The notes below the pieces were generated by a model. It did no database searches, had not been told where the DNA came from, and was given only the letters and a program-made list of their open reading frames with translations. This document shows positions 1-64,000 of a stretch of 64,000 nucleotides of DNA, one piece after another; position 1 is the stretch's first letter; each line of letters starts with the position of its first letter. The position numbers and the translations under genes were made by a program. The DNA comes from Xanthobacter flavus (GTDB taxonomy: Bacteria > Pseudomonadota > Alphaproteobacteria > Rhizobiales > Xanthobacteraceae): positions 3,741,001-3,805,000 of the forward strand of contig NZ_JAGGML010000001.1 of assembly GCF_017875275.1 (NCBI RefSeq). Reading direction: 5' to 3'.

Positions 1-517
1 CGGCGGGCGCGTCGATATTCTCGTCAACAATGCCGGCATCATCCGCCGTGCCGACGCCCTCGACTTTTCCGAAAAGGATTGGGACGAGGTGATGGACGTG
101 AACCTCAAGTCCACCTTCTTCCTCACCCAGGCGTTCGCGCGGCGGATGCTGGCGGATGGCAAGGGCGGCAAGGTCGTCAACATCGCCTCGCTGCTCTCCT
201 TTCAGGGCGGCATCCGCATTCCGTCCTACACGGCGAGCAAGAGCGGCCTTGCCGGCCTCACGCGCCTCCTCGCCTGCGAATGGGCGGCGAAGGGCATCAA
301 TGTGAACGCCATCGCCCCGGGCTACTTCGTGACCAACAACACCGAGGCCCTGCGCGCGGACGCGGACCGCAACGCCGCCATTCTCGGCCGCATCCCGGCG
401 GGCCGCTGGGGCGAGCCGGGCGACATCGGCGGTGCTGCGGTGTTCCTCTCGTCGCGGGCGGCGGATTATGTGCATGGTATCGTGCTGCCGGTGGACGGCG
501 GCTGGCTGGCGCGCTGA
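1..517 (+). CDS. kduD: SDR oxidoreductase, KduD-like (5' end outside window)
   Basis: C-terminal 171 residues of a classical short-chain dehydrogenase/reductase; the N-terminal Rossmann glycine motif lies upstream of the window. Visible are the NNAG motif (bases 26-37), the NIAS catalytic-serine strand (about 179-190) and the SYTASK catalytic Tyr/Lys motif (about 224-241), ending in the usual DGGW C-terminus. The best family match is 2-deoxy-D-gluconate 3-dehydrogenase (KduD), which interconverts 3-deoxy-D-glycero-2,5-hexodiulosonate and 2-keto-3-deoxygluconate in hexuronate breakdown. The next gene is a KdgF-like cupin from the same pathway, which supports the assignment. Other sugar-alcohol SDRs remain possible. 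Confidence 0.8.
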   Translation, partial: GGRVDILVNNAGIIRRADALDFSEKDWDEVMDVNLKSTFFLTQAFARRMLADGKGGKVVNIASLLSFQGGIRIPSYTASKSGLAGLTRLLACEWAAKGINVNAIAPGYFVTNNTEALRADADRNAAILGRIPAGRWGEPGDIGGAAVFLSSRAADYVHGIVLPVDGGWLAR

Positions 518-565
518 TGGGGATTGCTGCGGCGGACCCCGCCCGGCGGCAGGATGGGAGAGAGC

Positions 566-916
566 ATGAGCGAGAAGGGCAATGTCTTCGCCTTCGCCGA
601 GACCACGCCGGTCGAGGTGTTGGACGAAGTGGTGAGCCGGCAGATCCTCACCTTCAACGACGAGATCATGCTGGTTCGCGTCATCGCCCGCGCACCGGGG
701 CCCATGGGCGTGCCGCATAGCCATCCCCATGTGCAGATCACCAGCGTGGAGAGCGGCGTTTTCGAGCTGACCATCGGCGGGCGTACGGAGCGCCTGAAGG
801 CGGGGGACAGCTTCTATGTGCCGTCCGGCGTTCACCACGGGGCCGTCTGCCTCGAGCCCGGGGTGCTGGTGGACGTGTTCACGCCCATGCGCGCGGATTT
901 CCTGAAGCCCGCGTGA
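566..916 (+). CDS. kdgF: KdgF-like cupin (unsaturated uronate linearisation)
   Basis: Single-domain cupin of 116 residues. Metal ligands are probably in HSHPHVQ (residues 51-57) and His90/His91, followed by the C-terminal DVFTPMRADFL stretch characteristic of KdgF-type proteins. KdgF opens the 4,5-unsaturated monouronates released from pectin or alginate to the linear ketone that KduD-pathway enzymes use. The start at 566 is chosen because GGGAGAG lies just upstream; in-frame ATGs at 524 and 554 lack a good ribosome-binding site and 524 lies almost on the previous stop. It sits 48 bases after the KduD-like gene and is probably cotranscribed. Confidence 0.75.
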   Translation: MSEKGNVFAFAETTPVEVLDEVVSRQILTFNDEIMLVRVIARAPGPMGVPHSHPHVQITSVESGVFELTIGGRTERLKAGDSFYVPSGVHHGAVCLEPGVLVDVFTPMRADFLKPA

Positions 917-919
917 GGC

Positions 920-1243
920 TCATGTCCCGGCGGCGGCAGCGAGCTTCGTTGCGAGGCTAGGGCCGTCGCCCGCGATGCGGAAGGTCTTCACCCGCGCGGT
1001 CGCGCCCGAGGTGAGGCGCACCTGCGATACGGCGACGCCCGCCGCCGCTGCGACGACCTTGGCCACCGCAGCCGTGGCGGCGCCATCCTCCGGCGCCACC
1101 CTGACCCGCACCTTCAGCACCTCACGGCCATCCGAGAGGGCGGCGACGCCATCTACCGCATCGCGCCCGCCGCGCGGCGTCGCCCGCACCGTGACCTCCA
1201 CGCCGTCCGGCATGACGCGCACGAAGGACGGGGCGGGGGCCAC
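920..1243 (-). CDS. DUF167/YggU family protein
   Basis: Protein of 107 residues matching the DUF167 (YggU) family: a VTVRATPRGGRDAV-type N-terminal strand and a SGATARVKTFRI-type C-terminal core. The family's biochemical role is not established. The start is a GTG at 1243. It lies 10 bases after yggT on the same strand; the yggT-yggU pair is widely conserved, so an operon is likely. Its 3' end converges on the cupin gene with only three bases between the stops. Confidence 0.85.
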   Translation of the reverse strand: MAPAPSFVRVMPDGVEVTVRATPRGGRDAVDGVAALSDGREVLKVRVRVAPEDGAATAAVAKVVAAAAGVAVSQVRLTSGATARVKTFRIAGDGPSLATKLAAAAGT

Positions 1244-1253
1244 GGCAGCCGGC

Positions 1254-1544
1254 TCAGAACACGTAGGGGTAGATGTAGTAGGCGATGACCTGCTGCAGGA
1301 AGAAGATGAGGAGAATCAGCACCATCGGCGACAGGTCGATGCCGCCGAGATTGGGCAGCACGTTGCGGATGGGCGCAAGCAACGGTTCCGTCACCCGGAA
1401 CAGGAACTCGCCGACGTTCCGAACGAACGAATTATACGAATTGACCACGTTGAATGCGACGAGCCAGGACAGCACGGCCGCGGCGATGAGAATCCAGACA
1501 TAGAGCTGGAGGACGACCAGGATAACGTCGAGCAGGGCGCGCAT
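1254..1544 (-). CDS. YggT family integral membrane protein
   Basis: Protein of 96 residues with two hydrophobic hairpins (about residues 5-30 and 65-92) and the family motif around NVVNSYNSFVRN followed by TEPLLAPIRNVLP. YggT proteins are small inner-membrane proteins of unclear mechanism, linked in some bacteria to osmotic tolerance and cell division. The ATG at 1544 is preferred to an upstream start at 1607 because it gives the standard family N-terminus. Upstream of yggU, likely in one transcript. Confidence 0.85.
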   Translation of the reverse strand: MRALLDVILVVLQLYVWILIAAAVLSWLVAFNVVNSYNSFVRNVGEFLFRVTEPLLAPIRNVLPNLGGIDLSPMVLILLIFFLQQVIAYYIYPYVF

Positions 1545-1642
1545 CGTCGGAAGGATCCCCGGGGAAGTGGCGTGCCAGCAATAGCGCCAGCAGCCCCTTC
1601 GGAACAAGGCCGGCCGCCCACGCCCGGCCCTGGCCGGCTGCG

Positions 1643-1858
1643 TCAGCCGGTCGCGTCCGGGTCCTGCGGCTTGTCCGGATCGGGCAGGGCGCCCGCACCC
1701 GGCGTCTTCTCCGGATCGGTCAGCTGCGGCTTGGCATGCGGGCCGGCCGCGGGTTTCTGGCGCTGCGCATCCTGCCGGCGCTCATCTGCGGCATCTGCGG
1801 CCGGTTGCCCCTGGGGGGCGTTTTCGTTCTTCTGCGCCATTGCGACGTGGGGTTCCAT
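1643..1858 (-). CDS. small hydrophilic hypothetical protein
   Basis: A 71-residue reading frame rich in Pro, Asp, Gln and Ala with no hydrophobic segment, ending in a PDPDKPQDPDATG tail. It is probably intrinsically disordered. The ATG at 1858 follows GGAGG with about 7 bases of spacing, the best translation signal here; an in-frame ATG at 1870 is the alternative. I recognise no family. The ribosome-binding site and lack of a competing frame favour a real gene, but the low-complexity composition means it could be a chance frame. Confidence 0.45.
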   Translation of the reverse strand: MEPHVAMAQKNENAPQGQPAADAADERRQDAQRQKPAAGPHAKPQLTDPEKTPGAGALPDPDKPQDPDATG

Positions 1859-2080
1859 GGCAGCCTCCATGATGTGACCATGATTTGAGGACAACGCTCC
1901 CCGCTCAGTTCCGTTGCAGCGGCGCCTCGCCTTACGGCAGGGCACGCGACGGGATTTCGTTCGTGCCGCATCCCGAGCGTGATGCGGCGACATTGACGTG
2001 CCGCCTTGACTTGCCCGCGCGGCAAAGGCAGCTTCCCGCCGCTTTAGGGGGCGCGACCTCCTCAAACCTCACGGAACCTC

Positions 2081-3034
2081 ATGCGCAGCTATCTGGACTT
2101 CGAGAAGCCGGTTGCCGAACTCGAGGCCAAGGTGGAAGAGCTGCGTGCGCTCTCCTCTTCGGGCGACGGCGTGGTCATCACGGACGAGGTCCTTAAGCTC
2201 GAAGGCAAGGCGCGCGACGCCCTTGTCGCACTTTATGCGAATCTTACGCCCTGGCAGAAGACGCTGGTGGCCCGCCATCCGCAGCGGCCGCATTTCGCCG
2301 ACTTCGCCCGCGGCCTGTTCGAGGATTTCACCCCGCTCGCCGGCGACCGCAAGTTCGGCGAGGACGAGGCCATCATCGGCGGCTTCGCCCGCTTCCGGGG
2401 TGAGGCGGTGTGTGTGCTGGGCCACGAGAAGGGCTCCTCCACCGAGACCCGCATCCGGCACAATTTCGGCATGGCCCGCCCCGAGGGCTATCGCAAGGCC
2501 GCCCGTATCATGGAACTGGCCGACCGCTTCGGCGTGCCCATGATCTCGCTGGTGGACACCGCCGGCGCCTATCCCGGCATCGGCGCCGAGGAGCGCGGGC
2601 AGGCCGAGGCCATCGCCCGCTCCACCGACGCCTGTCTCGCACTTTCCGCTCCCAACGTCGCCCTCATCATCGGCGAGGGCGGCTCTGGCGGGGCCATCGC
2701 CATCGCCACCGCCAACAAGGTGCTGATGATGGAGCACGCCATCTACAGCGTCATCTCGCCGGAAGGCGCGGCCTCCATCCTGTGGCGGGATACCGCCAAG
2801 GCGCAGGATGCGGCCACCAACATGAAGATCACCGCGCAGGACCTGCTGCGGTTCGGCGTCATCGACGGCATCGTGAAGGAGCCGGCCGGCGGCGCGCATC
2901 GCGACGCGGATGCGGCCATCGCCGCGGCGGGCGACGCCATCGCCGATGCGCTGTCCTCCCTCGCCGGCCTCGACGGTCCCCAGGTGCGCAAGGCGCGGCG
3001 CGACAAGTTCCTCGCCATCGGCCGTTCGCTGTGA
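2081..3034 (+). CDS. accA: acetyl-CoA carboxylase carboxyltransferase subunit alpha
   Basis: Full-length (317 residues) AccA. The N-terminal RSYLDFEKPVAELEAK helix, the GHEKG segment and the crotonase-fold core with GEGGSGGAIAIA and SVISPEGAASILW are all present. With AccD it transfers the carboxyl group from biotin on AccB to acetyl-CoA, giving malonyl-CoA for fatty-acid synthesis in the cytoplasm. It stands alone, as is common in alphaproteobacteria. A GC-rich hairpin follows the stop codon directly. Confidence 0.97.
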   Translation: MRSYLDFEKPVAELEAKVEELRALSSSGDGVVITDEVLKLEGKARDALVALYANLTPWQKTLVARHPQRPHFADFARGLFEDFTPLAGDRKFGEDEAIIGGFARFRGEAVCVLGHEKGSSTETRIRHNFGMARPEGYRKAARIMELADRFGVPMISLVDTAGAYPGIGAEERGQAEAIARSTDACLALSAPNVALIIGEGGSGGAIAIATANKVLMMEHAIYSVISPEGAASILWRDTAKAQDAATNMKITAQDLLRFGVIDGIVKEPAGGAHRDADAAIAAAGDAIADALSSLAGLDGPQVRKARRDKFLAIGRSL

Positions 3035-3038
3035 TCGG

Positions 3039-3056
3039 GGCCGCGGTTTCGCGGCC
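3039..3056 (+). terminator. possible terminator hairpin after accA
   Basis: Perfect 7-bp stem GGCCGCG/CGCGGCC with a four-base GTTT loop, starting five bases after the accA stop. There is no downstream T run, so intrinsic termination is uncertain. Confidence 0.4.
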
Positions 3057-3240
3057 ACAGGGGTAAGGATTCCTTAACCATGGCGCTGCGGCAGAGGGGA
3101 TCGGCAACCGAACTTCCCCATCTTGGCCGCATTTGCCTTATTTTCTCCATCGGGCCGGAGCGGCGTTGATAACGTCGCATCAAGGGGGACCGGTTAGCCT
3201 TCCCGGCCTGTTTGGCCGATCCGGACCCGGGAGTTTCGCG

Positions 3241-4494
3241 TTGAGCCGCTTCGCCATGAGCCGTCCGATGACGACCCTCTCCTCGCGCTTCACGGCGCGG
3301 CTGCGCATGGCCGCCCTCGCCGGCTGCGCGGCGCTGGCCCTCGCCGGCTGCAACGCCACCGATTCCGAGGTCGCGCGCAAGGCCAACAAGCCGCTCTCGC
3401 CCGAGATGGTGTCGCTGCTGGCCAAGAAGGACATGGCGCCGTCGACGCCCATCCTCGTGCGCATCTTCAAGCAGGAATCGGAGCTGGAGGTCTGGAAGGT
3501 CACCTCAGAGGGCAATTATGCCCTGCTGAAGACCTATCCCATCTGCCGCTGGTCCGGCGAGCTTGGTCCAAAGGTGGGCACAGGCGACCGGCAGGCACCG
3601 GAAGGCTTCTACACCATCACGCCCGGCCAGATGAACCCGAACTCCAGCTATTATCTGGCGTTCAACCTCGGCTTCCCCAACGCCTATGACAAGTCCTACG
3701 GCCGTACCGGCGACTTCCTGATGGTGCATGGCGACTGCTCGTCCTCGGGCTGCTACGCCATGACAGACGACCAGATTTCCGAGATCTTCTCCCTCGCCCG
3801 CGAGAGTTTCGCCGGCGGGCAGCGTGCCTTCCAGGTGCAGGCCTATCCCTTCCGGATGACGGCGAAGAACCTCGCGCGCTACCGCAACAACCCCAACATG
3901 GCCTTCTGGCGCAACCTGAAGCAGGGCTACGACCATTTCGAGGTGACGAAGCAGGAGCCCAAGGTGTCGGTTTGCAACCGCACCTACGTGTTCGACGCGA
4001 CGCCCGCGCCTGGCCGGGCCTTCGAGCCTGCCATGGCCTGCCCGCCCTATCAGGTGCCGGAGCAGATCGCCTCTGCGGTGGCCACCAAGCAGCGGTCCGA
4101 CGATGCGCAGGTGGCCGCGCTCTCCACCAGCTCGCCGGTCGCTCCGGTCAAGACCGGCGCCGATGGCGGCATGCATCCCATCTTCCTTGCCAAGCTCAAG
4201 GAACGCGAGACCGGCCAGCTGTCCTACACCCAGGCGCCCGGCCGACTGCCGGAATATGTGAACCCGCCGAAGGAGACGCCGGCCAAGCTCCAGGCCGATG
4301 CGCTTCTGCGCGCCGACGAAGGCGATGGCGCCCCGGCCAGCACGGGCTCTGTGGCGGCTCCGGCAGATCCCGCCAATCCGGCCGCTTCCGGCGCCAAGCC
4401 CCAGCCGGTGGTCACCGCAGCGGCAAAGCCCGTCGCCGCCTCGGCGTCCGGCACGCTCAACGCGGCAACCACTGCCACCGGCGCCTCGCGTTGA
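3241..4494 (+). CDS. lipoprotein L,D-transpeptidase (YkuD/YafK type)
   Basis: About 417 residues. A hydrophobic signal ending in LAGC (Cys about residue 37) predicts a lipoprotein. The L,D-transpeptidase core follows, with the catalytic signature HGDCSSSGCYAM around bases 3727-3762, in which Cys of SSGC is the nucleophile. The C-terminal third is Ala/Pro-rich and probably disordered. Family members form 3-3 peptidoglycan crosslinks or attach proteins to murein; the WSGELGPKVGTGDRQAPEG stretch places it near the YafK subgroup. A TTG at 3241 has a good GGGAG at 3229; ATG at 3256 or 3268 is possible. A TTAACCAT motif (3074-3081), like a CtrA half-site, lies upstream. Confidence 0.85.
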   Translation: MSRFAMSRPMTTLSSRFTARLRMAALAGCAALALAGCNATDSEVARKANKPLSPEMVSLLAKKDMAPSTPILVRIFKQESELEVWKVTSEGNYALLKTYPICRWSGELGPKVGTGDRQAPEGFYTITPGQMNPNSSYYLAFNLGFPNAYDKSYGRTGDFLMVHGDCSSSGCYAMTDDQISEIFSLARESFAGGQRAFQVQAYPFRMTAKNLARYRNNPNMAFWRNLKQGYDHFEVTKQEPKVSVCNRTYVFDATPAPGRAFEPAMACPPYQVPEQIASAVATKQRSDDAQVAALSTSSPVAPVKTGADGGMHPIFLAKLKERETGQLSYTQAPGRLPEYVNPPKETPAKLQADALLRADEGDGAPASTGSVAAPADPANPAASGAKPQPVVTAAAKPVAASASGTLNAATTATGASR

Positions 4495-4510
4495 CATAAA
4501 GGGGGACGGA

Positions 4511-5368
4511 GTGCCGGACGTCACCTCGTCCCAACTGGCGGTCCTGCTCCGCCCGGAGCACCTGACCCGGGTGGTGGATATCGGCGCGAACCCCATCGAC
4601 GGCGATCCGCCCTACAAGCCGCTTCTCGCCCGGCGCCTCTGCCGCGTCATCGGCTTCGAGCCCCAGCCCGAGGCGCTGGCCCGGCTCGATGCGGCAAAGA
4701 GCGATCTGGAGACCTACCTGCCGCACGCCGTGGGCGATGGGCAGCGCCGCACGCTTCACATCTGTGCCGCCTCCGGCATGACAAGCCTGCTGGAGCCCGA
4801 CGCCCACGTCCTCTCCCATTTCCCCGGCCTCGCGGATTGGGCGCGCGTGCTGGACCGCCGGCAGGTGGACACCGTCGCCCTCTCGGCCGTGCCGGAGATC
4901 GACGGCATCGAGATGCTCAAGATGGACCTCCAGGGCGGCGAGCGCGCGGTGCTGGAGGGCGCGGGCGATACCCTGGCCGAGACGGTCTGCATCCAGCTCG
5001 AAGTGTCTTTCGTGCCGCTCTACAAGGGGCAGGCACCCTACGGGGAGATGGACCTCGCGCTGCGCGCGCGCGGGTTCATTCCCCATATGATGGCATCCAC
5101 CAGCCGGCGGATGATCCTTCCCCTGCGGGGACCCGACGTCTACGCCGCGCTGAATCAGCTGGTGGAGGGCGATGCGGTCTATGTGCGCAACTTCCTCGAG
5201 CCGGACGGCATGACGGCCGAGCAGCTCAAGCACCTCGTGCTTATCGCGCACTATTGCTATCGCTCGTTCGATCTCGCCCTGAACGGCCTCCACCATCTCG
5301 CGCGACGCGGAGCGGTGCCGGCCGATGCGCCGGCGCAGTACATGGGCATCGTCCAGGCCGGCGGCTGA
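4511..5368 (+). CDS. FkbM family methyltransferase
   Basis: About 285 residues with an S-adenosylmethionine-binding start (VVDIGANPIDGDPP), a GFEPQPEAL acidic strand and the LKMDLQGGERAVLEGA motif typical of FkbM-type O-methyltransferases. The acceptor cannot be read from sequence; relatives act on sugars and other small molecules. The GTG at 4511 follows GGGGGA and avoids overlap with the L,D-transpeptidase, whose stop is 16 bases upstream, so the two are probably cotranscribed. Confidence 0.82.
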   Translation: MPDVTSSQLAVLLRPEHLTRVVDIGANPIDGDPPYKPLLARRLCRVIGFEPQPEALARLDAAKSDLETYLPHAVGDGQRRTLHICAASGMTSLLEPDAHVLSHFPGLADWARVLDRRQVDTVALSAVPEIDGIEMLKMDLQGGERAVLEGAGDTLAETVCIQLEVSFVPLYKGQAPYGEMDLALRARGFIPHMMASTSRRMILPLRGPDVYAALNQLVEGDAVYVRNFLEPDGMTAEQLKHLVLIAHYCYRSFDLALNGLHHLARRGAVPADAPAQYMGIVQAGG

Positions 5369-5456
5369 TCGCGACCCGGCCACGGCCTTGCCCATGGCCG
5401 ATGGTTCAGCCTACGCTTTTCCACGCCGCGGGGGCGCGGGCTGGGGGAGGCGGGGC

Positions 5457-6086
5457 ATGGGGCATGATGCGTGGTGCCGGCGGATCGCGGCACTCACGGC
5501 CGTCGTCGGCTGGTTCGCCCTGATCCTCCAGCTCGTCATCGTGGTGCAGAAGATGGCGGCCATCGGCCAGGGGTTCGGCCCGGCCCTGTGGCGTTTCCTC
5601 GGCTTCTTCACCGTCCTCACCAATCTGGGCGTCGCCATCGTCGCCACCGAGATCGCGCTCGGCGGACTGCATGCCCTCACCGGGGCGCGGGCGCGGCTGA
5701 CGACGGTGGTTTCCATCGTGCTGGTGGGCATCATCTATGCCCTGCTGCTGCGGCACGTCTGGAACCCGGAGGGCGCGCAGCTCCTCGCCGACCGGCTGCT
5801 GCATCAGGCGGTGCCGGTGCTGTTCCTGATCGTCTGGCTGGTGGGGCCGCATGGGCGGCTGCGATTGGCCGATACCGTGTGGGCCATGGCGCCGCCGCTG
5901 GCCTATCTCGTCTATGCGCTGGCGCGGGGCGAGGCGGACGGCTGGTATGCCTACTGGTTTCTCGACCCGGCCAAGCTTGGCGCCGAGAAGATGGCCCAGA
6001 ACGCCGTGGCACTGGCGCTGGTGTTCTGCGCCACCGCGCGGCTCTTCATCGGGATCGACCGGGCCATCGGCCACCGGCGCGGCTGA
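5457..6086 (+). CDS. Pr6Pr family membrane protein
   Basis: About 209 residues with five or six predicted membrane helices and the family features FTVLTNLGVA in the second helix region, LLRHVWNP in a loop, and WYAYWFLDP late in the protein. Pr6Pr proteins are uncharacterised six-helix membrane proteins. The ATG at 5457 has an excellent GGGGGAGG upstream. It converges on secA across a strong hairpin. Confidence 0.75.
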   Translation: MGHDAWCRRIAALTAVVGWFALILQLVIVVQKMAAIGQGFGPALWRFLGFFTVLTNLGVAIVATEIALGGLHALTGARARLTTVVSIVLVGIIYALLLRHVWNPEGAQLLADRLLHQAVPVLFLIVWLVGPHGRLRLADTVWAMAPPLAYLVYALARGEADGWYAYWFLDPAKLGAEKMAQNAVALALVFCATARLFIGIDRAIGHRRG

Positions 6087-6098
6087 ACCGCCGCGCCG
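6075..6098. terminator. bidirectional terminator-like hairpin between Pr6Pr gene and secA
   Basis: Perfect 9-bp stem CGGCGCGGC/GCCGCGCCG with a six-base loop. It spans the end of the Pr6Pr gene (the loop includes its TGA) and lies 23 bases from the secA stop. No T tract is visible on either strand. Confidence 0.45.
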
Positions 6099-6120
6099 TC
6101 ACGCGAGACGCCCCGCCGCC

Positions 6121-8901
<2,781 letters not shown>

Positions 8902-9287
8902 GGGTTTCTCTATTCCGTTCCGTCAGGTCTGAAGGAGGGCGGAGACGGACCGCCGGACCTCCGGGCAACGATGCGCGCCGTTGGACACCCGCAATGGGGC
9001 GTCAGCAAGTCCGAAGGCGGGACAGGCGGGCGCAGCGAACAAACGCGCAGCCGCAACCGCCCCGCTTCCGCGGGCAGCGCACTACGCGGACACTTATGAA
9101 CGGGTCGGTGCAATGTCAATGCGAGGGGCGCGCGGCCCCTCGCATAGCAGCCGTCCGGCGAAGCGTTGCCGCGCTGCACAGGTGCGGCGTCAATCTGCAC
9201 GGAAGGGCTTTGCGGGCAATTCCTTTCATGGACACGCAATAACCCTCTGCTTAGTATCCGCCGCGACTGCAGAGTGGGGGTAATGGT
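8902..9287. other. secA / RND divergent intergenic region
   Basis: A 386-base region holding the promoters of secA (leftward) and the RND adaptor (rightward). I see no convincing gene. Its main structure is a perfect inverted repeat at 9119-9145, listed separately. I could not place -35/-10 boxes with confidence. Confidence 0.6.
9119..9145. repeat. 11-bp perfect inverted repeat in divergent promoter region
   Basis: Arms ATGCGAGGGGC and GCCCCTCGCAT are perfectly complementary around a five-base GCGCG centre. It lies about 218 bases upstream of secA and 143 upstream of the RND adaptor. It could be a repressor operator, a REP-like element or a transcript hairpin. No regulator gene lies beside it. 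Confidence 0.6.
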
Positions 9288-10604
9288 ATGGTGGGGGGTA
9301 TCCGGGTGTCGGGTCGACTGGGCTGCGCGAGCGTGGCCCTCGGGGCTGCCTTCCTCCTGTCCGCGTGCGAGGAAAAGAACACCTACGTCCCTCCGCCGCC
9401 CCCCAAGGTGACGGTCGCGACCGTGCTGGAGCAGCCGGTGACGCGCTTCCTCGAACTGACCGGCAACACCGCCGCCATCAATTCGGTGGACCTGAACGCC
9501 CGCGTGCAGGGCTTCCTCACCAACATCAATTACAAGGACGGCGCCTTCGCCAAGAAGGGCACCACCCTGTTCGTGATCGAGCAGGACACCTACATCGCAC
9601 AGCTGGACCAGGCGAAGGCGACGCTGGCCGCAAACCAGGCGTCGCAGGTGCAGGCGGAAGCCGAGTACAACCGCCAGGCCCAGCTCGCCAAGCAGGACTT
9701 CGCCTCGCAGGCCACCCTCGACCAGGCGCGCGCCAAGCGCGACTCGGCCGTGGCGGAGGTCGCCAACGCGCAGGCGTCGCTGCAACTCGCCCAGATCAAT
9801 CTCGGCTACACTAAGGTCAATGCTCCGTTCGACGGCGCGGTGACGGCCCACCTCCAGGACGTGGGCGCCCTCGTCGGCTACAGCGGCCCCACCAAGCTCG
9901 CCACCATCGTGCAGCTGAATCCGATCTGGGTGTGGTTCACGCTGAGTGAGCAGGAGGTGTTGCGAATCAAGGAGCAGCTTGCCAAGCAGGGCCGCTCCCT
10001 CACCAGCCTGACCCGCGACCTGCCGGATATCCCGATCGAGATCGGCCTCCAGACCGAGACCGGCTACCCGCATGCCGGCCGCATCGACTATATCGCGCCG
10101 CAGGTGGACCCGAACCTCGGCACCCTCACCGTCCGCGGCCTCTTTCAGAACGACGATTTTGTGCTGCTGCCCGGCCTGTTCGCCCGCGTGCGGGTGCCGC
10201 TTGGCCAGCCGGCCTCGACCATCCTCGTTCCGGACTCGGCCGTCAGCTACAACCAGCTCGGTCCCTACGTGCTCACCGTGGGCTCCGACAACGTGGTCGG
10301 CCAGACGCAGATCACCCTCGGCCAGCTCCAGGCGGACGGCCTGCGCGCCGTGCTGACCGGCCTGAAGAGCACCGACCGCGTGGTCATCAATGGCATGCAG
10401 CGCGCCGTGCCCGGCTCCAAGATCGACGTGGAGGTGGGCAAGATCGTCGCCGTCGCCGCGCCGGTGGATGACGGGACCAAGCCGCTGCCGAAGCCCGCCG
10501 GGGTCGCTCCCGCCGATGCGCCGGCCCGCGCGATCCCCTCGGTGCCGCCGACCCCCAATGCTCCGGCGACGCCGGGTGCCACCCCTGCGACGCCGAAGAA
10601 CTGA
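9288..10604 (+). CDS. RND efflux periplasmic adaptor (AcrA/MexA type)
   Basis: A 438-residue membrane fusion protein. The signal ends in a lipobox LLSAC (Cys27), predicting inner-membrane lipid anchoring. Then come the biotinyl-lipoyl half motifs (NARVQGFL...NYKDGAFAKKGTTLF), a coiled-coil hairpin (about residues 100-170) and the beta-barrel region. The C-terminal about 50 residues are Pro/Ala-rich. It links the RND pump encoded 27 bases downstream to an outer-membrane channel; no TolC-type gene or TetR regulator is adjacent. Confidence 0.92.
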   Translation: MVGGIRVSGRLGCASVALGAAFLLSACEEKNTYVPPPPPKVTVATVLEQPVTRFLELTGNTAAINSVDLNARVQGFLTNINYKDGAFAKKGTTLFVIEQDTYIAQLDQAKATLAANQASQVQAEAEYNRQAQLAKQDFASQATLDQARAKRDSAVAEVANAQASLQLAQINLGYTKVNAPFDGAVTAHLQDVGALVGYSGPTKLATIVQLNPIWVWFTLSEQEVLRIKEQLAKQGRSLTSLTRDLPDIPIEIGLQTETGYPHAGRIDYIAPQVDPNLGTLTVRGLFQNDDFVLLPGLFARVRVPLGQPASTILVPDSAVSYNQLGPYVLTVGSDNVVGQTQITLGQLQADGLRAVLTGLKSTDRVVINGMQRAVPGSKIDVEVGKIVAVAAPVDDGTKPLPKPAGVAPADAPARAIPSVPPTPNAPATPGATPATPKN

Positions 10605-10631
10605 CCCGCCCTCGAACCTGAGGCAGCGCCC

Positions 10632-13600
10632 ATGATTTCGCGCTTTTTCATCGAGCGGCCGGTCCTCTCGAACGTGCTCGCACTGGTCTTCGTGCTGATC
10701 GGCCTCGTCTCGCTGATCCGCCTGCCGGTGTCGCAATATCCCAACATCGTGCCGCCCACGGTGTCGGTGACCACCTCCTATCCGGGCGCGTCCGCCAAGA
10801 CGATGATCGACACCGTGGCCCTGCCCATCGAGCAGCAGGTCAACGGCGTCGAGGGCATGATCTACATGCAGTCGTGGTCGGCCTCGGACGGCACCTACAC
10901 GCTGGTCGTGTCCTTCGCCATCGGCACCGATCCGAACATGGCGCAGGTGCTGGTGCAGAACCGCGTCAACATCGCCCTCGCCTCGCTGCCGACGGCGGTG
11001 CAGGCGCAGGGCGTGACCATCCTGCAGAAGGGCACCTCGATCCTCGAGTTCGTGACCCTGACCTCGCCCACCGGCAAGTATGACGGCCTGTTCCTGAACA
11101 ACTACGCCATCATCAACGTCCAGAACGAGCTGGAGCGCGTGGAGGGCGTCGCCAACGTGGCGGTGTTCGGCGCCGGCACCTACGCCCTGCGCGTGTGGAT
11201 GGACCCGGACCGCATGCAGGCGTTCGGCCTCACGCCCACCGACATCTCCAACGCCATCCAGAAGCAGAGCCAGCTCGTCACGCCCGGACAGCTCGGCATT
11301 CCGCCGGCGCCGTCCAACGCCTCGTTCCAGTACACGGTCAACGTGTCCGGCCGCCTTGATGATGTGAAGGATTACGAGAACATCATCGTCAAGGTGGACA
11401 ATTCCGACGGCGGTCGGATCGTCCGCATCCGCGATATCGGTCGCGTGGAGCTCGGGGCACAGAGCTATTCCAAGGACTTCATGCAGGACAACAAGCCTGC
11501 GGCCGGCATCGGCATCTTCCAGCTTCCCGCCGCCAACGCCCTCGACGTGGCCAAGCGCGTCGCGGCGAAGATGGAGGAGCTGAAGAAGAACTTTCCCGAA
11601 GGCCTCGACTACGCCATCCCCTTCGACACGACCCTGTTCGTGACCGCCTCCATCGACGAGGTGTGGAAGACCCTGTTCGAGGCCGCGATCCTCGTCCTCG
11701 TCGTCATCCTGCTGTTCCTGCAGGACTGGCGCGCCACGCTGGTGCCCGCGACGACCGTGCCGGTGACCATCATCGGCGCCTTCGCCGCCATGGACGCCAT
11801 GGGCTTCACCATCAACCTCTCGACCCTGTTCGCCATCATTCTCGCCATCGGCATCGTGGTAGACGACGCCATCGTGATCGTGGAAGGCGTGGCGCGGCAC
11901 ATCGAGGAGGGAATGGCGGGGCAGCCAGCGGCCGAGAAGGCCATGGACGAGCTGTTCGGGCCCGTGGTGGGCATCACGCTCGTTCTGATGTCCGTGTTCC
12001 TGCCGGCCTCGTTCATTCCCGGCCTGTCAGGGCAGATGTTCAAGCAGTTCGCCCTCGTGATCGCGGCGACCGCCTTCATCTCGGCCATCAACGCGGCCAC
12101 CCTGAAGCCGACCCAGTGCGCCCTGTGGCTGCGCCAGCCGGTGCCACCGGAGAAGCGCAACTTCATCTATCGCGGCTTCAACGCCATCTATGGCAAGGCG
12201 GAGCACTGGTACACCGGTCTCATCAGCCGCATGGTGCATCATTCCAAGCTGATGGTGCTCATCGCCATCGCGCTCATGAGCGTCGCCGGCTACGGCCTCA
12301 CCCGCATCCCCACCGCCTTCCTGCCCATCGAGGACCAGGGCTACTTCCTCGCCCACGTCCAACTCCCGGATGCCTCGAACCTCAACCGGACCAAGAAGGT
12401 GATGGCGGACGTTTCCGAGCGCATCCGCAAGGTGCCCGGCGTCCAGACCGTGCTCGCCATCTCCGGCATCTCGGTGCTGGACAATTCCTCCACCCTTGCC
12501 AATGCGGGTGTCACCTACATCACCCTGACCCCCTGGGACGTGCGCTACGCCACCAAGGGGCAGGACCTGCTCTCGATGTATGAGAACCTGAACAAGGCGG
12601 TTTCCGACGTCGAGGAGGCGGAGGTGGTCATCCTCGTGCCGCCGGCCATCCAGGGCATCGGCAACGCCGCCGGCTTCACCATGCAGCCGCAGATCCGTAA
12701 CGGCAATTTCGACTACCAGTTGCTGGAGCAGATCACTACGTCCATGGTGGACAAGGCGCGGGCCCAGTCGGCCCTCAGCCACGTCTCGTCCTCGTTCCGC
12801 GCCGGTGCCCCGCAGATCCAGGTGGACGTCAACCGCATCAAGGCGGAGACGCTGGGCATCACCGTCGGCCAGGTGTTCGACACCATCTCGTCGTATCTCG
12901 GCTCCACCTACGTCAACCAGATCAACAAGTTCGGCAACGTCTTCCAGGTCTACATCCAGGCCGACGCGGGCTTCCGCGTCACCCCGGCCGACCTGATGCA
13001 GCTGAAGGTGCGCTCGCCCACCCAGAACGCCATGATTCCCATCGGCACCGTGGTGGACGTGAAGATGACGCTGGGTCCGCCGCTGATCTCGCTCTACAAC
13101 CTCTATCCCTCGTCCACCATCGTCGGTACCAACGCGGCAGGCTTCTCCTCCGGCCAGGCGCTGTCGCTGATGGAGCAGATCGCCGCCTCGACGCTGCCGC
13201 CGGGCACGGGCTTCGAGTGGACCGCCATGTCCTATCAGGAGAAGGCGGTCGGCAATCAGATCTACTACGTGTTCGGGCTCGCCATCCTGCTGGTCTACTT
13301 CGTGCTGGCCGGCCAGTATGAGAGCTGGATCCAGCCCATGTCGGTGATCCTCGCGGTGCCGCTGGCGCTGCTCGGCACCGTCAGCGCGCTGCTCGGCCTC
13401 GGCGTGGCGAACAACCTCTACACCCAGATCGGCCTCGTGCTGCTGATCGCGCTCGCCTCCAAGAACGCGATCCTCATCGTCGAGTACGCCCGCGAGAAAC
13501 GGGCGGAGGGCATGGAGATCATGGATGCGGCGGTGGAGGCCTCGCGCCTTCGATTCCGCCCCATCCTCATGACCTCCTTCGCCTTCATCCTCGGCGTGCT

Positions 13601-13853
13601 GCCGCTGGTGTTCGCCACCGGCGCCGGCGCCAACTCGCGCAAATCCATCGGCATTGCGGTGGTGTCGGGCATGCTCGCCTCCACCTGCCTCGCGGTGCTG
13701 TTCGTGCCGTCCTTCTACACGGTGCTCCAGCGCTTCGAGGAACGGCGCAAGGGCAAGAAGACGCCGACCGCTGGCCATGGCGCTGGAAATACGCCGCCCG
13801 AGCCACCTCCCGCACCCAGCGCGGGTGTGCCCCCGGCGCCCGCATCTGCCTGA
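10632..13853 (+). CDS. RND multidrug efflux permease (HAE1/AcrB family)
   Basis: A 1073-residue inner-membrane pump with the HAE1 layout: N-terminal helix (ISRFFIERPVLSNVLALVFVL), two large periplasmic loops and twelve membrane helices. The proton-relay pair Asp411-Asp412 sits in GIVVDDAIVIVEG, matching AcrB Asp407/408. The last about 25 residues are Pro/Ala-rich. Exports amphiphilic drugs, dyes or detergents by proton antiport together with the adaptor just upstream. The exact substrates cannot be read from sequence. Confidence 0.95.
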   Translation: MISRFFIERPVLSNVLALVFVLIGLVSLIRLPVSQYPNIVPPTVSVTTSYPGASAKTMIDTVALPIEQQVNGVEGMIYMQSWSASDGTYTLVVSFAIGTDPNMAQVLVQNRVNIALASLPTAVQAQGVTILQKGTSILEFVTLTSPTGKYDGLFLNNYAIINVQNELERVEGVANVAVFGAGTYALRVWMDPDRMQAFGLTPTDISNAIQKQSQLVTPGQLGIPPAPSNASFQYTVNVSGRLDDVKDYENIIVKVDNSDGGRIVRIRDIGRVELGAQSYSKDFMQDNKPAAGIGIFQLPAANALDVAKRVAAKMEELKKNFPEGLDYAIPFDTTLFVTASIDEVWKTLFEAAILVLVVILLFLQDWRATLVPATTVPVTIIGAFAAMDAMGFTINLSTLFAIILAIGIVVDDAIVIVEGVARHIEEGMAGQPAAEKAMDELFGPVVGITLVLMSVFLPASFIPGLSGQMFKQFALVIAATAFISAINAATLKPTQCALWLRQPVPPEKRNFIYRGFNAIYGKAEHWYTGLISRMVHHSKLMVLIAIALMSVAGYGLTRIPTAFLPIEDQGYFLAHVQLPDASNLNRTKKVMADVSERIRKVPGVQTVLAISGISVLDNSSTLANAGVTYITLTPWDVRYATKGQDLLSMYENLNKAVSDVEEAEVVILVPPAIQGIGNAAGFTMQPQIRNGNFDYQLLEQITTSMVDKARAQSALSHVSSSFRAGAPQIQVDVNRIKAETLGITVGQVFDTISSYLGSTYVNQINKFGNVFQVYIQADAGFRVTPADLMQLKVRSPTQNAMIPIGTVVDVKMTLGPPLISLYNLYPSSTIVGTNAAGFSSGQALSLMEQIAASTLPPGTGFEWTAMSYQEKAVGNQIYYVFGLAILLVYFVLAGQYESWIQPMSVILAVPLALLGTVSALLGLGVANNLYTQIGLVLLIALASKNAILIVEYAREKRAEGMEIMDAAVEASRLRFRPILMTSFAFILGVLPLVFATGAGANSRKSIGIAVVSGMLASTCLAVLFVPSFYTVLQRFEERRKGKKTPTAGHGAGNTPPEPPPAPSAGVPPAPASA

Positions 13854-13881
13854 TCCGGGCGCGTCAGCTTTGCCTTATCTT

Positions 13882-13914
13882 GCGGCAACTGCTCCCGATC
13901 GGGGCGGTTGCCGC
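13882..13914 (+). terminator. terminator-like nested hairpin after RND operon
   Basis: GCGGCAAC (13882-13889) pairs with GTTGCCGC (13907-13914), and the loop itself contains the palindrome CCCGATCGGG. It lies 29 bases after the permease stop. There is no T run. Confidence 0.35.
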
Positions 13915-14048
13915 CGCAAAGTCGCGCTTCCGCCTCCTGTCTGGCTTGTCTAACCTTGGTGGGACACGCGATCCGCTCCCGGCGCTTCCGCCGATCCCTC
14001 CGCCGACCCTATCCCTGGGCTGTCGCCCGCAGGACCTGGTGCCCTTAA

Positions 14049-17000
14049 ATGTCGATCCTCGCGAGCCTGCATCACGTCACGAGCTACACCTACGATCACC
14101 CGGTCTCCATGGGGCCGCAGGTCATACGGCTGCGGCCGGCGCCGCACAGCCGCACCGACATCCCGGCCTATTCGCTGAAGGTCTCGCCGGCCGACCACTT
14201 CATCAACTGGCAGCAGGATCCGTTCGGCAACTGGCTGGCCCGCATCGTGTTTCCGGAGCCGGTGTCGGAGTTCAAGGTCGAGGTGGACCTCCTCGCCAAG
14301 CTTGACATCGTCAACCCCTTCGACTTCTTCGTCGAGGAATATGCCGAGAACTTCCCCTTCGAGTACGCGCCGGCGCTGAAGGCCGAGCTGGCGCCGTATC
14401 TGGAGCTGGAGGATGAAGGCGCGCTGTTCGCCGACTATCTCGCCTCCGTTCCGCGCGAGAAGACCCGTATCGTCGACTTCCTGGTCCATCTCAACCAGCG
14501 CCTGCAGGGCGAGGTCGGCTACGTCATCCGCATGGAGCCGGGCGTGCAGACGCCCGACGAGACGCTGAGCCGTAAGCTCGGCTCCTGCCGCGACACCGGC
14601 TGGCTGCTGGTGCAGATCCTGCGCCACCTCGGCCTCGCCGCCCGCTTCGTCTCCGGATATCTCATCCAGCTGAAGCCGGACGTGGCCGCCCTCGACGGCC
14701 CCTCGGGCACGGACGTGGACTTCACCGACCTGCATGCCTGGTGCGAGGTCTTCGTGCCCGGCGCCGGCTGGATCGGCCTCGACCCGACCTCGGGCCTCCT
14801 GTGCGGCGAGGGCCACATCCCGCTCGCGGCCACGCCGCACTACAGCTCCGCCGCGCCCATCACGGGCTATGTGAACGAGAAGGCCGAGGTCGAGTTCGGC
14901 TTTGACATGCAGGTGGTCCGCGTCGCCGAGGCGCCGCGCGTGACGCTGCCCTTCTCCGACGAGACCTGGGCCGCGCTCGACGAGCTCGGGCACAAGGTGG
15001 ACGAGGACCTCAAGGCCGGCGACGTGCGCCTGACCATGGGCGGCGAGCCCACCTTCGTCTCCATCGACGACTACCAGTCGCCGGAGTGGAACACCGAGGC
15101 GCTCGGCCCGCACAAGCGCGAGCGCGCCGACGACCTGATCCGCCGCCTGCGCCGCCGCTTCGAGACCGAGGGCGTGCTGCACTACGGCCAGGGCAAGTGG
15201 TACCCCGGCGAAACACTGCCGCGCTGGTCCTTCGACCTGTTCTGGCGCAAGGACGGCCAGCCCATCTGGCAGCGCGAGGACCTGATCGCCGACGAGAAGG
15301 TGAACTACGGCGTGACCCCGGCCGATGCCGAGCGCTTCTGCAAGGCGGTGGCCGAGAAGCTCGCCGTGGGCAGCCAGTTCGTCCAGCAGGCGTTCGAGGA
15401 CAACATCTATTACATGTGGAAGGAGCAGAACCTTCCCGAGAACATCGCCCCCGGCGATCCGCGCATGGCGGACGAGGTGCAGCGGCGCATGCTGGCGCGC
15501 ACCTTCAACCAGGGCCTCGGCACCGCCACCGGCTCGGTGCTGCCGCTGCGCCGGGTGTGGACCCCGACCGGCCCGGCCTGGCGCTCGGAGGAATGGACCT
15601 ACCGTCGCCAGTTCCTGTTCCTGATCCCCGGCGAGAGCCCCATGGGCTACCGCCTGCCGCTGGAATCTCTGCAGTATCTGGCGCCCACGCGCTACCCCTA
15701 CATCGTCGAGGCCGACCCTTTCGAGCCGCGCGACCCGCTGCCCGACGCCGCCGATTTCGCCGCCCGCTACACCGCGGGGCAGGGCGGTGCCGGCACGGGC
15801 GCCGATGGCCATGACGCCGGCGCGCCCGGCGGCCCGGGCGGGATGCCGCGCCATTCCATCGCCCCGCGCACCGAGGCCTACGGCGTCGGCGAGCGGGCGC
15901 AGGAGCTGGCGCGCGAGTATATCGCCAAGTACGACACCCAGGTCTTCACCGCCGACACCCGCACCGCGCTCTGCGTCGAGCCACGCAACGGCCGCCTGTG
16001 CGTGTTCCTGCCGCCGGTGGAAATCCTCGAGGACTATCTCGACCTCATCGCCGCCCTTGAGCAGGTGGCCATCGAGTTGAACACGCCCATCCACATGGAG
16101 GGCTATCCGCCGCCCTTCGATTACCGCCTCAACCTCATCCGTATCGCGCCCGATCCGGGCGTGCTGGAGGTGAACGTCCATCCGTCCGATAGCTGGGCCG
16201 GCTGCGTGGAGATCACCCGCATCCTCTATGAGGAGGCGCGGCTCGCGCGCCTCGGCACCGAGAAGTTCATGGTGGATGGGCGCCACACCGGCACCGGGGG
16301 CGGCAACCATGTGGTTGTGGGCGGCTCCACCCCCGCCGACAGCCCCTTCCTGCGCCGGCCGGACGTGCTGAAGAGCCTGCTGCTCTACTGGCAGCGGCAT
16401 CCCTGCCTGTCCTATTTCTTCTCCGGCCTGTTCATCGGCCCCACCTCCCAGCATCCGCGGGTGGACGAGGCGCGGCACGACAGCCTTTATGAGCTGGAGA
16501 TCGCCTTCTCCAAGTTCCCGCCGCCCGGCAAGGGCGAGCCGCCGGCCCCGTGGCTGGTGGACCGGCTGCTGCGCAATCTCCTGGTGGACGTCACCGGCAA
16601 CACCCACCGCACCGAAATCTCCATCGACAAGCTCTATTCGCCGGACGGCCCCACCGGCCGTCTGGGCCTGGTGGAATTCCGCTGCTTCGAGATGCCGCCG
16701 GACTGGCGCATGAGCCTCGCCCAGCAGCTGCTGCTGCGGGCTCTCATCGCGCGGCTGTGGAACAAGCCGGTGCATGGCCACTGCACCCGCTGGGGCACCA
16801 TCCTCAACGACCGCTTCATGCTGCCGCATTATGTCTGGCAGGACTTCCTCGACGTGGTGGAAGACCTCTCGGACGCCGGCTACCAGATCGATCCCGAGTG
16901 GTTCCGCGCCCAGTTCGAGTTCCGCTTCCCCGCGTTCGGCAAGGTCCAGCAGGCGGGCGTGGACATCGAGGTTCGCCAGGCGCTGGAATGCTGGCACGTG

Positions 17001-17474
17001 CTCGGCGAGGAAGGCGTCACCGGTGGCACGGCGCGTTATGTGGACTCCTCCGTGGAGCGCCTGCAGGTGAAGGTGGAGGGCTTCAACCCCTCGCGTCACA
17101 TCCTCACTTGCAACGGCCGCAAGGTGCCGCTGGCCCCCACCGGCCGCAACGGCACCTATGTGGCGGGCGTGCGCTACAAGGCGTGGCAGCCGTGGTCGGG
17201 CCTGCACCCGACCATCCCGGTGCATTCGCCGCTCACCTTCGACCTTGTGGACACCTGGAGCGAGCGCTCCCGGGGCGGCTGCGTCTATTACGTCTCCCAT
17301 CCGGGCGGACGGAACTACGACACCTTCCCCGTGAACTCCTACGAGGCGGAGGCGCGGCGCCTCGCCCGCTTCCAGACCTTCGGCCACAGCCCCGGCACCC
17401 TCGACGTGGTGCTGGAAACGGCGCCGGACGAGTTCCCGACCACCCTCGACCTGCGGCGCCCTGCCGGCGCCTGA
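14049..17474 (+). CDS. transglutaminase-like / DUF2126 fusion protein
   Basis: A 1141-residue protein. The bacterial transglutaminase N-terminal beta domain is followed by a papain-fold core with a complete triad: Cys180 (GSCRDTG), His229 (DLHAWCEV) and Asp245 (GLDPTSG). From about residue 310 the long DUF2126 region begins (RLTMGGEPTFVS...), ending near DEFPTTLDLRRPAG. There is no signal peptide, so it is probably cytoplasmic. Comparative-genomic work on amidoligases links this architecture to circularly permuted ATP-grasp and alpha-E proteins, as seen in the next gene, and predicts peptide-bond making and breaking. The reaction is undemonstrated here. Confidence 0.88.
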   Translation: MSILASLHHVTSYTYDHPVSMGPQVIRLRPAPHSRTDIPAYSLKVSPADHFINWQQDPFGNWLARIVFPEPVSEFKVEVDLLAKLDIVNPFDFFVEEYAENFPFEYAPALKAELAPYLELEDEGALFADYLASVPREKTRIVDFLVHLNQRLQGEVGYVIRMEPGVQTPDETLSRKLGSCRDTGWLLVQILRHLGLAARFVSGYLIQLKPDVAALDGPSGTDVDFTDLHAWCEVFVPGAGWIGLDPTSGLLCGEGHIPLAATPHYSSAAPITGYVNEKAEVEFGFDMQVVRVAEAPRVTLPFSDETWAALDELGHKVDEDLKAGDVRLTMGGEPTFVSIDDYQSPEWNTEALGPHKRERADDLIRRLRRRFETEGVLHYGQGKWYPGETLPRWSFDLFWRKDGQPIWQREDLIADEKVNYGVTPADAERFCKAVAEKLAVGSQFVQQAFEDNIYYMWKEQNLPENIAPGDPRMADEVQRRMLARTFNQGLGTATGSVLPLRRVWTPTGPAWRSEEWTYRRQFLFLIPGESPMGYRLPLESLQYLAPTRYPYIVEADPFEPRDPLPDAADFAARYTAGQGGAGTGADGHDAGAPGGPGGMPRHSIAPRTEAYGVGERAQELAREYIAKYDTQVFTADTRTALCVEPRNGRLCVFLPPVEILEDYLDLIAALEQVAIELNTPIHMEGYPPPFDYRLNLIRIAPDPGVLEVNVHPSDSWAGCVEITRILYEEARLARLGTEKFMVDGRHTGTGGGNHVVVGGSTPADSPFLRRPDVLKSLLLYWQRHPCLSYFFSGLFIGPTSQHPRVDEARHDSLYELEIAFSKFPPPGKGEPPAPWLVDRLLRNLLVDVTGNTHRTEISIDKLYSPDGPTGRLGLVEFRCFEMPPDWRMSLAQQLLLRALIARLWNKPVHGHCTRWGTILNDRFMLPHYVWQDFLDVVEDLSDAGYQIDPEWFRAQFEFRFPAFGKVQQAGVDIEVRQALECWHVLGEEGVTGGTARYVDSSVERLQVKVEGFNPSRHILTCNGRKVPLAPTGRNGTYVAGVRYKAWQPWSGLHPTIPVHSPLTFDLVDTWSERSRGGCVYYVSHPGGRNYDTFPVNSYEAEARRLARFQTFGHSPGTLDVVLETAPDEFPTTLDLRRPAGA

Positions 17475-17502
17475 GGCCGCCCGCCGGTCCCGAAGGGCCT
17501 GT

Positions 17503-17519
17503 CGCGGGAGTGTCCCGCG
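17503..17519 (+). terminator. short GC-rich hairpin downstream of the transglutaminase/DUF2126 gene
   Basis: CGCGGGA/TCCCGCG, a perfect 7-bp stem with a three-base loop, in the 173-base gap before the ATP-grasp gene. It has no T run and may only attenuate readthrough. Confidence 0.25.
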
Positions 17520-17647
17520 GCGGGCGCAGGCTGGAAGCGCTCCGAAGAGGGGTGCATCTGGCGCCGCCGCGGGCATAATGGAGAACCCGGTCCCACCGGG
17601 CACAGGATGTTGACGCGCGGGCAGGGGTGCCCGCGGAAGGGGTGATC

Positions 17648-20155
17648 GTGTCGGGTGCGGAGCAGCGCAGCGAGGTTTTCGAGCGGGCCGCGGCCGAAAG
17701 CCTGATCGGGGGCTACCGCACCCTGCCGGCCACCCGCGACGAGATGATGGACGCGGACGGCCAGCCGCGCCGCCACTGGCAGCCCTTCCTCGCCGCCCTC
17801 GCCGAACTCGGCTCCGAGGAATTACGCCGCCGCTTCTCCGCGGCCGACCGCTACCTGCGCGACAGCGGCGTTTTCTACCGCGTCTATGACGATGCCGGCG
17901 GGGGGGAGCGGCCGTGGTCGCTCAGCCACATGCCGCTCATCATCGGCGAAGCGGATTGGGAAACCCTCTCGCAGGGGCTCATCGAGCGGGCCGAACTGCT
18001 CGAAGAGGTGCTCCAAGACCTCTACGGTGAGGGCCATCTGGTGTCCGATGGCGACCTGCCGGCGGCGGCGGTGGCCGGCAGCCCTGAATTCCTGCGGCCA
18101 CTGGTGGGCGTGCGGCCCGAGGGCGGGCGCTTCCTGCGCGTCTATGCCGCCGATGTGGGCCGTGGTCCAGATGGCCGCTGGTGGGTGCTCGCCGACCGCA
18201 CCCAGGCGCCCTCCGGTGCCGGCTATGCGCTGGAGAACCGGCTCGCCTCCACCCGAGCCCTGCCGGACGTGTCGCGCGATCTCAACATGAAGCGGGTCGC
18301 GGCCTTCTTCCAGGCGCTGCGCACCTCGCTGATGAAGCTCGACCGAACCGGCGAGGGGCGCATCGGCCTGCTCACGCCCGGTCCGCTCAACGAGACCTAT
18401 TTCGAGCACGCGCTGCTCGCCCGCTATCTCGGCTTCCTGCTGGTGGAGGGCGAGGACCTGACCGTGCGGGGCGATACCCTGCATGTGCGCACGGTGGCGG
18501 GCCTCAGGCGCATCGACGTGCTGCTGCGCCGCCTCGATTCGGATTTCGCCGACCCGCTGGAGCTGAACGCCCGTTCGCGCCTCGGCGTGCCGGGCCTCGT
18601 GCAGTCGGTGCGCATGGGCGGTGTCGCGCTGGCCAATGCGCTCGGCACGGGCATCATCGAGGCGCCGGCGCTGCTCGCCTTCCTGCCGCGCATCGCGACC
18701 CGGCTCACCGGGCGACCGCTCAGCCTGCCGCACGTCGCCACCTGGTGGTGCGGGCAGCCGGCCGAGCGGGCGCAGGTGATGGAGCATCTGGACGAACTCG
18801 TCATCTCCTCCGCCTTCGGCCGGGTGCTTCCGGGCCTGCCGGATGGCGGATCGGTGCTGGGTGCGGACCTCACCCAGGCCGACCGGCGTCGCCTCTCGAC
18901 GCTGCTCGCGCGGCGCGGGGCGGATGTGGTGGGCCAGGACATCGCCCGCCTCTCCACCACGCCGGTGTGGACCGGGGAGAAGCTCACCCCGCGCCCCTTC
19001 ATGCTGCGGGTGTTCCTGACCGCCACCGAAAAGGGCTGGTCGGTGATGCCGGGCGGCTTCTGCCGCATCTCCTCGGCCGCCGATGCCCGCGCCGTATCGA
19101 TGCAGAAGGGCGATCGCTCGGCCGACGTGTGGGTGCTGGCGGACGGCGAGCAGGCAGACGCCACGCTGCTGCCCAGCCCGGCCAATGTGAAGGTCCGCCG
19201 CTCATCCGGCACCCTTCCGAGCCGGGCGGCCGACAACCTGTTCTGGCTCGGCCGCTATGTGGAGCGGGCCGAAGCGACGCTGCGCCTCTCCCGCGTTCTG
19301 GTGGGGCGTCTGGCCGAGAGCGGGGATACCGGCACCAGCCCCCTGGTGTCGCGCCTGCTCGGCCTGCTCGGGGCCTGGGGCGCCATGCCGCGCGATCTCG
19401 CCCGCGCCACGCCCGCGCGCTATGCGGTGGCCGTGCTGACGCGGCGCGACCTGCCGGGCGCCCTGCCGCAATTGGTGCAGGCGGCGCGGGCGGCCGCTTC
19501 CGTCATCCGCGACCGCTTCTCGCCCGATGCGTGGCGCGCGCTGGTGGATCTTGAGACCTGCGTCTACCAGCCCGTTCCCGCCGCGCCCTCGGAGGCAGAT
19601 GTGGCGGAGCGGGCGGATGCGGCCCTGCGCATCATCGCCGCCTTCTCGGGCCTTGCCTCGGAGAACATGAACCGGCTCACCGGCTGGCGCTTCCTGGAGA
19701 TCGGCCGGCGCACGGAGCGGGCCATCGGCACGCTGCGCTTCGCCCGTACCTTTGGCGAGGCAGGCGCGCCGCAGGGCTCGCTCGATGCGTTGCTGCAGGT
19801 GGCGGACAGCCTCATCACCTACCGCACGCGCTATGTGATGATGGAGGCGCGCGGGCCGGTGCTGGACCTCGTGCTGCTCGATCCGGACAATCCGCGCTCG
19901 GTGGCCTTCCAGGTGCACCGCATGGCGAACCACCTGAAGGTGCTCCCCGGCCGCGATCAGGATGCCCCGCCGCCGCTCTGGGAGCGCATCGTCGCCCGCA
20001 TGCAGGCGGAGCTTGCGGCCAGCACGTCGGACAGCTTCGAGCCGGAATGGTTCGACGCCATGGAGAAGATGCTGATGCAGCTCTCCGACGAGGTATCGTC
20101 CCACTATTTCCTCCAGGGACATTCCCCGGAGATGACGCTGACCATCGGCATGTGA
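17648..20155 (+). CDS. circularly permuted ATP-grasp / alpha-E fusion protein
   Basis: About 835 residues. The N-terminal about 480 residues match the circularly permuted type 2 ATP-grasp family (DUF404/DUF407): YRVYDD near residue 80, VLADRTQAPSGAGYALENR, and SLPHVATWWCGQ. From about residue 515 (SGTLPSRAADNLFWLGRYVERAE) the alpha-E (DUF403) helical domain follows. The two are separate genes in many bacteria and fused here. ATP-grasp enzymes form acyl-phosphates and ligate amines. GTG at 17648 follows GGAAGG with 7-base spacing; GTG at 17627 or 17642 is less well placed. The flanking transglutaminases indicate one functional cassette. Confidence 0.86.
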   Translation: MSGAEQRSEVFERAAAESLIGGYRTLPATRDEMMDADGQPRRHWQPFLAALAELGSEELRRRFSAADRYLRDSGVFYRVYDDAGGGERPWSLSHMPLIIGEADWETLSQGLIERAELLEEVLQDLYGEGHLVSDGDLPAAAVAGSPEFLRPLVGVRPEGGRFLRVYAADVGRGPDGRWWVLADRTQAPSGAGYALENRLASTRALPDVSRDLNMKRVAAFFQALRTSLMKLDRTGEGRIGLLTPGPLNETYFEHALLARYLGFLLVEGEDLTVRGDTLHVRTVAGLRRIDVLLRRLDSDFADPLELNARSRLGVPGLVQSVRMGGVALANALGTGIIEAPALLAFLPRIATRLTGRPLSLPHVATWWCGQPAERAQVMEHLDELVISSAFGRVLPGLPDGGSVLGADLTQADRRRLSTLLARRGADVVGQDIARLSTTPVWTGEKLTPRPFMLRVFLTATEKGWSVMPGGFCRISSAADARAVSMQKGDRSADVWVLADGEQADATLLPSPANVKVRRSSGTLPSRAADNLFWLGRYVERAEATLRLSRVLVGRLAESGDTGTSPLVSRLLGLLGAWGAMPRDLARATPARYAVAVLTRRDLPGALPQLVQAARAAASVIRDRFSPDAWRALVDLETCVYQPVPAAPSEADVAERADAALRIIAAFSGLASENMNRLTGWRFLEIGRRTERAIGTLRFARTFGEAGAPQGSLDALLQVADSLITYRTRYVMMEARGPVLDLVLLDPDNPRSVAFQVHRMANHLKVLPGRDQDAPPPLWERIVARMQAELAASTSDSFEPEWFDAMEKMLMQLSDEVSSHYFLQGHSPEMTLTIGM

Positions 20156-20175
20156 GGCGAGCCACGCGAGCCGAA

Positions 20176-20311
20176 AGCCCGCGCGGCGCCTGAGCGAAAG
20201 CAACGTAAAACAGCCCGCGCGGCGCCTGAGCGAAAGCAACGAATACAGCCCGCGCGGCGCCTGAGCGAAAGCAACGAATACAGCCCGCGCGGCGCCTGAG
20301 CGAAAGCAACG
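20176..20311 (+). repeat. four tandem copies of a 35-bp repeat
   Basis: A 30-base unit starting AGCCCGCGCGGCGCC and ending GAGCGAAAGCAACG occurs identically at 20176-20205, 20212-20241, 20247-20276 and 20282-20311. The copies are separated by 6, 5 and 5 bases (TAAAAC, AATAC, AATAC). The array fills almost the whole gap between the ATP-grasp/alpha-E gene and the second transglutaminase gene, ending five bases before the latter's ATG. Each unit contains CCGCGCGG and GGCGCC palindromes. Confidence 0.95.
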
Positions 20312-20315
20312 CACA

Positions 20316-21203
20316 ATGCTCTACGATATTCGCCAGACCACCACTTACAGCTATCAGGTGCCGGTGCGCGTGGTACGGCAGGTGCTGCGCATGACGCCGA
20401 TGGACCGCTTCGGCCACCAGCACGTCATCGCCCACATTCTCGATGTGGACCCCGAGCCGGCCGAACTGGAGCAGGGCACCGATTTTTTCGGCAACGGGCT
20501 CACCTGGCTTACCATCGACCAGCCCCACGGCCATCTTTCCATCACCACCCGCAGCCGGGTGGACGTGACCGCGACGCCCCTGCCCGACCCCGCCGCAACC
20601 CCGCTGGTGGACGAAGTGCGCGTCGTGGCGCTGGAGGAGCCGGACCTTGGTCCCGATGCGGCGGTCCACGGCTTGTTTCCGAGCCGGGCCATTCCCATCG
20701 ACGCCGACATTACCGACTGGACGGCGACCAGCTTCCGCGGCGACCGCCCGGTGCTGGAGGCGGCGCTGGAGCTTATGCACCGCGTGCACGACGAATTCAC
20801 CTATGAGCCCGGCGCCACCATCGTCACCACCTCGCCCCACGAGGCATTCGCGGCGAAGGCGGGCGTGTGCCAGGACTTTGCGCAGGTGATGATCGCGGGG
20901 CTGCGCGGCCTCGGCCTGCCGGCGCGTTACGTCTCCGGCTATCTCCGCACCATCCCGCCCGAGGGCCAGCCCCGGCTGGAGGGGGCGGACGCCACCCACG
21001 CCTGGGCAGAGGTGTGGTGCGGGCCGGCCTTCGGCTGGATCGGGCTCGATCCCACCAACGCCATCCCGGCGGGGGACGACCATATCATCCTCGCCGTCGG
21101 CCGCGACTATGCGGATGTCTCGCCGGTGGACGGGGTGATCGTCTCGTCCGGAGACCACATCCTCGCCGTGGGCGTGGACGTGGTTCCGGTCCCGGCCCGG
21201 TGA
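20316..21203 (+). CDS. transglutaminase family protein
   Basis: A 295-residue protein with the bacterial transglutaminase N-terminal beta region (YDIRQTTTYSYQVPV) and a papain-fold core with a complete triad: Cys185 (GVCQDFAQVM), His228 (THAWAEVW) and Asp245 (GLDPTN). Probably a cytoplasmic peptidase or amidase partner of the upstream ATP-grasp ligase. Its start is preceded by the 35-bp repeat array and has only a weak ribosome-binding site, so translation may depend on coupling or on the repeats. Confidence 0.9.
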   Translation: MLYDIRQTTTYSYQVPVRVVRQVLRMTPMDRFGHQHVIAHILDVDPEPAELEQGTDFFGNGLTWLTIDQPHGHLSITTRSRVDVTATPLPDPAATPLVDEVRVVALEEPDLGPDAAVHGLFPSRAIPIDADITDWTATSFRGDRPVLEAALELMHRVHDEFTYEPGATIVTTSPHEAFAAKAGVCQDFAQVMIAGLRGLGLPARYVSGYLRTIPPEGQPRLEGADATHAWAEVWCGPAFGWIGLDPTNAIPAGDDHIILAVGRDYADVSPVDGVIVSSGDHILAVGVDVVPVPAR

Positions 21204-21207
21204 GGCA

Positions 21208-22530
21208 TCAGTTCACTGGTCCCATCACCGCGTCGGGCAGCCAGGTGACGATGCCGGGGAAGACGCTGAGGATGACGATGCCGCCCAGCATCAGCAGCAC
21301 GTAGGGCAGGGCGCCTTTCAGCACCTGCGCCGTCGGCACCTGCGGGGCGATGGCGTTCACCACGAACAGGTTCAGCCCCACCGGCGGCGTGATGAGCCCG
21401 ATCTCCATGTTGATGGTGAGGATCACCGCGAACCAGTAGGGATCGAAGCCCGACGACACGATGATCGGATAGAGCAGCGGCGCCGACATCACGATGATCG
21501 CCACCGGCGGCAGGAACATGCCGGCCACCAGCAGGAAGAGGTTGATGATTGCCATCAGCACCCAGCGGTTCACCTCCAGGCCGGCGATGGCGGCTGCGAC
21601 CGTCTGGGTGATGAAAAGCGAGGAGAGGGCGAAGGCGAACAATTCCGCCGAGGCCATGATCATCATGATCATGACGCTCTCCCGCAAAGTGGACGAGAAG
21701 ATCTCGAAGACCGGCTTGGGGCGGAACAACCGGTACATGATGATGACCACGCCGAGGGTCAGGAACGCCCCCGCGCCCGCCGCCTCGGAGGGCGTCGCCA
21801 CGCCGCCGTAGAGCACGTAGAGCGTGCCGAGGATGATGATGAGGAAGGGCAGCACCTTGGGCAGCGCTTCCAGCTTCTGGCCGAAGGAGAAGCGGCTGCC
21901 GCGGTCGTCGAAGCGGAAGCCCTTGCGGCGGCAATCGTAGAGCGACCAGGCCATGAACATGGCGGTCAGCATCAGCCCCGGCATCACGCCGGCGAGGAAC
22001 AGCCGGCCGATGGAAGTCTCGGTGGCGATGCCGTAGACGATCATCGTCACCGAGGGCGGAATGAGGATGCCGAGCGTTCCGCCCGCGCAGATCGATCCGG
22101 TGGCCACCGAGGCCGGATAGCCGCGCTTCAGCATCTCCGGAATGCCCATCTTGCCGATGGCGGCGCAGGTGGCGGGGCTTGATCCCGTCATGCCGGCGAA
22201 GATGGCGCAGGCGCCGATGTTGGAAAGCACCAGCCCGCCCGGCACCCGGTTCAGCCAGCGGTCCAGCGCCTCGTAGAGGTCGCGGCCCGCGGGGGTGGCG
22301 GCGACCGCCGCGCCCATCAGCACGAACATGGGGATGGAGACGTAGGCGAGATTGGCGATGCCGGCGAACATGGTCTCCGCGAGCACCTCGAACACGCCCC
22401 AGCCGCTCGCCATCAAGAGACCGAAGATGGCGGTAAGTCCGAGGGCGAAGGCGATGGGCATGCCGGTGGCGAGCAGCGCGAACAGGATGCCGATGACGAC
22501 GAAGCCCGATGTGGTGGGGGAGAGGGTCAT
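21208..22530 (-). CDS. matM: TRAP transporter large permease (malonate-type, DctM family)
   Basis: About 440 residues, 12 or more membrane helices, with DctM signatures such as GITGSSPAT-like GMTGSSPATCAAIG and GGTLGILIPPSVTMIVYG. It forms the sodium-coupled translocation channel with the small subunit. Its ATG overlaps the matQ stop by one base (TGATG), showing translational coupling. Placement after matAB and the binding protein matches the malonate matPQM system known from Sinorhizobium. Malonate is therefore the inferred substrate; other dicarboxylates are possible. Confidence 0.85.
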   Translation of the reverse strand: MTLSPTTSGFVVIGILFALLATGMPIAFALGLTAIFGLLMASGWGVFEVLAETMFAGIANLAYVSIPMFVLMGAAVAATPAGRDLYEALDRWLNRVPGGLVLSNIGACAIFAGMTGSSPATCAAIGKMGIPEMLKRGYPASVATGSICAGGTLGILIPPSVTMIVYGIATETSIGRLFLAGVMPGLMLTAMFMAWSLYDCRRKGFRFDDRGSRFSFGQKLEALPKVLPFLIIILGTLYVLYGGVATPSEAAGAGAFLTLGVVIIMYRLFRPKPVFEIFSSTLRESVMIMMIMASAELFAFALSSLFITQTVAAAIAGLEVNRWVLMAIINLFLLVAGMFLPPVAIIVMSAPLLYPIIVSSGFDPYWFAVILTINMEIGLITPPVGLNLFVVNAIAPQVPTAQVLKGALPYVLLMLGGIVILSVFPGIVTWLPDAVMGPVN

Positions 22531-23036
22531 CACGGGTGCGCTCCGAAGCCGTCCGTGCCGGAGATGCGGCGCACCAACTCGGCCACGTACTGGAGGGAGA
22601 GGAGGGCGAAGCTGACGGGCAGCGGCAGCAGCGGAATCCACAGGGTGATGGCGGCGACCGTGGAGGTCCGCCATTCGTTCACGTAGGCCTCATGGAAGAA
22701 CATGCTGCTCGCCACCGTCATGGCGATGGCGAACAGGAGGCCGAGCACCGCGCCGATGATGCCGAGCGCCCGCTGCACCGGCTTGGCCGCCATGAGCTCG
22801 ATGACATCCACGCCCACATGGCCGCGCGTCAGTAGCACGTAGGGCGCGCCGAGGAAGACCGCGGCCGTTGCCGTGAACACCACGAAGTCGGTCTGCCAGA
22901 TGGTGGGGGCGCGGAACACATAGCGCATGAAGATCATCTGGCAGATCACCACCATGGAGGCGACGAGCAGCAGCCCGGCGAGGATGGCGACGGCGCGCGA
23001 CAGGAAGTCCACGGCGTGGAGGAAGGAGCGGGTCAT
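22530..23036 (-). CDS. matQ: TRAP transporter small permease (DctQ family)
   Basis: 168 residues with four membrane helices and the DctQ layout (FMRYVFRAPTIWQTDFVVFTATAAVFLGA, then GHVGVDVI). It is the small membrane partner of the large permease immediately downstream. It follows the binding protein gene by 108 bases. Inferred role: malonate uptake as part of the mat operon. Confidence 0.85.
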   Translation of the reverse strand: MTRSFLHAVDFLSRAVAILAGLLLVASMVVICQMIFMRYVFRAPTIWQTDFVVFTATAAVFLGAPYVLLTRGHVGVDVIELMAAKPVQRALGIIGAVLGLLFAIAMTVASSMFFHEAYVNEWRTSTVAAITLWIPLLPLPVSFALLSLQYVAELVRRISGTDGFGAHP

Positions 23037-23144
23037 GAGCGCCTCGGGGGCAAGCGTGGGCGTGTGCTGGGGCTTGTGCGGGGCCGCCCGCCGCCATCAG
23101 GCCGCGGCGGGCGGAAGCCGTGCGGGCGCAGCGCGCCCGTCCCG

Positions 23145-24149
23145 TCACTGAACGGCGAGGGCCTTCTTGATCAGCTCGTCGCCGCCCTTCACCTTCTCGG
23201 AGAAGTTCTTGTAGGCGCTGGCCTGCGCCACCTTGAGCCAGGCGTCATAGTCGGAGGCTGACATTTCAATCACCTCGACGCCCGCCTTCTTGAAGGTGTC
23301 CGCGAGCTTCTGGTCGCCCTTGCGCACCTCCTGCGCGAACCAGTCCTGCGCCTTCTTCCCGGCGGCGAGGATGGCCTTCTGCTGGTCGGGCTTCAGCCGG
23401 TCGAACACCTGCTTGGACATGAGCACGGGTTCGTACATGAACCAGAGCGCATTGCCGCCCGGCGCGGTCAGGCATTTCACCTGCTCGAACAGGCGATAGG
23501 AGACGAAGCTTTCGGAGGAGGTGTTGGTGGCGTCAAGCACGCCGGTCTGCATGCCGGAATAAATCTCGGACGAGGGCATGGAGGCGATGGAGGCGCCGGC
23601 GGCGGCCAGCATCTGCTCGAAGGCGGGGCCGGCGGCGCGCGTCACCTGCCCCTTGATGCTGTCGGGCCCCGTGATGCAGCCCTTCTTGGAGGCGAAGGCG
23701 CCGGACAGCCAGGCATCGGCGATCACGATGGCACCCTGCGCCTCGACGATCTTCTTGATGTCCTGCATGAAGGGCGAGCTGTTGAGCCGCTCGGCCCGGT
23801 CGAAGTTGCGCACCAGGCCCGGCATCAGCGTCACCGAGAATTGCGGCACGCGGCCGGAGGCGTAGTCGAGCGGGAAGGACGAGATGTCGAGCTGGCCCTT
23901 CGTCAGCGCGCCCCATTGCTCGTTCGCCTTGTACAGCGAGGCACCGGGGAAGACCTGGATCTTGATGCCGACATTGGCGGCCGCGACGTCGCGGGCGATC
24001 ATCTGCACCATCTCGTCGCGCGGGTCTCCCTTGCCGCCCGGAAACTGGTGCGAGGCGCGCAGGGTGATGTCCTGTGCCAGGGCCGGCGCCGAAAAGGCGA
24101 TGGCGCAGGCGAGCGCGCAGGCGCGCGCGATGGTCCGTGATCCGATCAT
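23145..24149 (-). CDS. matP: TRAP transporter substrate-binding protein (DctP family)
   Basis: 334 residues. A Sec signal ends in ALAQ (about residue 25), then the DctP fold beginning TLRASHQFPGGKGDPRDEMVQMIA and including ATNTSSESFVSYRLFEQVKCLT. This is a periplasmic solute receptor for the permease pair downstream. The location between matB and the permease genes points to malonate as ligand. Confidence 0.87.
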   Translation of the reverse strand: MIGSRTIARACALACAIAFSAPALAQDITLRASHQFPGGKGDPRDEMVQMIARDVAAANVGIKIQVFPGASLYKANEQWGALTKGQLDISSFPLDYASGRVPQFSVTLMPGLVRNFDRAERLNSSPFMQDIKKIVEAQGAIVIADAWLSGAFASKKGCITGPDSIKGQVTRAAGPAFEQMLAAAGASIASMPSSEIYSGMQTGVLDATNTSSESFVSYRLFEQVKCLTAPGGNALWFMYEPVLMSKQVFDRLKPDQQKAILAAGKKAQDWFAQEVRKGDQKLADTFKKAGVEVIEMSASDYDAWLKVAQASAYKNFSEKVKGGDELIKKALAVQ

Positions 24150-24314
24150 GGCTTTCCTCCCGTGCGGCCGGCTTGGATGCGGCCTGTGGCGTTTCCCGTT
24201 TCGTTTTCCGGTCGTTCAGGGAGCCGATGCGGTTGCCCGCCCCGGCTTCCCCGGCCGGTCGGCCGAGGCGGTAGTCCCGCCGTCAGCCCAATCCCGCCAA
24301 TGCGGCAGGATATC

Positions 24315-25844
24315 TTACGCAACGTTACGATAGATGTCCTTGTAGGTTTCCCGAAGGATATTCTTCTGCACCTTGCCCATGGTGTTGCGCGGCAGTTCGG
24401 AGACGAAGAAGACGCGCTTCGGCTGCTTGAACTTGGCAAGACGATTTTCGAGGGCCCGATGGACGGCATCTTCCGTCAGCGTCGCATCCTTCTGGGCGAC
24501 GATGACGGCGGTGACGCCCTCGCCGAAATCGGGGTGCGGCACGCCGATGACCGCGCTCTCGACGACGCCGGGGATGGCATCGATCTCGCCTTCCACTTCC
24601 TTGGGATAGACGTTGAAGCCGCCGGTGATGACGAGATCCTTGCCGCGCCCGACGATGTGGACGTAGCCGGTCTCGTCGATCTTTCCGAGGTCGCCGGTGA
24701 TGAAGAAGCCGTCGCGGAATTCCGTGGCGGTCTTCTCCGGCATCCGCCAGTAGCCCTTGAACACGTTTGGCCCCTGAACCTCGATCATGCCGATCTCGCC
24801 GGCGGGCAGCACCGCGCCGGTCTCTGGATCGACGACGCGCACGCTGATGCCGGGCAGGGGATAGCCCACCGTGCCGGCGATACGCGCGCCGTCATAAGGG
24901 TTGGACGTGTTCATGCCCGTCTCGGTCATGCCGTAGCGCTCGAGAATGGCGTGGCCCGTCCGCTCCTCGAAGGCGCGGTGGGTCTCAGCCAGCAAAGGCG
25001 CGGAGCCGGAAACGAACAGGCGCATGCCCTTCGTCGCCTCGCGGGTGAGGCCGGGCTGGTCGAGCAGGCGCGTGTAGAAAGTGGGCACGCCCATGAGCGT
25101 CGTCACCTTGCCCGCCGACATGAGGGCGATGGCCTCCTTCGGATCGAACTTGGAGCGGAACTCCATGCTGGCGCCGGCCAGCAGGACGATGTTGGTGGCG
25201 ACGAAGAGCCCGTGAGTGTGAAAGATGGGCAACGCGTGCAGCAGCACGTCATCCGCCGTGAAGCGCCAATAGTCCTTCAGCGTCTGCGTATTGGAGAGCA
25301 GATTGGCGTGGGTGAGCATGGCGCCCTTGGCGCGGCCCGTGGTGCCCGAGGTGTAGAGGATGCCGCCGAGATCCTCCGGCCCCCGCGCCACATCCTCGAA
25401 GGTGTCGGGGAAGCCTAAGGCCGCGCTGGTGAGCGACCCCTTGCCGTCGGTGCCAAGCGTCTCCACCGCGCCGACGCCGAGCCGGGTGGCGAGCGCGCGT
25501 GCGTCCTGTTCAATCTCCGGCCGGCACACGAAGACGGTGGGCTCGGCGTCGGAAAGGAAATATTCGACCTCGTTCAGGGTATAGGCGGTGTTCAGCGGCA
25601 GATAGACCGCCCCGGCCCGGATCGCGCCGAGATAAAGCGCGAGAGCCGGCCAGGATTTTTCCACCTGAACCGCCACCCGGTCTCCCGGCTTGACCCCGCG
25701 CGCGACCAGAAAATTGGCGAGGCGAGCGGAGAGGGCCAGCGCGTCGCCATAGGTCTCCACCGTGCCATCGATGAGGCGGGCGAGGGGCTTGTCCATCGCC
25801 GGGATGGCGGCGCGGATGGCGGTGAAGAGGTGGTTCTCGGTCAT
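24315..25844 (-). CDS. matB: malonyl-CoA synthetase (malonate-CoA ligase)
   Basis: 509-residue acyl-CoA synthetase. The AMP-binding P-loop (YTSGTTGRAKGAM), the YGMTETGMN adenine motif, the ITGDLG hinge aspartate and the C-terminal lysine segment (PRNTMGKVQKN) are all present. It converts malonate, CoA and ATP to malonyl-CoA. Its position next to malonyl-CoA decarboxylase identifies it as MatB. It is 61 bases downstream of matA on the same strand. Confidence 0.93.
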   Translation of the reverse strand: MTENHLFTAIRAAIPAMDKPLARLIDGTVETYGDALALSARLANFLVARGVKPGDRVAVQVEKSWPALALYLGAIRAGAVYLPLNTAYTLNEVEYFLSDAEPTVFVCRPEIEQDARALATRLGVGAVETLGTDGKGSLTSAALGFPDTFEDVARGPEDLGGILYTSGTTGRAKGAMLTHANLLSNTQTLKDYWRFTADDVLLHALPIFHTHGLFVATNIVLLAGASMEFRSKFDPKEAIALMSAGKVTTLMGVPTFYTRLLDQPGLTREATKGMRLFVSGSAPLLAETHRAFEERTGHAILERYGMTETGMNTSNPYDGARIAGTVGYPLPGISVRVVDPETGAVLPAGEIGMIEVQGPNVFKGYWRMPEKTATEFRDGFFITGDLGKIDETGYVHIVGRGKDLVITGGFNVYPKEVEGEIDAIPGVVESAVIGVPHPDFGEGVTAVIVAQKDATLTEDAVHRALENRLAKFKQPKRVFFVSELPRNTMGKVQKNILRETYKDIYRNVA

Positions 25845-25905
25845 GTCTTCGTCTCGTTGGCGACAGTGCCGGCGGCGCTGCGGGCAGTTCAGGACACGGG
25901 CAAGC

Positions 25906-27276
25906 TCAGGAAACCGGAACGAGCGCGCGGGCCGCCGCGTCCGCCCGCAGCAGCTTCTTCACCACCGGGCTCGCGACCACCTCGCCCTTGCCCGCGAAGG
26001 CCTCGTGGTTCTTCTCGATGTCGGCGAGGACATAGCGGTAGTTCACCATGAGACCCGCCGCCTGGGCGATGCCCTTTGCCGACAGGTCGCCCATGGGGTT
26101 GATCTTCTCCAGCCGCGCGCCATTGCCGAGGTGAAAGCGGGCGACCGGGTCCACCGGCTTGCCCTTGGCGGTTCGGGCGATGAGGAAGTAATAAGCCGCG
26201 GCCGCGCTCAGCACCGGCGTCAGCGCCTCGCGCACCTCGGTCTTTTCCGCCCAGTCCGGCGTATCGAGCGCCTTCAGCGCCTCCTTGTCGGCGGCGGTGA
26301 GGGCGGCTGGTGCCTCAGCCTTTCGCTCGCCGTCGAGCCAGGCGCGGAAGCCGGGCACCGGCGAGAGCGTGACGAAGGTGGTGAGCGAAGGAATCTCGCG
26401 GGAAATCTCCTCCACCACCTGTTTGATCAGGAAATTGCCGAACGAAACGCCGCCGAGCCCGCGCTGGCAGTTGGAGATGGAATAGAAGACGGCCGTGGTG
26501 GCCTTTTCCGGCTCCAGCAGTTCGCGCGACTGGTCCAGCACCGGGGCGATCGCGCCGGGAATATCCTTGGTGAGGGCGACCTCCACGAAGATCAGCGGCT
26601 CGTCCACCAGTGCCGGATGGAAGAAGGCGTAGCAACGCCGGTCCGGGCTGTCGACCCGCGCGCGCAGGTCGTTCCAGTCGCGGATGGCGTGCACCGCCTC
26701 GTAGCGGATGATCTTCTCCAGCACGTTGGCGGGCGTCGACCAGTCGATGCGTCGCAGCACAAGGAACCCCCGGTTGAACCAGGACGAGAACAGATGGCCG
26801 AAGTCGCGGTCCACGGCGGCGAGGTCGCGCCGGAGCACCATGGCGTCCATCAGATGCTCGCGCATGCGGACGAGGGAAAGTGTCGCGCCCGGGGCCATGT
26901 TGAAGCGGCGGAACAGCTCCTGCCGGCGCGGCTCGCTGGCGAGGTGGAGCTCGGCGGCCGAAGCATCCGATCCCGTGCGGCCATAGCTGGCGATGGCGGC
27001 ATCGAGGCGGGTGCGGTCCGGCCCGAAGGCTTCGGCGAGCGCCTCGAAGAAGGCAATGCGCTCACCCGTCTTCATCCGCGCATAGCGATCGAGGATGTCG
27101 GACGCGAGCGCGACGCCCGAGGCCTCGCCACGGCCGGAGAGCAGTTGCTCACAACGGTCCACCAGCGTGGCGGCCTTGGTGGCGCCGGAGACGCGGGCAT
27201 TGCGGTCCAGCAGCGCGCGGCCGCGATCCGCGATGGTGGTGAGAAGATCGCCGAAGAAGGACGCGTTGGAACTCAT
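25906..27276 (-). CDS. matA: malonyl-CoA decarboxylase
   Basis: 456 residues with the helical N-terminal domain and the acetyltransferase-like C-terminal catalytic domain. The TFVTLSPVPGFRAWL segment carries the conserved Ser/Thr, GVSFGNFLIKQVVEEI contributes to CoA binding, and NPMGDLSAKGIAQAAGLMVNYRYVL is at the C-terminus. It decarboxylates malonyl-CoA to acetyl-CoA, completing malonate use after MatB. First gene of the leftward matABPQM operon, divergent from matR. Confidence 0.95.
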   Translation of the reverse strand: MSSNASFFGDLLTTIADRGRALLDRNARVSGATKAATLVDRCEQLLSGRGEASGVALASDILDRYARMKTGERIAFFEALAEAFGPDRTRLDAAIASYGRTGSDASAAELHLASEPRRQELFRRFNMAPGATLSLVRMREHLMDAMVLRRDLAAVDRDFGHLFSSWFNRGFLVLRRIDWSTPANVLEKIIRYEAVHAIRDWNDLRARVDSPDRRCYAFFHPALVDEPLIFVEVALTKDIPGAIAPVLDQSRELLEPEKATTAVFYSISNCQRGLGGVSFGNFLIKQVVEEISREIPSLTTFVTLSPVPGFRAWLDGERKAEAPAALTAADKEALKALDTPDWAEKTEVREALTPVLSAAAAYYFLIARTAKGKPVDPVARFHLGNGARLEKINPMGDLSAKGIAQAAGLMVNYRYVLADIEKNHEAFAGKGEVVASPVVKKLLRADAAARALVPVS

Positions 27277-27485
27277 CGTCGCACTCCACCAGCTACGATG
27301 CCGGACATCGCCAACGTCATGGGACGGCGCTCGGTTCGGGAAGGCAAGCCCGGCACGGCGCGGTGAGAACCATTCTTTCGGATGATCCGGCGTGGGGTGC
27401 CGCGTACTGCCATCTCGGTATCAAGATAGGTCATATCGCCAGATCCCGCCGTATCGCCAGCTTAAGAGAGACCCAGCTGCATTTT

Positions 27486-27524
27486 TTGTCAACAATCATG
27501 TATGCAAGAATTTGGGTCTTGCAT
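27486..27524. promoter_or_regulatory. candidate MatR operator(s) upstream of matR
   Basis: An interrupted palindrome TTGTCAACAA (27486-27495) is followed by an 8-bp inverted repeat ATGCAAGA/TCTTGCAT (27502-27509 and 27517-27524) ending nine bases before the matR start. GntR/FadR-type regulators bind such short inverted repeats. The inverted repeats are read from sequence; the regulatory role is inferred. Confidence 0.5.
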
Positions 27525-27532
27525 TGAATTTG

Positions 27533-28249
27533 ATGAGCAGGCTTTCTGGTATCGGGGACAAAAGGAGCGCCGTCGTGCGGGGAGAGCAGACGCCGAGGCT
27601 CAGGGAGGCGCTGGAGGACGATATCGTCGCCGGCCGTCTGAAACCGGGCCAGCGGCTCGACGAGGTGGGCCTCGCCGAGCGGTTCGGCGTTTCGCGCACG
27701 CCCATCCGCGAGGCGCTCATCCAGCTGGCCTCGTCCGGCCTGGTGGAGATCCGGCCCCGCCGCGGCGCCTTCGTCGTGCTGCTCGGCCCGCGCGAGCTGA
27801 TCGAATCCTTCGAGCTGATGGCGGAGATCGAGGCCTCCTGTGGCCGGCTCGCGGTGCAGCGCATGGGACCGTCCGACCGCGACGCCATCGCGCACGCGCA
27901 TGAGACCTGCCGCGCCGCCGTCGCGGCCGGGGATGAGGAGGCCTATTATCCCGCCAACGCGCGTTTCCATGCCGCGATCTACGCCGCCACCAGCAACCGC
28001 GTGCTCGCGGGCGAGGCGCTGAAGCTTCAGCGCGGGCTTCAGCCTTATCGTCGCCTGCAGCTGAAGGTGCCGCGCCGGGTGGAGGCCTCCTTCGCGGAAC
28101 ACCAGGGCATCGTCGATGCGCTGTTTGCCGGCGATGGCACCCTCGCCGCCGAGCGCTTGCGCGCCCATGTGCTGGTGCAGGGCGAGCGCTTCATGACCCT
28201 CATAGCCGCCCTCCAGGCCGAATCGGACGCGCTGGCTGACGCGGGGTGA
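27533..28249 (+). CDS. matR: GntR (FadR-subfamily) regulator of malonate genes
   Basis: About 238 residues. The N-terminal winged helix-turn-helix reads DEVGLAERFGVSRTPIREALIQLASSGLVEI, and a FadR-type helical FCD ligand domain follows (about residues 85-210; HETCRAAV, NARFHAAIYAAT, EHQGIVDAL). It is divergent from matA with candidate operators between them, so it probably represses matABPQM and itself, with malonate or malonyl-CoA as effector. ATG at 27533 gives a normal family N-terminus. Confidence 0.85.
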   Translation: MSRLSGIGDKRSAVVRGEQTPRLREALEDDIVAGRLKPGQRLDEVGLAERFGVSRTPIREALIQLASSGLVEIRPRRGAFVVLLGPRELIESFELMAEIEASCGRLAVQRMGPSDRDAIAHAHETCRAAVAAGDEEAYYPANARFHAAIYAATSNRVLAGEALKLQRGLQPYRRLQLKVPRRVEASFAEHQGIVDALFAGDGTLAAERLRAHVLVQGERFMTLIAALQAESDALADAG

Positions 28250-28591
28250 GGGATTTTTGAGATACGTCAGTAACAGGTGCCCGGCCTCTCGCGTCGGCCT
28301 GTCGGTCCCACGCGGCTCGTCCCACGCGGCTCGTGCCTCGGCGCCCCGCAAGCACCCGTGGACACCGCCCATCCCCTGTTGCCGTGCCGCGAGCCTTCCG
28401 ATAAAAGAACCTCGCTCCTGCGCCACGCACCCGTAGCTCAGCTGGATAGAGCGCCGCCCTCCGAAGGCACGTGTCAAGCCGCCGGTGCGAAAAGTGTGAA
28501 GAAAAGCGTTTTTAAATTCAACGACTTGCGAGCGTTGGGCCGAGGGCTTCACTTTCGCAGGAAATCCGAGTAAGCACTGCGTAAGCAGCAG
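28250..28591. other. matR to tRNA-Arg intergenic stretch
   Basis: No gene is visible. It contains two adjacent copies of the 14-base unit CCCACGCGGCTCGT (28307-28334) and the tRNA-Arg 5' fragment (listed separately). After the fragment, from about 28495, composition turns AT-rich, unlike the flanks. Confidence 0.5.
28427..28468 (+). pseudogene. 5' half of tRNA-Arg(CCG), truncated
   Basis: 42 bases identical to the first 42 bases of the intact tRNA-Arg 165 bases downstream: acceptor 5' strand, D arm, anticodon loop CTCCGAA and the first three bases of the 3' anticodon stem. The match then stops abruptly and no T arm or matching acceptor 3' strand follows, so it cannot fold as a tRNA. It is probably a recombination or integration scar. 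Confidence 0.9.
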
Positions 28592-28668
28592 GCACCCGTA
28601 GCTCAGCTGGATAGAGCGCCGCCCTCCGAAGGCGGAGGCCACACGTTCGAATCGTGTCGGGTGCGCCA
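28592..28668 (+). tRNA. tRNA-Arg (anticodon CCG)
   Basis: A complete cloverleaf. Acceptor GCACCCG pairs with CGGGTGC, the D arm contains AGCTGGATAGAGC, the anticodon stem CCGCC/GGCGG flanks loop CTCCGAA (anticodon CCG, reads CGG), and the T arm contains TTCGAAT. The discriminator is G and the CCA end is encoded (28666-28668). Confidence 0.95.
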
Positions 28669-28998
28669 CTGCAATCCATGATTGCAGTTATGTCGGGCTC
28701 TGGCCTCCAATAAGCTAAACTACGAATCTGGGGGGGCGGGAGTTCGAATCTCCCCCGGCGCGCCACCTAACTCAAAGATATTATTGAAATTTTCAGGCAG
28801 CCTCTTGAGGGGCGCCGGTTGAATTCCGTGAACCCAGCCGGTTTTTCAGCCGGTTTTGGAAGCGCGGATATCCTTCGTACCAGATCGCAGCGTGGCGCAT
28901 GTCCTGAGAGCCGGACGAACAGAGAAACTGCGCTTGATCCGGTCACCATCATGCCGGTCCGCAACAGCCCGAACGGTCGACCCGATGGGTTCTCCGTT
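28669..28998. other. intergenic region downstream of tRNA-Arg with tRNA debris
   Basis: 330 bases with no credible gene. It holds a tRNA 3' fragment (listed separately) and otherwise unrecognised sequence leading into a decayed hydrolase tail. It looks like the edge of inserted DNA. Confidence 0.5.
28738..28765 (+). pseudogene. 3' fragment of an unrelated tRNA
   Basis: A T arm GGGAG-TTCGAAT-CTCCC is followed by a seven-base acceptor 3' strand CCGGCGC, a G discriminator and CCA. No matching 5' strand GCGCCGG or anticodon arm is present upstream, so only the 3' end of a tRNA gene is here. Such fragments are typical of attachment-site scars left by tRNA-targeting integrases. The tRNA identity cannot be told. 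Confidence 0.75.
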
Positions 28999-29141
28999 CG
29001 GATTGCTCGGTCGGCCGCCGTGGTGGACAAGGACCGCAGCCCGAACTGGTCGCCGGCAAGCCTCGAAGGGGTCTCCGAAGAGACCTAACGCGCCACTTCC
29101 GCCCGCTGACCCATACCGAGGAATTGGGTCTCGCCATCTGA
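28999..29141 (+). pseudogene. decayed C-terminus of 3-hydroxyisobutyryl-CoA hydrolase
   Basis: Frame reading RSAAVVDKDRSPNWSPASLEGVSEET ends at a TAA (about 29086-29088). A shifted frame then continues [16 protein letters not shown] and stops at 29141. Together these match the C-terminus of 3-hydroxyisobutyryl-CoA hydrolases and related crotonases (VDKD-x-PxWxPASL...EE...HFxPL). The upstream three quarters of the gene is missing and the remnant carries a frameshift. It lies just before an enoyl-CoA hydratase, suggesting a broken valine-catabolism operon. Confidence 0.7.
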
Positions 29142-29184
29142 GCGGAGGGCCCACCCGCCCGTCCGCGCCACAAGGACAGACTAC

Positions 29185-29979
29185 CTGAGCGAGACATCTT
29201 ACGACACCATCCTACTGGAGCGTCACGAGCGCGTTGCCCTCGTTACGCTCAATCGACCGCATGCATTGAACGCCCTGAACCCCCAAGTCGTGTGGGAGCT
29301 GACCAATTTGCTGCTCGATCTCGATCAGGACCCGGACGTCGGCTGCGTGGTGATTGCCGGATTGGAAAAGGCCTTCGCAGCCGGCGCCGACATCAAGGAG
29401 ATGCTGCCGCAGAGCTACATGGACATGTACAGCGCGGACTTCTTCGCCGGCTGGGATGCACTGGGGCGGGTGCGCAAGCCCATCATTGCCGCGGTCTCGG
29501 GTTTTGCCCTCGGCGGCGGCTGCGAGCTGGCGATGATGTGCGACTTCATCATCGCCAGCGATACTGCAAGGTTCGGCCAGCCGGAGATCAAGCTGGGAGT
29601 TGTCCCGGGCATCGGCGGCTCGCAACGCCTGACCCGTGTCATCGGCAAGGCCAAGGCCAAGGCCAAGGCGATGGAGATGTGCCTGACGGGTCGCATGATG
29701 GATGCGGCAGAGGCCGAGCGCTCCGGTCTCGTCACCCGTATCGTGCCGGCAGCGGATCTTCTGAAGGATGCCCTGGCTACCGCGGCCACCATCGCCGGCA
29801 TGTCGACCCCTATCGCGATGATGGTGAAGGAAAGCATCAACCGCTCCTATGAGACGACGCTGGCCGAGGGCATCCGCTTCGAGCGGCGCGTCTTCCACGC
29901 CACGTTCGCGACGGCGGACCAGAAGGAAGGCATGGCGGCCTTCGTGGAGAAGCGGCCGGCGCGGTTTTCTAATGCTTGA
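29185..29979 (+). CDS. enoyl-CoA hydratase/isomerase family protein
   Basis: About 264 residues counting from a CTG at 29185. The frame reads [31 protein letters not shown], the standard crotonase N-terminus, but no ATG, GTG or TTG exists in frame between the preceding stop (29107) and 29266. AAGGA lies eight bases before the CTG. The oxyanion-hole motifs AAGADIKEM and [15 protein letters not shown] and the catalytic Glu region ([19 protein letters not shown]) are intact. It hydrates 2-enoyl-CoA in fatty-acid or branched amino-acid catabolism. A TTG at 29266 would delete the first beta strand. A hexanucleotide expansion (29647-29670) adds Lys-Ala repeats. Confidence 0.85.
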
Positions 29980-30212
29980 GTGCTGTTCTTTGTTCTGGCG
30001 TATGGATGCATCCTGCTTGAGCCAATATGGCAGAATCAATATGTATAGTATCAAGAAAATCGAATAATAATTACGGGATGGCCCCGTTGTTATTCCAATT
30101 TCTACGCCAGGTCGCGCATGTGACCAGTTCGTTTGGACCACGACGAGCTTCACGGTTCGCCAAACTGCAGCGTCGGCCAGCATCCTTCAACCCAAGTGAG
30201 AAAGCCTAACCC

Positions 30213-31061
30213 ATGAAGCTCTGCCGCTATGGAGAGCCCCGCACGGAAAAGCCGGGTTTGATCGGTCGCTATGGTCGTTTGCGGGACCTTTCGGGTATCC
30301 GCGCCGACATCGGCCTCAACGAGATTTCACCGGAGGGCCTCACCGCGCTTGCTGCCATTGATTCCGCGGCGCTGCCCTTGGTCGCTGGGACGCCACGCTT
30401 CGGGGTGCCCTATACGGGGCTTTTCAAGTTCATCTGCATCGGCCTTAACTATTCCGACCACGCGGCAGAGGCGGGGATGGCGGTGCCGAGCGAGCCCATC
30501 ATTTTCTTGAAGGCGCCGTCTGCCGTGTCGGGGCCGAACGACCCCATCGTCCAGCCGCCCCATTCGACAAAGCTCGACTGGGAGGTGGAACTGGGGGTGG
30601 AAATTGGCAGCACCGCCCGGTTCGTGGACGAGGCTGACGGGCTCGACTACGTGGCCGGCTACTGCGCGGTGAACGACGTGTCGGAGCGCGCCTTCCAACT
30701 GCAGTCTTCGCAGTGGGACAAAGGCAAGGGCTGCGACACCTTTGGGCCGCTGGGGCCATTTCTCGTCACGGCGGATGACGTGCACGACCGTCAGACCCCT
30801 GACATGCGGCTCGATGTGAATGGCCAGCGCATGCAGACCGGCAACACGCGGCCGATGATCTTCGGGGTGCGGGAGATCGTTGCCTACTACTGCCGTCGCT
30901 ACATGACGCTTCTGCCGGGCGACATCATCGCCACGGGCACGCCTCCGCGCGTCGGAATGGGAATGAAGCCCGATCCCGTCTGGCTCAAGCCTGGAGATTT
31001 GGTCGAGTTGGAGATTGTTGGCCTAGGACGACAGAGCCAGCGGGTCGTGAGAGGAGGATGA
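30213..31061 (+). CDS. fumarylacetoacetate hydrolase family protein
   Basis: 282 residues of the FAH superfamily. CIGLNYSDHAAEAG marks the start of the core. Metal ligands lie in DWEVELGVEIG, and the C-terminal ATGTPPRVGMGMKP motif is present. Members hydrolyse or decarboxylate acylpyruvates and related 2-oxo acids, or act as ureidoglycolate lyase-like or 2-hydroxyhepta-2,4-diene-1,7-dioate isomerase-like enzymes; which applies here is not readable. It follows a 233-base lower-GC gap and stands apart from the next operon. Confidence 0.85.
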   Translation: MKLCRYGEPRTEKPGLIGRYGRLRDLSGIRADIGLNEISPEGLTALAAIDSAALPLVAGTPRFGVPYTGLFKFICIGLNYSDHAAEAGMAVPSEPIIFLKAPSAVSGPNDPIVQPPHSTKLDWEVELGVEIGSTARFVDEADGLDYVAGYCAVNDVSERAFQLQSSQWDKGKGCDTFGPLGPFLVTADDVHDRQTPDMRLDVNGQRMQTGNTRPMIFGVREIVAYYCRRYMTLLPGDIIATGTPPRVGMGMKPDPVWLKPGDLVELEIVGLGRQSQRVVRGG

Positions 31062-31179
31062 TGTGAGCAGGCTCGGATCATAAGCTCCGCGGGGTCTCGA
31101 GCACACCTCCGCGCGGGTCCCTTCATTGTTCAGTGGGAGATGAGCAAGGGGATCGGCGATTGCGCCAGAAGTGAACGCG

Positions 31180-31323
31180 TCACACCGCAAATATGATCTC
31201 CCGAGCGCGGGCGTGGCTGTAGGAGCCGAGCACGATCATCTCATGGTTGTGAGATGCCGCGTATTCCAGGATGACCTCGGGGATCGCCCGCTCGCGCGAC
31301 GGCACGTCGCCGCAATCACCTGC
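31180..31323 (-). pseudogene. C-terminal remnant of a universal stress protein
   Basis: On the minus strand a 47-residue open stretch reads GDVPSRERAIPEVILEYAASHNHEMIVLGSYSHARAREIIFAV, split here only by normal text flow: IPEVILEYA is followed by HNHEMIVLGSYSHARAREIIF. This is the nucleotide-binding C-terminus of the UspA fold (normally VMGSxGHSRxxEFIFGGVT). A TAA at 31324-31326 closes the frame upstream and the GGVT end is lost. The N-terminal two thirds is absent, so this is a gene relic. Confidence 0.75.
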
Positions 31324-31354
31324 TTACGAGCCGTCAGCGGTTTTGTTTGGTGTT

Positions 31355-31963
31355 CTAGAAAACAATCTCGTCCATGAATACCATTACGACCCGTCCTTCC
31401 GGAGATAATGTTTCAAAATAATCCTTTTCTATCTCGCGGAATTCGCTGACAAGAACATACTCTCCATCATTCAGCCTTGTCGGCGTCCAGTATGATATGC
31501 AATGCCTGATTTGCGTGCCGCCTGCCGGTCTCCAGTAGTTTGCAACCTTGATGCTCGCGACCTCCCCGGCAAAGAACCCGTTCTGGCAGGCGATGCCCCA
31601 TTGGGCCTCAAGCAGGTCAGTGAAATATCGGCGATAGTCGCACTGCGCGAGGTCCGCCAGATGGACGCCATGCATCTGTGCGGCCTGCGAGGACGCCGCC
31701 ATATTGACCGCGGACCGGTTCGCCACCTTCACCGCGGAGAGCGCGCATTGAATGCGGTGGAAGAAGGCGAGGTCCGATCGACTGGAGGGGTCCCGCATCA
31801 GGTCGCGCAGCCGGCGCTGCATGCCCAGTTCCGGCACATGGGTGCCGCGCTCCCAGCGTGAAACCGTGGCCTGCTCTACGTTCAGCTGCTCCCCGAACGC
31901 AGCCTGCGTCAATCCGTGGACACGTCGGTAACGCCGGATCTGATCGCGCCAACACTGGCTCAT
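31355..31963 (-). CDS. XRE-family transcriptional regulator
   Basis: 202 residues. The N-terminal helix-turn-helix (IRRYRRVHGLTQAAFGEQLNVEQATVSRWERGTHVPE) is a clear XRE/Cro fold. The C-terminal about 130 residues form an unrecognised alpha/beta, possibly PAS-like, sensing domain. It is divergent from the oxoprolinase operon, with a structured repeat region just upstream of its start, so it probably controls that operon and itself. Confidence 0.8.
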   Translation of the reverse strand: MSQCWRDQIRRYRRVHGLTQAAFGEQLNVEQATVSRWERGTHVPELGMQRRLRDLMRDPSSRSDLAFFHRIQCALSAVKVANRSAVNMAASSQAAQMHGVHLADLAQCDYRRYFTDLLEAQWGIACQNGFFAGEVASIKVANYWRPAGGTQIRHCISYWTPTRLNDGEYVLVSEFREIEKDYFETLSPEGRVVMVFMDEIVF

Positions 31964-31969
31964 GTCGAT

Positions 31970-31997
31970 CGCCTCATACGCATATATGCCGCCTCAT
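31970..31997. promoter_or_regulatory. candidate XRE operator with direct repeats and central palindrome
   Basis: Two CGCCTCAT direct repeats start exactly 20 bases apart (31970 and 31990) and flank the perfect palindrome GCATATATGC (31980-31989). The block starts seven bases upstream of the XRE regulator start codon and lies in the divergent promoter gap. Two-turn spacing suits a dimeric regulator. Confidence 0.5.
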
Positions 31998-32099
31998 CGC
32001 CCCCCAGGGAATTAAGCACTATTTCCCGATGCTTTGGCAACCGCTCCAGCGGGGCCGAACGACGCAATCGGAATTGCTTCTTTTACCTTCGAGGTTCAC

Positions 32100-35000
32100 G
32101 TGACAGCAGCGGGTGAGGCAAACAATAGTCATTATCCTGCCTTTATTTTTGGCATCGACCGCGGCGGCACATTCACCGATGTGGTTGCATGGGCACCGGA
32201 CGGGACTATTCAAACCGCCAAGGTCCTCTCCGATCAGCCGGGCGTCGAAGACGATGCGGCGGTGATCGGCATCCGCAGCATTCTGGAGCGCGCGGGCGGC
32301 GACGGCACCCCGCCCGGAGCGATCGAAGTCATCCGAATGGGCACGACGGTGGGCACCAACGCCCTGCTGGAGCGCAGGGGCGAGCCGGTGGCGCTGTTGG
32401 TCACCCGCGGTTTTCGCGATGCGCTGCGCATCGGCTACCAGAACCGCCCGCGCCTGTTCGACCTGCACATCGTCCTGCCGGAAAGCCTCCATGCGACCGC
32501 CGTGGAGATTGACGAGCGGATGGCGGCGGACGGCTCAGTGGTCACCGGGCTCGACACCGATCAGCTGCGCGCGCAGCTCGGCGCGCTGCGCGCGCAGGGC
32601 TATGCCTCGCTGGCCATCGCCTTCATGCACAGCTATCGCAATCCCGCCCACGAGATCGCGGCGGCGCAGATCGCGCGGGAGGCCGGTTTCGCGTTCGTGG
32701 CCATGTCCCACGAGTGCAGCCGCCTGATCAAATACATCAGCCGCGCCGATACGGCGGTGGTCGATGCGAACCTGACGCCGGTCCTGCGCCGCTACATCGC
32801 CCAGCTCACCGACCAATTGTCCGGCACGCCGCTGCTCTTCATGCAGTCGAACGGCGGGCTGATCGCCGCGAGCGCCTTCCGCGGCAAGGATTGCGTGCTG
32901 TCGGGGCCGGCGGGCGGAATCGTCGGCGCGGTGGAGGCGGCGCGTGCGTCGGGCTTCGATCGCATCATCGGCTTCGACATGGGCGGCACGTCCACGGATG
33001 TCACCCATTATGCCGGCGAGCTTGAGCGCACAGCGGAAAGCGAGATTGCCGGCGTGCGCATCCGCGTGCCCACGCTGGCCATCCACACCGTCGCCGCCGG
33101 TGGCGGTTCGCTTTTGTCCCTGGATGGGCAGCGCTTCCGCGTCGGCCCAGGGTCGGCGGGCGCCAATCCGGGGCCGGCCTGCTATCGCAACGGCGGGCCG
33201 CTCACGGTGACGGATTGCAATCTCCTGCTCGGCCGGCTGGCTCCGGAGCATTTCCCCCGCATCTTCGGACCCGGCCGGGACCAGGGGCTGGATGCAGACG
33301 CCACCCGTGCCGGCTTCGAGGCCCTCGCAGCGGAACTGGCGCTGCGGACCGGCCACGAAAAATCCATCCACGATTGCGCGGAGGGCTTCCGGCGGATCGC
33401 CTTGGAGAATATGGCGAACGCCATCAAGAAGATCTCCATCGAAAAAGGATACGACCTCGCCAGATATGTGCTGTGCAGCTTCGGCGGCGCCGGCGGGCAG
33501 CATGCCTGCGACGTGGCCGACGCGCTCGGCATGTCCCGCGTGCTGGTGCATCCCCTGGCCGGGGTCCTGTCCGCTTATGGCATGGGGGTCGCCAGCCTGC
33601 GGGTGATCGAGGAGGAGAGTGTCGAGGCCCGGCTTGACCCGGCCTCCTGCCCGCAGTTCGAGGCCAGGAGCGAGGCTCTGCTTCGACGGGCCGCCGCGGG
33701 GCTCGCCGCCCAGGGGGTCCGCGCCGGCGACATCACCTTCGAGCGGCGGGCGACGCTGCGCTATGAGGGCTCGAATGTGGGCCTGCAGGTCGCGTTAGCC
33801 CGGATGGAGGAGGCGGCCGCCGCCTTCGTCGCTGCCTATGCGGCGCGCTACGGCTTCACGCTGCCGGGCAAGGCCATCATCGTCGAGGCCCTGTCTGTGG
33901 AGGCGATCGGCCGCTCCCGGGTGGAGGATGTCGCGCTGTGCCCGCAGGCGGAGGGGGAGCCCGCCGCGCCCATTGCCGTCAGTCGGCTCTATGTGGATGG
34001 CGCATTCCATCCGCTTCCTGTCTTTCACGGCGAGAGTCTGGCTGCAGGCCAGCGCCTGCCCAGCCCGGCGATGATCATCGACCGGAACGCGACCACGGTG
34101 GTGGACCCGGGATGGGGCGCGCAGGTGATGGCGGATGGCGCCATCCTGCTGACCCGCGCCGGCCAGAAGGAGAACCCGCTCCTGACGCCGGATGTGGCCG
34201 ATCCGGTCTATCTCGAAGTCTTCAACAACCGCTTCATGGCCATCGCCGACCAGATGGGCCAGGCGCTCGTCAACACCGCGCACTCGGTCAACATCAAGGA
34301 ACGGCTCGACTTTTCGTGCGCCATCTTCGACCGCGCGGCAAACCTCGTATCCAACGCGCCCCACATTCCCATCCATCTGGGCGCCATGTCCGAGAGCGTG
34401 GAGGTGGTGCTGCATGCCTTCGGGGAGAGCTTCAAGCCGGGCGATGTGTTCGTTCTCAACTCGCCCTATCGCGGCGGCGCCCACCTACCGGACATCACCG
34501 TCATCGCCCCGGTGTTCGACGCGCAGGGTCGGGAGCTGATGTTCTTCACCGCATCGCGCGGCCACCATGCCGACGTGGGCGGATCAACCCCGGGGTCCAT
34601 GCCCCCCGACAGCACCTCGATCCTCGATGAGGGCGTGCTCATCGAGCCCACCCTGCTGGTGGAGGCGGGGGTGTTCCTTGAGGAGAAGATGCGCGCGCTG
34701 CTCGGCTCGGGCCGATATCCGGCGCGCAACCCGGAGCAGAACCTAGCGGACCTCAGGGCACAGGTGGCGGCCTGCATGCGGGGCGCGGCGGAACTGCGGG
34801 GCCTGTGCGCCGAGTTCGGGTCGGCGGTGCCGCTCGCCTATGCCGGGCATATCCAGGATGCGGCGGAAGAGGAGGTTCGGCAGGTCATCTCCGCCTTGGA
34901 TGACGGGGCCTTCACCTACGAGCACGACCTCGGCTTCCAGGTCTCGGTGCGCATCTCCATCGAGCGTGAATCGCGCAGCGCGACCATCGACTTCACCGGA

Positions 35001-35738
35001 ACGAGCGCCGAGGTGCCGCTCAATTTCAACGCCCCGCCCTGCATCACCCGGTCGGCGGTGCTCTACGTGTTCCGCACCCTGGTGCAGCGGGACATTCCCT
35101 TGAATGCGGGCTGCCTGCGGCCCATCACCATCATCATCCCGGAGGGCTCGCTGCTCAATCCGCGCTATCCGGCGGCGGTGGCCGCAGGCAATCCGGAAAC
35201 ATCGGTGTTGGTCACCGATGCCCTGTTCGGCGCCCTCCAGATCCACGCCGCGTGCCAGGGTACCATGAACAACGTGACCTTCGGCGACGCGCAATACCAG
35301 TATTACGAGACGATCTGCGGCGGCGCCGGCGCGGTGGAAGGCTTCGACGGCACCTCGGCCGTCCACACCCACATGACCAACTCGCTGATGACCGACCCGG
35401 AAGTGCTTGAACTGCGCTTTCCGGTACGGCTCGAAGACTTCAGCATCCGCGCCGGATCGGGCGGGGCGGGGCGGTTCCGCGGGGGGGATGGCACCGTGCG
35501 GCGGCTGCGCTTCTTGCGGCCAATGGAACTTGCTGTGGTCACCAACCGCCGGCGCATCCCGCCCTATGGCGTGAAGGGCGGCGCGCCGGGTGCGCCCGGC
35601 CTGAATGCCCTGCTGCGCGCCGACGGCACCATCGAGCCCCTGGGCAGCTGCAGCCGCACCATGGTGGCTGCGGGCGACGGCGTCGAGATCCAGACCCCCG
35701 GCGGCGGCGGCTTCGGAGCGCCGGGCGATCGCAGCTGA
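32100..35738 (+). CDS. ATP-dependent oxoprolinase/hydantoinase (HyuA-HyuB fusion)
   Basis: About 1212 residues. The HyuA half (residues 1 to about 690) starts with the actin-like ATPase motif FGIDRGGTFTDVV and includes MGTTVGTNALLER and IIGFDMGGTSTDVTH. The HyuB half (from about residue 700) starts PVYLEVFNNRFMAIADQMGQALVNTA and ends GGGGFGAPGDR. Such fusions open lactam or hydantoin rings at the cost of ATP (5-oxoprolinase, N-methylhydantoinase, caprolactamase types). GTG at 32100 follows GAGG; a TTG at 32034 is the longer alternative. First gene of a probable operon with an amidotransferase, a DUF1445 protein and a Liv-type importer. Confidence 0.92.
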   Translation: MTAAGEANNSHYPAFIFGIDRGGTFTDVVAWAPDGTIQTAKVLSDQPGVEDDAAVIGIRSILERAGGDGTPPGAIEVIRMGTTVGTNALLERRGEPVALLVTRGFRDALRIGYQNRPRLFDLHIVLPESLHATAVEIDERMAADGSVVTGLDTDQLRAQLGALRAQGYASLAIAFMHSYRNPAHEIAAAQIAREAGFAFVAMSHECSRLIKYISRADTAVVDANLTPVLRRYIAQLTDQLSGTPLLFMQSNGGLIAASAFRGKDCVLSGPAGGIVGAVEAARASGFDRIIGFDMGGTSTDVTHYAGELERTAESEIAGVRIRVPTLAIHTVAAGGGSLLSLDGQRFRVGPGSAGANPGPACYRNGGPLTVTDCNLLLGRLAPEHFPRIFGPGRDQGLDADATRAGFEALAAELALRTGHEKSIHDCAEGFRRIALENMANAIKKISIEKGYDLARYVLCSFGGAGGQHACDVADALGMSRVLVHPLAGVLSAYGMGVASLRVIEEESVEARLDPASCPQFEARSEALLRRAAAGLAAQGVRAGDITFERRATLRYEGSNVGLQVALARMEEAAAAFVAAYAARYGFTLPGKAIIVEALSVEAIGRSRVEDVALCPQAEGEPAAPIAVSRLYVDGAFHPLPVFHGESLAAGQRLPSPAMIIDRNATTVVDPGWGAQVMADGAILLTRAGQKENPLLTPDVADPVYLEVFNNRFMAIADQMGQALVNTAHSVNIKERLDFSCAIFDRAANLVSNAPHIPIHLGAMSESVEVVLHAFGESFKPGDVFVLNSPYRGGAHLPDITVIAPVFDAQGRELMFFTASRGHHADVGGSTPGSMPPDSTSILDEGVLIEPTLLVEAGVFLEEKMRALLGSGRYPARNPEQNLADLRAQVAACMRGAAELRGLCAEFGSAVPLAYAGHIQDAAEEEVRQVISALDDGAFTYEHDLGFQVSVRISIERESRSATIDFTGTSAEVPLNFNAPPCITRSAVLYVFRTLVQRDIPLNAGCLRPITIIIPEGSLLNPRYPAAVAAGNPETSVLVTDALFGALQIHAACQGTMNNVTFGDAQYQYYETICGGAGAVEGFDGTSAVHTHMTNSLMTDPEVLELRFPVRLEDFSIRAGSGGAGRFRGGDGTVRRLRFLRPMELAVVTNRRRIPPYGVKGGAPGAPGLNALLRADGTIEPLGSCSRTMVAAGDGVEIQTPGGGGFGAPGDRS

Positions 35739-35749
35739 GGGGAAGCCGC

Positions 35750-36469
35750 ATGAAACCGTTCCTTTACATCGACAATTGGAACCGCGCCCAGCCCAGGAAC
35801 CGGCTGGAGCAGCTGCTCGAAGAGCGAGCCTGGCCGGTGGAGCGCATCCGCGCCCAGTCGTCCGCCCTACCGGCATCCCTCGAATATTGCGGCGTCTTCG
35901 TCGGTCCGAGCGATTCATCGGCCTATGACCTCGACCCCTGGATCGTCGAGCAGCGGGGCACCCTGCGGTGCCTGGCGCAGTCGGGGGTGCCGGTCCTCGG
36001 CCTGTGCTTTGGCTCGCAGATGCTCGGCGCCGCGCTGTTTGGGGTGGACGTGGTGCAGCGGCGCCGCGCGCGGGAGAGCGGCTTTGGCGAAATCGTGCGT
36101 GCGCCCTCGGCATCCGATGACCCGCTGCTGGCGAACCTGCCGGACCGCCTGAACGTGTTCCACTGGCATGGTGACGAGGTGGTGCCGGGCCATCCCGACA
36201 TGGAGGTGCTGGCGGCGAGCGCGGCCTGCAGCAACCAGATCTGGCGTTGGCGCGGCGGCCCGGCCTGGGGCGTGCAGCCCCATCCCGAATACGACCGGGC
36301 CGGGCTTTGCGCCTGGTTCTCGCAGGACGAGGAGCGCTTCCGCGCCGCCGGCTACGACACCGGGCAGGCGGCCGCGGCTGCGGTGGATTGCGGACCGGCC
36401 GCGGCGGTTTTCGAGAATTTCCTCGTCATCGTCGCGGCGCAGGCCGCCGCCACGGGGAGGCGCCGATGA
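35750..36469 (+). CDS. class I glutamine amidotransferase domain protein
   Basis: 239 residues with the GATase-1 triad: Cys86 in LGLCFGSQ, His178 and Glu180 in GVQPHPEYD. It resembles GMP-synthase-type amidotransferase domains but stands alone. It may hydrolyse a gamma-glutamyl amide or supply ammonia to a partner; the partner is unknown. It begins 11 bases after the oxoprolinase stop with GAGGGGAAG upstream and overlaps the next gene by four bases (ATGA). Confidence 0.85.
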
Positions 36470-37269
36470 GCGCGCCCTCCTTCGTTCCCGCCGGCGCCTC
36501 GCCGCACGCGATCCGCCTGGCCTGCCGCAGTGGGGCGTTCGCCGGCCTCACCTCCGGCATCGCCGCGGGCTATGTACAGGGCAACATCGTGATCCTGCCG
36601 CGGGACTGGGCCGACGACTTTCTGCGCTTCTGCCAGCGCAATCCCAAGCCCTGCCCGCTCATCGCCGTCGGCGATCCCGGCGATCCCGCCTTCGGGGAGC
36701 TAGGCCTCGACCTCGACATCCGCACCGATCTGCCCGCCTACCGGATCTACGAGCACGGAAAGCTGGTGGCCGAGGTGTCCGACATCATCGCCCACTGGCG
36801 GAGGGATTTCGTGGCCTTCGTCATCGGCTGCTCCTACTCGTTCGAGGAGGCGCTGGGCGCGGCCGGCCTGGGCATCCGCCATGTGGAGTGCGGCTCCATC
36901 GTGCCCATGTACCGCACCAACCTGGCCTGCCGCCCCGCCGGCCGTCTGTCCGGGCAGATGGTGGTGTCCATGCGCCCGTTCCCGCCGGCGGATGCCATCC
37001 GGGCCATCGAGATCACCTCGCGCTTTGCCGCGGTCCATGGCGCGCCCGTGCATCTGGGGGCGCCGGAGGCCATCGGCATCGCCGACCTTTCGGCTCCCGC
37101 GTTCGGCGACCCGGTGCCGCTGCGGCCCGGCGAGATTCCGGTGTTCTGGGCGTGCGGATACACGCCGCAGACGGTGATCGAACAAGCCGCGCTGCCGCTG
37201 GCCATCACCCACGCGCCCGGGCGCCTGCTGGTGACCGATCTTCTCAACGCACGTCTCGGCGCGGCTTGA
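36466..37269 (+). CDS. DUF1445 protein (D-glutamate cyclase / putative hydro-lyase family)
   Basis: About 267 residues of the DUF1445 family: [17 protein letters not shown] at the N-terminus, [13 protein letters not shown] centrally, [10 protein letters not shown], and FWACGYTPQ near the C-terminus. Mammalian members convert D-glutamate to 5-oxo-D-proline; bacterial members are usually called putative hydro-lyases. Its position beside an oxoprolinase-type enzyme fits oxoproline or lactam chemistry. The ATG overlaps the preceding stop (ATGA), indicating translational coupling. Confidence 0.85.
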
Positions 37270-37299
37270 GCCTTTCAGCAAACAACAAGGAAACCTTCC

Positions 37300-38541
37300 A
37301 TGAACCGCAGGGAACTCATTGCCGGCATCGCCGGCCTCTCGCTCGCCGCCGCCGGCCGCGCCCATGCGCAAGGCGTGCCGGAGGTCACCATCGGCGCCAT
37401 CTATCCCCTTACCGGCGCAAGCGCGCAGGTGGGTTTCGACGCGAAGCTGGCGGTGGAGACCGCGCTCGACGTGGTCAACACGGTGCACGACCTGGATCTG
37501 CCCACCGCCCGCAACGCCGGCCTTTCGGGCCTTGGCGGCGCCAAGGTGCGGGTGGTGTTCGCCGATCACCAGGGCGATCCGCAGAAGGGGCGGGCGGAAG
37601 CCGAGCGCCTGATTTCGCAGGAGAAGGTTTCCGCCATCTTCGGCACCTACCACAGCTCGGTCGCCACCACCGTGAGCGCCACCGCCGACCGCTACCAGGT
37701 GCCCTTCCTGGCGGCGGATTCCTCCTCGCCGACGCTCCAGCGGCGCAAGCTGCGCTACTTCTTCCGCGCCATGGCGGACGACGAGCAGTTCTCGAAGGTG
37801 ATGTTCGATTTCCTCGATGCCGAGCGCAAGGGCGGCCGGGCGGTGGAGAAGATCGCCCTGTTCCACGAGGACACCATCTTCGGGACCGATTCCTCCAACA
37901 TCCAGCGCCAGCTGGCGGAGAGCCGCGGCTACCGGATCGTGGCCGACATCAAGTACCGGGCCAACTCGCCCTCGCTCACCTCCGAGGTGCAGCAGTTGAA
38001 GGCCGCGCAGCCGGACGTGCTGCTGCCTTCAAGCTACACCACCGACGCCATCCTGCTCATCAAGACCATGAACGATCTGGGCTTCCAGCCCCCGGCGCTG
38101 ATCGCCCAGGCGGCCGGCTTCGTGGACAAGGCGCTTTATGATGCGGTGGGCGACAAGGTGGACGGCCTGATCACCCGCGCCGAATTCTCCCTCGACCTGG
38201 CCCAGCGACGGCCGATGATCGCCAAGGTCAACTACCTGTATCGCGCCCGCTCCGGCAAGGACATGAACGAGAACACCTCGCGGGAATTCATGGCGGTGAT
38301 CCTCCTCGCCGATGCCATCGACCGCGCGCGCTCCATTTCCGGCCCCGCCGTCCGCGACGCCCTCGCCTCCACCGATCTTCCCGGCGAGCGCACCATCATG
38401 CCCTGGAAGTATGTGAAGTTCGGGCCGGACGGCCAGAATACCGGCCTCAACCCGGTGCTCCTCCAGTATATCGACGGCCGCTTCGCCACCATCTTCCCGC
38501 CCGACGTCGCCGTGCGCCCCGTCGAGTGGCCGATGCGCTGA
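37300..38541 (+). CDS. branched-chain-type ABC transporter substrate-binding protein
   Basis: 413 residues. A signal peptide starting MNRRELIAGIAGLSLAAAG ends at AHAQ; the N-terminal arginine pair before the hydrophobic stretch is compatible with Tat or Sec. The type I periplasmic-binding fold follows (EVTIGAIYPLTGASAQVG; IFGTYHSSVATTVSA). Ligands in this family range from amino acids to aromatic and amide compounds. Context suggests a lactam or hydantoin-like ligand for the upstream enzymes. Confidence 0.88.
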   Translation: MNRRELIAGIAGLSLAAAGRAHAQGVPEVTIGAIYPLTGASAQVGFDAKLAVETALDVVNTVHDLDLPTARNAGLSGLGGAKVRVVFADHQGDPQKGRAEAERLISQEKVSAIFGTYHSSVATTVSATADRYQVPFLAADSSSPTLQRRKLRYFFRAMADDEQFSKVMFDFLDAERKGGRAVEKIALFHEDTIFGTDSSNIQRQLAESRGYRIVADIKYRANSPSLTSEVQQLKAAQPDVLLPSSYTTDAILLIKTMNDLGFQPPALIAQAAGFVDKALYDAVGDKVDGLITRAEFSLDLAQRRPMIAKVNYLYRARSGKDMNENTSREFMAVILLADAIDRARSISGPAVRDALASTDLPGERTIMPWKYVKFGPDGQNTGLNPVLLQYIDGRFATIFPPDVAVRPVEWPMR

Positions 38542-38552
38542 CGGGGGCCCGC

Positions 38553-39431
38553 ATGACAAGCGATACACTGATCCAGGTGCTGCTGAGCGGGCTGCTGATG
38601 GGGCTGATCTACGGCCTCGTCGCGGTGGGGCTCTCGCTCATCTTCGGCCTGATGGACGTGGTCAACTTCGCCCATGGCGAATTCCTGATGATCGCCATGT
38701 ATGTGATGTTCGGCCTTGTGGTCTTCTCCGGCATCGACCCGCTGGTGATGACGCCGCTGGCGGTGGGGGCGCTGTTCGTGCTCGGGGCCCTCACCTATGT
38801 GGGGGTCATCCGCCACGCCATGCGGGCCAAGGCCAATGTCGGCATGGTGCAGATCTTCGCCACCTTCGGCCTGGCCATCACCATGCGCGGCGTGGCGCAA
38901 TATTTCCTGACGCCGAACTACCGCTCCCTGCCGGAGAGCCTGCTCGGCGGCAAGACGGTGGCGCTGGCGGGAATCGTGCTGCCGCTGCCCCAGCTGGCGG
39001 GCGGGCTGATCTCGCTGGCGGCCTTCGGCGCGCTCTACGCCCTCATGACGCGGACGGATCTTGGCCGCGCCCTTGAGGCGACGCGCGAGGATGCGGGCGC
39101 GGTGGCCCTCGTGGGCATCGACAAGGATCGCGAGTTCATGATCGGCTGGGGCATCGGCGCGGCCCTCATTGGCCTCGCCGGTTCCGTGCTGGCGATCTTC
39201 TACTACATCTATCCAGATGTCGGCGCGCCGTTCGCCGTGATCGCCTACATCACGGTGGTTCTCGGTGGCTTCGGCAGCATCTTCGGCGCCCTGCTGGCCG
39301 GTGTCGTCGTCGGGCTGGCGGAGGCGGCGATGACCCTGGTTGCGCCGCCGGCGATGAAATCCATCGGCATCTACATTCTTTTCCTGGCCGTCGTCATCTT
39401 CCGCCCGCGCGGTCTATTCGGGAAATTCTGA
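38553..39431 (+). CDS. LivH-type ABC transporter permease
   Basis: 292 residues with about eight membrane helices. LLSGLLMGLIYGLVAVGLSLIFGLMDVVNFAHGEF is the classic LivH N-terminus. It forms the inner-membrane channel with the LivM-type permease, whose ATG overlaps this stop by one base (TGATG). The ATG at 38553 follows GGGGG; an in-frame upstream start at 38526 would overlap the binding-protein gene. Confidence 0.9.
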   Translation: MTSDTLIQVLLSGLLMGLIYGLVAVGLSLIFGLMDVVNFAHGEFLMIAMYVMFGLVVFSGIDPLVMTPLAVGALFVLGALTYVGVIRHAMRAKANVGMVQIFATFGLAITMRGVAQYFLTPNYRSLPESLLGGKTVALAGIVLPLPQLAGGLISLAAFGALYALMTRTDLGRALEATREDAGAVALVGIDKDREFMIGWGIGAALIGLAGSVLAIFYYIYPDVGAPFAVIAYITVVLGGFGSIFGALLAGVVVGLAEAAMTLVAPPAMKSIGIYILFLAVVIFRPRGLFGKF

Positions 39432-40420
39432 TGTTTGGGACAAGCAAGACTCCACAATCGCGCGGGCAGGTCGCCATCGCCCTTGCGGCCACGGCCGGGG
39501 TGCTGGTGTTCACCCGCTGGGTCAGCGACCCATATGTGCAGAACGTGCTGGTGCTGACGCTGATGTATGCGGCGCTGGCCCAGAGCTGGAACATCCTGGG
39601 CGGATACTGCGGCCAGATCTCCCTGGGGCACGGCCTCTACTTCGGCATCGGCGCCTATGCCTCCACGCTGCTGTTCGTGCGCGCGGACGTGTCGCCCTGG
39701 CTCGGAATGCTCGCCGGCGGTGCGCTGGCTGGCGGGCTGGCGGCGGCGCTGGGCTATTTCCTGTTCCGGCTGAGCGGCCATTACTTCACCATCGCGACCT
39801 TCGTGGTGGCGGAGGTCGGGTTTCTCCTGATGCTGAACTGGGAATGGGCGGGTGGCGCGCTGGGCATCCAGATTCCGTTCGAGGCGGACAGCTGGGCGAC
39901 GCTCCAGTTCGCGCGGGACAAGGTGCCCTATATTCTCACGGCCCTTGCCCTCGCGCTCATCGCCTGGGTCGCCACGCTGGTGCTGGAGCGGTCGAAATGG
40001 GGGTTCTGGTGGCGCGCCATCAAGGATAACCCGGAGGCGGCCGAAAGCCTCGGGGTCGAAGTCTTCGGCTCGAAGGTCGCCGCGGCCGCCATATCCGCCT
40101 TCTTCACGGCGGTCTGCGGCTCCTTCTACGCGCAGTTCGTGTCCTATATCGACCCGGAAAGCGTGATGAGCTTCCATTTCTCCCTGCTCATCGCCTTGCC
40201 GGCGGTGCTGGGGGGCATCGGCACCCTGTGGGGGCCGGTCCTCGGCGCGGTGGTGCTCATTCCCATGTCGGAACTGACACGGAGCTATCTCGGCGGCTCC
40301 GGCAACGGCACCGACCTCATCATCTACGGCGCGCTCATCCTCCTGGTCTCGCTGCTGCGGCCGCAGGGCCTCGTGAGCCTCTTCGCCTTGCCCCGAACGA
40401 AACAGGTGCATCCCTCATGA
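39431..40420 (+). CDS. LivM-type ABC transporter permease
   Basis: 329 residues, about ten membrane helices, with the LivM signatures AQSWNILGGYCGQISLGHGLYFGIGAYAS and AIKDNPEAAESLGV. Pairs with the LivH-type permease. It overlaps both neighbours (TGATG at the start, ATGA at the end), so the whole importer is translationally coupled. Confidence 0.9.
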   Translation: MFGTSKTPQSRGQVAIALAATAGVLVFTRWVSDPYVQNVLVLTLMYAALAQSWNILGGYCGQISLGHGLYFGIGAYASTLLFVRADVSPWLGMLAGGALAGGLAAALGYFLFRLSGHYFTIATFVVAEVGFLLMLNWEWAGGALGIQIPFEADSWATLQFARDKVPYILTALALALIAWVATLVLERSKWGFWWRAIKDNPEAAESLGVEVFGSKVAAAAISAFFTAVCGSFYAQFVSYIDPESVMSFHFSLLIALPAVLGGIGTLWGPVLGAVVLIPMSELTRSYLGGSGNGTDLIIYGALILLVSLLRPQGLVSLFALPRTKQVHPS

Positions 40421-41145
40421 GTGCCACCATCCTGGATGTGGGTCACGTCACCTGCCGCTTCGGCGGGTTGCTGGCGAACGACGACGTTTCCCTCTGCGTG
40501 CGGCAGGGGGAGATCCTCGGCCTGATCGGCCCCAACGGGGCGGGAAAATCCACCTTGTTCAACATCATCGCCGGCGCCGTTCTGCCAACCTCCGGCACGG
40601 TCTCCTTCCTGGGGCGGGACATCACCGCCCTGCGGCCGAGCGCTCGGTGTCGCCTGGGCATCGCCCGCACTTTCCAGGTGATGCGTAGCTTCAACTCCAT
40701 GAATACGCTGGAGAACGTCATCGTCGGGGTGCTAGCCTGCGGCATCGGTGCGCGGGCGGCGCGCCGGCAGGCCCATGAGGTGCTCGACTTCGTGGGCCTC
40801 GCCCACCGCGTGGATGTCCCGGCCATCGATCTGACGCCCCCCGAGAAGCGGCGGCTGGAGGTGGCCCGGGCCCTGGCCACGCGGCCGAAGCTGCTGCTGC
40901 TCGACGAGGTGATGTCCGGCCTTACGCCCCACGAGGCGCGCGCCGGCATGGACCTGATCCTGCGGATGCGGGAGACAGGAATATCCATCCTAATGGTGGA
41001 GCACGTAATGGAGATCGTCGCCCCCCTCGTGGATCGCACCGTCGTGCTCAATTTGGGGCGCATTCTCACGCAGGGCGCGCCGGCGGACGTGCTGAAGGAC
41101 GAGCGCGTGGTCTCCGCTTACTTGGGAGAGGAATACCATGCTTGA
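40417..41145 (+). CDS. LivG-type ABC transporter ATP-binding protein
   Basis: 242 residues. Walker A is GPNGAGKS, the Q loop region is FQVMRSFNSMNTLENV, Walker B is LLLLDEVMSG, and the H loop follows in LMVEHVM. The usual ABC signature is altered: TPPEKRRLEVARAL replaces the common LSxGxxRxLEIARAL, a departure from LSGGQ also seen in some LivG proteins. It powers the importer with LivF. It overlaps livF by eight bases. Confidence 0.88.
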   Translation: MSATILDVGHVTCRFGGLLANDDVSLCVRQGEILGLIGPNGAGKSTLFNIIAGAVLPTSGTVSFLGRDITALRPSARCRLGIARTFQVMRSFNSMNTLENVIVGVLACGIGARAARRQAHEVLDFVGLAHRVDVPAIDLTPPEKRRLEVARALATRPKLLLLDEVMSGLTPHEARAGMDLILRMRETGISILMVEHVMEIVAPLVDRTVVLNLGRILTQGAPADVLKDERVVSAYLGEEYHA

Positions 41146-41839
41146 GGTCCGCTCTCTCACCACCGCCTACCAGGGGCTCACGGCCATTTCGGATGTTTCC
41201 CTCGACGTGCGCGAGGGCGAGATCGTCCTCGTAGCCGGGGCCAACGGGGCGGGAAAATCCACGCTGCTCAAGTCCATCACTGGCATGGAGCGCGCTCAGG
41301 CGGGCACGGTGTCGTTCCTCGGCGCGCGGATCGAGCGCATGCCGGCGCACCGCATCACCGCGGCGGGCATCGCCTTCGTGCCCGAGAACCGGCGGCTGTT
41401 CCCGCGCCTCTCGGTGCGCGACACCCTGCGGCTCGGCAGCTATCTCCACCGCCGCGACCCGCAGCGCGATGCGCCGCTGAACCTAGTGTTCGATATTTTT
41501 CCCCGCCTAGCCGAGCGACTGGACCAGCGGGCGGAGACGCTGTCCGGCGGAGAACAGCAGATGCTAGCCATTGGCCGAGCCCTGATGACGCGACCGCGCC
41601 TGCTGCTTCTGGATGAGCCATCCCAAGGCATCATGCCCAAGCTCGTAAACGAGATTCTCTTTGCGGTCGGAAAAATACGCGCAGAAGGAGTAAGTATAAT
41701 TCTCGTTGAACAGAGGATAAAGCATAGCATCAAAGTCTCAGATCGGTACTATCTGCTAAAAAATGGAAAACTTAATTCGTCCGGACCATCGAACTCCATT
41801 GGAGGGGCGGCAGATTTTGAGGCTGTCTATCTGTCATAG
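41138..41839 (+). CDS. LivF-type ABC transporter ATP-binding protein
   Basis: 233 residues: Walker A GANGAGKS, signature LSGGEQQM, Walker B LLLLDEPSQG. The last about 60 codons (from about 41650) are conspicuously AT-rich compared with the rest of the operon, and the C-terminus (NGKLNSSGPSNSIGGAADFEAVYLS) departs from the usual LivF ending. Core motifs are intact, so it is probably functional, but the 3' end may lie at a recombination joint. Confidence 0.87.
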   Translation: MLEVRSLTTAYQGLTAISDVSLDVREGEIVLVAGANGAGKSTLLKSITGMERAQAGTVSFLGARIERMPAHRITAAGIAFVPENRRLFPRLSVRDTLRLGSYLHRRDPQRDAPLNLVFDIFPRLAERLDQRAETLSGGEQQMLAIGRALMTRPRLLLLDEPSQGIMPKLVNEILFAVGKIRAEGVSIILVEQRIKHSIKVSDRYYLLKNGKLNSSGPSNSIGGAADFEAVYLS

Positions 41840-41847
41840 TAGCGGCC

Positions 41848-41958
41848 TCATGCAATGCCAGCTGCCTCATTTTGAGGAATATACGTCACTAGGGCCGCGA
41901 CCGCCCCATGCAGCGCGATCTGGGTGCGGGAATATCCGGCGGAGACTGGGACGGTCAT
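41848..41958 (-). pseudogene. truncated duplicate of the cytochrome b561 gene start
   Basis: Minus-strand frame MTVPVSAGYSRTQIALHGAVAALV matches the start of the intact b561 gene at 59353 (MTVPVAAGYSRTQIALHWAVAALV) and then diverges to a stop after about 36 codons. Nucleotide similarity begins at 41891. A conserved Trp has become Gly. Part of a decayed copy of the 59.3-59.6 kb segment. Confidence 0.85.
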
Positions 41959-42010
41959 GTCTTTCCCTCTCCGTATCGAAGGATGGGGCGGCCCCGGCGC
42001 GGGGCCGCCC

Positions 42011-42198
42011 CTAGTCCTGGATCAGTTCTCCGGCTTTGTGCCGGACGCAGCCGGCTGGCCTTGCCATCATCTGAGCGGGAAAGCGCATCTCCTCGGCTCT
42101 CAGTTGGCCATCCCCGCAAGCGTCGAGCACGACGCAGGGGTGGTCGGCCATATTCTTTCTCACCTCGGCAATGAGCTTGCCAAACTGCCCGCGGGGCC
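42011..42198 (-). pseudogene. decayed duplicate of the EF-hand protein C-terminus
   Basis: Minus-strand sequence GQFGKLIAEVRKNMADHPCVVLDACGDGQLRAEEMRFPAQMMA corresponds to EEFGKLFAEV...DANGDGQLSAEEMRFPAQMMA of the intact EF-hand gene (59416-59961). The N-terminal two thirds is missing, the calcium loop has Asn to Cys, and a small deletion shifts the C-terminus. Order and orientation match the intact locus. Confidence 0.85.
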
Positions 42199-42364
42199 GA
42201 GCATAGTGTGCGGATGACCCAATGCTCCTGGCTCGATGCCGACGTGGAACAGGTCGATCTGCTCGCGAACACTGCCTCCGTTCGCAGAAGGCAATCCCCA
42301 AACGACAGCGAAGCAGGTGGTCCAAGCGATGCCTCCGCAGCCCGGCGATGCCATACGTTTCCTG

Positions 42365-43150
42365 TCATCTGAGCGCCTGGCTGAGCGCTGGAACGAGCTC
42401 CACAAGGAAAAGTCCGATCCCTAGCGCAACTGCGCAGAAGCCGGCGACCTTGGAAAGAAGGGTCCCGTTCGGCAGAAGCTTTTCGGCGGCGACGTAGACC
42501 GCGAGGGCCGCAGCCCAGCGCAGGTCCATCATGGAAACCACCAGCATCAGCAGCATCAGCGCCCAGCAGCAGCCGACGCAATAGAGGCCGTGGCGGAAGC
42601 CCATAACCATGCTGCCCCGATAGCCCTCGCGCCACTCCGACAGGATGAAGCCGGAAGGCGAGCGGCAATGGGTCAGGCAGGCCTGCTTGACGCTCGTGAG
42701 CTGGTAAAGCCCGGCGAGCACCAGCACGCCGCCGCTCAGCAGGCGGTTGCTGATGGCCATGTCCGGTCCCACCAGCCCGGCATTGGCCATCAGCCAGTGG
42801 CCGGTCGCGCCCGCGAGGCTGAAGCCGCCCCACACCGCGAGATAGCCGAGCACGAACACCAGCGTCGGCACGTAAGGATCGCGCCGGGCGCGCCGGCGCT
42901 TGGCGATTGTGGCGAAGGCATCAATCATGGGGGCGGCGGAGGGCAGCATCATCGCCACCATCATGGCGTTCCACATGAGGAAGGCGTTGGCGAAGTCCGC
43001 CGCCGACCAGGGCCGCGCACACAATTGGGCGAGGAAGGTGGGATCGATTGCCTCCATGCCGGCGGTAATGGCCCATGAGCCGAGCCAGGCCGAGAGCGTG
43101 ACGAAGGCTAGGGCGGCCGCGATGACGGCGCGTTCGGGAAAGGTGAGCAT
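42365..43150 (-). CDS. DUF2182 integral membrane protein
   Basis: 261 residues with six or seven membrane helices, matching DUF2182 (predicted metal-binding membrane protein, COG5486). MWNAMMVAMMLPSAAPMI and the HCRSPSGF...GFRHGLYCVGCCWALMLLMLVVSMMDL segment are the hallmark Met-, Cys- and His-rich regions. Function is unproven. It lies 15 bases after the DUF1326 gene; the pair is often linked. Confidence 0.85.
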   Translation of the reverse strand: MLTFPERAVIAAALAFVTLSAWLGSWAITAGMEAIDPTFLAQLCARPWSAADFANAFLMWNAMMVAMMLPSAAPMIDAFATIAKRRRARRDPYVPTLVFVLGYLAVWGGFSLAGATGHWLMANAGLVGPDMAISNRLLSGGVLVLAGLYQLTSVKQACLTHCRSPSGFILSEWREGYRGSMVMGFRHGLYCVGCCWALMLLMLVVSMMDLRWAAALAVYVAAEKLLPNGTLLSKVAGFCAVALGIGLFLVELVPALSQALR

Positions 43151-43165
43151 CGCGAGCGCCTTGCC

Positions 43166-43834
43166 TCACTGCTGATCGAGCGGGCGGCGCCAGGTGAAGG
43201 CGCCGGGACCCTTGTGCTCGAACGGGATGTGCTTGGCGGAATAGGACGACCAGTCCCATTTGAAGCCGAAGGCGTCGAGCACGTTCTTGCGCGCCTGGCC
43301 GACCGTGATGTCGCCGGGCCCCACTTCCGGCCGCGGGGCGTTGGAGATTTTGCAGACCTGAGCATCCGGAACCATCAGGTCGCGATAGGGGCCGCCCTCG
43401 CCGTCGATCATGCCCGGCACCACGACCTTCCAGTTTTCCTCGTCGAAGGTGAGTTCGATGGGCACGAACATGACTCCGAGTTGGCGAATGGTGAGGTCGC
43501 GCCAGGCGGCGAAATGGCCGCCCACCTGCCCGGTGAAGATCAGCTCCAGCGCATGGCGCTGCGCGGGGGTGGCGCGGTCGTCCAGCAGGAAGCCGAAATT
43601 GCGGTTGCGCTCCAGGACGCCGCCCTCGAAATGGCCGACCAGGATGCCCACCAGGCCGTCGAGCGGCACGTCGCCGTAATGGCCCTCGCGGATGATCCAG
43701 GTGAGCACCCCTTCGCAGATGCCCGATGTGGGGTTGGCACCGAACACGCAGGGGCAGCCCACTGCGCAGCTGCACAGATCGAACCAGTCGCCGGCGATAC
43801 GCCATTGCGGAATGCGCTCACGCTCCTCGGTCAT
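43166..43834 (-). CDS. DUF1326 domain protein
   Basis: 222 residues of the DUF1326 family. An N-terminal Cys cluster (WFDLCSCAVGCPCVFGANPTSGICEG) suggests metal or redox chemistry, followed by a beta-rich body ending in FEHKGPGAFTWRRP. No signal peptide is seen. The start at 43834 gives the family N-terminus. Operonic with DUF2182. Function unknown; a metal-handling role for the pair is inference. Confidence 0.82.
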   Translation of the reverse strand: MTEERERIPQWRIAGDWFDLCSCAVGCPCVFGANPTSGICEGVLTWIIREGHYGDVPLDGLVGILVGHFEGGVLERNRNFGFLLDDRATPAQRHALELIFTGQVGGHFAAWRDLTIRQLGVMFVPIELTFDEENWKVVVPGMIDGEGGPYRDLMVPDAQVCKISNAPRPEVGPGDITVGQARKNVLDAFGFKWDWSSYSAKHIPFEHKGPGAFTWRRPLDQQ

Positions 43835-43956
43835 TGGGCCTTTCCTTTCCTCGTGTGCCGGGCGAAGCCGGCGATCATGACAACGAATTGAGCCAGTGTA
43901 GATCGACTTGAATAAACTCCGCGGATGGCCACTCTCCGGGGCCCTCCGACATCGGA

Positions 43957-44592
43957 TCAGAAGGTCGCGGGGGTGTTCACCCACAGGATGCGGGCGACGG
44001 TCGCGCCGATGTTGCGGTAGCCGTGGGGCATGTTGGAAGGGAAGAAGAAGGAATCCCCTTCCTTGACCACGTACATCTTCTCGCCCACCTGGAGCTCCAC
44101 GTCGCCCTCCAGCACGTAGCCGACCTCCTGCCCGTCATGGACGATGGTGCCCTCCGAGCCGCCGCCCACGGCGATAACGTGGATGTTGGCGTCCATCAGC
44201 GCGGTTGCGCGGTCGCTGATGAGGCATTCGAGGGTCACGCCGTGGCCCGGCCGCACCGAGCTGACCGAGATGTGCGGGCGGTCCTGCGGGTGGGAGACCA
44301 CGTGGTCGTCGGTGAGCGGGGGGGCGAGCAGGCTCGCGATGTTGGTCTCCAGCACGCGGACCATGGAGTGCAGCGTGTGGAGCGAGGGCACCGCCTGGTC
44401 GCGCTCGATCTTCGAGAGCATGCTCACGGAGATGCCTACCTGCTCCGCCAGCTCGGCCAGCGTCATGCCCTTCACCTTGCGGGCGTGGCGCAGCTTGACT
44501 CCGATGGGGGGAGCTTCTCTCACCTCGGAGGGCGGGCGGCCGGGCGCTGCCTTGGCGCCGTTCTTCCGGGAGATTTGCAAGCGCGCGCTCAT
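43957..44592 (-). CDS. XRE-cupin transcriptional regulator
   Basis: 211 residues. An N-terminal XRE helix-turn-helix (VKLRHARKVKGMTLAELAEQVGISVSMLSKIERDQAVPSL) is joined to a C-terminal cupin (IVHDGQEVGYVLEGDVELQVGEKMYVVKEGDSFFFPSNMPHGYRN). This is the PuuR-like layout that senses small metabolites. Its start overlaps the M20 deacylase stop by four bases, so it probably regulates the operon it closes. Confidence 0.88.
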   Translation of the reverse strand: MSARLQISRKNGAKAAPGRPPSEVREAPPIGVKLRHARKVKGMTLAELAEQVGISVSMLSKIERDQAVPSLHTLHSMVRVLETNIASLLAPPLTDDHVVSHPQDRPHISVSSVRPGHGVTLECLISDRATALMDANIHVIAVGGGSEGTIVHDGQEVGYVLEGDVELQVGEKMYVVKEGDSFFFPSNMPHGYRNIGATVARILWVNTPATF

Positions 44593-45767
44593 GGGGCGAT
44601 CCGTCCATCGGCTAGCTGCCCGGCGACCGGCGCGGGACCGCGCAGCGCCTCACCATACCAGTCGCGCAGGATGGCGGCGTAGAGGGCCGTCGCCTCGTAG
44701 ATGCGGTCCACGCGGCAATATTCGTCGGTCTGGTGGGCGAGATCCGGCTCGCCCGGTCCGAGGATCATGGTGGGTGGCGCGCCGAGGGCGGCGGCGAGCA
44801 CCGAGCCGTCAGTGAAGTAGCACACGCCCTGGGGCTCGCCGCCCACTCCGGCGATATGGTGCGCGAGCGCACACACCCGTCGCACCCAGGGATGTTCGGG
44901 CGCGGTCCAGATGGCGGGCAGGTCCAGCAGCGTCGAAACGCGCGTCTCGGCGCCCAGGAAGGCGGACATCTGCGCGCGCAGCTCGTCATGGGACTGTCCC
45001 GGAAGGGTGCGGATGTCGAGGCTGACCACCGCACGGTCTGGGACCGAGTTGATGTTGATACCGCCGTGGAAGGTGCCGATGCTGAGGGTCGGCGCGCCGA
45101 GCACCGGATGGCGCATGTGGTTGAAGTCGAAGTCCTGGAGACGCATCACCAGCTCGGCCGCCTTCACCACTGCGTTCACGCCGTTCTGCGGCATGGAGCC
45201 GTGGGCGGTGACGCCCTCGGCCGCCGCTTCCAGCCAAAGCGCGCCCTTGTGGCCGACCAAGGGGACGTTGGCGGTGGGCTCGCCAATCAGCAGCGCGTCC
45301 GCCGTGCCGAGGAGCCCCGCCGTCTCGGCCACCGAGCGGGCTCCGTCGCAGCCGGTCTCCTCGCCGGCGGTGATAACGAGCAGGAGGCCGCTCTCCCCCT
45401 CGTCGCGGCGCCCATAGTCCCGCGCCGCGGCGACGAAGGCGGCGACGCCGCTCTTCATGTCGCTGGACCCGCGCCCGTAGAGGCGCCCGTCGATGATCGC
45501 GCCGCCGAACGGATCGACGCTCCAGGCCCGCGAACCGAGCGGCACGGTGTCCACATGGCCGGTGAAAGCGAGGACGCGCCCCGTTCCGCCGGCCCGCGCC
45601 ACGAGACTGGAGCGGCCCGGCCCGAGCGGCGCCTCGGCGCAGCGGAAGCCGAGCGGCTCCAGCTCCGCGCGCACGAGGCCGATGGCCCGCGCCTCGTTAC
45701 CGGGCGGGTTGACGGTGTCGATCCGCACCAGGGCACGGGTCAGCTCGACGGCATAGGAATTGGTCAC
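44589..45767 (-). CDS. M20 family metallohydrolase (acetylornithine deacetylase/ArgE-like)
   Basis: 392 residues of the M20A family. Dinuclear metal site residues lie in FTGHVDTVP (His), GRGSSDMKSG (Asp) and AGEETG (catalytic Glu), followed by the dimerisation/lid domain. Deacylates N-acyl amino acids or related amides; the ArgE/DapE label is by similarity only. Genetic linkage to a Liv-type importer suggests it acts on the imported compound. It lies 57 bases after the ATPase gene. Confidence 0.85.
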   Translation of the reverse strand: MTNSYAVELTRALVRIDTVNPPGNEARAIGLVRAELEPLGFRCAEAPLGPGRSSLVARAGGTGRVLAFTGHVDTVPLGSRAWSVDPFGGAIIDGRLYGRGSSDMKSGVAAFVAAARDYGRRDEGESGLLLVITAGEETGCDGARSVAETAGLLGTADALLIGEPTANVPLVGHKGALWLEAAAEGVTAHGSMPQNGVNAVVKAAELVMRLQDFDFNHMRHPVLGAPTLSIGTFHGGININSVPDRAVVSLDIRTLPGQSHDELRAQMSAFLGAETRVSTLLDLPAIWTAPEHPWVRRVCALAHHIAGVGGEPQGVCYFTDGSVLAAALGAPPTMILGPGEPDLAHQTDEYCRVDRIYEATALYAAILRDWYGEALRGPAPVAGQLADGRIAP

Positions 45768-45824
45768 GACGCGATCACCATGTCTTCTCGTTGCGCCGCC
45801 CGCGCGAAGGCGCGGACGGGTCGT

Positions 45825-46529
45825 TCATCCGAAATAGGCCCGCTTCACATCCTCGTCGGCGGCGAGCTGGGTGCTGGTCCCGGAGGCAGTGACCCGCCCC
45901 TGGGACAGCACGTAGCCGGCGTGCGAGATGGCGAGCGTCTGCCGCACGTTTTGCTCGATGAGGAACACGGTCGTGCCGTCGGCATTGAGCTTGTGGATGA
46001 TGGCGAAGCTCTCCTTCACGAACAGCGGCGAGAGGCCGAGCGAGGGCTCGTCGATCACCAGCAGGCGCGGCTCCGCCACCACGCCGCGACCGATGGAGAC
46101 CATGGCCTGCTCGCCGCCGGAGAGGGTGCCCGCCATCTGCGCGCGCCGCTCGGCGAGGCGGGGAAACAGGGAATAGACCCGGTCGAGCCCACGAGAAAGC
46201 CGCCCGCCCTTGGCATAGGCGCCGAGGCGCAGGTTCTCCTCCACCGTCAGCTTCGGAAACATGCGCCGGCCTTCCGGGATGCAGGCGATGCCGGCGCCGA
46301 CGATGCGGTGCGTCGCCCATCCCGATATGTCCTCGCCGGCGAAGGTGATGGTGCCGGCGCTCGCCGGGGTCAGGCCCATGATGGCGCGCACCAGCGTGGA
46401 CTTGCCGGCCCCGTTGGCGCCCAGGAGGCAGGTGACGGCGCCGTCCTCGATGTCGATGTTGACGTCGGCGAGCACGTCGGCATGGTCGTAGCCGGAGCGG
46501 ATGCCGCGCATGGAGAGGATGGCGCTCAT
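45825..46529 (-). CDS. LivF-type ABC ATP-binding protein (second importer)
   Basis: About 234 residues. Walker A GANGAGKS, signature LSGGEQAM, Walker B LLVIDEPSLG and H loop LIEQNV are all intact. Start at 46529 overlaps the LivG-type stop (ATGA). It belongs to the leftward livH'-livM-livG-livF-argE-XRE cluster. Confidence 0.9.
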   Translation of the reverse strand: MSAILSMRGIRSGYDHADVLADVNIDIEDGAVTCLLGANGAGKSTLVRAIMGLTPASAGTITFAGEDISGWATHRIVGAGIACIPEGRRMFPKLTVEENLRLGAYAKGGRLSRGLDRVYSLFPRLAERRAQMAGTLSGGEQAMVSIGRGVVAEPRLLVIDEPSLGLSPLFVKESFAIIHKLNADGTTVFLIEQNVRQTLAISHAGYVLSQGRVTASGTSTQLAADEDVKRAYFG

Positions 46530-47299
46530 TCTTCCCCCAGATAGGCGCGCTGGACCATGGGATCGGCGACCACGGCGCGGTACGGCCCCTCGCAGACCTT
46601 GCGGCCGAAGTTGAACACCACGCACCGGTCGGTGACGCGCTCGATGGTGGCCATGTCGTGCTCGACGATGACGATGGCGAGGTCGCCCATCTCGGCGCGG
46701 ATGGCGAGGATGTCGTCCATCAGCCGGCGGGTCTCCTCGTGGGTCATGCCGGCGGAGGGCTCGTCGAGCAGCAGCAGGCGCGGGCGCGCCATCAGCGCGC
46801 GGCAGACCTCGATGCGCCGGCGCTGGATCATAGGCAGGCCGGCGGTGGGCTGGAGCGGCGCGCGGGCCAGCTCAGGGTCGAACCGCTCCAGCAGGGCGCG
46901 CACCTGCGCCAGCTGCGCGTCCATCTCCCGCGCCAGCCGGCGGCGGCGGAACAAGGCATGGAATATCCTCGTGTCGAGGTGCTTGCCGTTGCCCAGCACG
47001 ACGTTCTCGAACACCGAGAGGTCGAGGCACAGGCGCGAGCGCTGGAAAGTGCGGGCGATGCCCTTGCCGTAGACCGTCTGCGCCGAGGCGGCGGTGAGGT
47101 CCTCGCCGTCGAATCGCACCGTCCCGCCATGGGGCGCGAAGATGCCGGTAACGACGTTGAAGAAGGTGGTCTTGCCGGAGCCGTTGGGACCGATGAGCCC
47201 CAGCACCTCGCCGGCCTTCACCTGAACGTCCACCCCGTCGAGGGCGATGATGCCGCCGAACCGCCGTGAGAGGCTTTGGGCTTCGAGCAGCGCGGTCAT
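46526..47299 (-). CDS. LivG-type ABC ATP-binding protein (second importer)
   Basis: About 257 residues: Walker A GPNGSGKT, Walker B LLLLDEPSAG, H loop IVEHDM. The expected LSGGQ-type signature is replaced by a PMIQRRRIEVCRAL stretch, a notable departure. Start at 47299 overlaps the LivM-type gene by four bases (ATGA). Confidence 0.88.
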   Translation of the reverse strand: MTALLEAQSLSRRFGGIIALDGVDVQVKAGEVLGLIGPNGSGKTTFFNVVTGIFAPHGGTVRFDGEDLTAASAQTVYGKGIARTFQRSRLCLDLSVFENVVLGNGKHLDTRIFHALFRRRRLAREMDAQLAQVRALLERFDPELARAPLQPTAGLPMIQRRRIEVCRALMARPRLLLLDEPSAGMTHEETRRLMDDILAIRAEMGDLAIVIVEHDMATIERVTDRCVVFNFGRKVCEGPYRAVVADPMVQRAYLGEE

Positions 47300-48447
47300 C
47301 GGGCCGCCTCCGCCGAGAGCCGCGCGGCGCGCGGGATCAGGCCCTGCGGGCGGAACAGCAGGACCAGCACCACCAGCGCCGAGAAGATGAGGAAGCGGTA
47401 TTCTTGAAGCACCTGGAGCTTTTCCGGCACCAGTACCACCAGCAGGCAGGCGATGAGCGTGCCCCAGTGGTTGCCGAGCCCGCCCAGGAGCACGATGGAG
47501 ATCAGGATCAGCGAATCCCCGAGCGTGAAGTTGGAAGGGGCGATGAACCCCGCCATGAAGGCATAGAGCGCGCCCGCGAGCCCGGCGAGCACGCTGCCGA
47601 ACACGAAGGCGATCGCCTTCCACACCGCCGGGCGGATGCCGAAGCAGGCGGCGGCGGTCTCGTCGGCGCGCACCATGTCGAGGGTCAGGCCGGCCCAGGA
47701 GCGCTCCAGCCGCTGCGCCAGCACCATGGAGGCGGCGAGCAGCGCCAGCGCCGCCACCAGGTAGACCGCGTATTGCGACACGTCGTACCCGAGCATCTCG
47801 AACGGGCGGTTGGGCCGCCAGCCGAAGATGTCGATGCCGCGCACCTGGAGCCCCTGGGGGCCGCCGAGCGTGTCGTTCACCTCCAGGAAGCCCTTGAACA
47901 GCATGGCGAAGGCGATGGTGACCACGGCCGCATAGTGGCCGCGCGCGCGGCACAGGGGCAGCACCAGGACCGCGCCCATCACCCCCGCCACCAAAGCGGC
48001 GAAGGGGAAGGCGAGGATGTGCGGCAGGCCCGACTGCACCACCACCGCGCCCGCATAGGCTCCGGCACCGTAGAGCGAGGCGCCGGCGAAGTTCACGACG
48101 CCCGCATCCCCGGTCTGCACGTTGAGGCCGATGCAGACGGTGGCGGTCAGCAGCACGCTCGCCAGCATGAGCAAATTGAAATGGTCGTCGAGAAACACGA
48201 ACGCCACGGCGAGGGCGGCGAGCACCGCCGCCCCGCCCATGAGACCCTCGTGGACGGTGAACGCCGTCGCGAGCGGGCGGGCGAGCGCCGGGCGGCGCAG
48301 CAGCCACCCGAGCACGAGCGCGAGGGCGCCCACCGCCGCCACCTCCCATTGGTGCTCGCCCTTCAGCAGCAGCACCACCCACGCGGCGCTCGCGGCGATG
48401 GCGCCGAGGCCCACCGCGAGTGGATGTCTTACGACAAGCTCCGGCAT
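47296..48447 (-). CDS. LivM-type ABC permease (second importer)
   Basis: About 383 residues. A long hydrophobic N-terminus carries about three extra helices, then the LivM core (CIGLNVQTGDAGVVNFAGASLYGAGAYAG; DMVRADETAAACFGIRPAVWK; LLGGLGNHWG). Its upstream partner livH is truncated, so the importer may be non-functional unless another LivH complements it. Confidence 0.87.
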   Translation of the reverse strand: MPELVVRHPLAVGLGAIAASAAWVVLLLKGEHQWEVAAVGALALVLGWLLRRPALARPLATAFTVHEGLMGGAAVLAALAVAFVFLDDHFNLLMLASVLLTATVCIGLNVQTGDAGVVNFAGASLYGAGAYAGAVVVQSGLPHILAFPFAALVAGVMGAVLVLPLCRARGHYAAVVTIAFAMLFKGFLEVNDTLGGPQGLQVRGIDIFGWRPNRPFEMLGYDVSQYAVYLVAALALLAASMVLAQRLERSWAGLTLDMVRADETAAACFGIRPAVWKAIAFVFGSVLAGLAGALYAFMAGFIAPSNFTLGDSLILISIVLLGGLGNHWGTLIACLLVVLVPEKLQVLQEYRFLIFSALVVLVLLFRPQGLIPRAARLSAEAAR

Positions 48448-48449
48448 GG

Positions 48450-48731
48450 TCAGACCCTCTCGCTCGGGGCTTCGGCGAGAAGGCCCGTGGGCCGCCACGT
48501 CATGATGAGGATCACCACCGCGAAGGTGAACACGTCGCGATAGGCGCTGGGAATGGGTAGGGCGACGGTGCCGATGGTCTGGAGAGCGGCGAAGAGGAAA
48601 CCGCCGACCAGCGCGCCGTAGAAGTTGCCCATGCCGCCGATGATGGCGGCCGAGAAGCCGGCAACGCCGAGGAACAGGCCCATGCCGAAATTGATCTCGT
48701 TGTAATAGAGCCCGTTCATCACCCCCGCCTA
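48450..48731 (-). pseudogene. truncated LivH-type permease (C-terminal third only)
   Basis: Minus-strand AGVMNGLYYNEINFGMGLFLGVAGFSAAIIGGMGNFYGALVGG...RPTGLLAE is the C-terminus of LivH. About two thirds of the protein is missing. Homology begins immediately after an in-frame TAG near 48732, and the sequence beyond is unrelated. A short product from ATG 48722 (90 residues) could be made but would lack most membrane helices. Confidence 0.85.
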
Positions 48732-48991
48732 GCAGGCGGCCTTCGGTCGCTTGACGACCACTATGATGAGCTATGGAAGAAACCCCTCCTTCACGACGCG
48801 ACATCGGCCGACGTCTAAAGGTGAGCCAGAATGAGTGCGGTGACAGGCAACGGCCAGGCGCTGCGTTGTCGCCGGAAAGCAGCCCTTCCCATTGTCCGAC
48901 ATGGGTCACGACCGCCCGTCGCTCGCCGTTCGTGCTCAACTGACGGAGAACGAACATCGCTGGATGCGTTAAGCAGTGCTTCCGGATCTGG

Positions 48992-49435
48992 CTACCTTGT
49001 AGCAGCGGGGTTGGGTTCGTCTGCCACCGGTTGTCCTGATACGTCTTCCGGGATCTCATGCAGAAAGTTCTGTCCCTTCTGCAGCCTCTTGCCGAGCGTT
49101 TCGACGAATCCCTCGTAGCGCTCTCGCCCCTTGATCTGCGCGGCGGCCTGGGCGTCGCTCGGCAGCGGCGGCGTGATGGTCAACCAGAAGCGCACGAAGA
49201 GCGCGAGCGTGTCGGCGGTGATCCGGAGGTCGCGCTCGATGCGCGCGGCCTGACGGGAGAGGCGGTCGAGGCGCCGGGCAAAGGCCGCCTCGCGCTTGTC
49301 GGCACCGTCGGGCGAGAGGAAGGAGGCGACGGCCGCCTCGACGATCGCCGAGCGGGACAGCTTCCGGCGCTCGGCGAGCTCGGAGATCTCCTTGAGCATC
49401 TGCGGCGGAAAATACACATTCATCCGGTCACGCAT
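48992..49435 (-). CDS. CopG-type ribbon-helix-helix protein of a conjugative element
   Basis: About 147 residues. The N-terminus MNVYFPPQMLKEISELAERRKLSRSAIVEAAVASFL is a ribbon-helix-helix DNA-binding fold; the rest is helical. In many trb-type conjugative elements a CopG gene of this kind lies between traG and trbB. Here it directly follows a traG tail, but no trbB follows. ATG at 49435 has GAGG six bases upstream; ATG 49441 or GTG 49447 are alternatives. Confidence 0.78.
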   Translation of the reverse strand: MRDRMNVYFPPQMLKEISELAERRKLSRSAIVEAAVASFLSPDGADKREAAFARRLDRLSRQAARIERDLRITADTLALFVRFWLTITPPLPSDAQAAAQIKGRERYEGFVETLGKRLQKGQNFLHEIPEDVSGQPVADEPNPAATR

Positions 49436-49443
49436 GGCCATCC

Positions 49444-49666
49444 TCACAGATCGATGCCGTCATGGGGGTCGAGCGCCGCCTGCCTTGCGACGCCGCGCAT
49501 CTGCTGCCGCAGGACACGTGCCAGCTGGGCCGTGTCGTCCGGCTCGTCGTCGAGGACGATGGCGAACTCGTCCGCGGGTCCTGCCGGCGTTGTTTCCTTG
49601 GCGATGGCGATGTGGTCCGGGAGTTCCGGCTCACGGCGCAGGCCGCTGTTGGCGGTGTAGCGGCGC
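49444..49666 (-). pseudogene. C-terminal remnant of a TraG/VirD4 coupling protein
   Basis: A minus-strand frame reads RYTANSGLRREPELPDHIAI...DDEPDDTAQLARVLRQQMRGVARQAALDPHDGIDL and stops at 49444. This matches the tail of conjugative coupling proteins (xANAGIRREPELPxH). Only about 73 residues remain, and there is no start. The upstream side runs straight into a parB fragment. Confidence 0.7.
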
Positions 49667-50014
49667 GCGCTGGACGTTCTCGGCGAGCGAATCCTCCTCG
49701 GCGATACCGCCCTCCCGGATGACGCAGGGCACCGGCGCGGTCTTGGCGAGGCGCTTGCACTTCACCAGCAGCTCCAGTGCCCGGTAGCGCCGGCCGCCGG
49801 CGGGGATCTCGAACATGCCGGTCTCGACGCCGTCGGCATCGACGACGGCGCGGACGCTGAGGCCCTGCAGGAGGCCGCGCCGGGCGATGTCTTCGGCCAG
49901 TTCCTCGATCGAGACCCCGGCCTTCACGTGCCGGACGTTCGCCTGGCTGAGCATCAGCTTGTTGAAGGGGATGTCGCGCGAGGGCGACAGGGTGATCTTG
50001 GCGACGATAGCCAT
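49631..50014 (-). pseudogene. ParB-like nuclease-domain protein truncated into traG sequence
   Basis: From ATG 50014 the product reads MAIVAKITLSPSRDIPFNKLMLSQANVRHV, then the ParB N-terminal core (LAEDIARRGLLQGLSVR; EIPAGGRRYRALELL) and SLAENVQRAPLH. Normally several hundred more residues follow. Here the sequence switches at about 49655-49670 into the traG tail in another frame and stops at 49631 (127 residues). Plasmid- or ICE-type ParB homologues commonly neighbour a DUF932 gene, as here. Confidence 0.8.
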
Positions 50015-50188
50015 CGATATGGTCTCCGCGACGGGCGGCCGGAGAACCTCTCTCTCAGCATCGCGTCCGTCGCGAAGCGCAGCGCCGCCCTCTGCCTCTG
50101 AGGACGGCGCCGCGAACCCGGCGATCCGGAAAGCCGGGACGACACGGGGCCGGAGACACGGCAATCCGCATCTCCGGCTTTCCGGGTT

Positions 50189-51385
50189 TCAGGCGGCCCG
50201 GTCGAGCAGCTTCTTCGCCCGAGCCTCCAGATCGAGCCGGGCGTCCTGGTGGGGCTTGTCCCGCGCGACGGCGGTGATGCCCTGCACGAAGTCGAAGACG
50301 CTCGCGGGCGGACGGCCTTCCTCCATCAGCACCGTCTCGATGATCCTGGCCGTCTCGGCCTTGGAGAAGCCGCGCTTGCGCAGGAACGCGCTGCGGTCCT
50401 CATCCGAGCGGGCCACGATCTTCTCCCGCGCGGACTTGATGCCGTTGACGAAGGGGAGGGGGGAGGAATTGGCGAAGCGGGTCAGCGCCGGTGCCGCCTC
50501 ATGGGCAAAGCGGGATGCGGCGTATTTGGAGTGGCGGATGGTGATCTCCTCGAAATCCTCGACGCCCCAGAGATTGCGGTTCTGGCATACGGCACGCAGA
50601 TAGAAGCTCGCCATGCCGAGCGTCTTCGCCCCGACCTCTGAGTTCCAGCAGTAGAAGCCGCGGAAATAGAGGTCGGGCGAACCGTCGGGCAGACGGCCGG
50701 CCTCGATGGGATTGAGGTCGTCCACCAGGAACAGGAACACATCCCGATCCGAGGCGTAGAGGGTCGTCGTATCCTTGGTGATGTCGACCCGGGGATTGTA
50801 GATGCCGGTGGACCAGTCGAGCACCCCCGGCACCTTCCAGCGGGTGTCGCCGGTGCCATCGCCGGCGATCCGCTGCACGGCGGCGACCAACTCGTGGTCA
50901 AAGATGCGGCCATAGTCGGGACCGGTGACGGCGCGCAGCTCGACCCGGCCGTCCTCGATCTCCAGCGTCTTCACCTGCTCGGCGCGATGGGAGGTGATAC
51001 CATATTGCAGATTGATGCCGGCGAGCGGTGCCGGGAGCTGCCGCAAATAGGCCGCCGGGGCGCCGACCAGGCTCGCGAGCTGGCCGAAGCTCCAGTGGGT
51101 CGGGGCGACGGGGGCGTCCGAGCCCGGCAGCACCAGCGTCAGGCGTTCGGCGTTCTCTCGGCTCGCCTCGACGCGGATCGCCGCACTCTCGACCGTCCGC
51201 GTCCTGCTGTGCTCGGTCCGGCCGTACACTGCGGTGAACAGGTCCGACAGGGACAGGTAGCGCTCGTCATCCGGTCGGGAGAACCACTCTGAGGACACGC
51301 GGCCGATCCGCTCGCCGCGGCTGACGTCCACCTTGTAGCCGCCAGCACCATCGCGCGCGGCGTCCAGAATCTCCACCTGAGTCAT
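50189..51385 (-). CDS. DUF932 domain protein (plasmid/phage-type)
   Basis: About 398 residues of DUF932 (also called DUF945), found on plasmids and integrative elements. Typical segments are RVSSEWFSRPDDERYLSLSDLF, SFGQLASLVGAPAAYLRQLPAPL, and FYCWNSEVGAKTLGMASFYLRAVCQNRNLWG. Function is unknown. It precedes parB on the same strand. It is apparently intact although its element is degraded. Confidence 0.85.
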   Translation of the reverse strand: MTQVEILDAARDGAGGYKVDVSRGERIGRVSSEWFSRPDDERYLSLSDLFTAVYGRTEHSRTRTVESAAIRVEASRENAERLTLVLPGSDAPVAPTHWSFGQLASLVGAPAAYLRQLPAPLAGINLQYGITSHRAEQVKTLEIEDGRVELRAVTGPDYGRIFDHELVAAVQRIAGDGTGDTRWKVPGVLDWSTGIYNPRVDITKDTTTLYASDRDVFLFLVDDLNPIEAGRLPDGSPDLYFRGFYCWNSEVGAKTLGMASFYLRAVCQNRNLWGVEDFEEITIRHSKYAASRFAHEAAPALTRFANSSPLPFVNGIKSAREKIVARSDEDRSAFLRKRGFSKAETARIIETVLMEEGRPPASVFDFVQGITAVARDKPHQDARLDLEARAKKLLDRAA

Positions 51386-51832
51386 GGGTCGTCTCCATGA
51401 CGGGCGCCGGGAGCCTCTCTCCCAGCCCACATCCCGTCATGGCCGAACCGGCCAACCTCTCACTCTCGACTCGTTGCAGGACAACCCCGCTGACGGGTCG
51501 CCGGAGACCCGCAGCGTGGTAGTAGGGAAGCCCTTCCCTCAGAGCCGTAAATCGGAGCGGACGCAAAGGGGGCAATGGCCATGCGGCTCGGCTCAGGACT
51601 GCGGGGATCTTTCCCCCTGGCGCGCTTACGGGCTGTGACCCGTTGCGGCCCTTTGGAACGCCTGCTTTGGGCGCGCGAACTGAACCAGCGCGGCCTTAGC
51701 CGTTACGCACCGTCATGGCGGTGCGCAGCATCTTTGCTGGAGATGGTGCCGGGCTGCTCCCGACTTCCGAAAACTCTCCGCTTGCTGTTGGTAGTAAGCT
51801 TGCCTACCATAAGACAAAAGGAGAACGATCTC
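51386..51832. other. intergenic region between DUF932 gene and parDE
   Basis: 447 bases containing the divergent promoters. I see a perfect 7-bp hairpin AGGGAAG/CTTCCCT with a two-base loop (51524-51539), a short GGGGA/TCCCC hairpin near 51611, and the parD operator candidate. No gene is convincing. Confidence 0.5.
51789..51809. promoter_or_regulatory. candidate ParD operator
   Basis: Inverted repeat TGGTAG-N9-CTACCA, 24 bases upstream of the parD start codon, in an unusually AT-rich pocket. Antitoxins of this class repress their own promoter through such repeats. Confidence 0.55.
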
Positions 51833-52114
51833 ATGGCCAGTGTCGAGAAGGTGAGTGTCGCCCTCACCCCCGAAATGGCGGCGATGATGCGTGAGGTGGT
51901 CAAGACCGGCGAGTATGCGTCGGCGAGCGAGGTCATGCGGGAGGCCCTGCGCGACTGGAAGCACCGGCGGACGCAGCGTGCCAAGGCCATCGAAGAGCTG
52001 GGGCGGTTGTGGGATGCCGGCATGAGCAGCGGCCCCGCTGTCGATGGTGAGGAAGCCTTCGCCCGGATCAGGCAGAAGCTCGATGCCAAGATTGCTGGGC
52101 GTGGGGGAGAATGA
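51833..52114 (+). CDS. parD: ParD-family antitoxin
   Basis: 93 residues. The N-terminal ribbon-helix-helix (KVSVALTPEMAAMMREVVKTGEYASASEVMREALRDW) is typical of ParD, and the C-terminal half is the toxin-binding tail. AAAGGAG precedes the ATG at 51833. It overlaps parE by four bases (ATGA). It neutralises ParE and represses the operon. Confidence 0.92.
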   Translation: MASVEKVSVALTPEMAAMMREVVKTGEYASASEVMREALRDWKHRRTQRAKAIEELGRLWDAGMSSGPAVDGEEAFARIRQKLDAKIAGRGGE

Positions 52115-52395
52115 GCTACCGGCTTCGACCACAGGCCGAGGCGGACATCGAAGCCATCGCCCTTTACATTGCCGAGGACAATCCTTCGGCGGCCCGACGC
52201 TGGTACGAAGATATTTACCGCCGTTGCCAGCGGATAGGGGAGATGCCAGGCATCGGCGTTGCGAGGCCCGAGGTGCGGCCTGAGCTGAGAAGCCTACCAG
52301 CCGGCAACTACCTGATTTTGTACCGCCAGATCGACGAGGGGGCGGAGATCGTCCGTGTCGTGCACGGCGCACGACAATGGGAAGATCTGCTCTAG
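52111..52395 (+). CDS. parE: ParE-family toxin
   Basis: 94 residues of the RelE/ParE fold: LRPQAEADIEAIALYIAEDNPSAARRWYEDI at the N-terminus and RSLPAGNYLILYRQIDEGAEIVRVVHGARQW at the C-terminus. ParE toxins inhibit DNA gyrase. Translationally coupled to parD. Complete, so probably active; it stabilises the accessory region. Confidence 0.92.
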   Translation: MSYRLRPQAEADIEAIALYIAEDNPSAARRWYEDIYRRCQRIGEMPGIGVARPEVRPELRSLPAGNYLILYRQIDEGAEIVRVVHGARQWEDLL

Positions 52396-52619
52396 ATCGC
52401 GCCCGCGGATGGCTGCCAGGCAGGGCTGGAGATGATCCTTTGTGGACCTCGGAAACGTCTGCTTGTGGATGCCTAGCAGAGCATTACCGCCAAAAGGGTA
52501 TGCCGATCGCCGTGCGCATCGGCGCGCAGATGACCACGCCTCGTTTCGTCATGGACTTGGCCTTTCATGGATCACGACTGATCGCATGCGCGCTGGCGGG
52601 GCCGGCGCGCTGATGACGC

Positions 52620-53036
52620 TCACGCCTTCCTTCGGATGGTCCCGTCCAATCGGGTTGCTTCCGCCACGGTGTTCGAAATCGTGCCGTACTTGCGGACGTT
52701 GGTGTGGAGCAAAGCCAGGCGCTGCTCCGTCTCGTCCGTATCGATGATCAGTTCGTAATCCACCGAGACGATCTTCGGTGGGGCGTCCTGCCGAACGGCG
52801 TGGAGCGTGACATCCACCCCGCGCAACTCGAAGTTCAGCATCGGGGTCACCCGCTCGATGCCCTTGATCATGCACGCAGCGATGGCGGCAAGGAACAGTT
52901 CCGCCGGGTTGAAAGCATCGGCGCGCCCGCCGATGTCGGTGTCGAGGGTGATCTCGGCCTCTTTCGTACGGGCGAGGCTGCCGTGTGCGTCGATGCGCGC
53001 CGCGCGAACCTTGTATTCCAGCATGGCGGGGCTCAC
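52620..53036 (-). CDS. OsmC family protein
   Basis: 138 residues of the OsmC/Ohr fold with the peroxidatic-type Cys in AAIAACMIKGIERV. Members reduce organic hydroperoxides, but many, like this one, belong to poorly characterised branches. The start overlaps the thioredoxin-like gene by four bases (ATGA). Confidence 0.85.
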   Translation of the reverse strand: MSPAMLEYKVRAARIDAHGSLARTKEAEITLDTDIGGRADAFNPAELFLAAIAACMIKGIERVTPMLNFELRGVDVTLHAVRQDAPPKIVSVDYELIIDTDETEQRLALLHTNVRKYGTISNTVAEATRLDGTIRRKA

Positions 53037-53269
53037 GCCGCGAGCCAGCGGGCGACATCGTCCGGCTTCGGCAGGCCGCCGGCATGCACCACTTTGCCGT
53101 CGATGACGATGCCGGGAGTCGAGGCGATGCCGTAGCCGGCGATCACCACATAGTCCGTCACCTTCTCCACGCTCACGTCGAGTCCGAGCTTGGCCGCCTC
53201 GTCCCGCACCATCTGCGCCGTTGCCTCGCAGCGGGAGCAGCCGGGGCCGAGAACCTTCACGTCTTTCAT
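53033..53269 (-). CDS. small thioredoxin-like protein (redox-active disulfide type)
   Basis: 78 residues with a CxxC motif (Cys11 and Cys14 in GPGCSRCEAT) and a YGIASTPGIVIDGK cis-Pro segment, matching the redox-active disulfide protein family. It often accompanies COG0701 permeases and ArsR regulators, as here. Probably a cytoplasmic thiol-disulfide partner. Confidence 0.87.
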   Translation of the reverse strand: MKDVKVLGPGCSRCEATAQMVRDEAAKLGLDVSVEKVTDYVVIAGYGIASTPGIVIDGKVVHAGGLPKPDDVARWLAA

Positions 53270-53286
53270 GGCTTCTGCCTTTCTAT

Positions 53287-54351
53287 TCAGGAAAACAGCG
53301 CGTTGAACAGGAAGCCCACGGCGAGGATGCCGGTTGCCACCACGCCGACGAACACGGCGATCAGCTTCAGGCTCAGTACTTTGCGCAGGATGATCATTTC
53401 CGGCAGGGACAAGGCGATCACCGCCATCATGAAGGCGAGCACGGTGCCCAGCGCCGCCCCCTTGGCCAGCAGGGCCTCCACCACCGGGATGATGCCCGCG
53501 GCATTGGAATACATGGGAATGCCCAAAAGGACCGCGGCCGGGACCGACCACCACGCATCCCGCCCCATGATGGAGGCGAGAAGGTCTGCCGGAACGTAGC
53601 CGTGGATGAAGGCGCCCGCCGCGATGCCGGCGATGATCCACATCCACACCTTGCCGACGATGTCGCGCACCGCGTCGAGGCCGGCTTTGATGCGATCCAC
53701 CAGTGTCATGCCGTTCGGCGGCAGCTCGACCGGTGCGGCGCGCACATTGCGCACCCAGTCTTCCAGCCAGCCCTCCAGATGCAGCCGCCCGATGACCCAG
53801 CCGGCGACGATGGCCACCCCGAGGCCGAAGGCCAGATAGGTGAGCGCCACCTTCCAGCCGACCAGCGCGAACAGAAGGCCCAGCGCCACCTCGTTCACCA
53901 TGGGCGCGGCGATGAGGAAGGAGAAGGTGACGCCGAGGGGCACCCCGGCGGAGACGAAACCGACAAACAGCGGCACCGCCGAGCAGGAGCAGAAAGGCGT
54001 GACGATGCCGAGGCCGGCGGCGGCCACATTGCCGAGCCCCTCGCGCTTTCCGGCGAGCAGGGCACGGGTGCGCTCGGCGGAGAAGAAGCTGCGCACCACG
54101 CCCATGGCGAACACCACCAGCGTCAGCAGCATCAGCACCTTGGGGGTGTCGTAGATGAAGAACGCGACCGCCTCGGCCAGATGGCTACCCGGCTCCACCG
54201 GCAGGCGGGCCACCAGCCATTGGGAGAACGGCGCGAGCTGGGCATAGACCGCGAACCACAGGGCGATCGCCGCGACCGTTGCCGCCGCCCAGGCCAGGGG
54301 CGAGGCCTCCCGGGGCGGCTTGCGCCCGGTCAATGACAGGTCGGCGCTCAT
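53287..54351 (-). CDS. COG0701 permease (DUF318/ArsP-like)
   Basis: About 354 residues with eight or more membrane helices and the family motifs TPFCSCSAVPLFVGFVSAGVPLGVTFSFLIAAPMVNEVA and LGIPMYSNAAGIIPVVEALLAKGAALGTVLAFMMA. Relatives include ArsP organoarsenical exporters; the substrate here is unknown. It lies 17 bases upstream of the thioredoxin-like gene and overlaps arsR (ATGA). Confidence 0.87.
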   Translation of the reverse strand: MSADLSLTGRKPPREASPLAWAAATVAAIALWFAVYAQLAPFSQWLVARLPVEPGSHLAEAVAFFIYDTPKVLMLLTLVVFAMGVVRSFFSAERTRALLAGKREGLGNVAAAGLGIVTPFCSCSAVPLFVGFVSAGVPLGVTFSFLIAAPMVNEVALGLLFALVGWKVALTYLAFGLGVAIVAGWVIGRLHLEGWLEDWVRNVRAAPVELPPNGMTLVDRIKAGLDAVRDIVGKVWMWIIAGIAAGAFIHGYVPADLLASIMGRDAWWSVPAAVLLGIPMYSNAAGIIPVVEALLAKGAALGTVLAFMMAVIALSLPEMIILRKVLSLKLIAVFVGVVATGILAVGFLFNALFS

Positions 54352-54656
54352 GCGGCTCTCCTGTTCGATGACGCGTCCAGGCTCGCGAGGACAGCATCGA
54401 TGATGGCGGCCTGCTCGGTCGGCAATTCGGGATTGCGGCGGTAGCGCACCCATTGGGCGTCCCGCCGGTCGACCACCAGGCCGGCCTGCTTGAGGACCGC
54501 CATATGGCGCGACATGCGGGATTGGGTGACGCCGAGGACGCGCACAAGCTCGCAGACGCAATGCTCGCGCCCGTCCCACAGGAGGCGGACCGCCGCGAGG
54601 CGGGTGGGTTCGGCCAAGGCCGACAGAAGGGTGAGCGCGGACTGCATGGATCCCAT
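54348..54656 (-). CDS. ArsR-family regulator
   Basis: 102 residues with the winged-helix fold. The CVCELVRVLGVTQSRMSRHMAVLKQAGLV segment keeps the Cys-x-Cys pair used by ArsR for As(III)/Sb(III) sensing. First gene of the arsR-permease-thioredoxin-osmC operon, so it probably represses it. A 28-bp imperfect palindrome overlaps its start. Confidence 0.9.
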   Translation of the reverse strand: MGSMQSALTLLSALAEPTRLAAVRLLWDGREHCVCELVRVLGVTQSRMSRHMAVLKQAGLVVDRRDAQWVRYRRNPELPTEQAAIIDAVLASLDASSNRRAA

Positions 54657-54683
54657 TTACGCTCATGCGCATATGCGTGTAAA
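54656..54683. promoter_or_regulatory. candidate ArsR operator
   Basis: A 28-base imperfect palindrome bounded by TTTAC and GTAAA, with a CATGCGCATATG-type core, touching the first base of the arsR start codon. Size and position fit ArsR/SmtB-type autoregulation. Confidence 0.5.
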
Positions 54684-54896
54684 CGCATTTCATTCGAGGT
54701 CTATCGCCGGTAACGTGGCGATTTCGGCCATCGGTGACGACAGTTTCGGGTGTGTCCGCCCGCCGCTGTGGTTCGCGCGCAGGACCGCGGACGCCGTCCG
54801 TCCTGCATCACGAGTGGGGTATTGGGCGTGGATCGATGCGGCAGGAGGCGCAAGCGCGCCTAAAATGCTCGGGCTCAACCCCGGCTCAGGTCGGAG

Positions 54897-54914
54897 GGGC
54901 GGACGTGTCCGCCC
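54897..54914 (+). promoter_or_regulatory. hairpin or operator upstream of Spy-like gene
   Basis: Perfect inverted repeat GGGCGGAC-GT-GTCCGCCC ending 18 bases before the Spy-like start codon. The half GTGTCCGCCCGC also occurs at about 54751. It could be a regulator site or a 5' leader hairpin. Confidence 0.4.
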
Positions 54915-54932
54915 GCAAGAAGGGAGAGCGTC

Positions 54933-55499
54933 ATGAAAATCAAGTCTGTCTCCATTGCGCGCGTCGCAGCGTATGCGCTGGTCGCGGCGGCATTGTTCGC
55001 GGTGCCGGCGAGCGCCCAGATGGGCGGTGGGCCGGGCCAGGGTCCGGGGATGATGGGTCAGGGTGCGGGATATATGGGTCCCGGCCAGGGGGGCTGGGGT
55101 CCCGGGTTCCATCGCTCGGCCCGGGGCATGATGGGCGGCTGCGGGGGCTGGATGACCGGTGATGCCGATGGCGAGCTGCCCGCCTTCATTGAGGGGCGAG
55201 CTGCATTCCTGAAGGCCGAGCTCGGCGTCACCGATGCGCAGGCCAAGGCATGGAACGCCTATGTGGTGGCGATGAAGAACAATTTCGTCAGCATGCAGGG
55301 CTTGCGCCAGGCCATGCGCGCCAGCTTTGACGCCGACACGCCGGTGGAGCGCCTGGAGTCCCGTATCGCGGTGATGGAAGCCCGCGCCGCCGCTCTCAAG
55401 GACATGAAGCAGCCGCTAAGCGACCTCTACGCCGCGCTCAGCGATGGCCAGAAGAAGAAGGCCAACGAGCTGCTCACCGGCATGGGATGCATGATGTGA
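54933..55499 (+). CDS. Spy/CpxP-like periplasmic protein, Met/Gly-rich
   Basis: 188 residues. A signal peptide ends at AVPASAQ (about residue 29), then a Gly/Met-rich region (GMMGQG, RGMMGG) and a helical domain (ELPAFIEGRAAFLKAELGVTDAQAKAWNAYVVAMK) resembling Spy/CpxP LTxxQ proteins, which act as periplasmic chaperones induced by envelope stress and metals. AAGGGAGAG precedes the ATG. It opens a block with an exporter and a two-component system. Confidence 0.75.
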   Translation: MKIKSVSIARVAAYALVAAALFAVPASAQMGGGPGQGPGMMGQGAGYMGPGQGGWGPGFHRSARGMMGGCGGWMTGDADGELPAFIEGRAAFLKAELGVTDAQAKAWNAYVVAMKNNFVSMQGLRQAMRASFDADTPVERLESRIAVMEARAAALKDMKQPLSDLYAALSDGQKKKANELLTGMGCMM

Positions 55500-55753
55500 G
55501 CGTGACGGGGCGGGCCTCGCCGCCGGCCCGGGCGGGTGTGCCCACCGCCTCTGACGGACTTTGTCGCGACCGGCCTGTCTCATCAGGCTGGCTCCGCCAG
55601 GCGGATGTTGCCGGGATTGTCGTCCGCCGCGCGCATTGAGCCTGCCGAGGATCGCCCCGGGTTCCGAGCAATGCGCCGCGTCCGAAATGATGCTGACATC
55701 GGCCTCGCCGGATGTCGGCGCGACGCGGTGGAGACTTCTGGCAGGAGGTGAAA

Positions 55754-56986
55754 GTGTCGGACGGACCAGACGGGGCGCAGCCGCCCATGCCTCCCTCATC
55801 CGCGGGTGCCGCCGAAAGGCGCCCCAAGGGACGGATGCTCAAGACGATGGCCCTGACCGTGATGGCGGTCGCCGTGCTTGCGGCGGGAATCTTTTTCGTC
55901 GGCAGCAGACCCATTGCCGTCAACGTCGCCTCTCCCGAGCAAAACGTGCCGGTGCGGGTGTTCGGCCTGGGCACCGTCGAGGCCCAGGTGTTGTCCAAGA
56001 TCGGCTTCGAGGTCGGTGCGACCCTCACCGCGCTTCTGGCCGATCATGGGGACCGCGTGTCCCGGGGGCGGGTGCTTGCGCGTCTCGATGCGGGGGAGCA
56101 GGAGGCCAAGGTCGCCAAGGCGGTGGCCGCGGTGGAGATCGCCGAAGTCAACATCCGCCGCGCCGAGGCGAACCTCCAGAAGGCCAACGCCGTCTTCGCC
56201 CAGAAGCAGGTGGCCAACCGGCGCAAGCAAACCCTGGCGGGACGAGATATCGTCTCCCAGCAAGTCGCCGAGGAGACGCTGCTCGACGAGGCTGTCGCCA
56301 ATGCGGATGCGCTTGTGGCGCAAAGCGAGCTTGCAAGCGCCAAGGCCCAGCTCGCCGATGCGCGCGGCCAGCTGCAGTTTGAGCAGACCATGCTGCGCCA
56401 TCGCACGCTGGTCGCGCCCTACGACGCCATCGTCATCGCGCGCCACAAGGAGGCCGGCAGCGTCGTCAATCCGGGGGAGCCCATCTTTTCCCTCGTGGCG
56501 GTCGGCACCTATTGGGGGCTGGCCTATGTGGACGAGGCGCGTGCCGGCTTCATCGAGGAGGGCCAGCGCGTGGAGGCCCGCAGGCGCTCAACCCCGCAGC
56601 AGAGCTTCGCCGGGCGCGTGGCGCGCATCGGCCTTGAAAGCGACCGTGTCACGGAGGAGCGACGCATCTATGTGAAGGGAGACAATCCTCCGCCCCGCAT
56701 CTTCCTTGGCGAGCAAGTCGAGTTCTGGATCTCCGTCGCCACCCTCGACAAGGCCCTGCTCGTTCCGGAAGCCGCCGTGCAAGGCTATGACGGGCGGGAA
56801 GGCAAGGTCTGGACCGTGGAGCAGGGACGCCTCAAGCGCCGTCTCGTCGCCTTTCGCCATCGCACCGAGGATGGGCGGCTCGAAATCGTCGGCGGCCTTC
56901 CCGCGGGAGCGCTTGTGGTCACCCAGGTCGATCCGGCCTTCAAGGAGGGCGGCGCCGCGCGCGCCATCGGGGCCGGCGCCCCATGA
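55754..56986 (+). CDS. HlyD-family periplasmic adaptor of an ABC exporter
   Basis: About 410 residues: a single N-terminal membrane helix (about residues 32-52), a biotinyl-lipoyl half motif, a coiled-coil hairpin (about residues 105-205), and a barrel/MP region. GTG at 55754 is chosen for the near-perfect AGGAGGTGA upstream. It overlaps the FtsX-type permease (ATGA). The set resembles DevBCA/MacAB-type exporters. Confidence 0.85.
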   Translation: MSDGPDGAQPPMPPSSAGAAERRPKGRMLKTMALTVMAVAVLAAGIFFVGSRPIAVNVASPEQNVPVRVFGLGTVEAQVLSKIGFEVGATLTALLADHGDRVSRGRVLARLDAGEQEAKVAKAVAAVEIAEVNIRRAEANLQKANAVFAQKQVANRRKQTLAGRDIVSQQVAEETLLDEAVANADALVAQSELASAKAQLADARGQLQFEQTMLRHRTLVAPYDAIVIARHKEAGSVVNPGEPIFSLVAVGTYWGLAYVDEARAGFIEEGQRVEARRRSTPQQSFAGRVARIGLESDRVTEERRIYVKGDNPPPRIFLGEQVEFWISVATLDKALLVPEAAVQGYDGREGKVWTVEQGRLKRRLVAFRHRTEDGRLEIVGGLPAGALVVTQVDPAFKEGGAARAIGAGAP

Positions 56987-58116
56987 ACCTCGCCTACCGC
57001 GACATTTGCCACAACCTCGGACGCTTCTTGCTCACCTGCCTGGGGCTCGCCCTTCTGCTTGGGGTGGTGATGGCGATGATCGGAATTTATCGCGGCATCG
57101 TCGTTGACGCCCTGACCATATCCCGTGCGCCGGCGGTCGATCTCTGGGTCGTGGAAGCCAACTCGCGCGGTCCGTTCGCCGAGGCGTCCCGCATTCCAGG
57201 CGACGTTCGCGAAGCGGTGGCGCGCATTGCCGGCGTGACCGCGGCAGGCGGCATCACCTACCAGACCGTCGAGGCGGAGCATCAAGGCCGCAAGCTCCGC
57301 CTCTATGTCATCGGCTACGAGCCCACCCGGCCAGGGGGCCCGCCGGAGATCGTGGAAGGACGCGCCATCGTGCGCAGCCATTTCGAGATGGTCGCAGACC
57401 AGGCGAGCGGACTTGTTCTCGGCGACCGGATCGAGCTCGGGCGCAACACGTTCGCGGTCGTCGGCCTGACCCGGCACCAGGTCAATTCCGGCGGCGACCC
57501 GGCTGTCTACATCACCTTGGGGGATGCGCAGAAGCTGCAGTTCGATCTTGGTCCGCCCGCGGCCCGCGTCCAGATCGCGCGTGGAACCGCCGGGGCCGGT
57601 CGCGACACGGTGAATGCCGTCATCGCGCGCGTTCAGCCCAATGCGTCAGTGGATGCCGTGGCGGAGACGGTTCGTCGATGGAAGCACTTTTCGGCCATCA
57701 CACAGGCGGAACAGGAGGACATTCTGTCCCGCTCGCTTGTCGATCGCGCCCGACGCCAGATCGGGCTGTTCACGACAATCCTGCTCTTTGTGTCTGCGGT
57801 TATCATCGCCCTCATCATCTATACGATGACCATGGAAAAGCTGAAGCAGATCGCGACGCTCAAGCTGATCGGCGCCCCCGACCGCACGATCGTCCTGATG
57901 ATCGTGCAGCAGGCGCTGGCGCTCGGCCTGATCGGGTTCGCGCTCGGGACGGCCATGATCCTCGCCATCAAGGATCATTTCCCGCGTCGGGTGGTCCTCG
58001 AGGCGGACAATGTGGCCGGGCTCGGCCTGATCGTGCTTGCGGTCTGCATCGCGTCGAGCGGCCTGGGTGTTCGCGCGGCCTTGCGGGTTGATCCCGCCAC
58101 AGCGCTCGGAGGCTAG
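56983..58116 (+). CDS. FtsX/DevC-like ABC exporter permease
   Basis: 377 residues: an N-terminal membrane helix (NLGRFLLTCLGLALLLGVVMAMIG), a large periplasmic domain (about residues 45-240) and three C-terminal helices, the FtsX/MacB topology. DevC-type similarity is strongest. It lies between an HlyD adaptor and an ATPase and probably exports a lipid, peptide or metal-stress-related compound. Confidence 0.85.
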   Translation: MNLAYRDICHNLGRFLLTCLGLALLLGVVMAMIGIYRGIVVDALTISRAPAVDLWVVEANSRGPFAEASRIPGDVREAVARIAGVTAAGGITYQTVEAEHQGRKLRLYVIGYEPTRPGGPPEIVEGRAIVRSHFEMVADQASGLVLGDRIELGRNTFAVVGLTRHQVNSGGDPAVYITLGDAQKLQFDLGPPAARVQIARGTAGAGRDTVNAVIARVQPNASVDAVAETVRRWKHFSAITQAEQEDILSRSLVDRARRQIGLFTTILLFVSAVIIALIIYTMTMEKLKQIATLKLIGAPDRTIVLMIVQQALALGLIGFALGTAMILAIKDHFPRRVVLEADNVAGLGLIVLAVCIASSGLGVRAALRVDPATALGG

Positions 58117-58120
58117 GCAC

Positions 58121-58834
58121 ATGCCATTGGCCGGTGATCCCCTGGTTCGCCTCGATCACATCTCCAAGCATTTCGGCACGGGAACAACGCGTGTCGATGC
58201 CCTGCGCGACGTCTCGCTGACGGTCTACCCGCGCCAGGTCGTGGCTCTGCTGGGTCCGTCAGGCTCCGGCAAGACGACGCTGCTGAACGTGATCGGCTGC
58301 ATCCTCGGCGCCTCGTCCGGGTCGATGGCGCTCGATGGCGAGCGCGTGATCGAGGATGGGCGCTGGCTGAGGTCCGATCTCAGGCGTCTGCGGCTGGACA
58401 AGATCGGCTTCATTTTCCAGTTCCACAACCTGATTCCGTTTCTCGACGCAACCGAGAATGTGGCCCTCGTCCTGCGCCTGGCCGGCAAGGATGCCGAGAC
58501 CGCCCGGGCACGCGCGATCGAGCTCCTCGACTATCTGGAGGTCGGCAATCGACGCTCGGCGATGCCGGCCAAGCTCTCGGGCGGGGAGGCGCAGCGTGTC
58601 GCGATCGCCCGCGCGCTGGCCAATCGCCCACGCATCATCCTGGCTGACGAGCCGACCGCGGCCCTCGACTCCAAGCGCGCCGGGATCGTCATGGACCTCT
58701 TGCGCAAGGTCGCCATCGATCAGAATGCCGCGATCATCGCCGTCACCCACGATGAGAAGATCTTTGATCGCTTCGACCGCATCTTCGCCCTGCGCGATGG
58801 CCGGCTGGAAGCCGATGAGACTTCGCCCGCCTGA
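58121..58834 (+). CDS. ABC exporter ATP-binding protein (DevA/LolD/MacB type)
   Basis: 237 residues: Walker A GPSGSGKT, a signature LSGGEAQRV, Walker B ILADEPTAALD, and H loop VTHDEK. It energises the FtsX-type permease four bases upstream. The motifs are complete. Confidence 0.92.
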   Translation: MPLAGDPLVRLDHISKHFGTGTTRVDALRDVSLTVYPRQVVALLGPSGSGKTTLLNVIGCILGASSGSMALDGERVIEDGRWLRSDLRRLRLDKIGFIFQFHNLIPFLDATENVALVLRLAGKDAETARARAIELLDYLEVGNRRSAMPAKLSGGEAQRVAIARALANRPRIILADEPTAALDSKRAGIVMDLLRKVAIDQNAAIIAVTHDEKIFDRFDRIFALRDGRLEADETSPA

Positions 58835-58855
58835 GGTCCCGCGACGCCCCTGCCC

Positions 58856-59353
58856 TCAGGCGCCGGGACGCACCATTCGCAGCAAGACGCCGCTCTTCAG
58901 CACGCTCTGGTGAAAGAGGACCGCGAGAACGTGAAGGGCGATCAGCGCCAGCAGAACCACCTTCAGCACAGTGTGGGCGCCGGCCGCGGGCCGGACATCG
59001 GCAAACCAGGCGAGCGCGCCGGACACCGACAGGGCGATCAGCACGCCATAGAAAGCAAGGTGTGTCACCTGGGCCAGCAGATGCAACGCCGGGGGTTCCC
59101 GCTCGGGCAGCGGCGGGACGCCGCGCGTCGCGCGCAGGGCGATGCGCCACAGGACCAGCACGAGGATGAGGGCGCCTCCCGCCACATGGGCGAGCACCAG
59201 CGGGTCGAACCCATAGGCCGTGCCCTGCACATAAGCGCTCCAGGCCTCGGCGATGGCATCGTTGATAAGATATTGGGCGGCCACAAGGGCCGCGACCGCC
59301 CAATGCAGGGCGATCTGTGTGCGGGAATAGCCGGCGGCGACGGGGACGGTCAT
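58856..59353 (-). CDS. cytochrome b561 family membrane protein
   Basis: About 165 residues with four membrane helices and the b561 histidines (ALHWAVAALVAAQY; THLAFYGVLIALSVSGALAWF; LLALIALHVLAVLFHQ). It is a diheme b-type membrane electron carrier. ATG at 59353 is supported by comparison with the decayed copy at 41958. It lies downstream of the EF-hand gene, 62 bases apart. Confidence 0.87.
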   Translation of the reverse strand: MTVPVAAGYSRTQIALHWAVAALVAAQYLINDAIAEAWSAYVQGTAYGFDPLVLAHVAGGALILVLVLWRIALRATRGVPPLPEREPPALHLLAQVTHLAFYGVLIALSVSGALAWFADVRPAAGAHTVLKVVLLALIALHVLAVLFHQSVLKSGVLLRMVRPGA

Positions 59354-59415
59354 GTCTTTGCCTTTCCGTATCGGGGGATGGGGCGGACCCGGCGCGGGGC
59401 CGCCCCGGCTCCGGA

Positions 59416-59961
59416 TCAGTTCCCCGGCTTGGTGCCGGGCGCCGCCTGCTGGCCGTGCCACGCCTGCATCCGCGCCATCATCTGGGCGGGGAAGCGCATC
59501 TCCTCGGCGCTCAGCTGGCCGTCGCCATTGGCGTCGAGCATGGCGAAGGGGCGGTCGGCCATGGTCTTCGTCACCTCGGCGAAGAGCTTGCCGAACTCCT
59601 CGCGGGACAAGGTGCCGTTGCCGTCGCCATCATGGCTCGCCCGCAGCTTCTCGATGCCGGCTTCCGCCTCGGCGACGGTCACGGTGCCGTTCCCATCGGC
59701 GTCGAAGGTCATGAAGAGCTGCGCGGCGGCGAAGCGGCCCATGGGCCCATGCATGCCGCCGCCCATGCGCCCACCCATTGGGCCGTTCATGGGGCCACCC
59801 GTGCCCTGCCAGCCCGGGCCGCCATGGCCGCCCATCATGCCAAAGCCGGGACCGCCGCCCCAGCAGCCGCCCGGGCCGCCGGCAATGGCGGGGATCGAGA
59901 CCGCCCCCACCACGGCAATGGCGGCGACGGCCCCCAGGATCGCGAGCGTCTTGCGTTTCAT
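59416..59961 (-). CDS. exported EF-hand protein
   Basis: 181 residues. A signal peptide (about residues 1-27) is followed by a Gly/Met-rich region, then three EF-hand loops: DADGNGTVTVAE (87-98), DGDGNGTLSREE (111-122) and DANGDGQLSAEE (143-154). It probably binds calcium in the periplasm. The Met-rich part resembles the Spy-like protein nearby. Likely cotranscribed with b561. Divergent from the response-regulator gene. Confidence 0.87.
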   Translation of the reverse strand: MKRKTLAILGAVAAIAVVGAVSIPAIAGGPGGCWGGGPGFGMMGGHGGPGWQGTGGPMNGPMGGRMGGGMHGPMGRFAAAQLFMTFDADGNGTVTVAEAEAGIEKLRASHDGDGNGTLSREEFGKLFAEVTKTMADRPFAMLDANGDGQLSAEEMRFPAQMMARMQAWHGQQAAPGTKPGN

Positions 59962-60133
59962 GTCCTCACCTCATCGGTTGTGCATTTCGATGGGGGGAGG
60001 ATGGGCGGGCTGCGTCGCGGCAGGATATCGGCGGAAGGGGCGAAGTGTATCGCTCTGTCGCATGCCCCTGCCTTCGCGACCGGACGCGACATTTGGTTTT
60101 CCGGGTCGCCCAAGGAGGCGCTAAACCTGCCCC

Positions 60134-60868
60134 ATGGCAGAGCACCCTCACATTCCCCACATCCTGGTCGTGGACGATCACCGCGAGATCCGCGACGCGG
60201 TCGGCCGGTACCTGGAGAAGAACGGGCTGAGGGCGACCACCGCGAAGTCGGCGGCCGAGATGGACGAGCATCTGCGGAGCGGACGCTTCGATCTCGTGAT
60301 CCTCGACGTGATGATGCCGGGCGAGGACGGGCTGTCGGCGGCGCGTCGCCTGAGCGCTGCGGGCGGCCCACCGATCCTCATGCTCAGCGCGCTGGCGGAG
60401 GAGACCGACCGGGTGGTCGGCCTCGAAATCGGCGCGGACGACTATCTGGTGAAGCCCTTCAGCCCCCGCGAGCTGCTGGCCCGGGTAAAAGCCATCCTGC
60501 GCCGCAGCGAGCGGCCGGAACTGCTGGCGGGCGCCCTCGGCGGGCGCAAGCTGGTCTTTGCCGGCTGGGTCCTCGATACCGACAGCCGCCAGCTCGCGCA
60601 TGAAACGGACGGACGGGAGGTCGCCCTCACCACCGCCGAATTCAAGCTGCTGGTGGCCTTTCTGGAGCGCCCCCGGTTCGTGCTCTCCCGCGACCAACTC
60701 ATGGACCTCACCAGCGGCCGCAGCGCCGACGCCTTCGACCGCACCATCGACAACCAGGTCAGCCGCCTGCGCCGCAAGATCGAGGCGAACCCCGCCGAGC
60801 CGAAGATCATCACCACCATTCGGGCGGGCGGCTACAGCCTCGCCGCCGATGTGCGGGAGGCGAGATGA
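60134..60868 (+). CDS. OmpR-family response regulator
   Basis: 244 residues. The receiver domain has Asp14/Asp15 acidic pocket residues (LVVDDH), phospho-acceptor Asp58 (VILDVMMPG) and Lys107 (YLVKPF). A C-terminal winged helix follows (LTTAEFKLLVAFLERP...DRTIDNQVSRLRRKIE). It overlaps the kinase gene (ATGA). It may control the divergent EF-hand/b561 genes; this is inference from position. Confidence 0.93.
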   Translation: MAEHPHIPHILVVDDHREIRDAVGRYLEKNGLRATTAKSAAEMDEHLRSGRFDLVILDVMMPGEDGLSAARRLSAAGGPPILMLSALAEETDRVVGLEIGADDYLVKPFSPRELLARVKAILRRSERPELLAGALGGRKLVFAGWVLDTDSRQLAHETDGREVALTTAEFKLLVAFLERPRFVLSRDQLMDLTSGRSADAFDRTIDNQVSRLRRKIEANPAEPKIITTIRAGGYSLAADVREAR

Positions 60869-62265
60869 GGCCGCTTCTCCCCAAGAGCTTTCTGCCCAAG
60901 AGCCTTTTGCCCAGGAGCCTTCTGGCCCAGGTGGCCCTGCTTTCGGTGGCGGCCATGGTCCTCGGCCAGATCGCCAGCTTCTGGCTGTTCACGGCGGAGC
61001 GGGGCGCGATCATCCGGGCGGATCAGCGCGCCATGGCCGTCGAGCACGCAGTGCGGCTCGCAAGGCTGGTCGATGGGGCGCCCGTGCCCGTGCGCGGCGA
61101 ACTGGTGGAGGCTGCCACCTCCCGCGCCCTGCGCTTCGTGCTCTCCCCCGATCCTGCGGTGCCCGAGGGCCGTTCGGATATTGCGGTGGACTGGCCCGGC
61201 GCCCGCGCGCAGGAGGCCTGGGACACCTCCCATCACGGCCATGGGCCACCCGCCCCCATGCGATGGCTGAGGGACTACGGCATCGCCCCGGCCGAGCCGC
61301 GCCTTTCGCTGCCGCTCGCGGATGGCCTCTGGCTCAACGCCGCCGCCCGGCTGGAGCGGCCCGGCATGCACCTGCCGCCCCAGGCGCTTGCCTCGACCCT
61401 GCTGACGCTGCTGCTGCTTCTCGGCGCGCTCTGGCTGGGGCTCAAGCGGATCACCGGCCCCCTGCGCAAGCTGGCTCAGGCCGCCGATGCGTTCGGGCTC
61501 GGCGCCGAGCCGCCTCCTTTGCCCCGTGGGGGACCGCGCGAGGTGCGCGCGCTCGCCGAGGCTTTGGCCCGGATGCATGAGCGGCTCTACAAGATGATCG
61601 GCGAGCGCACACGCATGCTGGCGGCGCTCGGCCACGATCTGCGCTCGCCCATCACCGCCTTGCGGCTGCGGGCGGAGATGGTGGAGGACGACGAGATCCG
61701 CGAGCGCATGGCCCTCATCCTCAACGAGATGCAGGAGATGACCGAGGCCACCTTGGCCTTCGCGCGCGGCGTATCGGTGGCCGAACCCCTGGAGCCGGTG
61801 GACCTGAACGGCCTCCTGGCCGATCTTGCGGCGGAGCTTTCCGCCTCGGGCCCGCCCGTCACCCTCGTTGTGTCGGCGCCGCACGTCCTCCCGCTCCGCC
61901 GGATGGCCCTGCGCCGCGCCCTGCGCAACCTGCTGGAGAACGCCCAGCGCTATGGCGCGGGCGCGACGGTCGGGATCAGCCCTGCCGGGACAGAGACCTT
62001 CGTCACCATCGACGATGCCGGACCGGGCATTCCGGAAGCGGATCTGGAGCGGGTGTTCGACCCCTTCGAGCGGCTGGAAACCTCCCGCTCGCGCGAGACC
62101 GGCGGCGCAGGTCTCGGCCTTCCCATCGCCCGTGCCATCCTGCGCGCCCATGGGGGCGAGGTGAGCCTGTCCAACCGGCCGGACGGCGGGCTGCGGGCAA
62201 CGGTCCGCCTGCCGGCGGCGAACCAAGCGGCCAAGGCTCGGGCGAACGCGTCGCGTGAGCCGTAG
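60865..62265 (+). CDS. sensor histidine kinase
   Basis: 466 residues: membrane helix at about 20-45, a periplasmic sensor region with a TSHHGHGPP His cluster (about 121-129), a second helix at about 175-195, HAMP, and the H-box GHDLRSPITALR with phospho-acceptor His257. N, G1 and G2 boxes follow (LRNLLENAQRY; IDDAGPGIPE; GLGLPIARAIL). The N-terminus is built from a 15-bp tandem repeat. The His cluster could bind metal. Confidence 0.92.
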   Translation: MRPLLPKSFLPKSLLPRSLLAQVALLSVAAMVLGQIASFWLFTAERGAIIRADQRAMAVEHAVRLARLVDGAPVPVRGELVEAATSRALRFVLSPDPAVPEGRSDIAVDWPGARAQEAWDTSHHGHGPPAPMRWLRDYGIAPAEPRLSLPLADGLWLNAAARLERPGMHLPPQALASTLLTLLLLLGALWLGLKRITGPLRKLAQAADAFGLGAEPPPLPRGGPREVRALAEALARMHERLYKMIGERTRMLAALGHDLRSPITALRLRAEMVEDDEIRERMALILNEMQEMTEATLAFARGVSVAEPLEPVDLNGLLADLAAELSASGPPVTLVVSAPHVLPLRRMALRRALRNLLENAQRYGAGATVGISPAGTETFVTIDDAGPGIPEADLERVFDPFERLETSRSRETGGAGLGLPIARAILRAHGGEVSLSNRPDGGLRATVRLPAANQAAKARANASREP

Positions 62266-62341
62266 ACGTCTCGCCCCGCCGCGCGCCAGCCGAGCCAGCC
62301 GAGCGCGAGGACCGCGAGAGCGAGCCAGGGCAACAGCGGAG

Positions 62342-62430
62342 ATGCGGCGTCTGCGCCAGCCCGAGGACGCCAAGCTGAAGCGGATTGTGGCGAAACTGTT
62401 CCGGGACCAGGCGATGTTGCGGGACGGCGT
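62342..62430 (+). mobile_element. fragment of IS3-family transposase OrfA
   Basis: The frame reads MRRLRQPEDAKLKRIVAKLFRDQAMLRDGV, matching the C-terminal leucine-zipper of IS3-group OrfA (RRLxxLExEN-x-LKRLVADLxLDKxMLQDVV). Only about 30 residues remain; no inverted ends or orfB are visible. Confidence 0.6.
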
Positions 62431-62464
62431 ACCCCGTCAGACCAGCGAGCCGTGCCAAGACCGG

Positions 62465-63160
62465 TCATTCAGGTTCGTCGATGAGCGGATTTGGTCGAGC
62501 GAACCGACGCAAGGCTTCCACATCCCCAACATGGATCGAGGAGCCGGCGCTAGATACACCCAAATCCTTTAGCGTTGCGAACGCGCGGGAAAGATTTTCT
62601 GGCGTCATTCCGAGCAGAGAAGACAGCTTTCTCTTTTCGAAATCCAGCTCAATGACGCCTTCTGAACGATGATCTGCCATGTTCTGGATCAGCCAATTGG
62701 CAAGGCGCTCTGCGCCGGTGCGCAGCTTTTGATTCTTCAATTCCTTTATGGTGCAGCGATAGCCACGCGCCAGCTCGGTCACCACGGCGCTCCTGAAGCC
62801 GGCATCGGCCCCCAAGGCGGAGCGCACATGCTCGGCCGGAATCATGAGCAACTGGGATTTGCCCAGCGTTCGGGCTGATTGGAGGTAGGCCTGATCGTTG
62901 AGGACCGCCGCCAGAATGAAGGTTCCCATCGGGCGAACCAGACCGATCGTTGTCTCCCGTTCGCCATCGGCCGCGAACATCTCCACCAATCCGTCCACCA
63001 CCACGTGCAGGAAGTCGGCCCGGTCGGCTTCGTTGATGATGGTGACACCTGGCGGAAAGCGTTGAAGAAGGCCGGTCCGCATCATTCTGGCGAACGTCTC
63101 CTTCTTCGCCTCCCGAAACAAGGGGAGGTGCCTGACGGCATCGGCATCCTCGGGCTTCAT
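62465..63160 (-). CDS. CRP/FNR-family regulator (FixK/NnrR-like)
   Basis: About 231 residues: a cyclic-nucleotide-type beta barrel (about 15-120), a dimer helix, and a winged helix with recognition element MTPENLSRAF that keeps the Glu-xx-Ser-Arg contacts for TTGAT half-sites. It lacks the N-terminal cysteine cluster of FNR, so it is more like FixK/NnrR/DNR and may sense NO or be controlled by expression. GAGGAAAG precedes ATG 63160. Divergent from narK. Confidence 0.88.
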   Translation of the reverse strand: MKPEDADAVRHLPLFREAKKETFARMMRTGLLQRFPPGVTIINEADRADFLHVVVDGLVEMFAADGERETTIGLVRPMGTFILAAVLNDQAYLQSARTLGKSQLLMIPAEHVRSALGADAGFRSAVVTELARGYRCTIKELKNQKLRTGAERLANWLIQNMADHRSEGVIELDFEKRKLSSLLGMTPENLSRAFATLKDLGVSSAGSSIHVGDVEALRRFARPNPLIDEPE

Positions 63161-63203
63161 TCTTTCCTCACCTGCGGCGGAGCGAGAGACAATATCCCGA
63201 CAA

Positions 63204-63217
63204 TTGATAAATATCAA
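63204..63217. promoter_or_regulatory. perfect FNR/NnrR box (regulator-proximal)
   Basis: TTGATAAATATCAA, an exact TTGAT-N4-ATCAA site, 43 bases upstream of the CRP/FNR gene start. Position suits autoregulation. Confidence 0.8.
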
Positions 63218-63316
63218 TCGTTGAGGCGTATAGAATCAAACCAAGAACAATCAGATGTCTATTCTTCATGAAGCGAAATCATCCCATCGTCATCATCTCA
63301 GTTCATTGCATTGAAG

Positions 63317-63330
63317 CTGATACAAATCAA
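63317..63330. promoter_or_regulatory. near-perfect FNR/NnrR box (narK-proximal)
   Basis: CTGATACAAATCAA differs from TTGAT-N4-ATCAA at one base. It ends 74 bases before the narK start, compatible with an activator site centred near -41 of a promoter. Confidence 0.65.
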
Positions 63331-63404
63331 AGAACCCGGTAGCTTGATCAGGCAGTTTGCTGTCGCACGACGCAGCCGTGCTTTTGCAACGGGCGAGATC
63401 AAGC

Positions 63405-64000
63405 CATGCAACCCATTCGAGACGTGAGCGCCGCGGACCAGCGGACCTCCCTCGCCATGAGCACCATCGCCTTCACCGTATGCTTTGCGGTGTGGACGAT
63501 CTTTTCCATCATCGGCATCCGCATCCGCCAGGACCTGGGGCTTTCGGACACCCAGTTCGGCCTTCTGGTGGGAACGCCCATCCTCACCGGCTCGCTCATC
63601 CGCGTGGCGCTGGGCATCTGGACCGACCGCTACGGCGGGCGCGTGGTCTTCAGCCTGACCATGCTTGCAGCAGCCCTCGCCACCTTCCTCCTGACCTACG
63701 CCACCACCTATCCGCAATTCCTCCTCGCCGCCCTCGGCGTGGGCATTGCCGGCGGTTCGTTCGCGGTGGGCGTCGCCTATGTCTCGCGCTGGTACCCGCC
63801 GCAGAAGCAGGGCACGGCCCTGGGCATCTTCGGCGCCGGCAACGTGGGCGCTGCCGTCACCAAGTTCCTCGCTCCCTTCGTCCTCGTCGCCTATGGCTGG
63901 CAGATGGTGGCTCAGGTGTGGGCGGCGGCGCTGGTGGTGATGGCCATCGTGTTCTTCCTCACCACCAAGGATGATCCCGTGCTGGTGGAGCGTCGCCGCC
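63405..64000 (+). CDS. narK: NarK-type nitrate/nitrite MFS transporter (3' end outside window)
   Basis: First 198 residues of an MFS protein: SLAMSTIAFTVCFAVWTIFSIIGIRIRQDLGL, LLVGTPILTGSLIRVALGIWTDRYGGR and YVSRWYPPQKQGTALGIFGAGNVG are the NarK/NasA nitrate-signature regions. It imports nitrate or exchanges nitrite. The FNR boxes upstream suggest oxygen- or NO-dependent expression. Confidence 0.87.

Follow-up and report, generated by a model that had tools for sequence, protein, structure and literature searches.

The closest described systems to the repeat reported here are the REP/BIME elements and the GTAG/CGTC REPs associated with RAYT, which are short dispersed intergenic repeats found mainly in convergent and co-directional gaps, some of them clustered, according to the available part of the source (PMC3733652). 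In Bradyrhizobium, Br-REP1 and Br-REP2 lie in 3'-UTRs and between convergent genes, consist of a centre with flanking palindromes and turn over fast, again as given in the available part of their description (PMC5082802). Excerpts of two further reports describe the RIMEs, Sm-repeats and A, B and C palindromes of Sinorhizobium as intergenic structured repeats, the RIMEs being termed mosaic (PMC2573895), and the Bru-RS of Brucella as an intergenic structured repeat family (PMC2267715).

Here we describe a tandem array found in a 64-kb window, by which we mean the whole stretch of DNA that was analysed, and the family built on its 21-bp core. Like REP/RAYT elements, the core repeat is intergenic (61 of 62 sites) and lies in convergent or co-directional gaps, with no divergent case. 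Unlike them, a single unit forms no stable palindrome (z +1.38, its folding being worse than that of its shuffles on average), although the hairpins found beside the core in relatives are palindromic; the 30-bp unit carries neither a GTAG nor a CGTC tag on either strand; and the repeats run head-to-tail in tandem, in one orientation. A RAYT-driven REP is ruled out by the Y1_Tnp profile, which gave 0 matches at E <= 0.001 in the source genome (control positive in 5/14). The core repeat shares the placement and turnover of REP-type elements but fails the tested REP/RAYT marks other than placement. It resembles Br-REP1 and Br-REP2 in being alphaproteobacterial, in its gene-end and convergent placement, in having a centre with flanking palindromes and in its fast turnover; their printed consensus, compared by eye, is dissimilar to our unit, and the available part of their description mentions no tandem arrays (PMC5082802). 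The likeness to the Sinorhizobium and Brucella repeats is one of description, not sequence: all are intergenic structured repeat families of Hyphomicrobiales, going by the excerpts of those reports (PMC2573895, PMC2267715). We found no description of the core-repeat family in the open-licence literature, and four 16-letter spellings of the core were absent from the part of that literature searched by text.

Results

Four identical units precede the transglutaminase gene

The array consists of four identical 30-bp units (AGCCCGCGCGGCGCCTGAGCGAAAGCAACG) at steps of 36, 35 and 35 bp, separated by spacers of 6, 5 and 5 bp (TAAAAC, AATAC and AATAC). TRF places it at 20176-20311 with a period of 35, 3.9 copies and 98% matches. 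When up to 3 mismatches are allowed, the inner 25 bp of the unit occurs 4 times in the window, whereas 100 shuffles average 0.01 occurrences, so the array is beyond chance. The preliminary description had reported four identical units with a period of about 35 bp between an ATP-grasp/Alpha-E gene and a transglutaminase gene; sequence and TRF bear out the first point and Pfam domains the second (Table 1). It had also let the array fill the intergenic gap and end five bases before the ATG. The array does take up 136 of the 160 intergenic bases, but 20 non-repeat bases separate it from the upstream stop codon, and the distance from the last unit to the ATG is 4 bases, not five.

Table 1. Features of the array and the surrounding apparent operon (positions in the window).
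Feature	Position	Strand	Basis
First gene of apparent operon: transglutaminase N-domain/core and DUF2126 amidoligase	14049..17474	+	Domain search; operon presumed from gene order and strand
Upstream gene: circularly permuted ATP-grasp type 2 (CP_ATPgrasp_2) and Alpha-E, 842 aa	17627..20155	+	Pfam PF14403, PF04168
Stop codon-to-array stretch, 20 bp; start resembles relatives' tight junctions (TGAGGCG..., GAGG ribosome site)	20156..20175	+	14 same-genus orthologues compared
Unit 1 (21-bp core and 9-bp tail)	20176..20205	+	Sequence, TRF
Unit 2	20212..20241	+	Sequence, TRF
Unit 3	20247..20276	+	Sequence, TRF
Unit 4	20282..20311	+	Sequence, TRF
CACA between array and start codon, 4 bp; weak predicted ribosome site upstream of ATG, -3.2 kcal/mol	20312..20315	+	Sequence; pairing energy
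Transglutaminase-like gene, 295 aa (Bact_transglu_N and Transglut_core); dN/dS 0.049 vs G001	20316..21203	+	PF08379, PF01841

A CRISPR is ruled out, as the preliminary description had concluded, by spacers of 5-6 bp, two of the three being identical. A structured regulatory RNA is ruled out as well: the array stretch has no Rfam match up to E 1, and its predicted folding is like that of shuffled sequence (z -0.16 for the whole array and -1.37 for two units). Between 20050 and 20450 neither an intrinsic terminator nor a sigma-70-type promoter was predicted (0 and 0), other promoter types lying outside the reach of that prediction.

The array belongs to a chromosome-wide repeat family

The preliminary description had proposed a whole-genome search for the unit, and this search uncovered dozens more copies, a dispersed family that the description itself had missed. 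The chromosome of the source genome (G000) was searched as one contig of 5,354,025 bp. A search with the array as query gave 33 matches; the inner 25-mer gave 38 with at most 3 mismatches and its reversed control 0; and the 21-bp core, AGCCCGCGCGGCGCYTGAGCG, was present in 46 exact copies against 0 for the reversed-pattern control, or 92 against 7 when up to 3 mismatches were allowed. The window array is one local array of a short intergenic repeat found throughout the chromosome, and is not specific to the transglutaminase gene.

Behind each core come a less conserved tail, in many cases GAARGCAACG, and then an A-rich spacer. Copies are single or in tandem, with array steps of 32-37 bp and a step of 72 at one site. 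The 13-bp tails are 73% identical within arrays (17 arrays, 44 pairs) and 50% identical between sites (1552 pairs), while the cores of the same unit set are 98% and 95% identical, respectively. The array-specific tails suggest local duplication and homogenisation.

Some core sites adjoin other features. At locus L108 (source genome, 1753322 onward) the tail of a core leads into a 10-bp tandem repeat (AAGCGAAGAC kind), and a second, palindromic repeat (ATCGCCCGCCTTGTGCGGGCGAT and relatives) lies downstream of several core sites (L048, L057 and L102, with variants at L065 and L101). At 3234509 in the source genome (L060) and at 4308993 in its nearest relative, G001 (L098), the called upstream gene terminates at a TGA in the first core, 18 bases in, so that its stop codon seems to come from the repeat.

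Core sites lie mostly behind gene ends

We scored placement at the 38 sites formed by 75 cores of the source genome (up to 2 mismatches) and at 24 sites of G001, which were reached via exact or BLAST matches and are only part of the G001 total; genes were called with a custom codon-usage script, not a published gene finder. One site, inside a called gene, was dropped from the counts. The gaps hosting the remaining sites of the two genomes were convergent in 41/61 cases and co-directional in 20/61, with 0/61 divergent, whereas 13% of the non-coding bases of the fetched stretches lay in convergent and 30% in divergent gaps (binomial p 2e-22 for the former and 4e-10 for the latter, for sites that are not independent, since those of the two genomes are partly orthologous).

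The unit is faced on its 5' side by a gene end at 53 sites, in 45 of which that end is at most 41 bp away, a closeness given without a control. The 5'-side gene is the nearer one at 29 of the 41 convergent sites, or at 25 once the 13 bp of the tail are subtracted. A fixed orientation to the neighbouring gene is ruled out, 12 of the 20 co-directional sites being sense. In the window array, the distance from core end to start codon is 13 bp, matched only by the G001 counterpart; the next nearest cores stand at 21 and 28 bp.

The junction is tight, filled with units or filled with other inserts

The junction was compared in 14 same-genus genomes. It is 6-9 bp long in five of them (G003, G007, G008, G010 and G013), and G005 is also tight by reading, not by parsing; five of these six tight junctions read TGAGGCGG..ATG, in which GAGG is the ribosome site. 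Units are present in G000 (4), G001 (4) and G009 (2). Those of G001 match G000 letter for letter over all 120 unit bases, and those of G009 differ. Other inserts, of 69-180 bp and by reading with a hairpin in common, occupy the junction in G002, G004, G006 and G012, and a recognisable core is left in the inserts of G006 (4 mismatches) and G002 (read across the stop codon). The gap of G011, 66 bp long, holds no core. In a midpoint-rooted tree the array species group together as a clade (100/99), as do the hairpin-insert species (100/99), while the placing of G008 and G011 is open; because of these two, one insertion and two insertions fit the tree alike. As a separate observation, several GGATCCCCCGGACAAGCCGGGGGATGACA-like palindromes share one intergenic region past the 3' end of the transglutaminase gene of G007 (L080, about 1115-1500).

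The preliminary description had regarded the array as recent or under selection. Recency is not supported, since the same four identical units stand at the junction of G001 when dS for the transglutaminase gene is 0.364 between the two genomes. Because of this dS, the identity of the units goes beyond mere recency, and it points to constraint, repeated homogenisation or local exchange.

GAGG is kept at the upstream stop codon in G000, more than 150 bp from the ATG, and is gone in G001 and G009. The pairing energy of the ribosome site was -3.2, -3.2 and -4.9 with the array (G000, G001 and G009, respectively) and -5.6 to -8.3 in 10 of the 11 orthologues without it, the eleventh (G010) having -1.7. 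Among the ATG genes of the window in this test, 3/35 were at -3.2 or weaker, the transglutaminase gene probably among them. Predicted start accessibility was 0.54, 0.54 and 0.58 with the array and 0.53, 0.51 and 0.38 in three orthologues without it. An effect of the array on mRNA structure, which the preliminary description had put forward, is not supported, given this similarity to two of the three orthologues and the shuffle-like folding. A translational effect through displacement of the ribosome site is possible on these predicted energies. The transglutaminase gene is under purifying selection despite the distant or lost GAGG (dN/dS 0.076 against G009; for G001 see Table 1).

Relatives carry a larger hairpin element

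A search of relatives found a match in 15 of 41 genomes, and the exact core was present in 10 of 119 sampled genomes of the family and in 7 of 397 of the order, all three counts including the source genome. The strict tandem pattern with a GRARGCAACG tail has three occurrences in G009 and none in G012, G002, G004 or G006; G004 has tandem cores with other tails. Two Pannonibacter plasmids, identified as such by their records, match over 52% of the array query at 75-78% identity. On the Pannonibacter plasmid NZ_CP032313.1 (L163, 4005-4089), three cores, diverged in sequence and spaced at 32-bp steps, carry a different tail and lie between paaK and a TetR-family gene; by reading a hairpin stands before them.

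G340, a member of another family, has 59 exact cores, and all 11 of its sites examined hold a single core. Counting G019, from another genus, as well, 20 of the 21 sites hold a single core, and the other has two copies 64 bp apart. A perfect stem of at least 9 bp lies within 60 bp before the core at 8/21 of these sites (G340 6/11, G019 2/10), against 1/274 random places in the same loci, and a stem of at least 7 bp within 85 bp after it at 12/21 (G340 8/11, G019 4/10), against 60/274. In an alignment of the first hairpin, 14 of 16 pairs showed compensatory change among 13 sequences picked by eye for a visible hairpin (9 from G340, 2 from G019 and 2 from Xanthobacter). For the core with the second hairpin, also 13 sequences chosen by eye (9 from G019 and 4 from Xanthobacter), this was the case in 3 of 19 pairs, those inside the core barely varying and being uninformative. 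Fuller forms in G340 and G019 have TGATAC...GTATGA-like ends by reading. The fullest form, seen in relatives, consists of a hairpin, the 21-bp core and a second hairpin. Rfam, run on 12 sampled core loci at the gathering threshold, matched only a tRNA.

In Xanthobacter, a stem of at least 9 bp follows the core at 16/61 sites, against 96/822 control stretches, and precedes it at 6/61, a count without a control. Some Xanthobacter sites retain one hairpin or both: one G001 site (4837247) keeps both, and its orthologue in the source genome (2889141) lacks the first. The Xanthobacter tandem arrays may be amplified cores of this modular intergenic element; because strong stems are near only a minority of the Xanthobacter sites, descent from the fuller form may not extend to every array.

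Units turn over between nearest relatives

Both flanks could be located in the fetched G001 stretches for 27 of 37 sites of the source genome, and 10 sites had no counterpart in those stretches. Unit number, counted ungapped with up to 3 mismatches, was equal at 13 of the 27 and different at 14, and G001 had no core at 3; the difference at 466165 is only apparent, one base being deleted in a G000 unit, and sites 611935 and 612273 share one G001 place. At the three core-less sites, any target-site duplication of the kind left by a MITE would be indistinguishable from the unit's own start. Unit number differs between species both at these sites and, as the comparison of related genomes proposed in the preliminary description showed, at the junction, in keeping with its view that copy number can vary.

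Between the two genomes 68/747 core bases have diverged, against 76/308 in tails, 46/136 in spacers and 68/308 and 124/473 in the two flanks; for single-copy cores the figure is 15/189. Part of this contrast is built in: many G001 stretches were selected for holding the core, and an alignment may pair the wrong units of a tandem. Even with this selection bias, the low core divergence hints at a function beyond that of an inert repeat.

Discussion

We consider it likely that the array arose when the core of a modular non-coding element, dispersed between genes in Hyphomicrobiales, was amplified in tandem at this place. In this reading the element is tolerated behind gene ends, and here it would uncouple the last gene of the operon. 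That a non-coding repeat is tolerated at gene ends and amplified there is well supported. The data show the dispersal of the family, its placement, the differences in copy number between species, the tight junctions of relatives and the purifying selection on the transglutaminase gene. The element would build up where it does least harm, behind gene ends. Its copy number would shift through slippage or unequal recombination, the presumed mechanism of amplification, and the same process would make the tails array-specific. At the junction, which may have been tight ancestrally, the element would have entered and then amplified, and the array would have moved the ribosome site away from the transglutaminase start and broken the translational coupling to it, so that translation of that gene may be uncoupled or lower. 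Descent of the array from the hairpin-core-hairpin element would complete this account.

The main rival, which we hold to be unlikely, is that selection maintains the core as a functional site in DNA or RNA. A nucleoid, termination or RNA-decay factor might, for example, bind it at gene ends, and arrays would be multi-copy sites that here tune or separate transglutaminase expression. In favour of this rival, tail and flanks change 2.4-2.9 times more than the core at orthologous sites, and it suits both the placement at gene ends and the recurrence of the same 21-mer 59 times in another family (G340), single at all 11 sites examined and flanked by hairpins that vary in their letters. However, the orthologous set was picked by core similarity, which lowers the apparent divergence, and three arrays of the source genome have no core in G001. 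Steps of 32-37 bp speak against strict helical phasing, the orientation to the neighbouring gene is variable, and neither the window stretch nor the 12 sampled loci gave an Rfam match bar the tRNA.

In a more specific form, distinctly unlikely in our judgement, the core would be the recognition site of a conserved Hyphomicrobiales factor acting at gene ends, tandem amplification in Xanthobacter and on the Pannonibacter plasmids would adjust its strength, and the array would isolate the transglutaminase gene from its upstream partners. Very improbable is a copy-number switch specific to the transglutaminase gene, in which slippage would change unit number and with it mRNA structure and translation: unit number does vary across species (4, 4 and 2) and the array adjoins the ATG, but the repeat also occupies dozens of unrelated sites, its folding is not better than shuffled, and predicted start accessibility with it is like that of two of three orthologues without it.

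The Xanthobacter repeat family is now defined with orthologous filled, expanded and empty sites, which offers a test of repeat amplification and its effects. The transglutaminase junction is a natural experiment within an operon, with a tight junction, a hairpin insert or two to four tandem units across related species.
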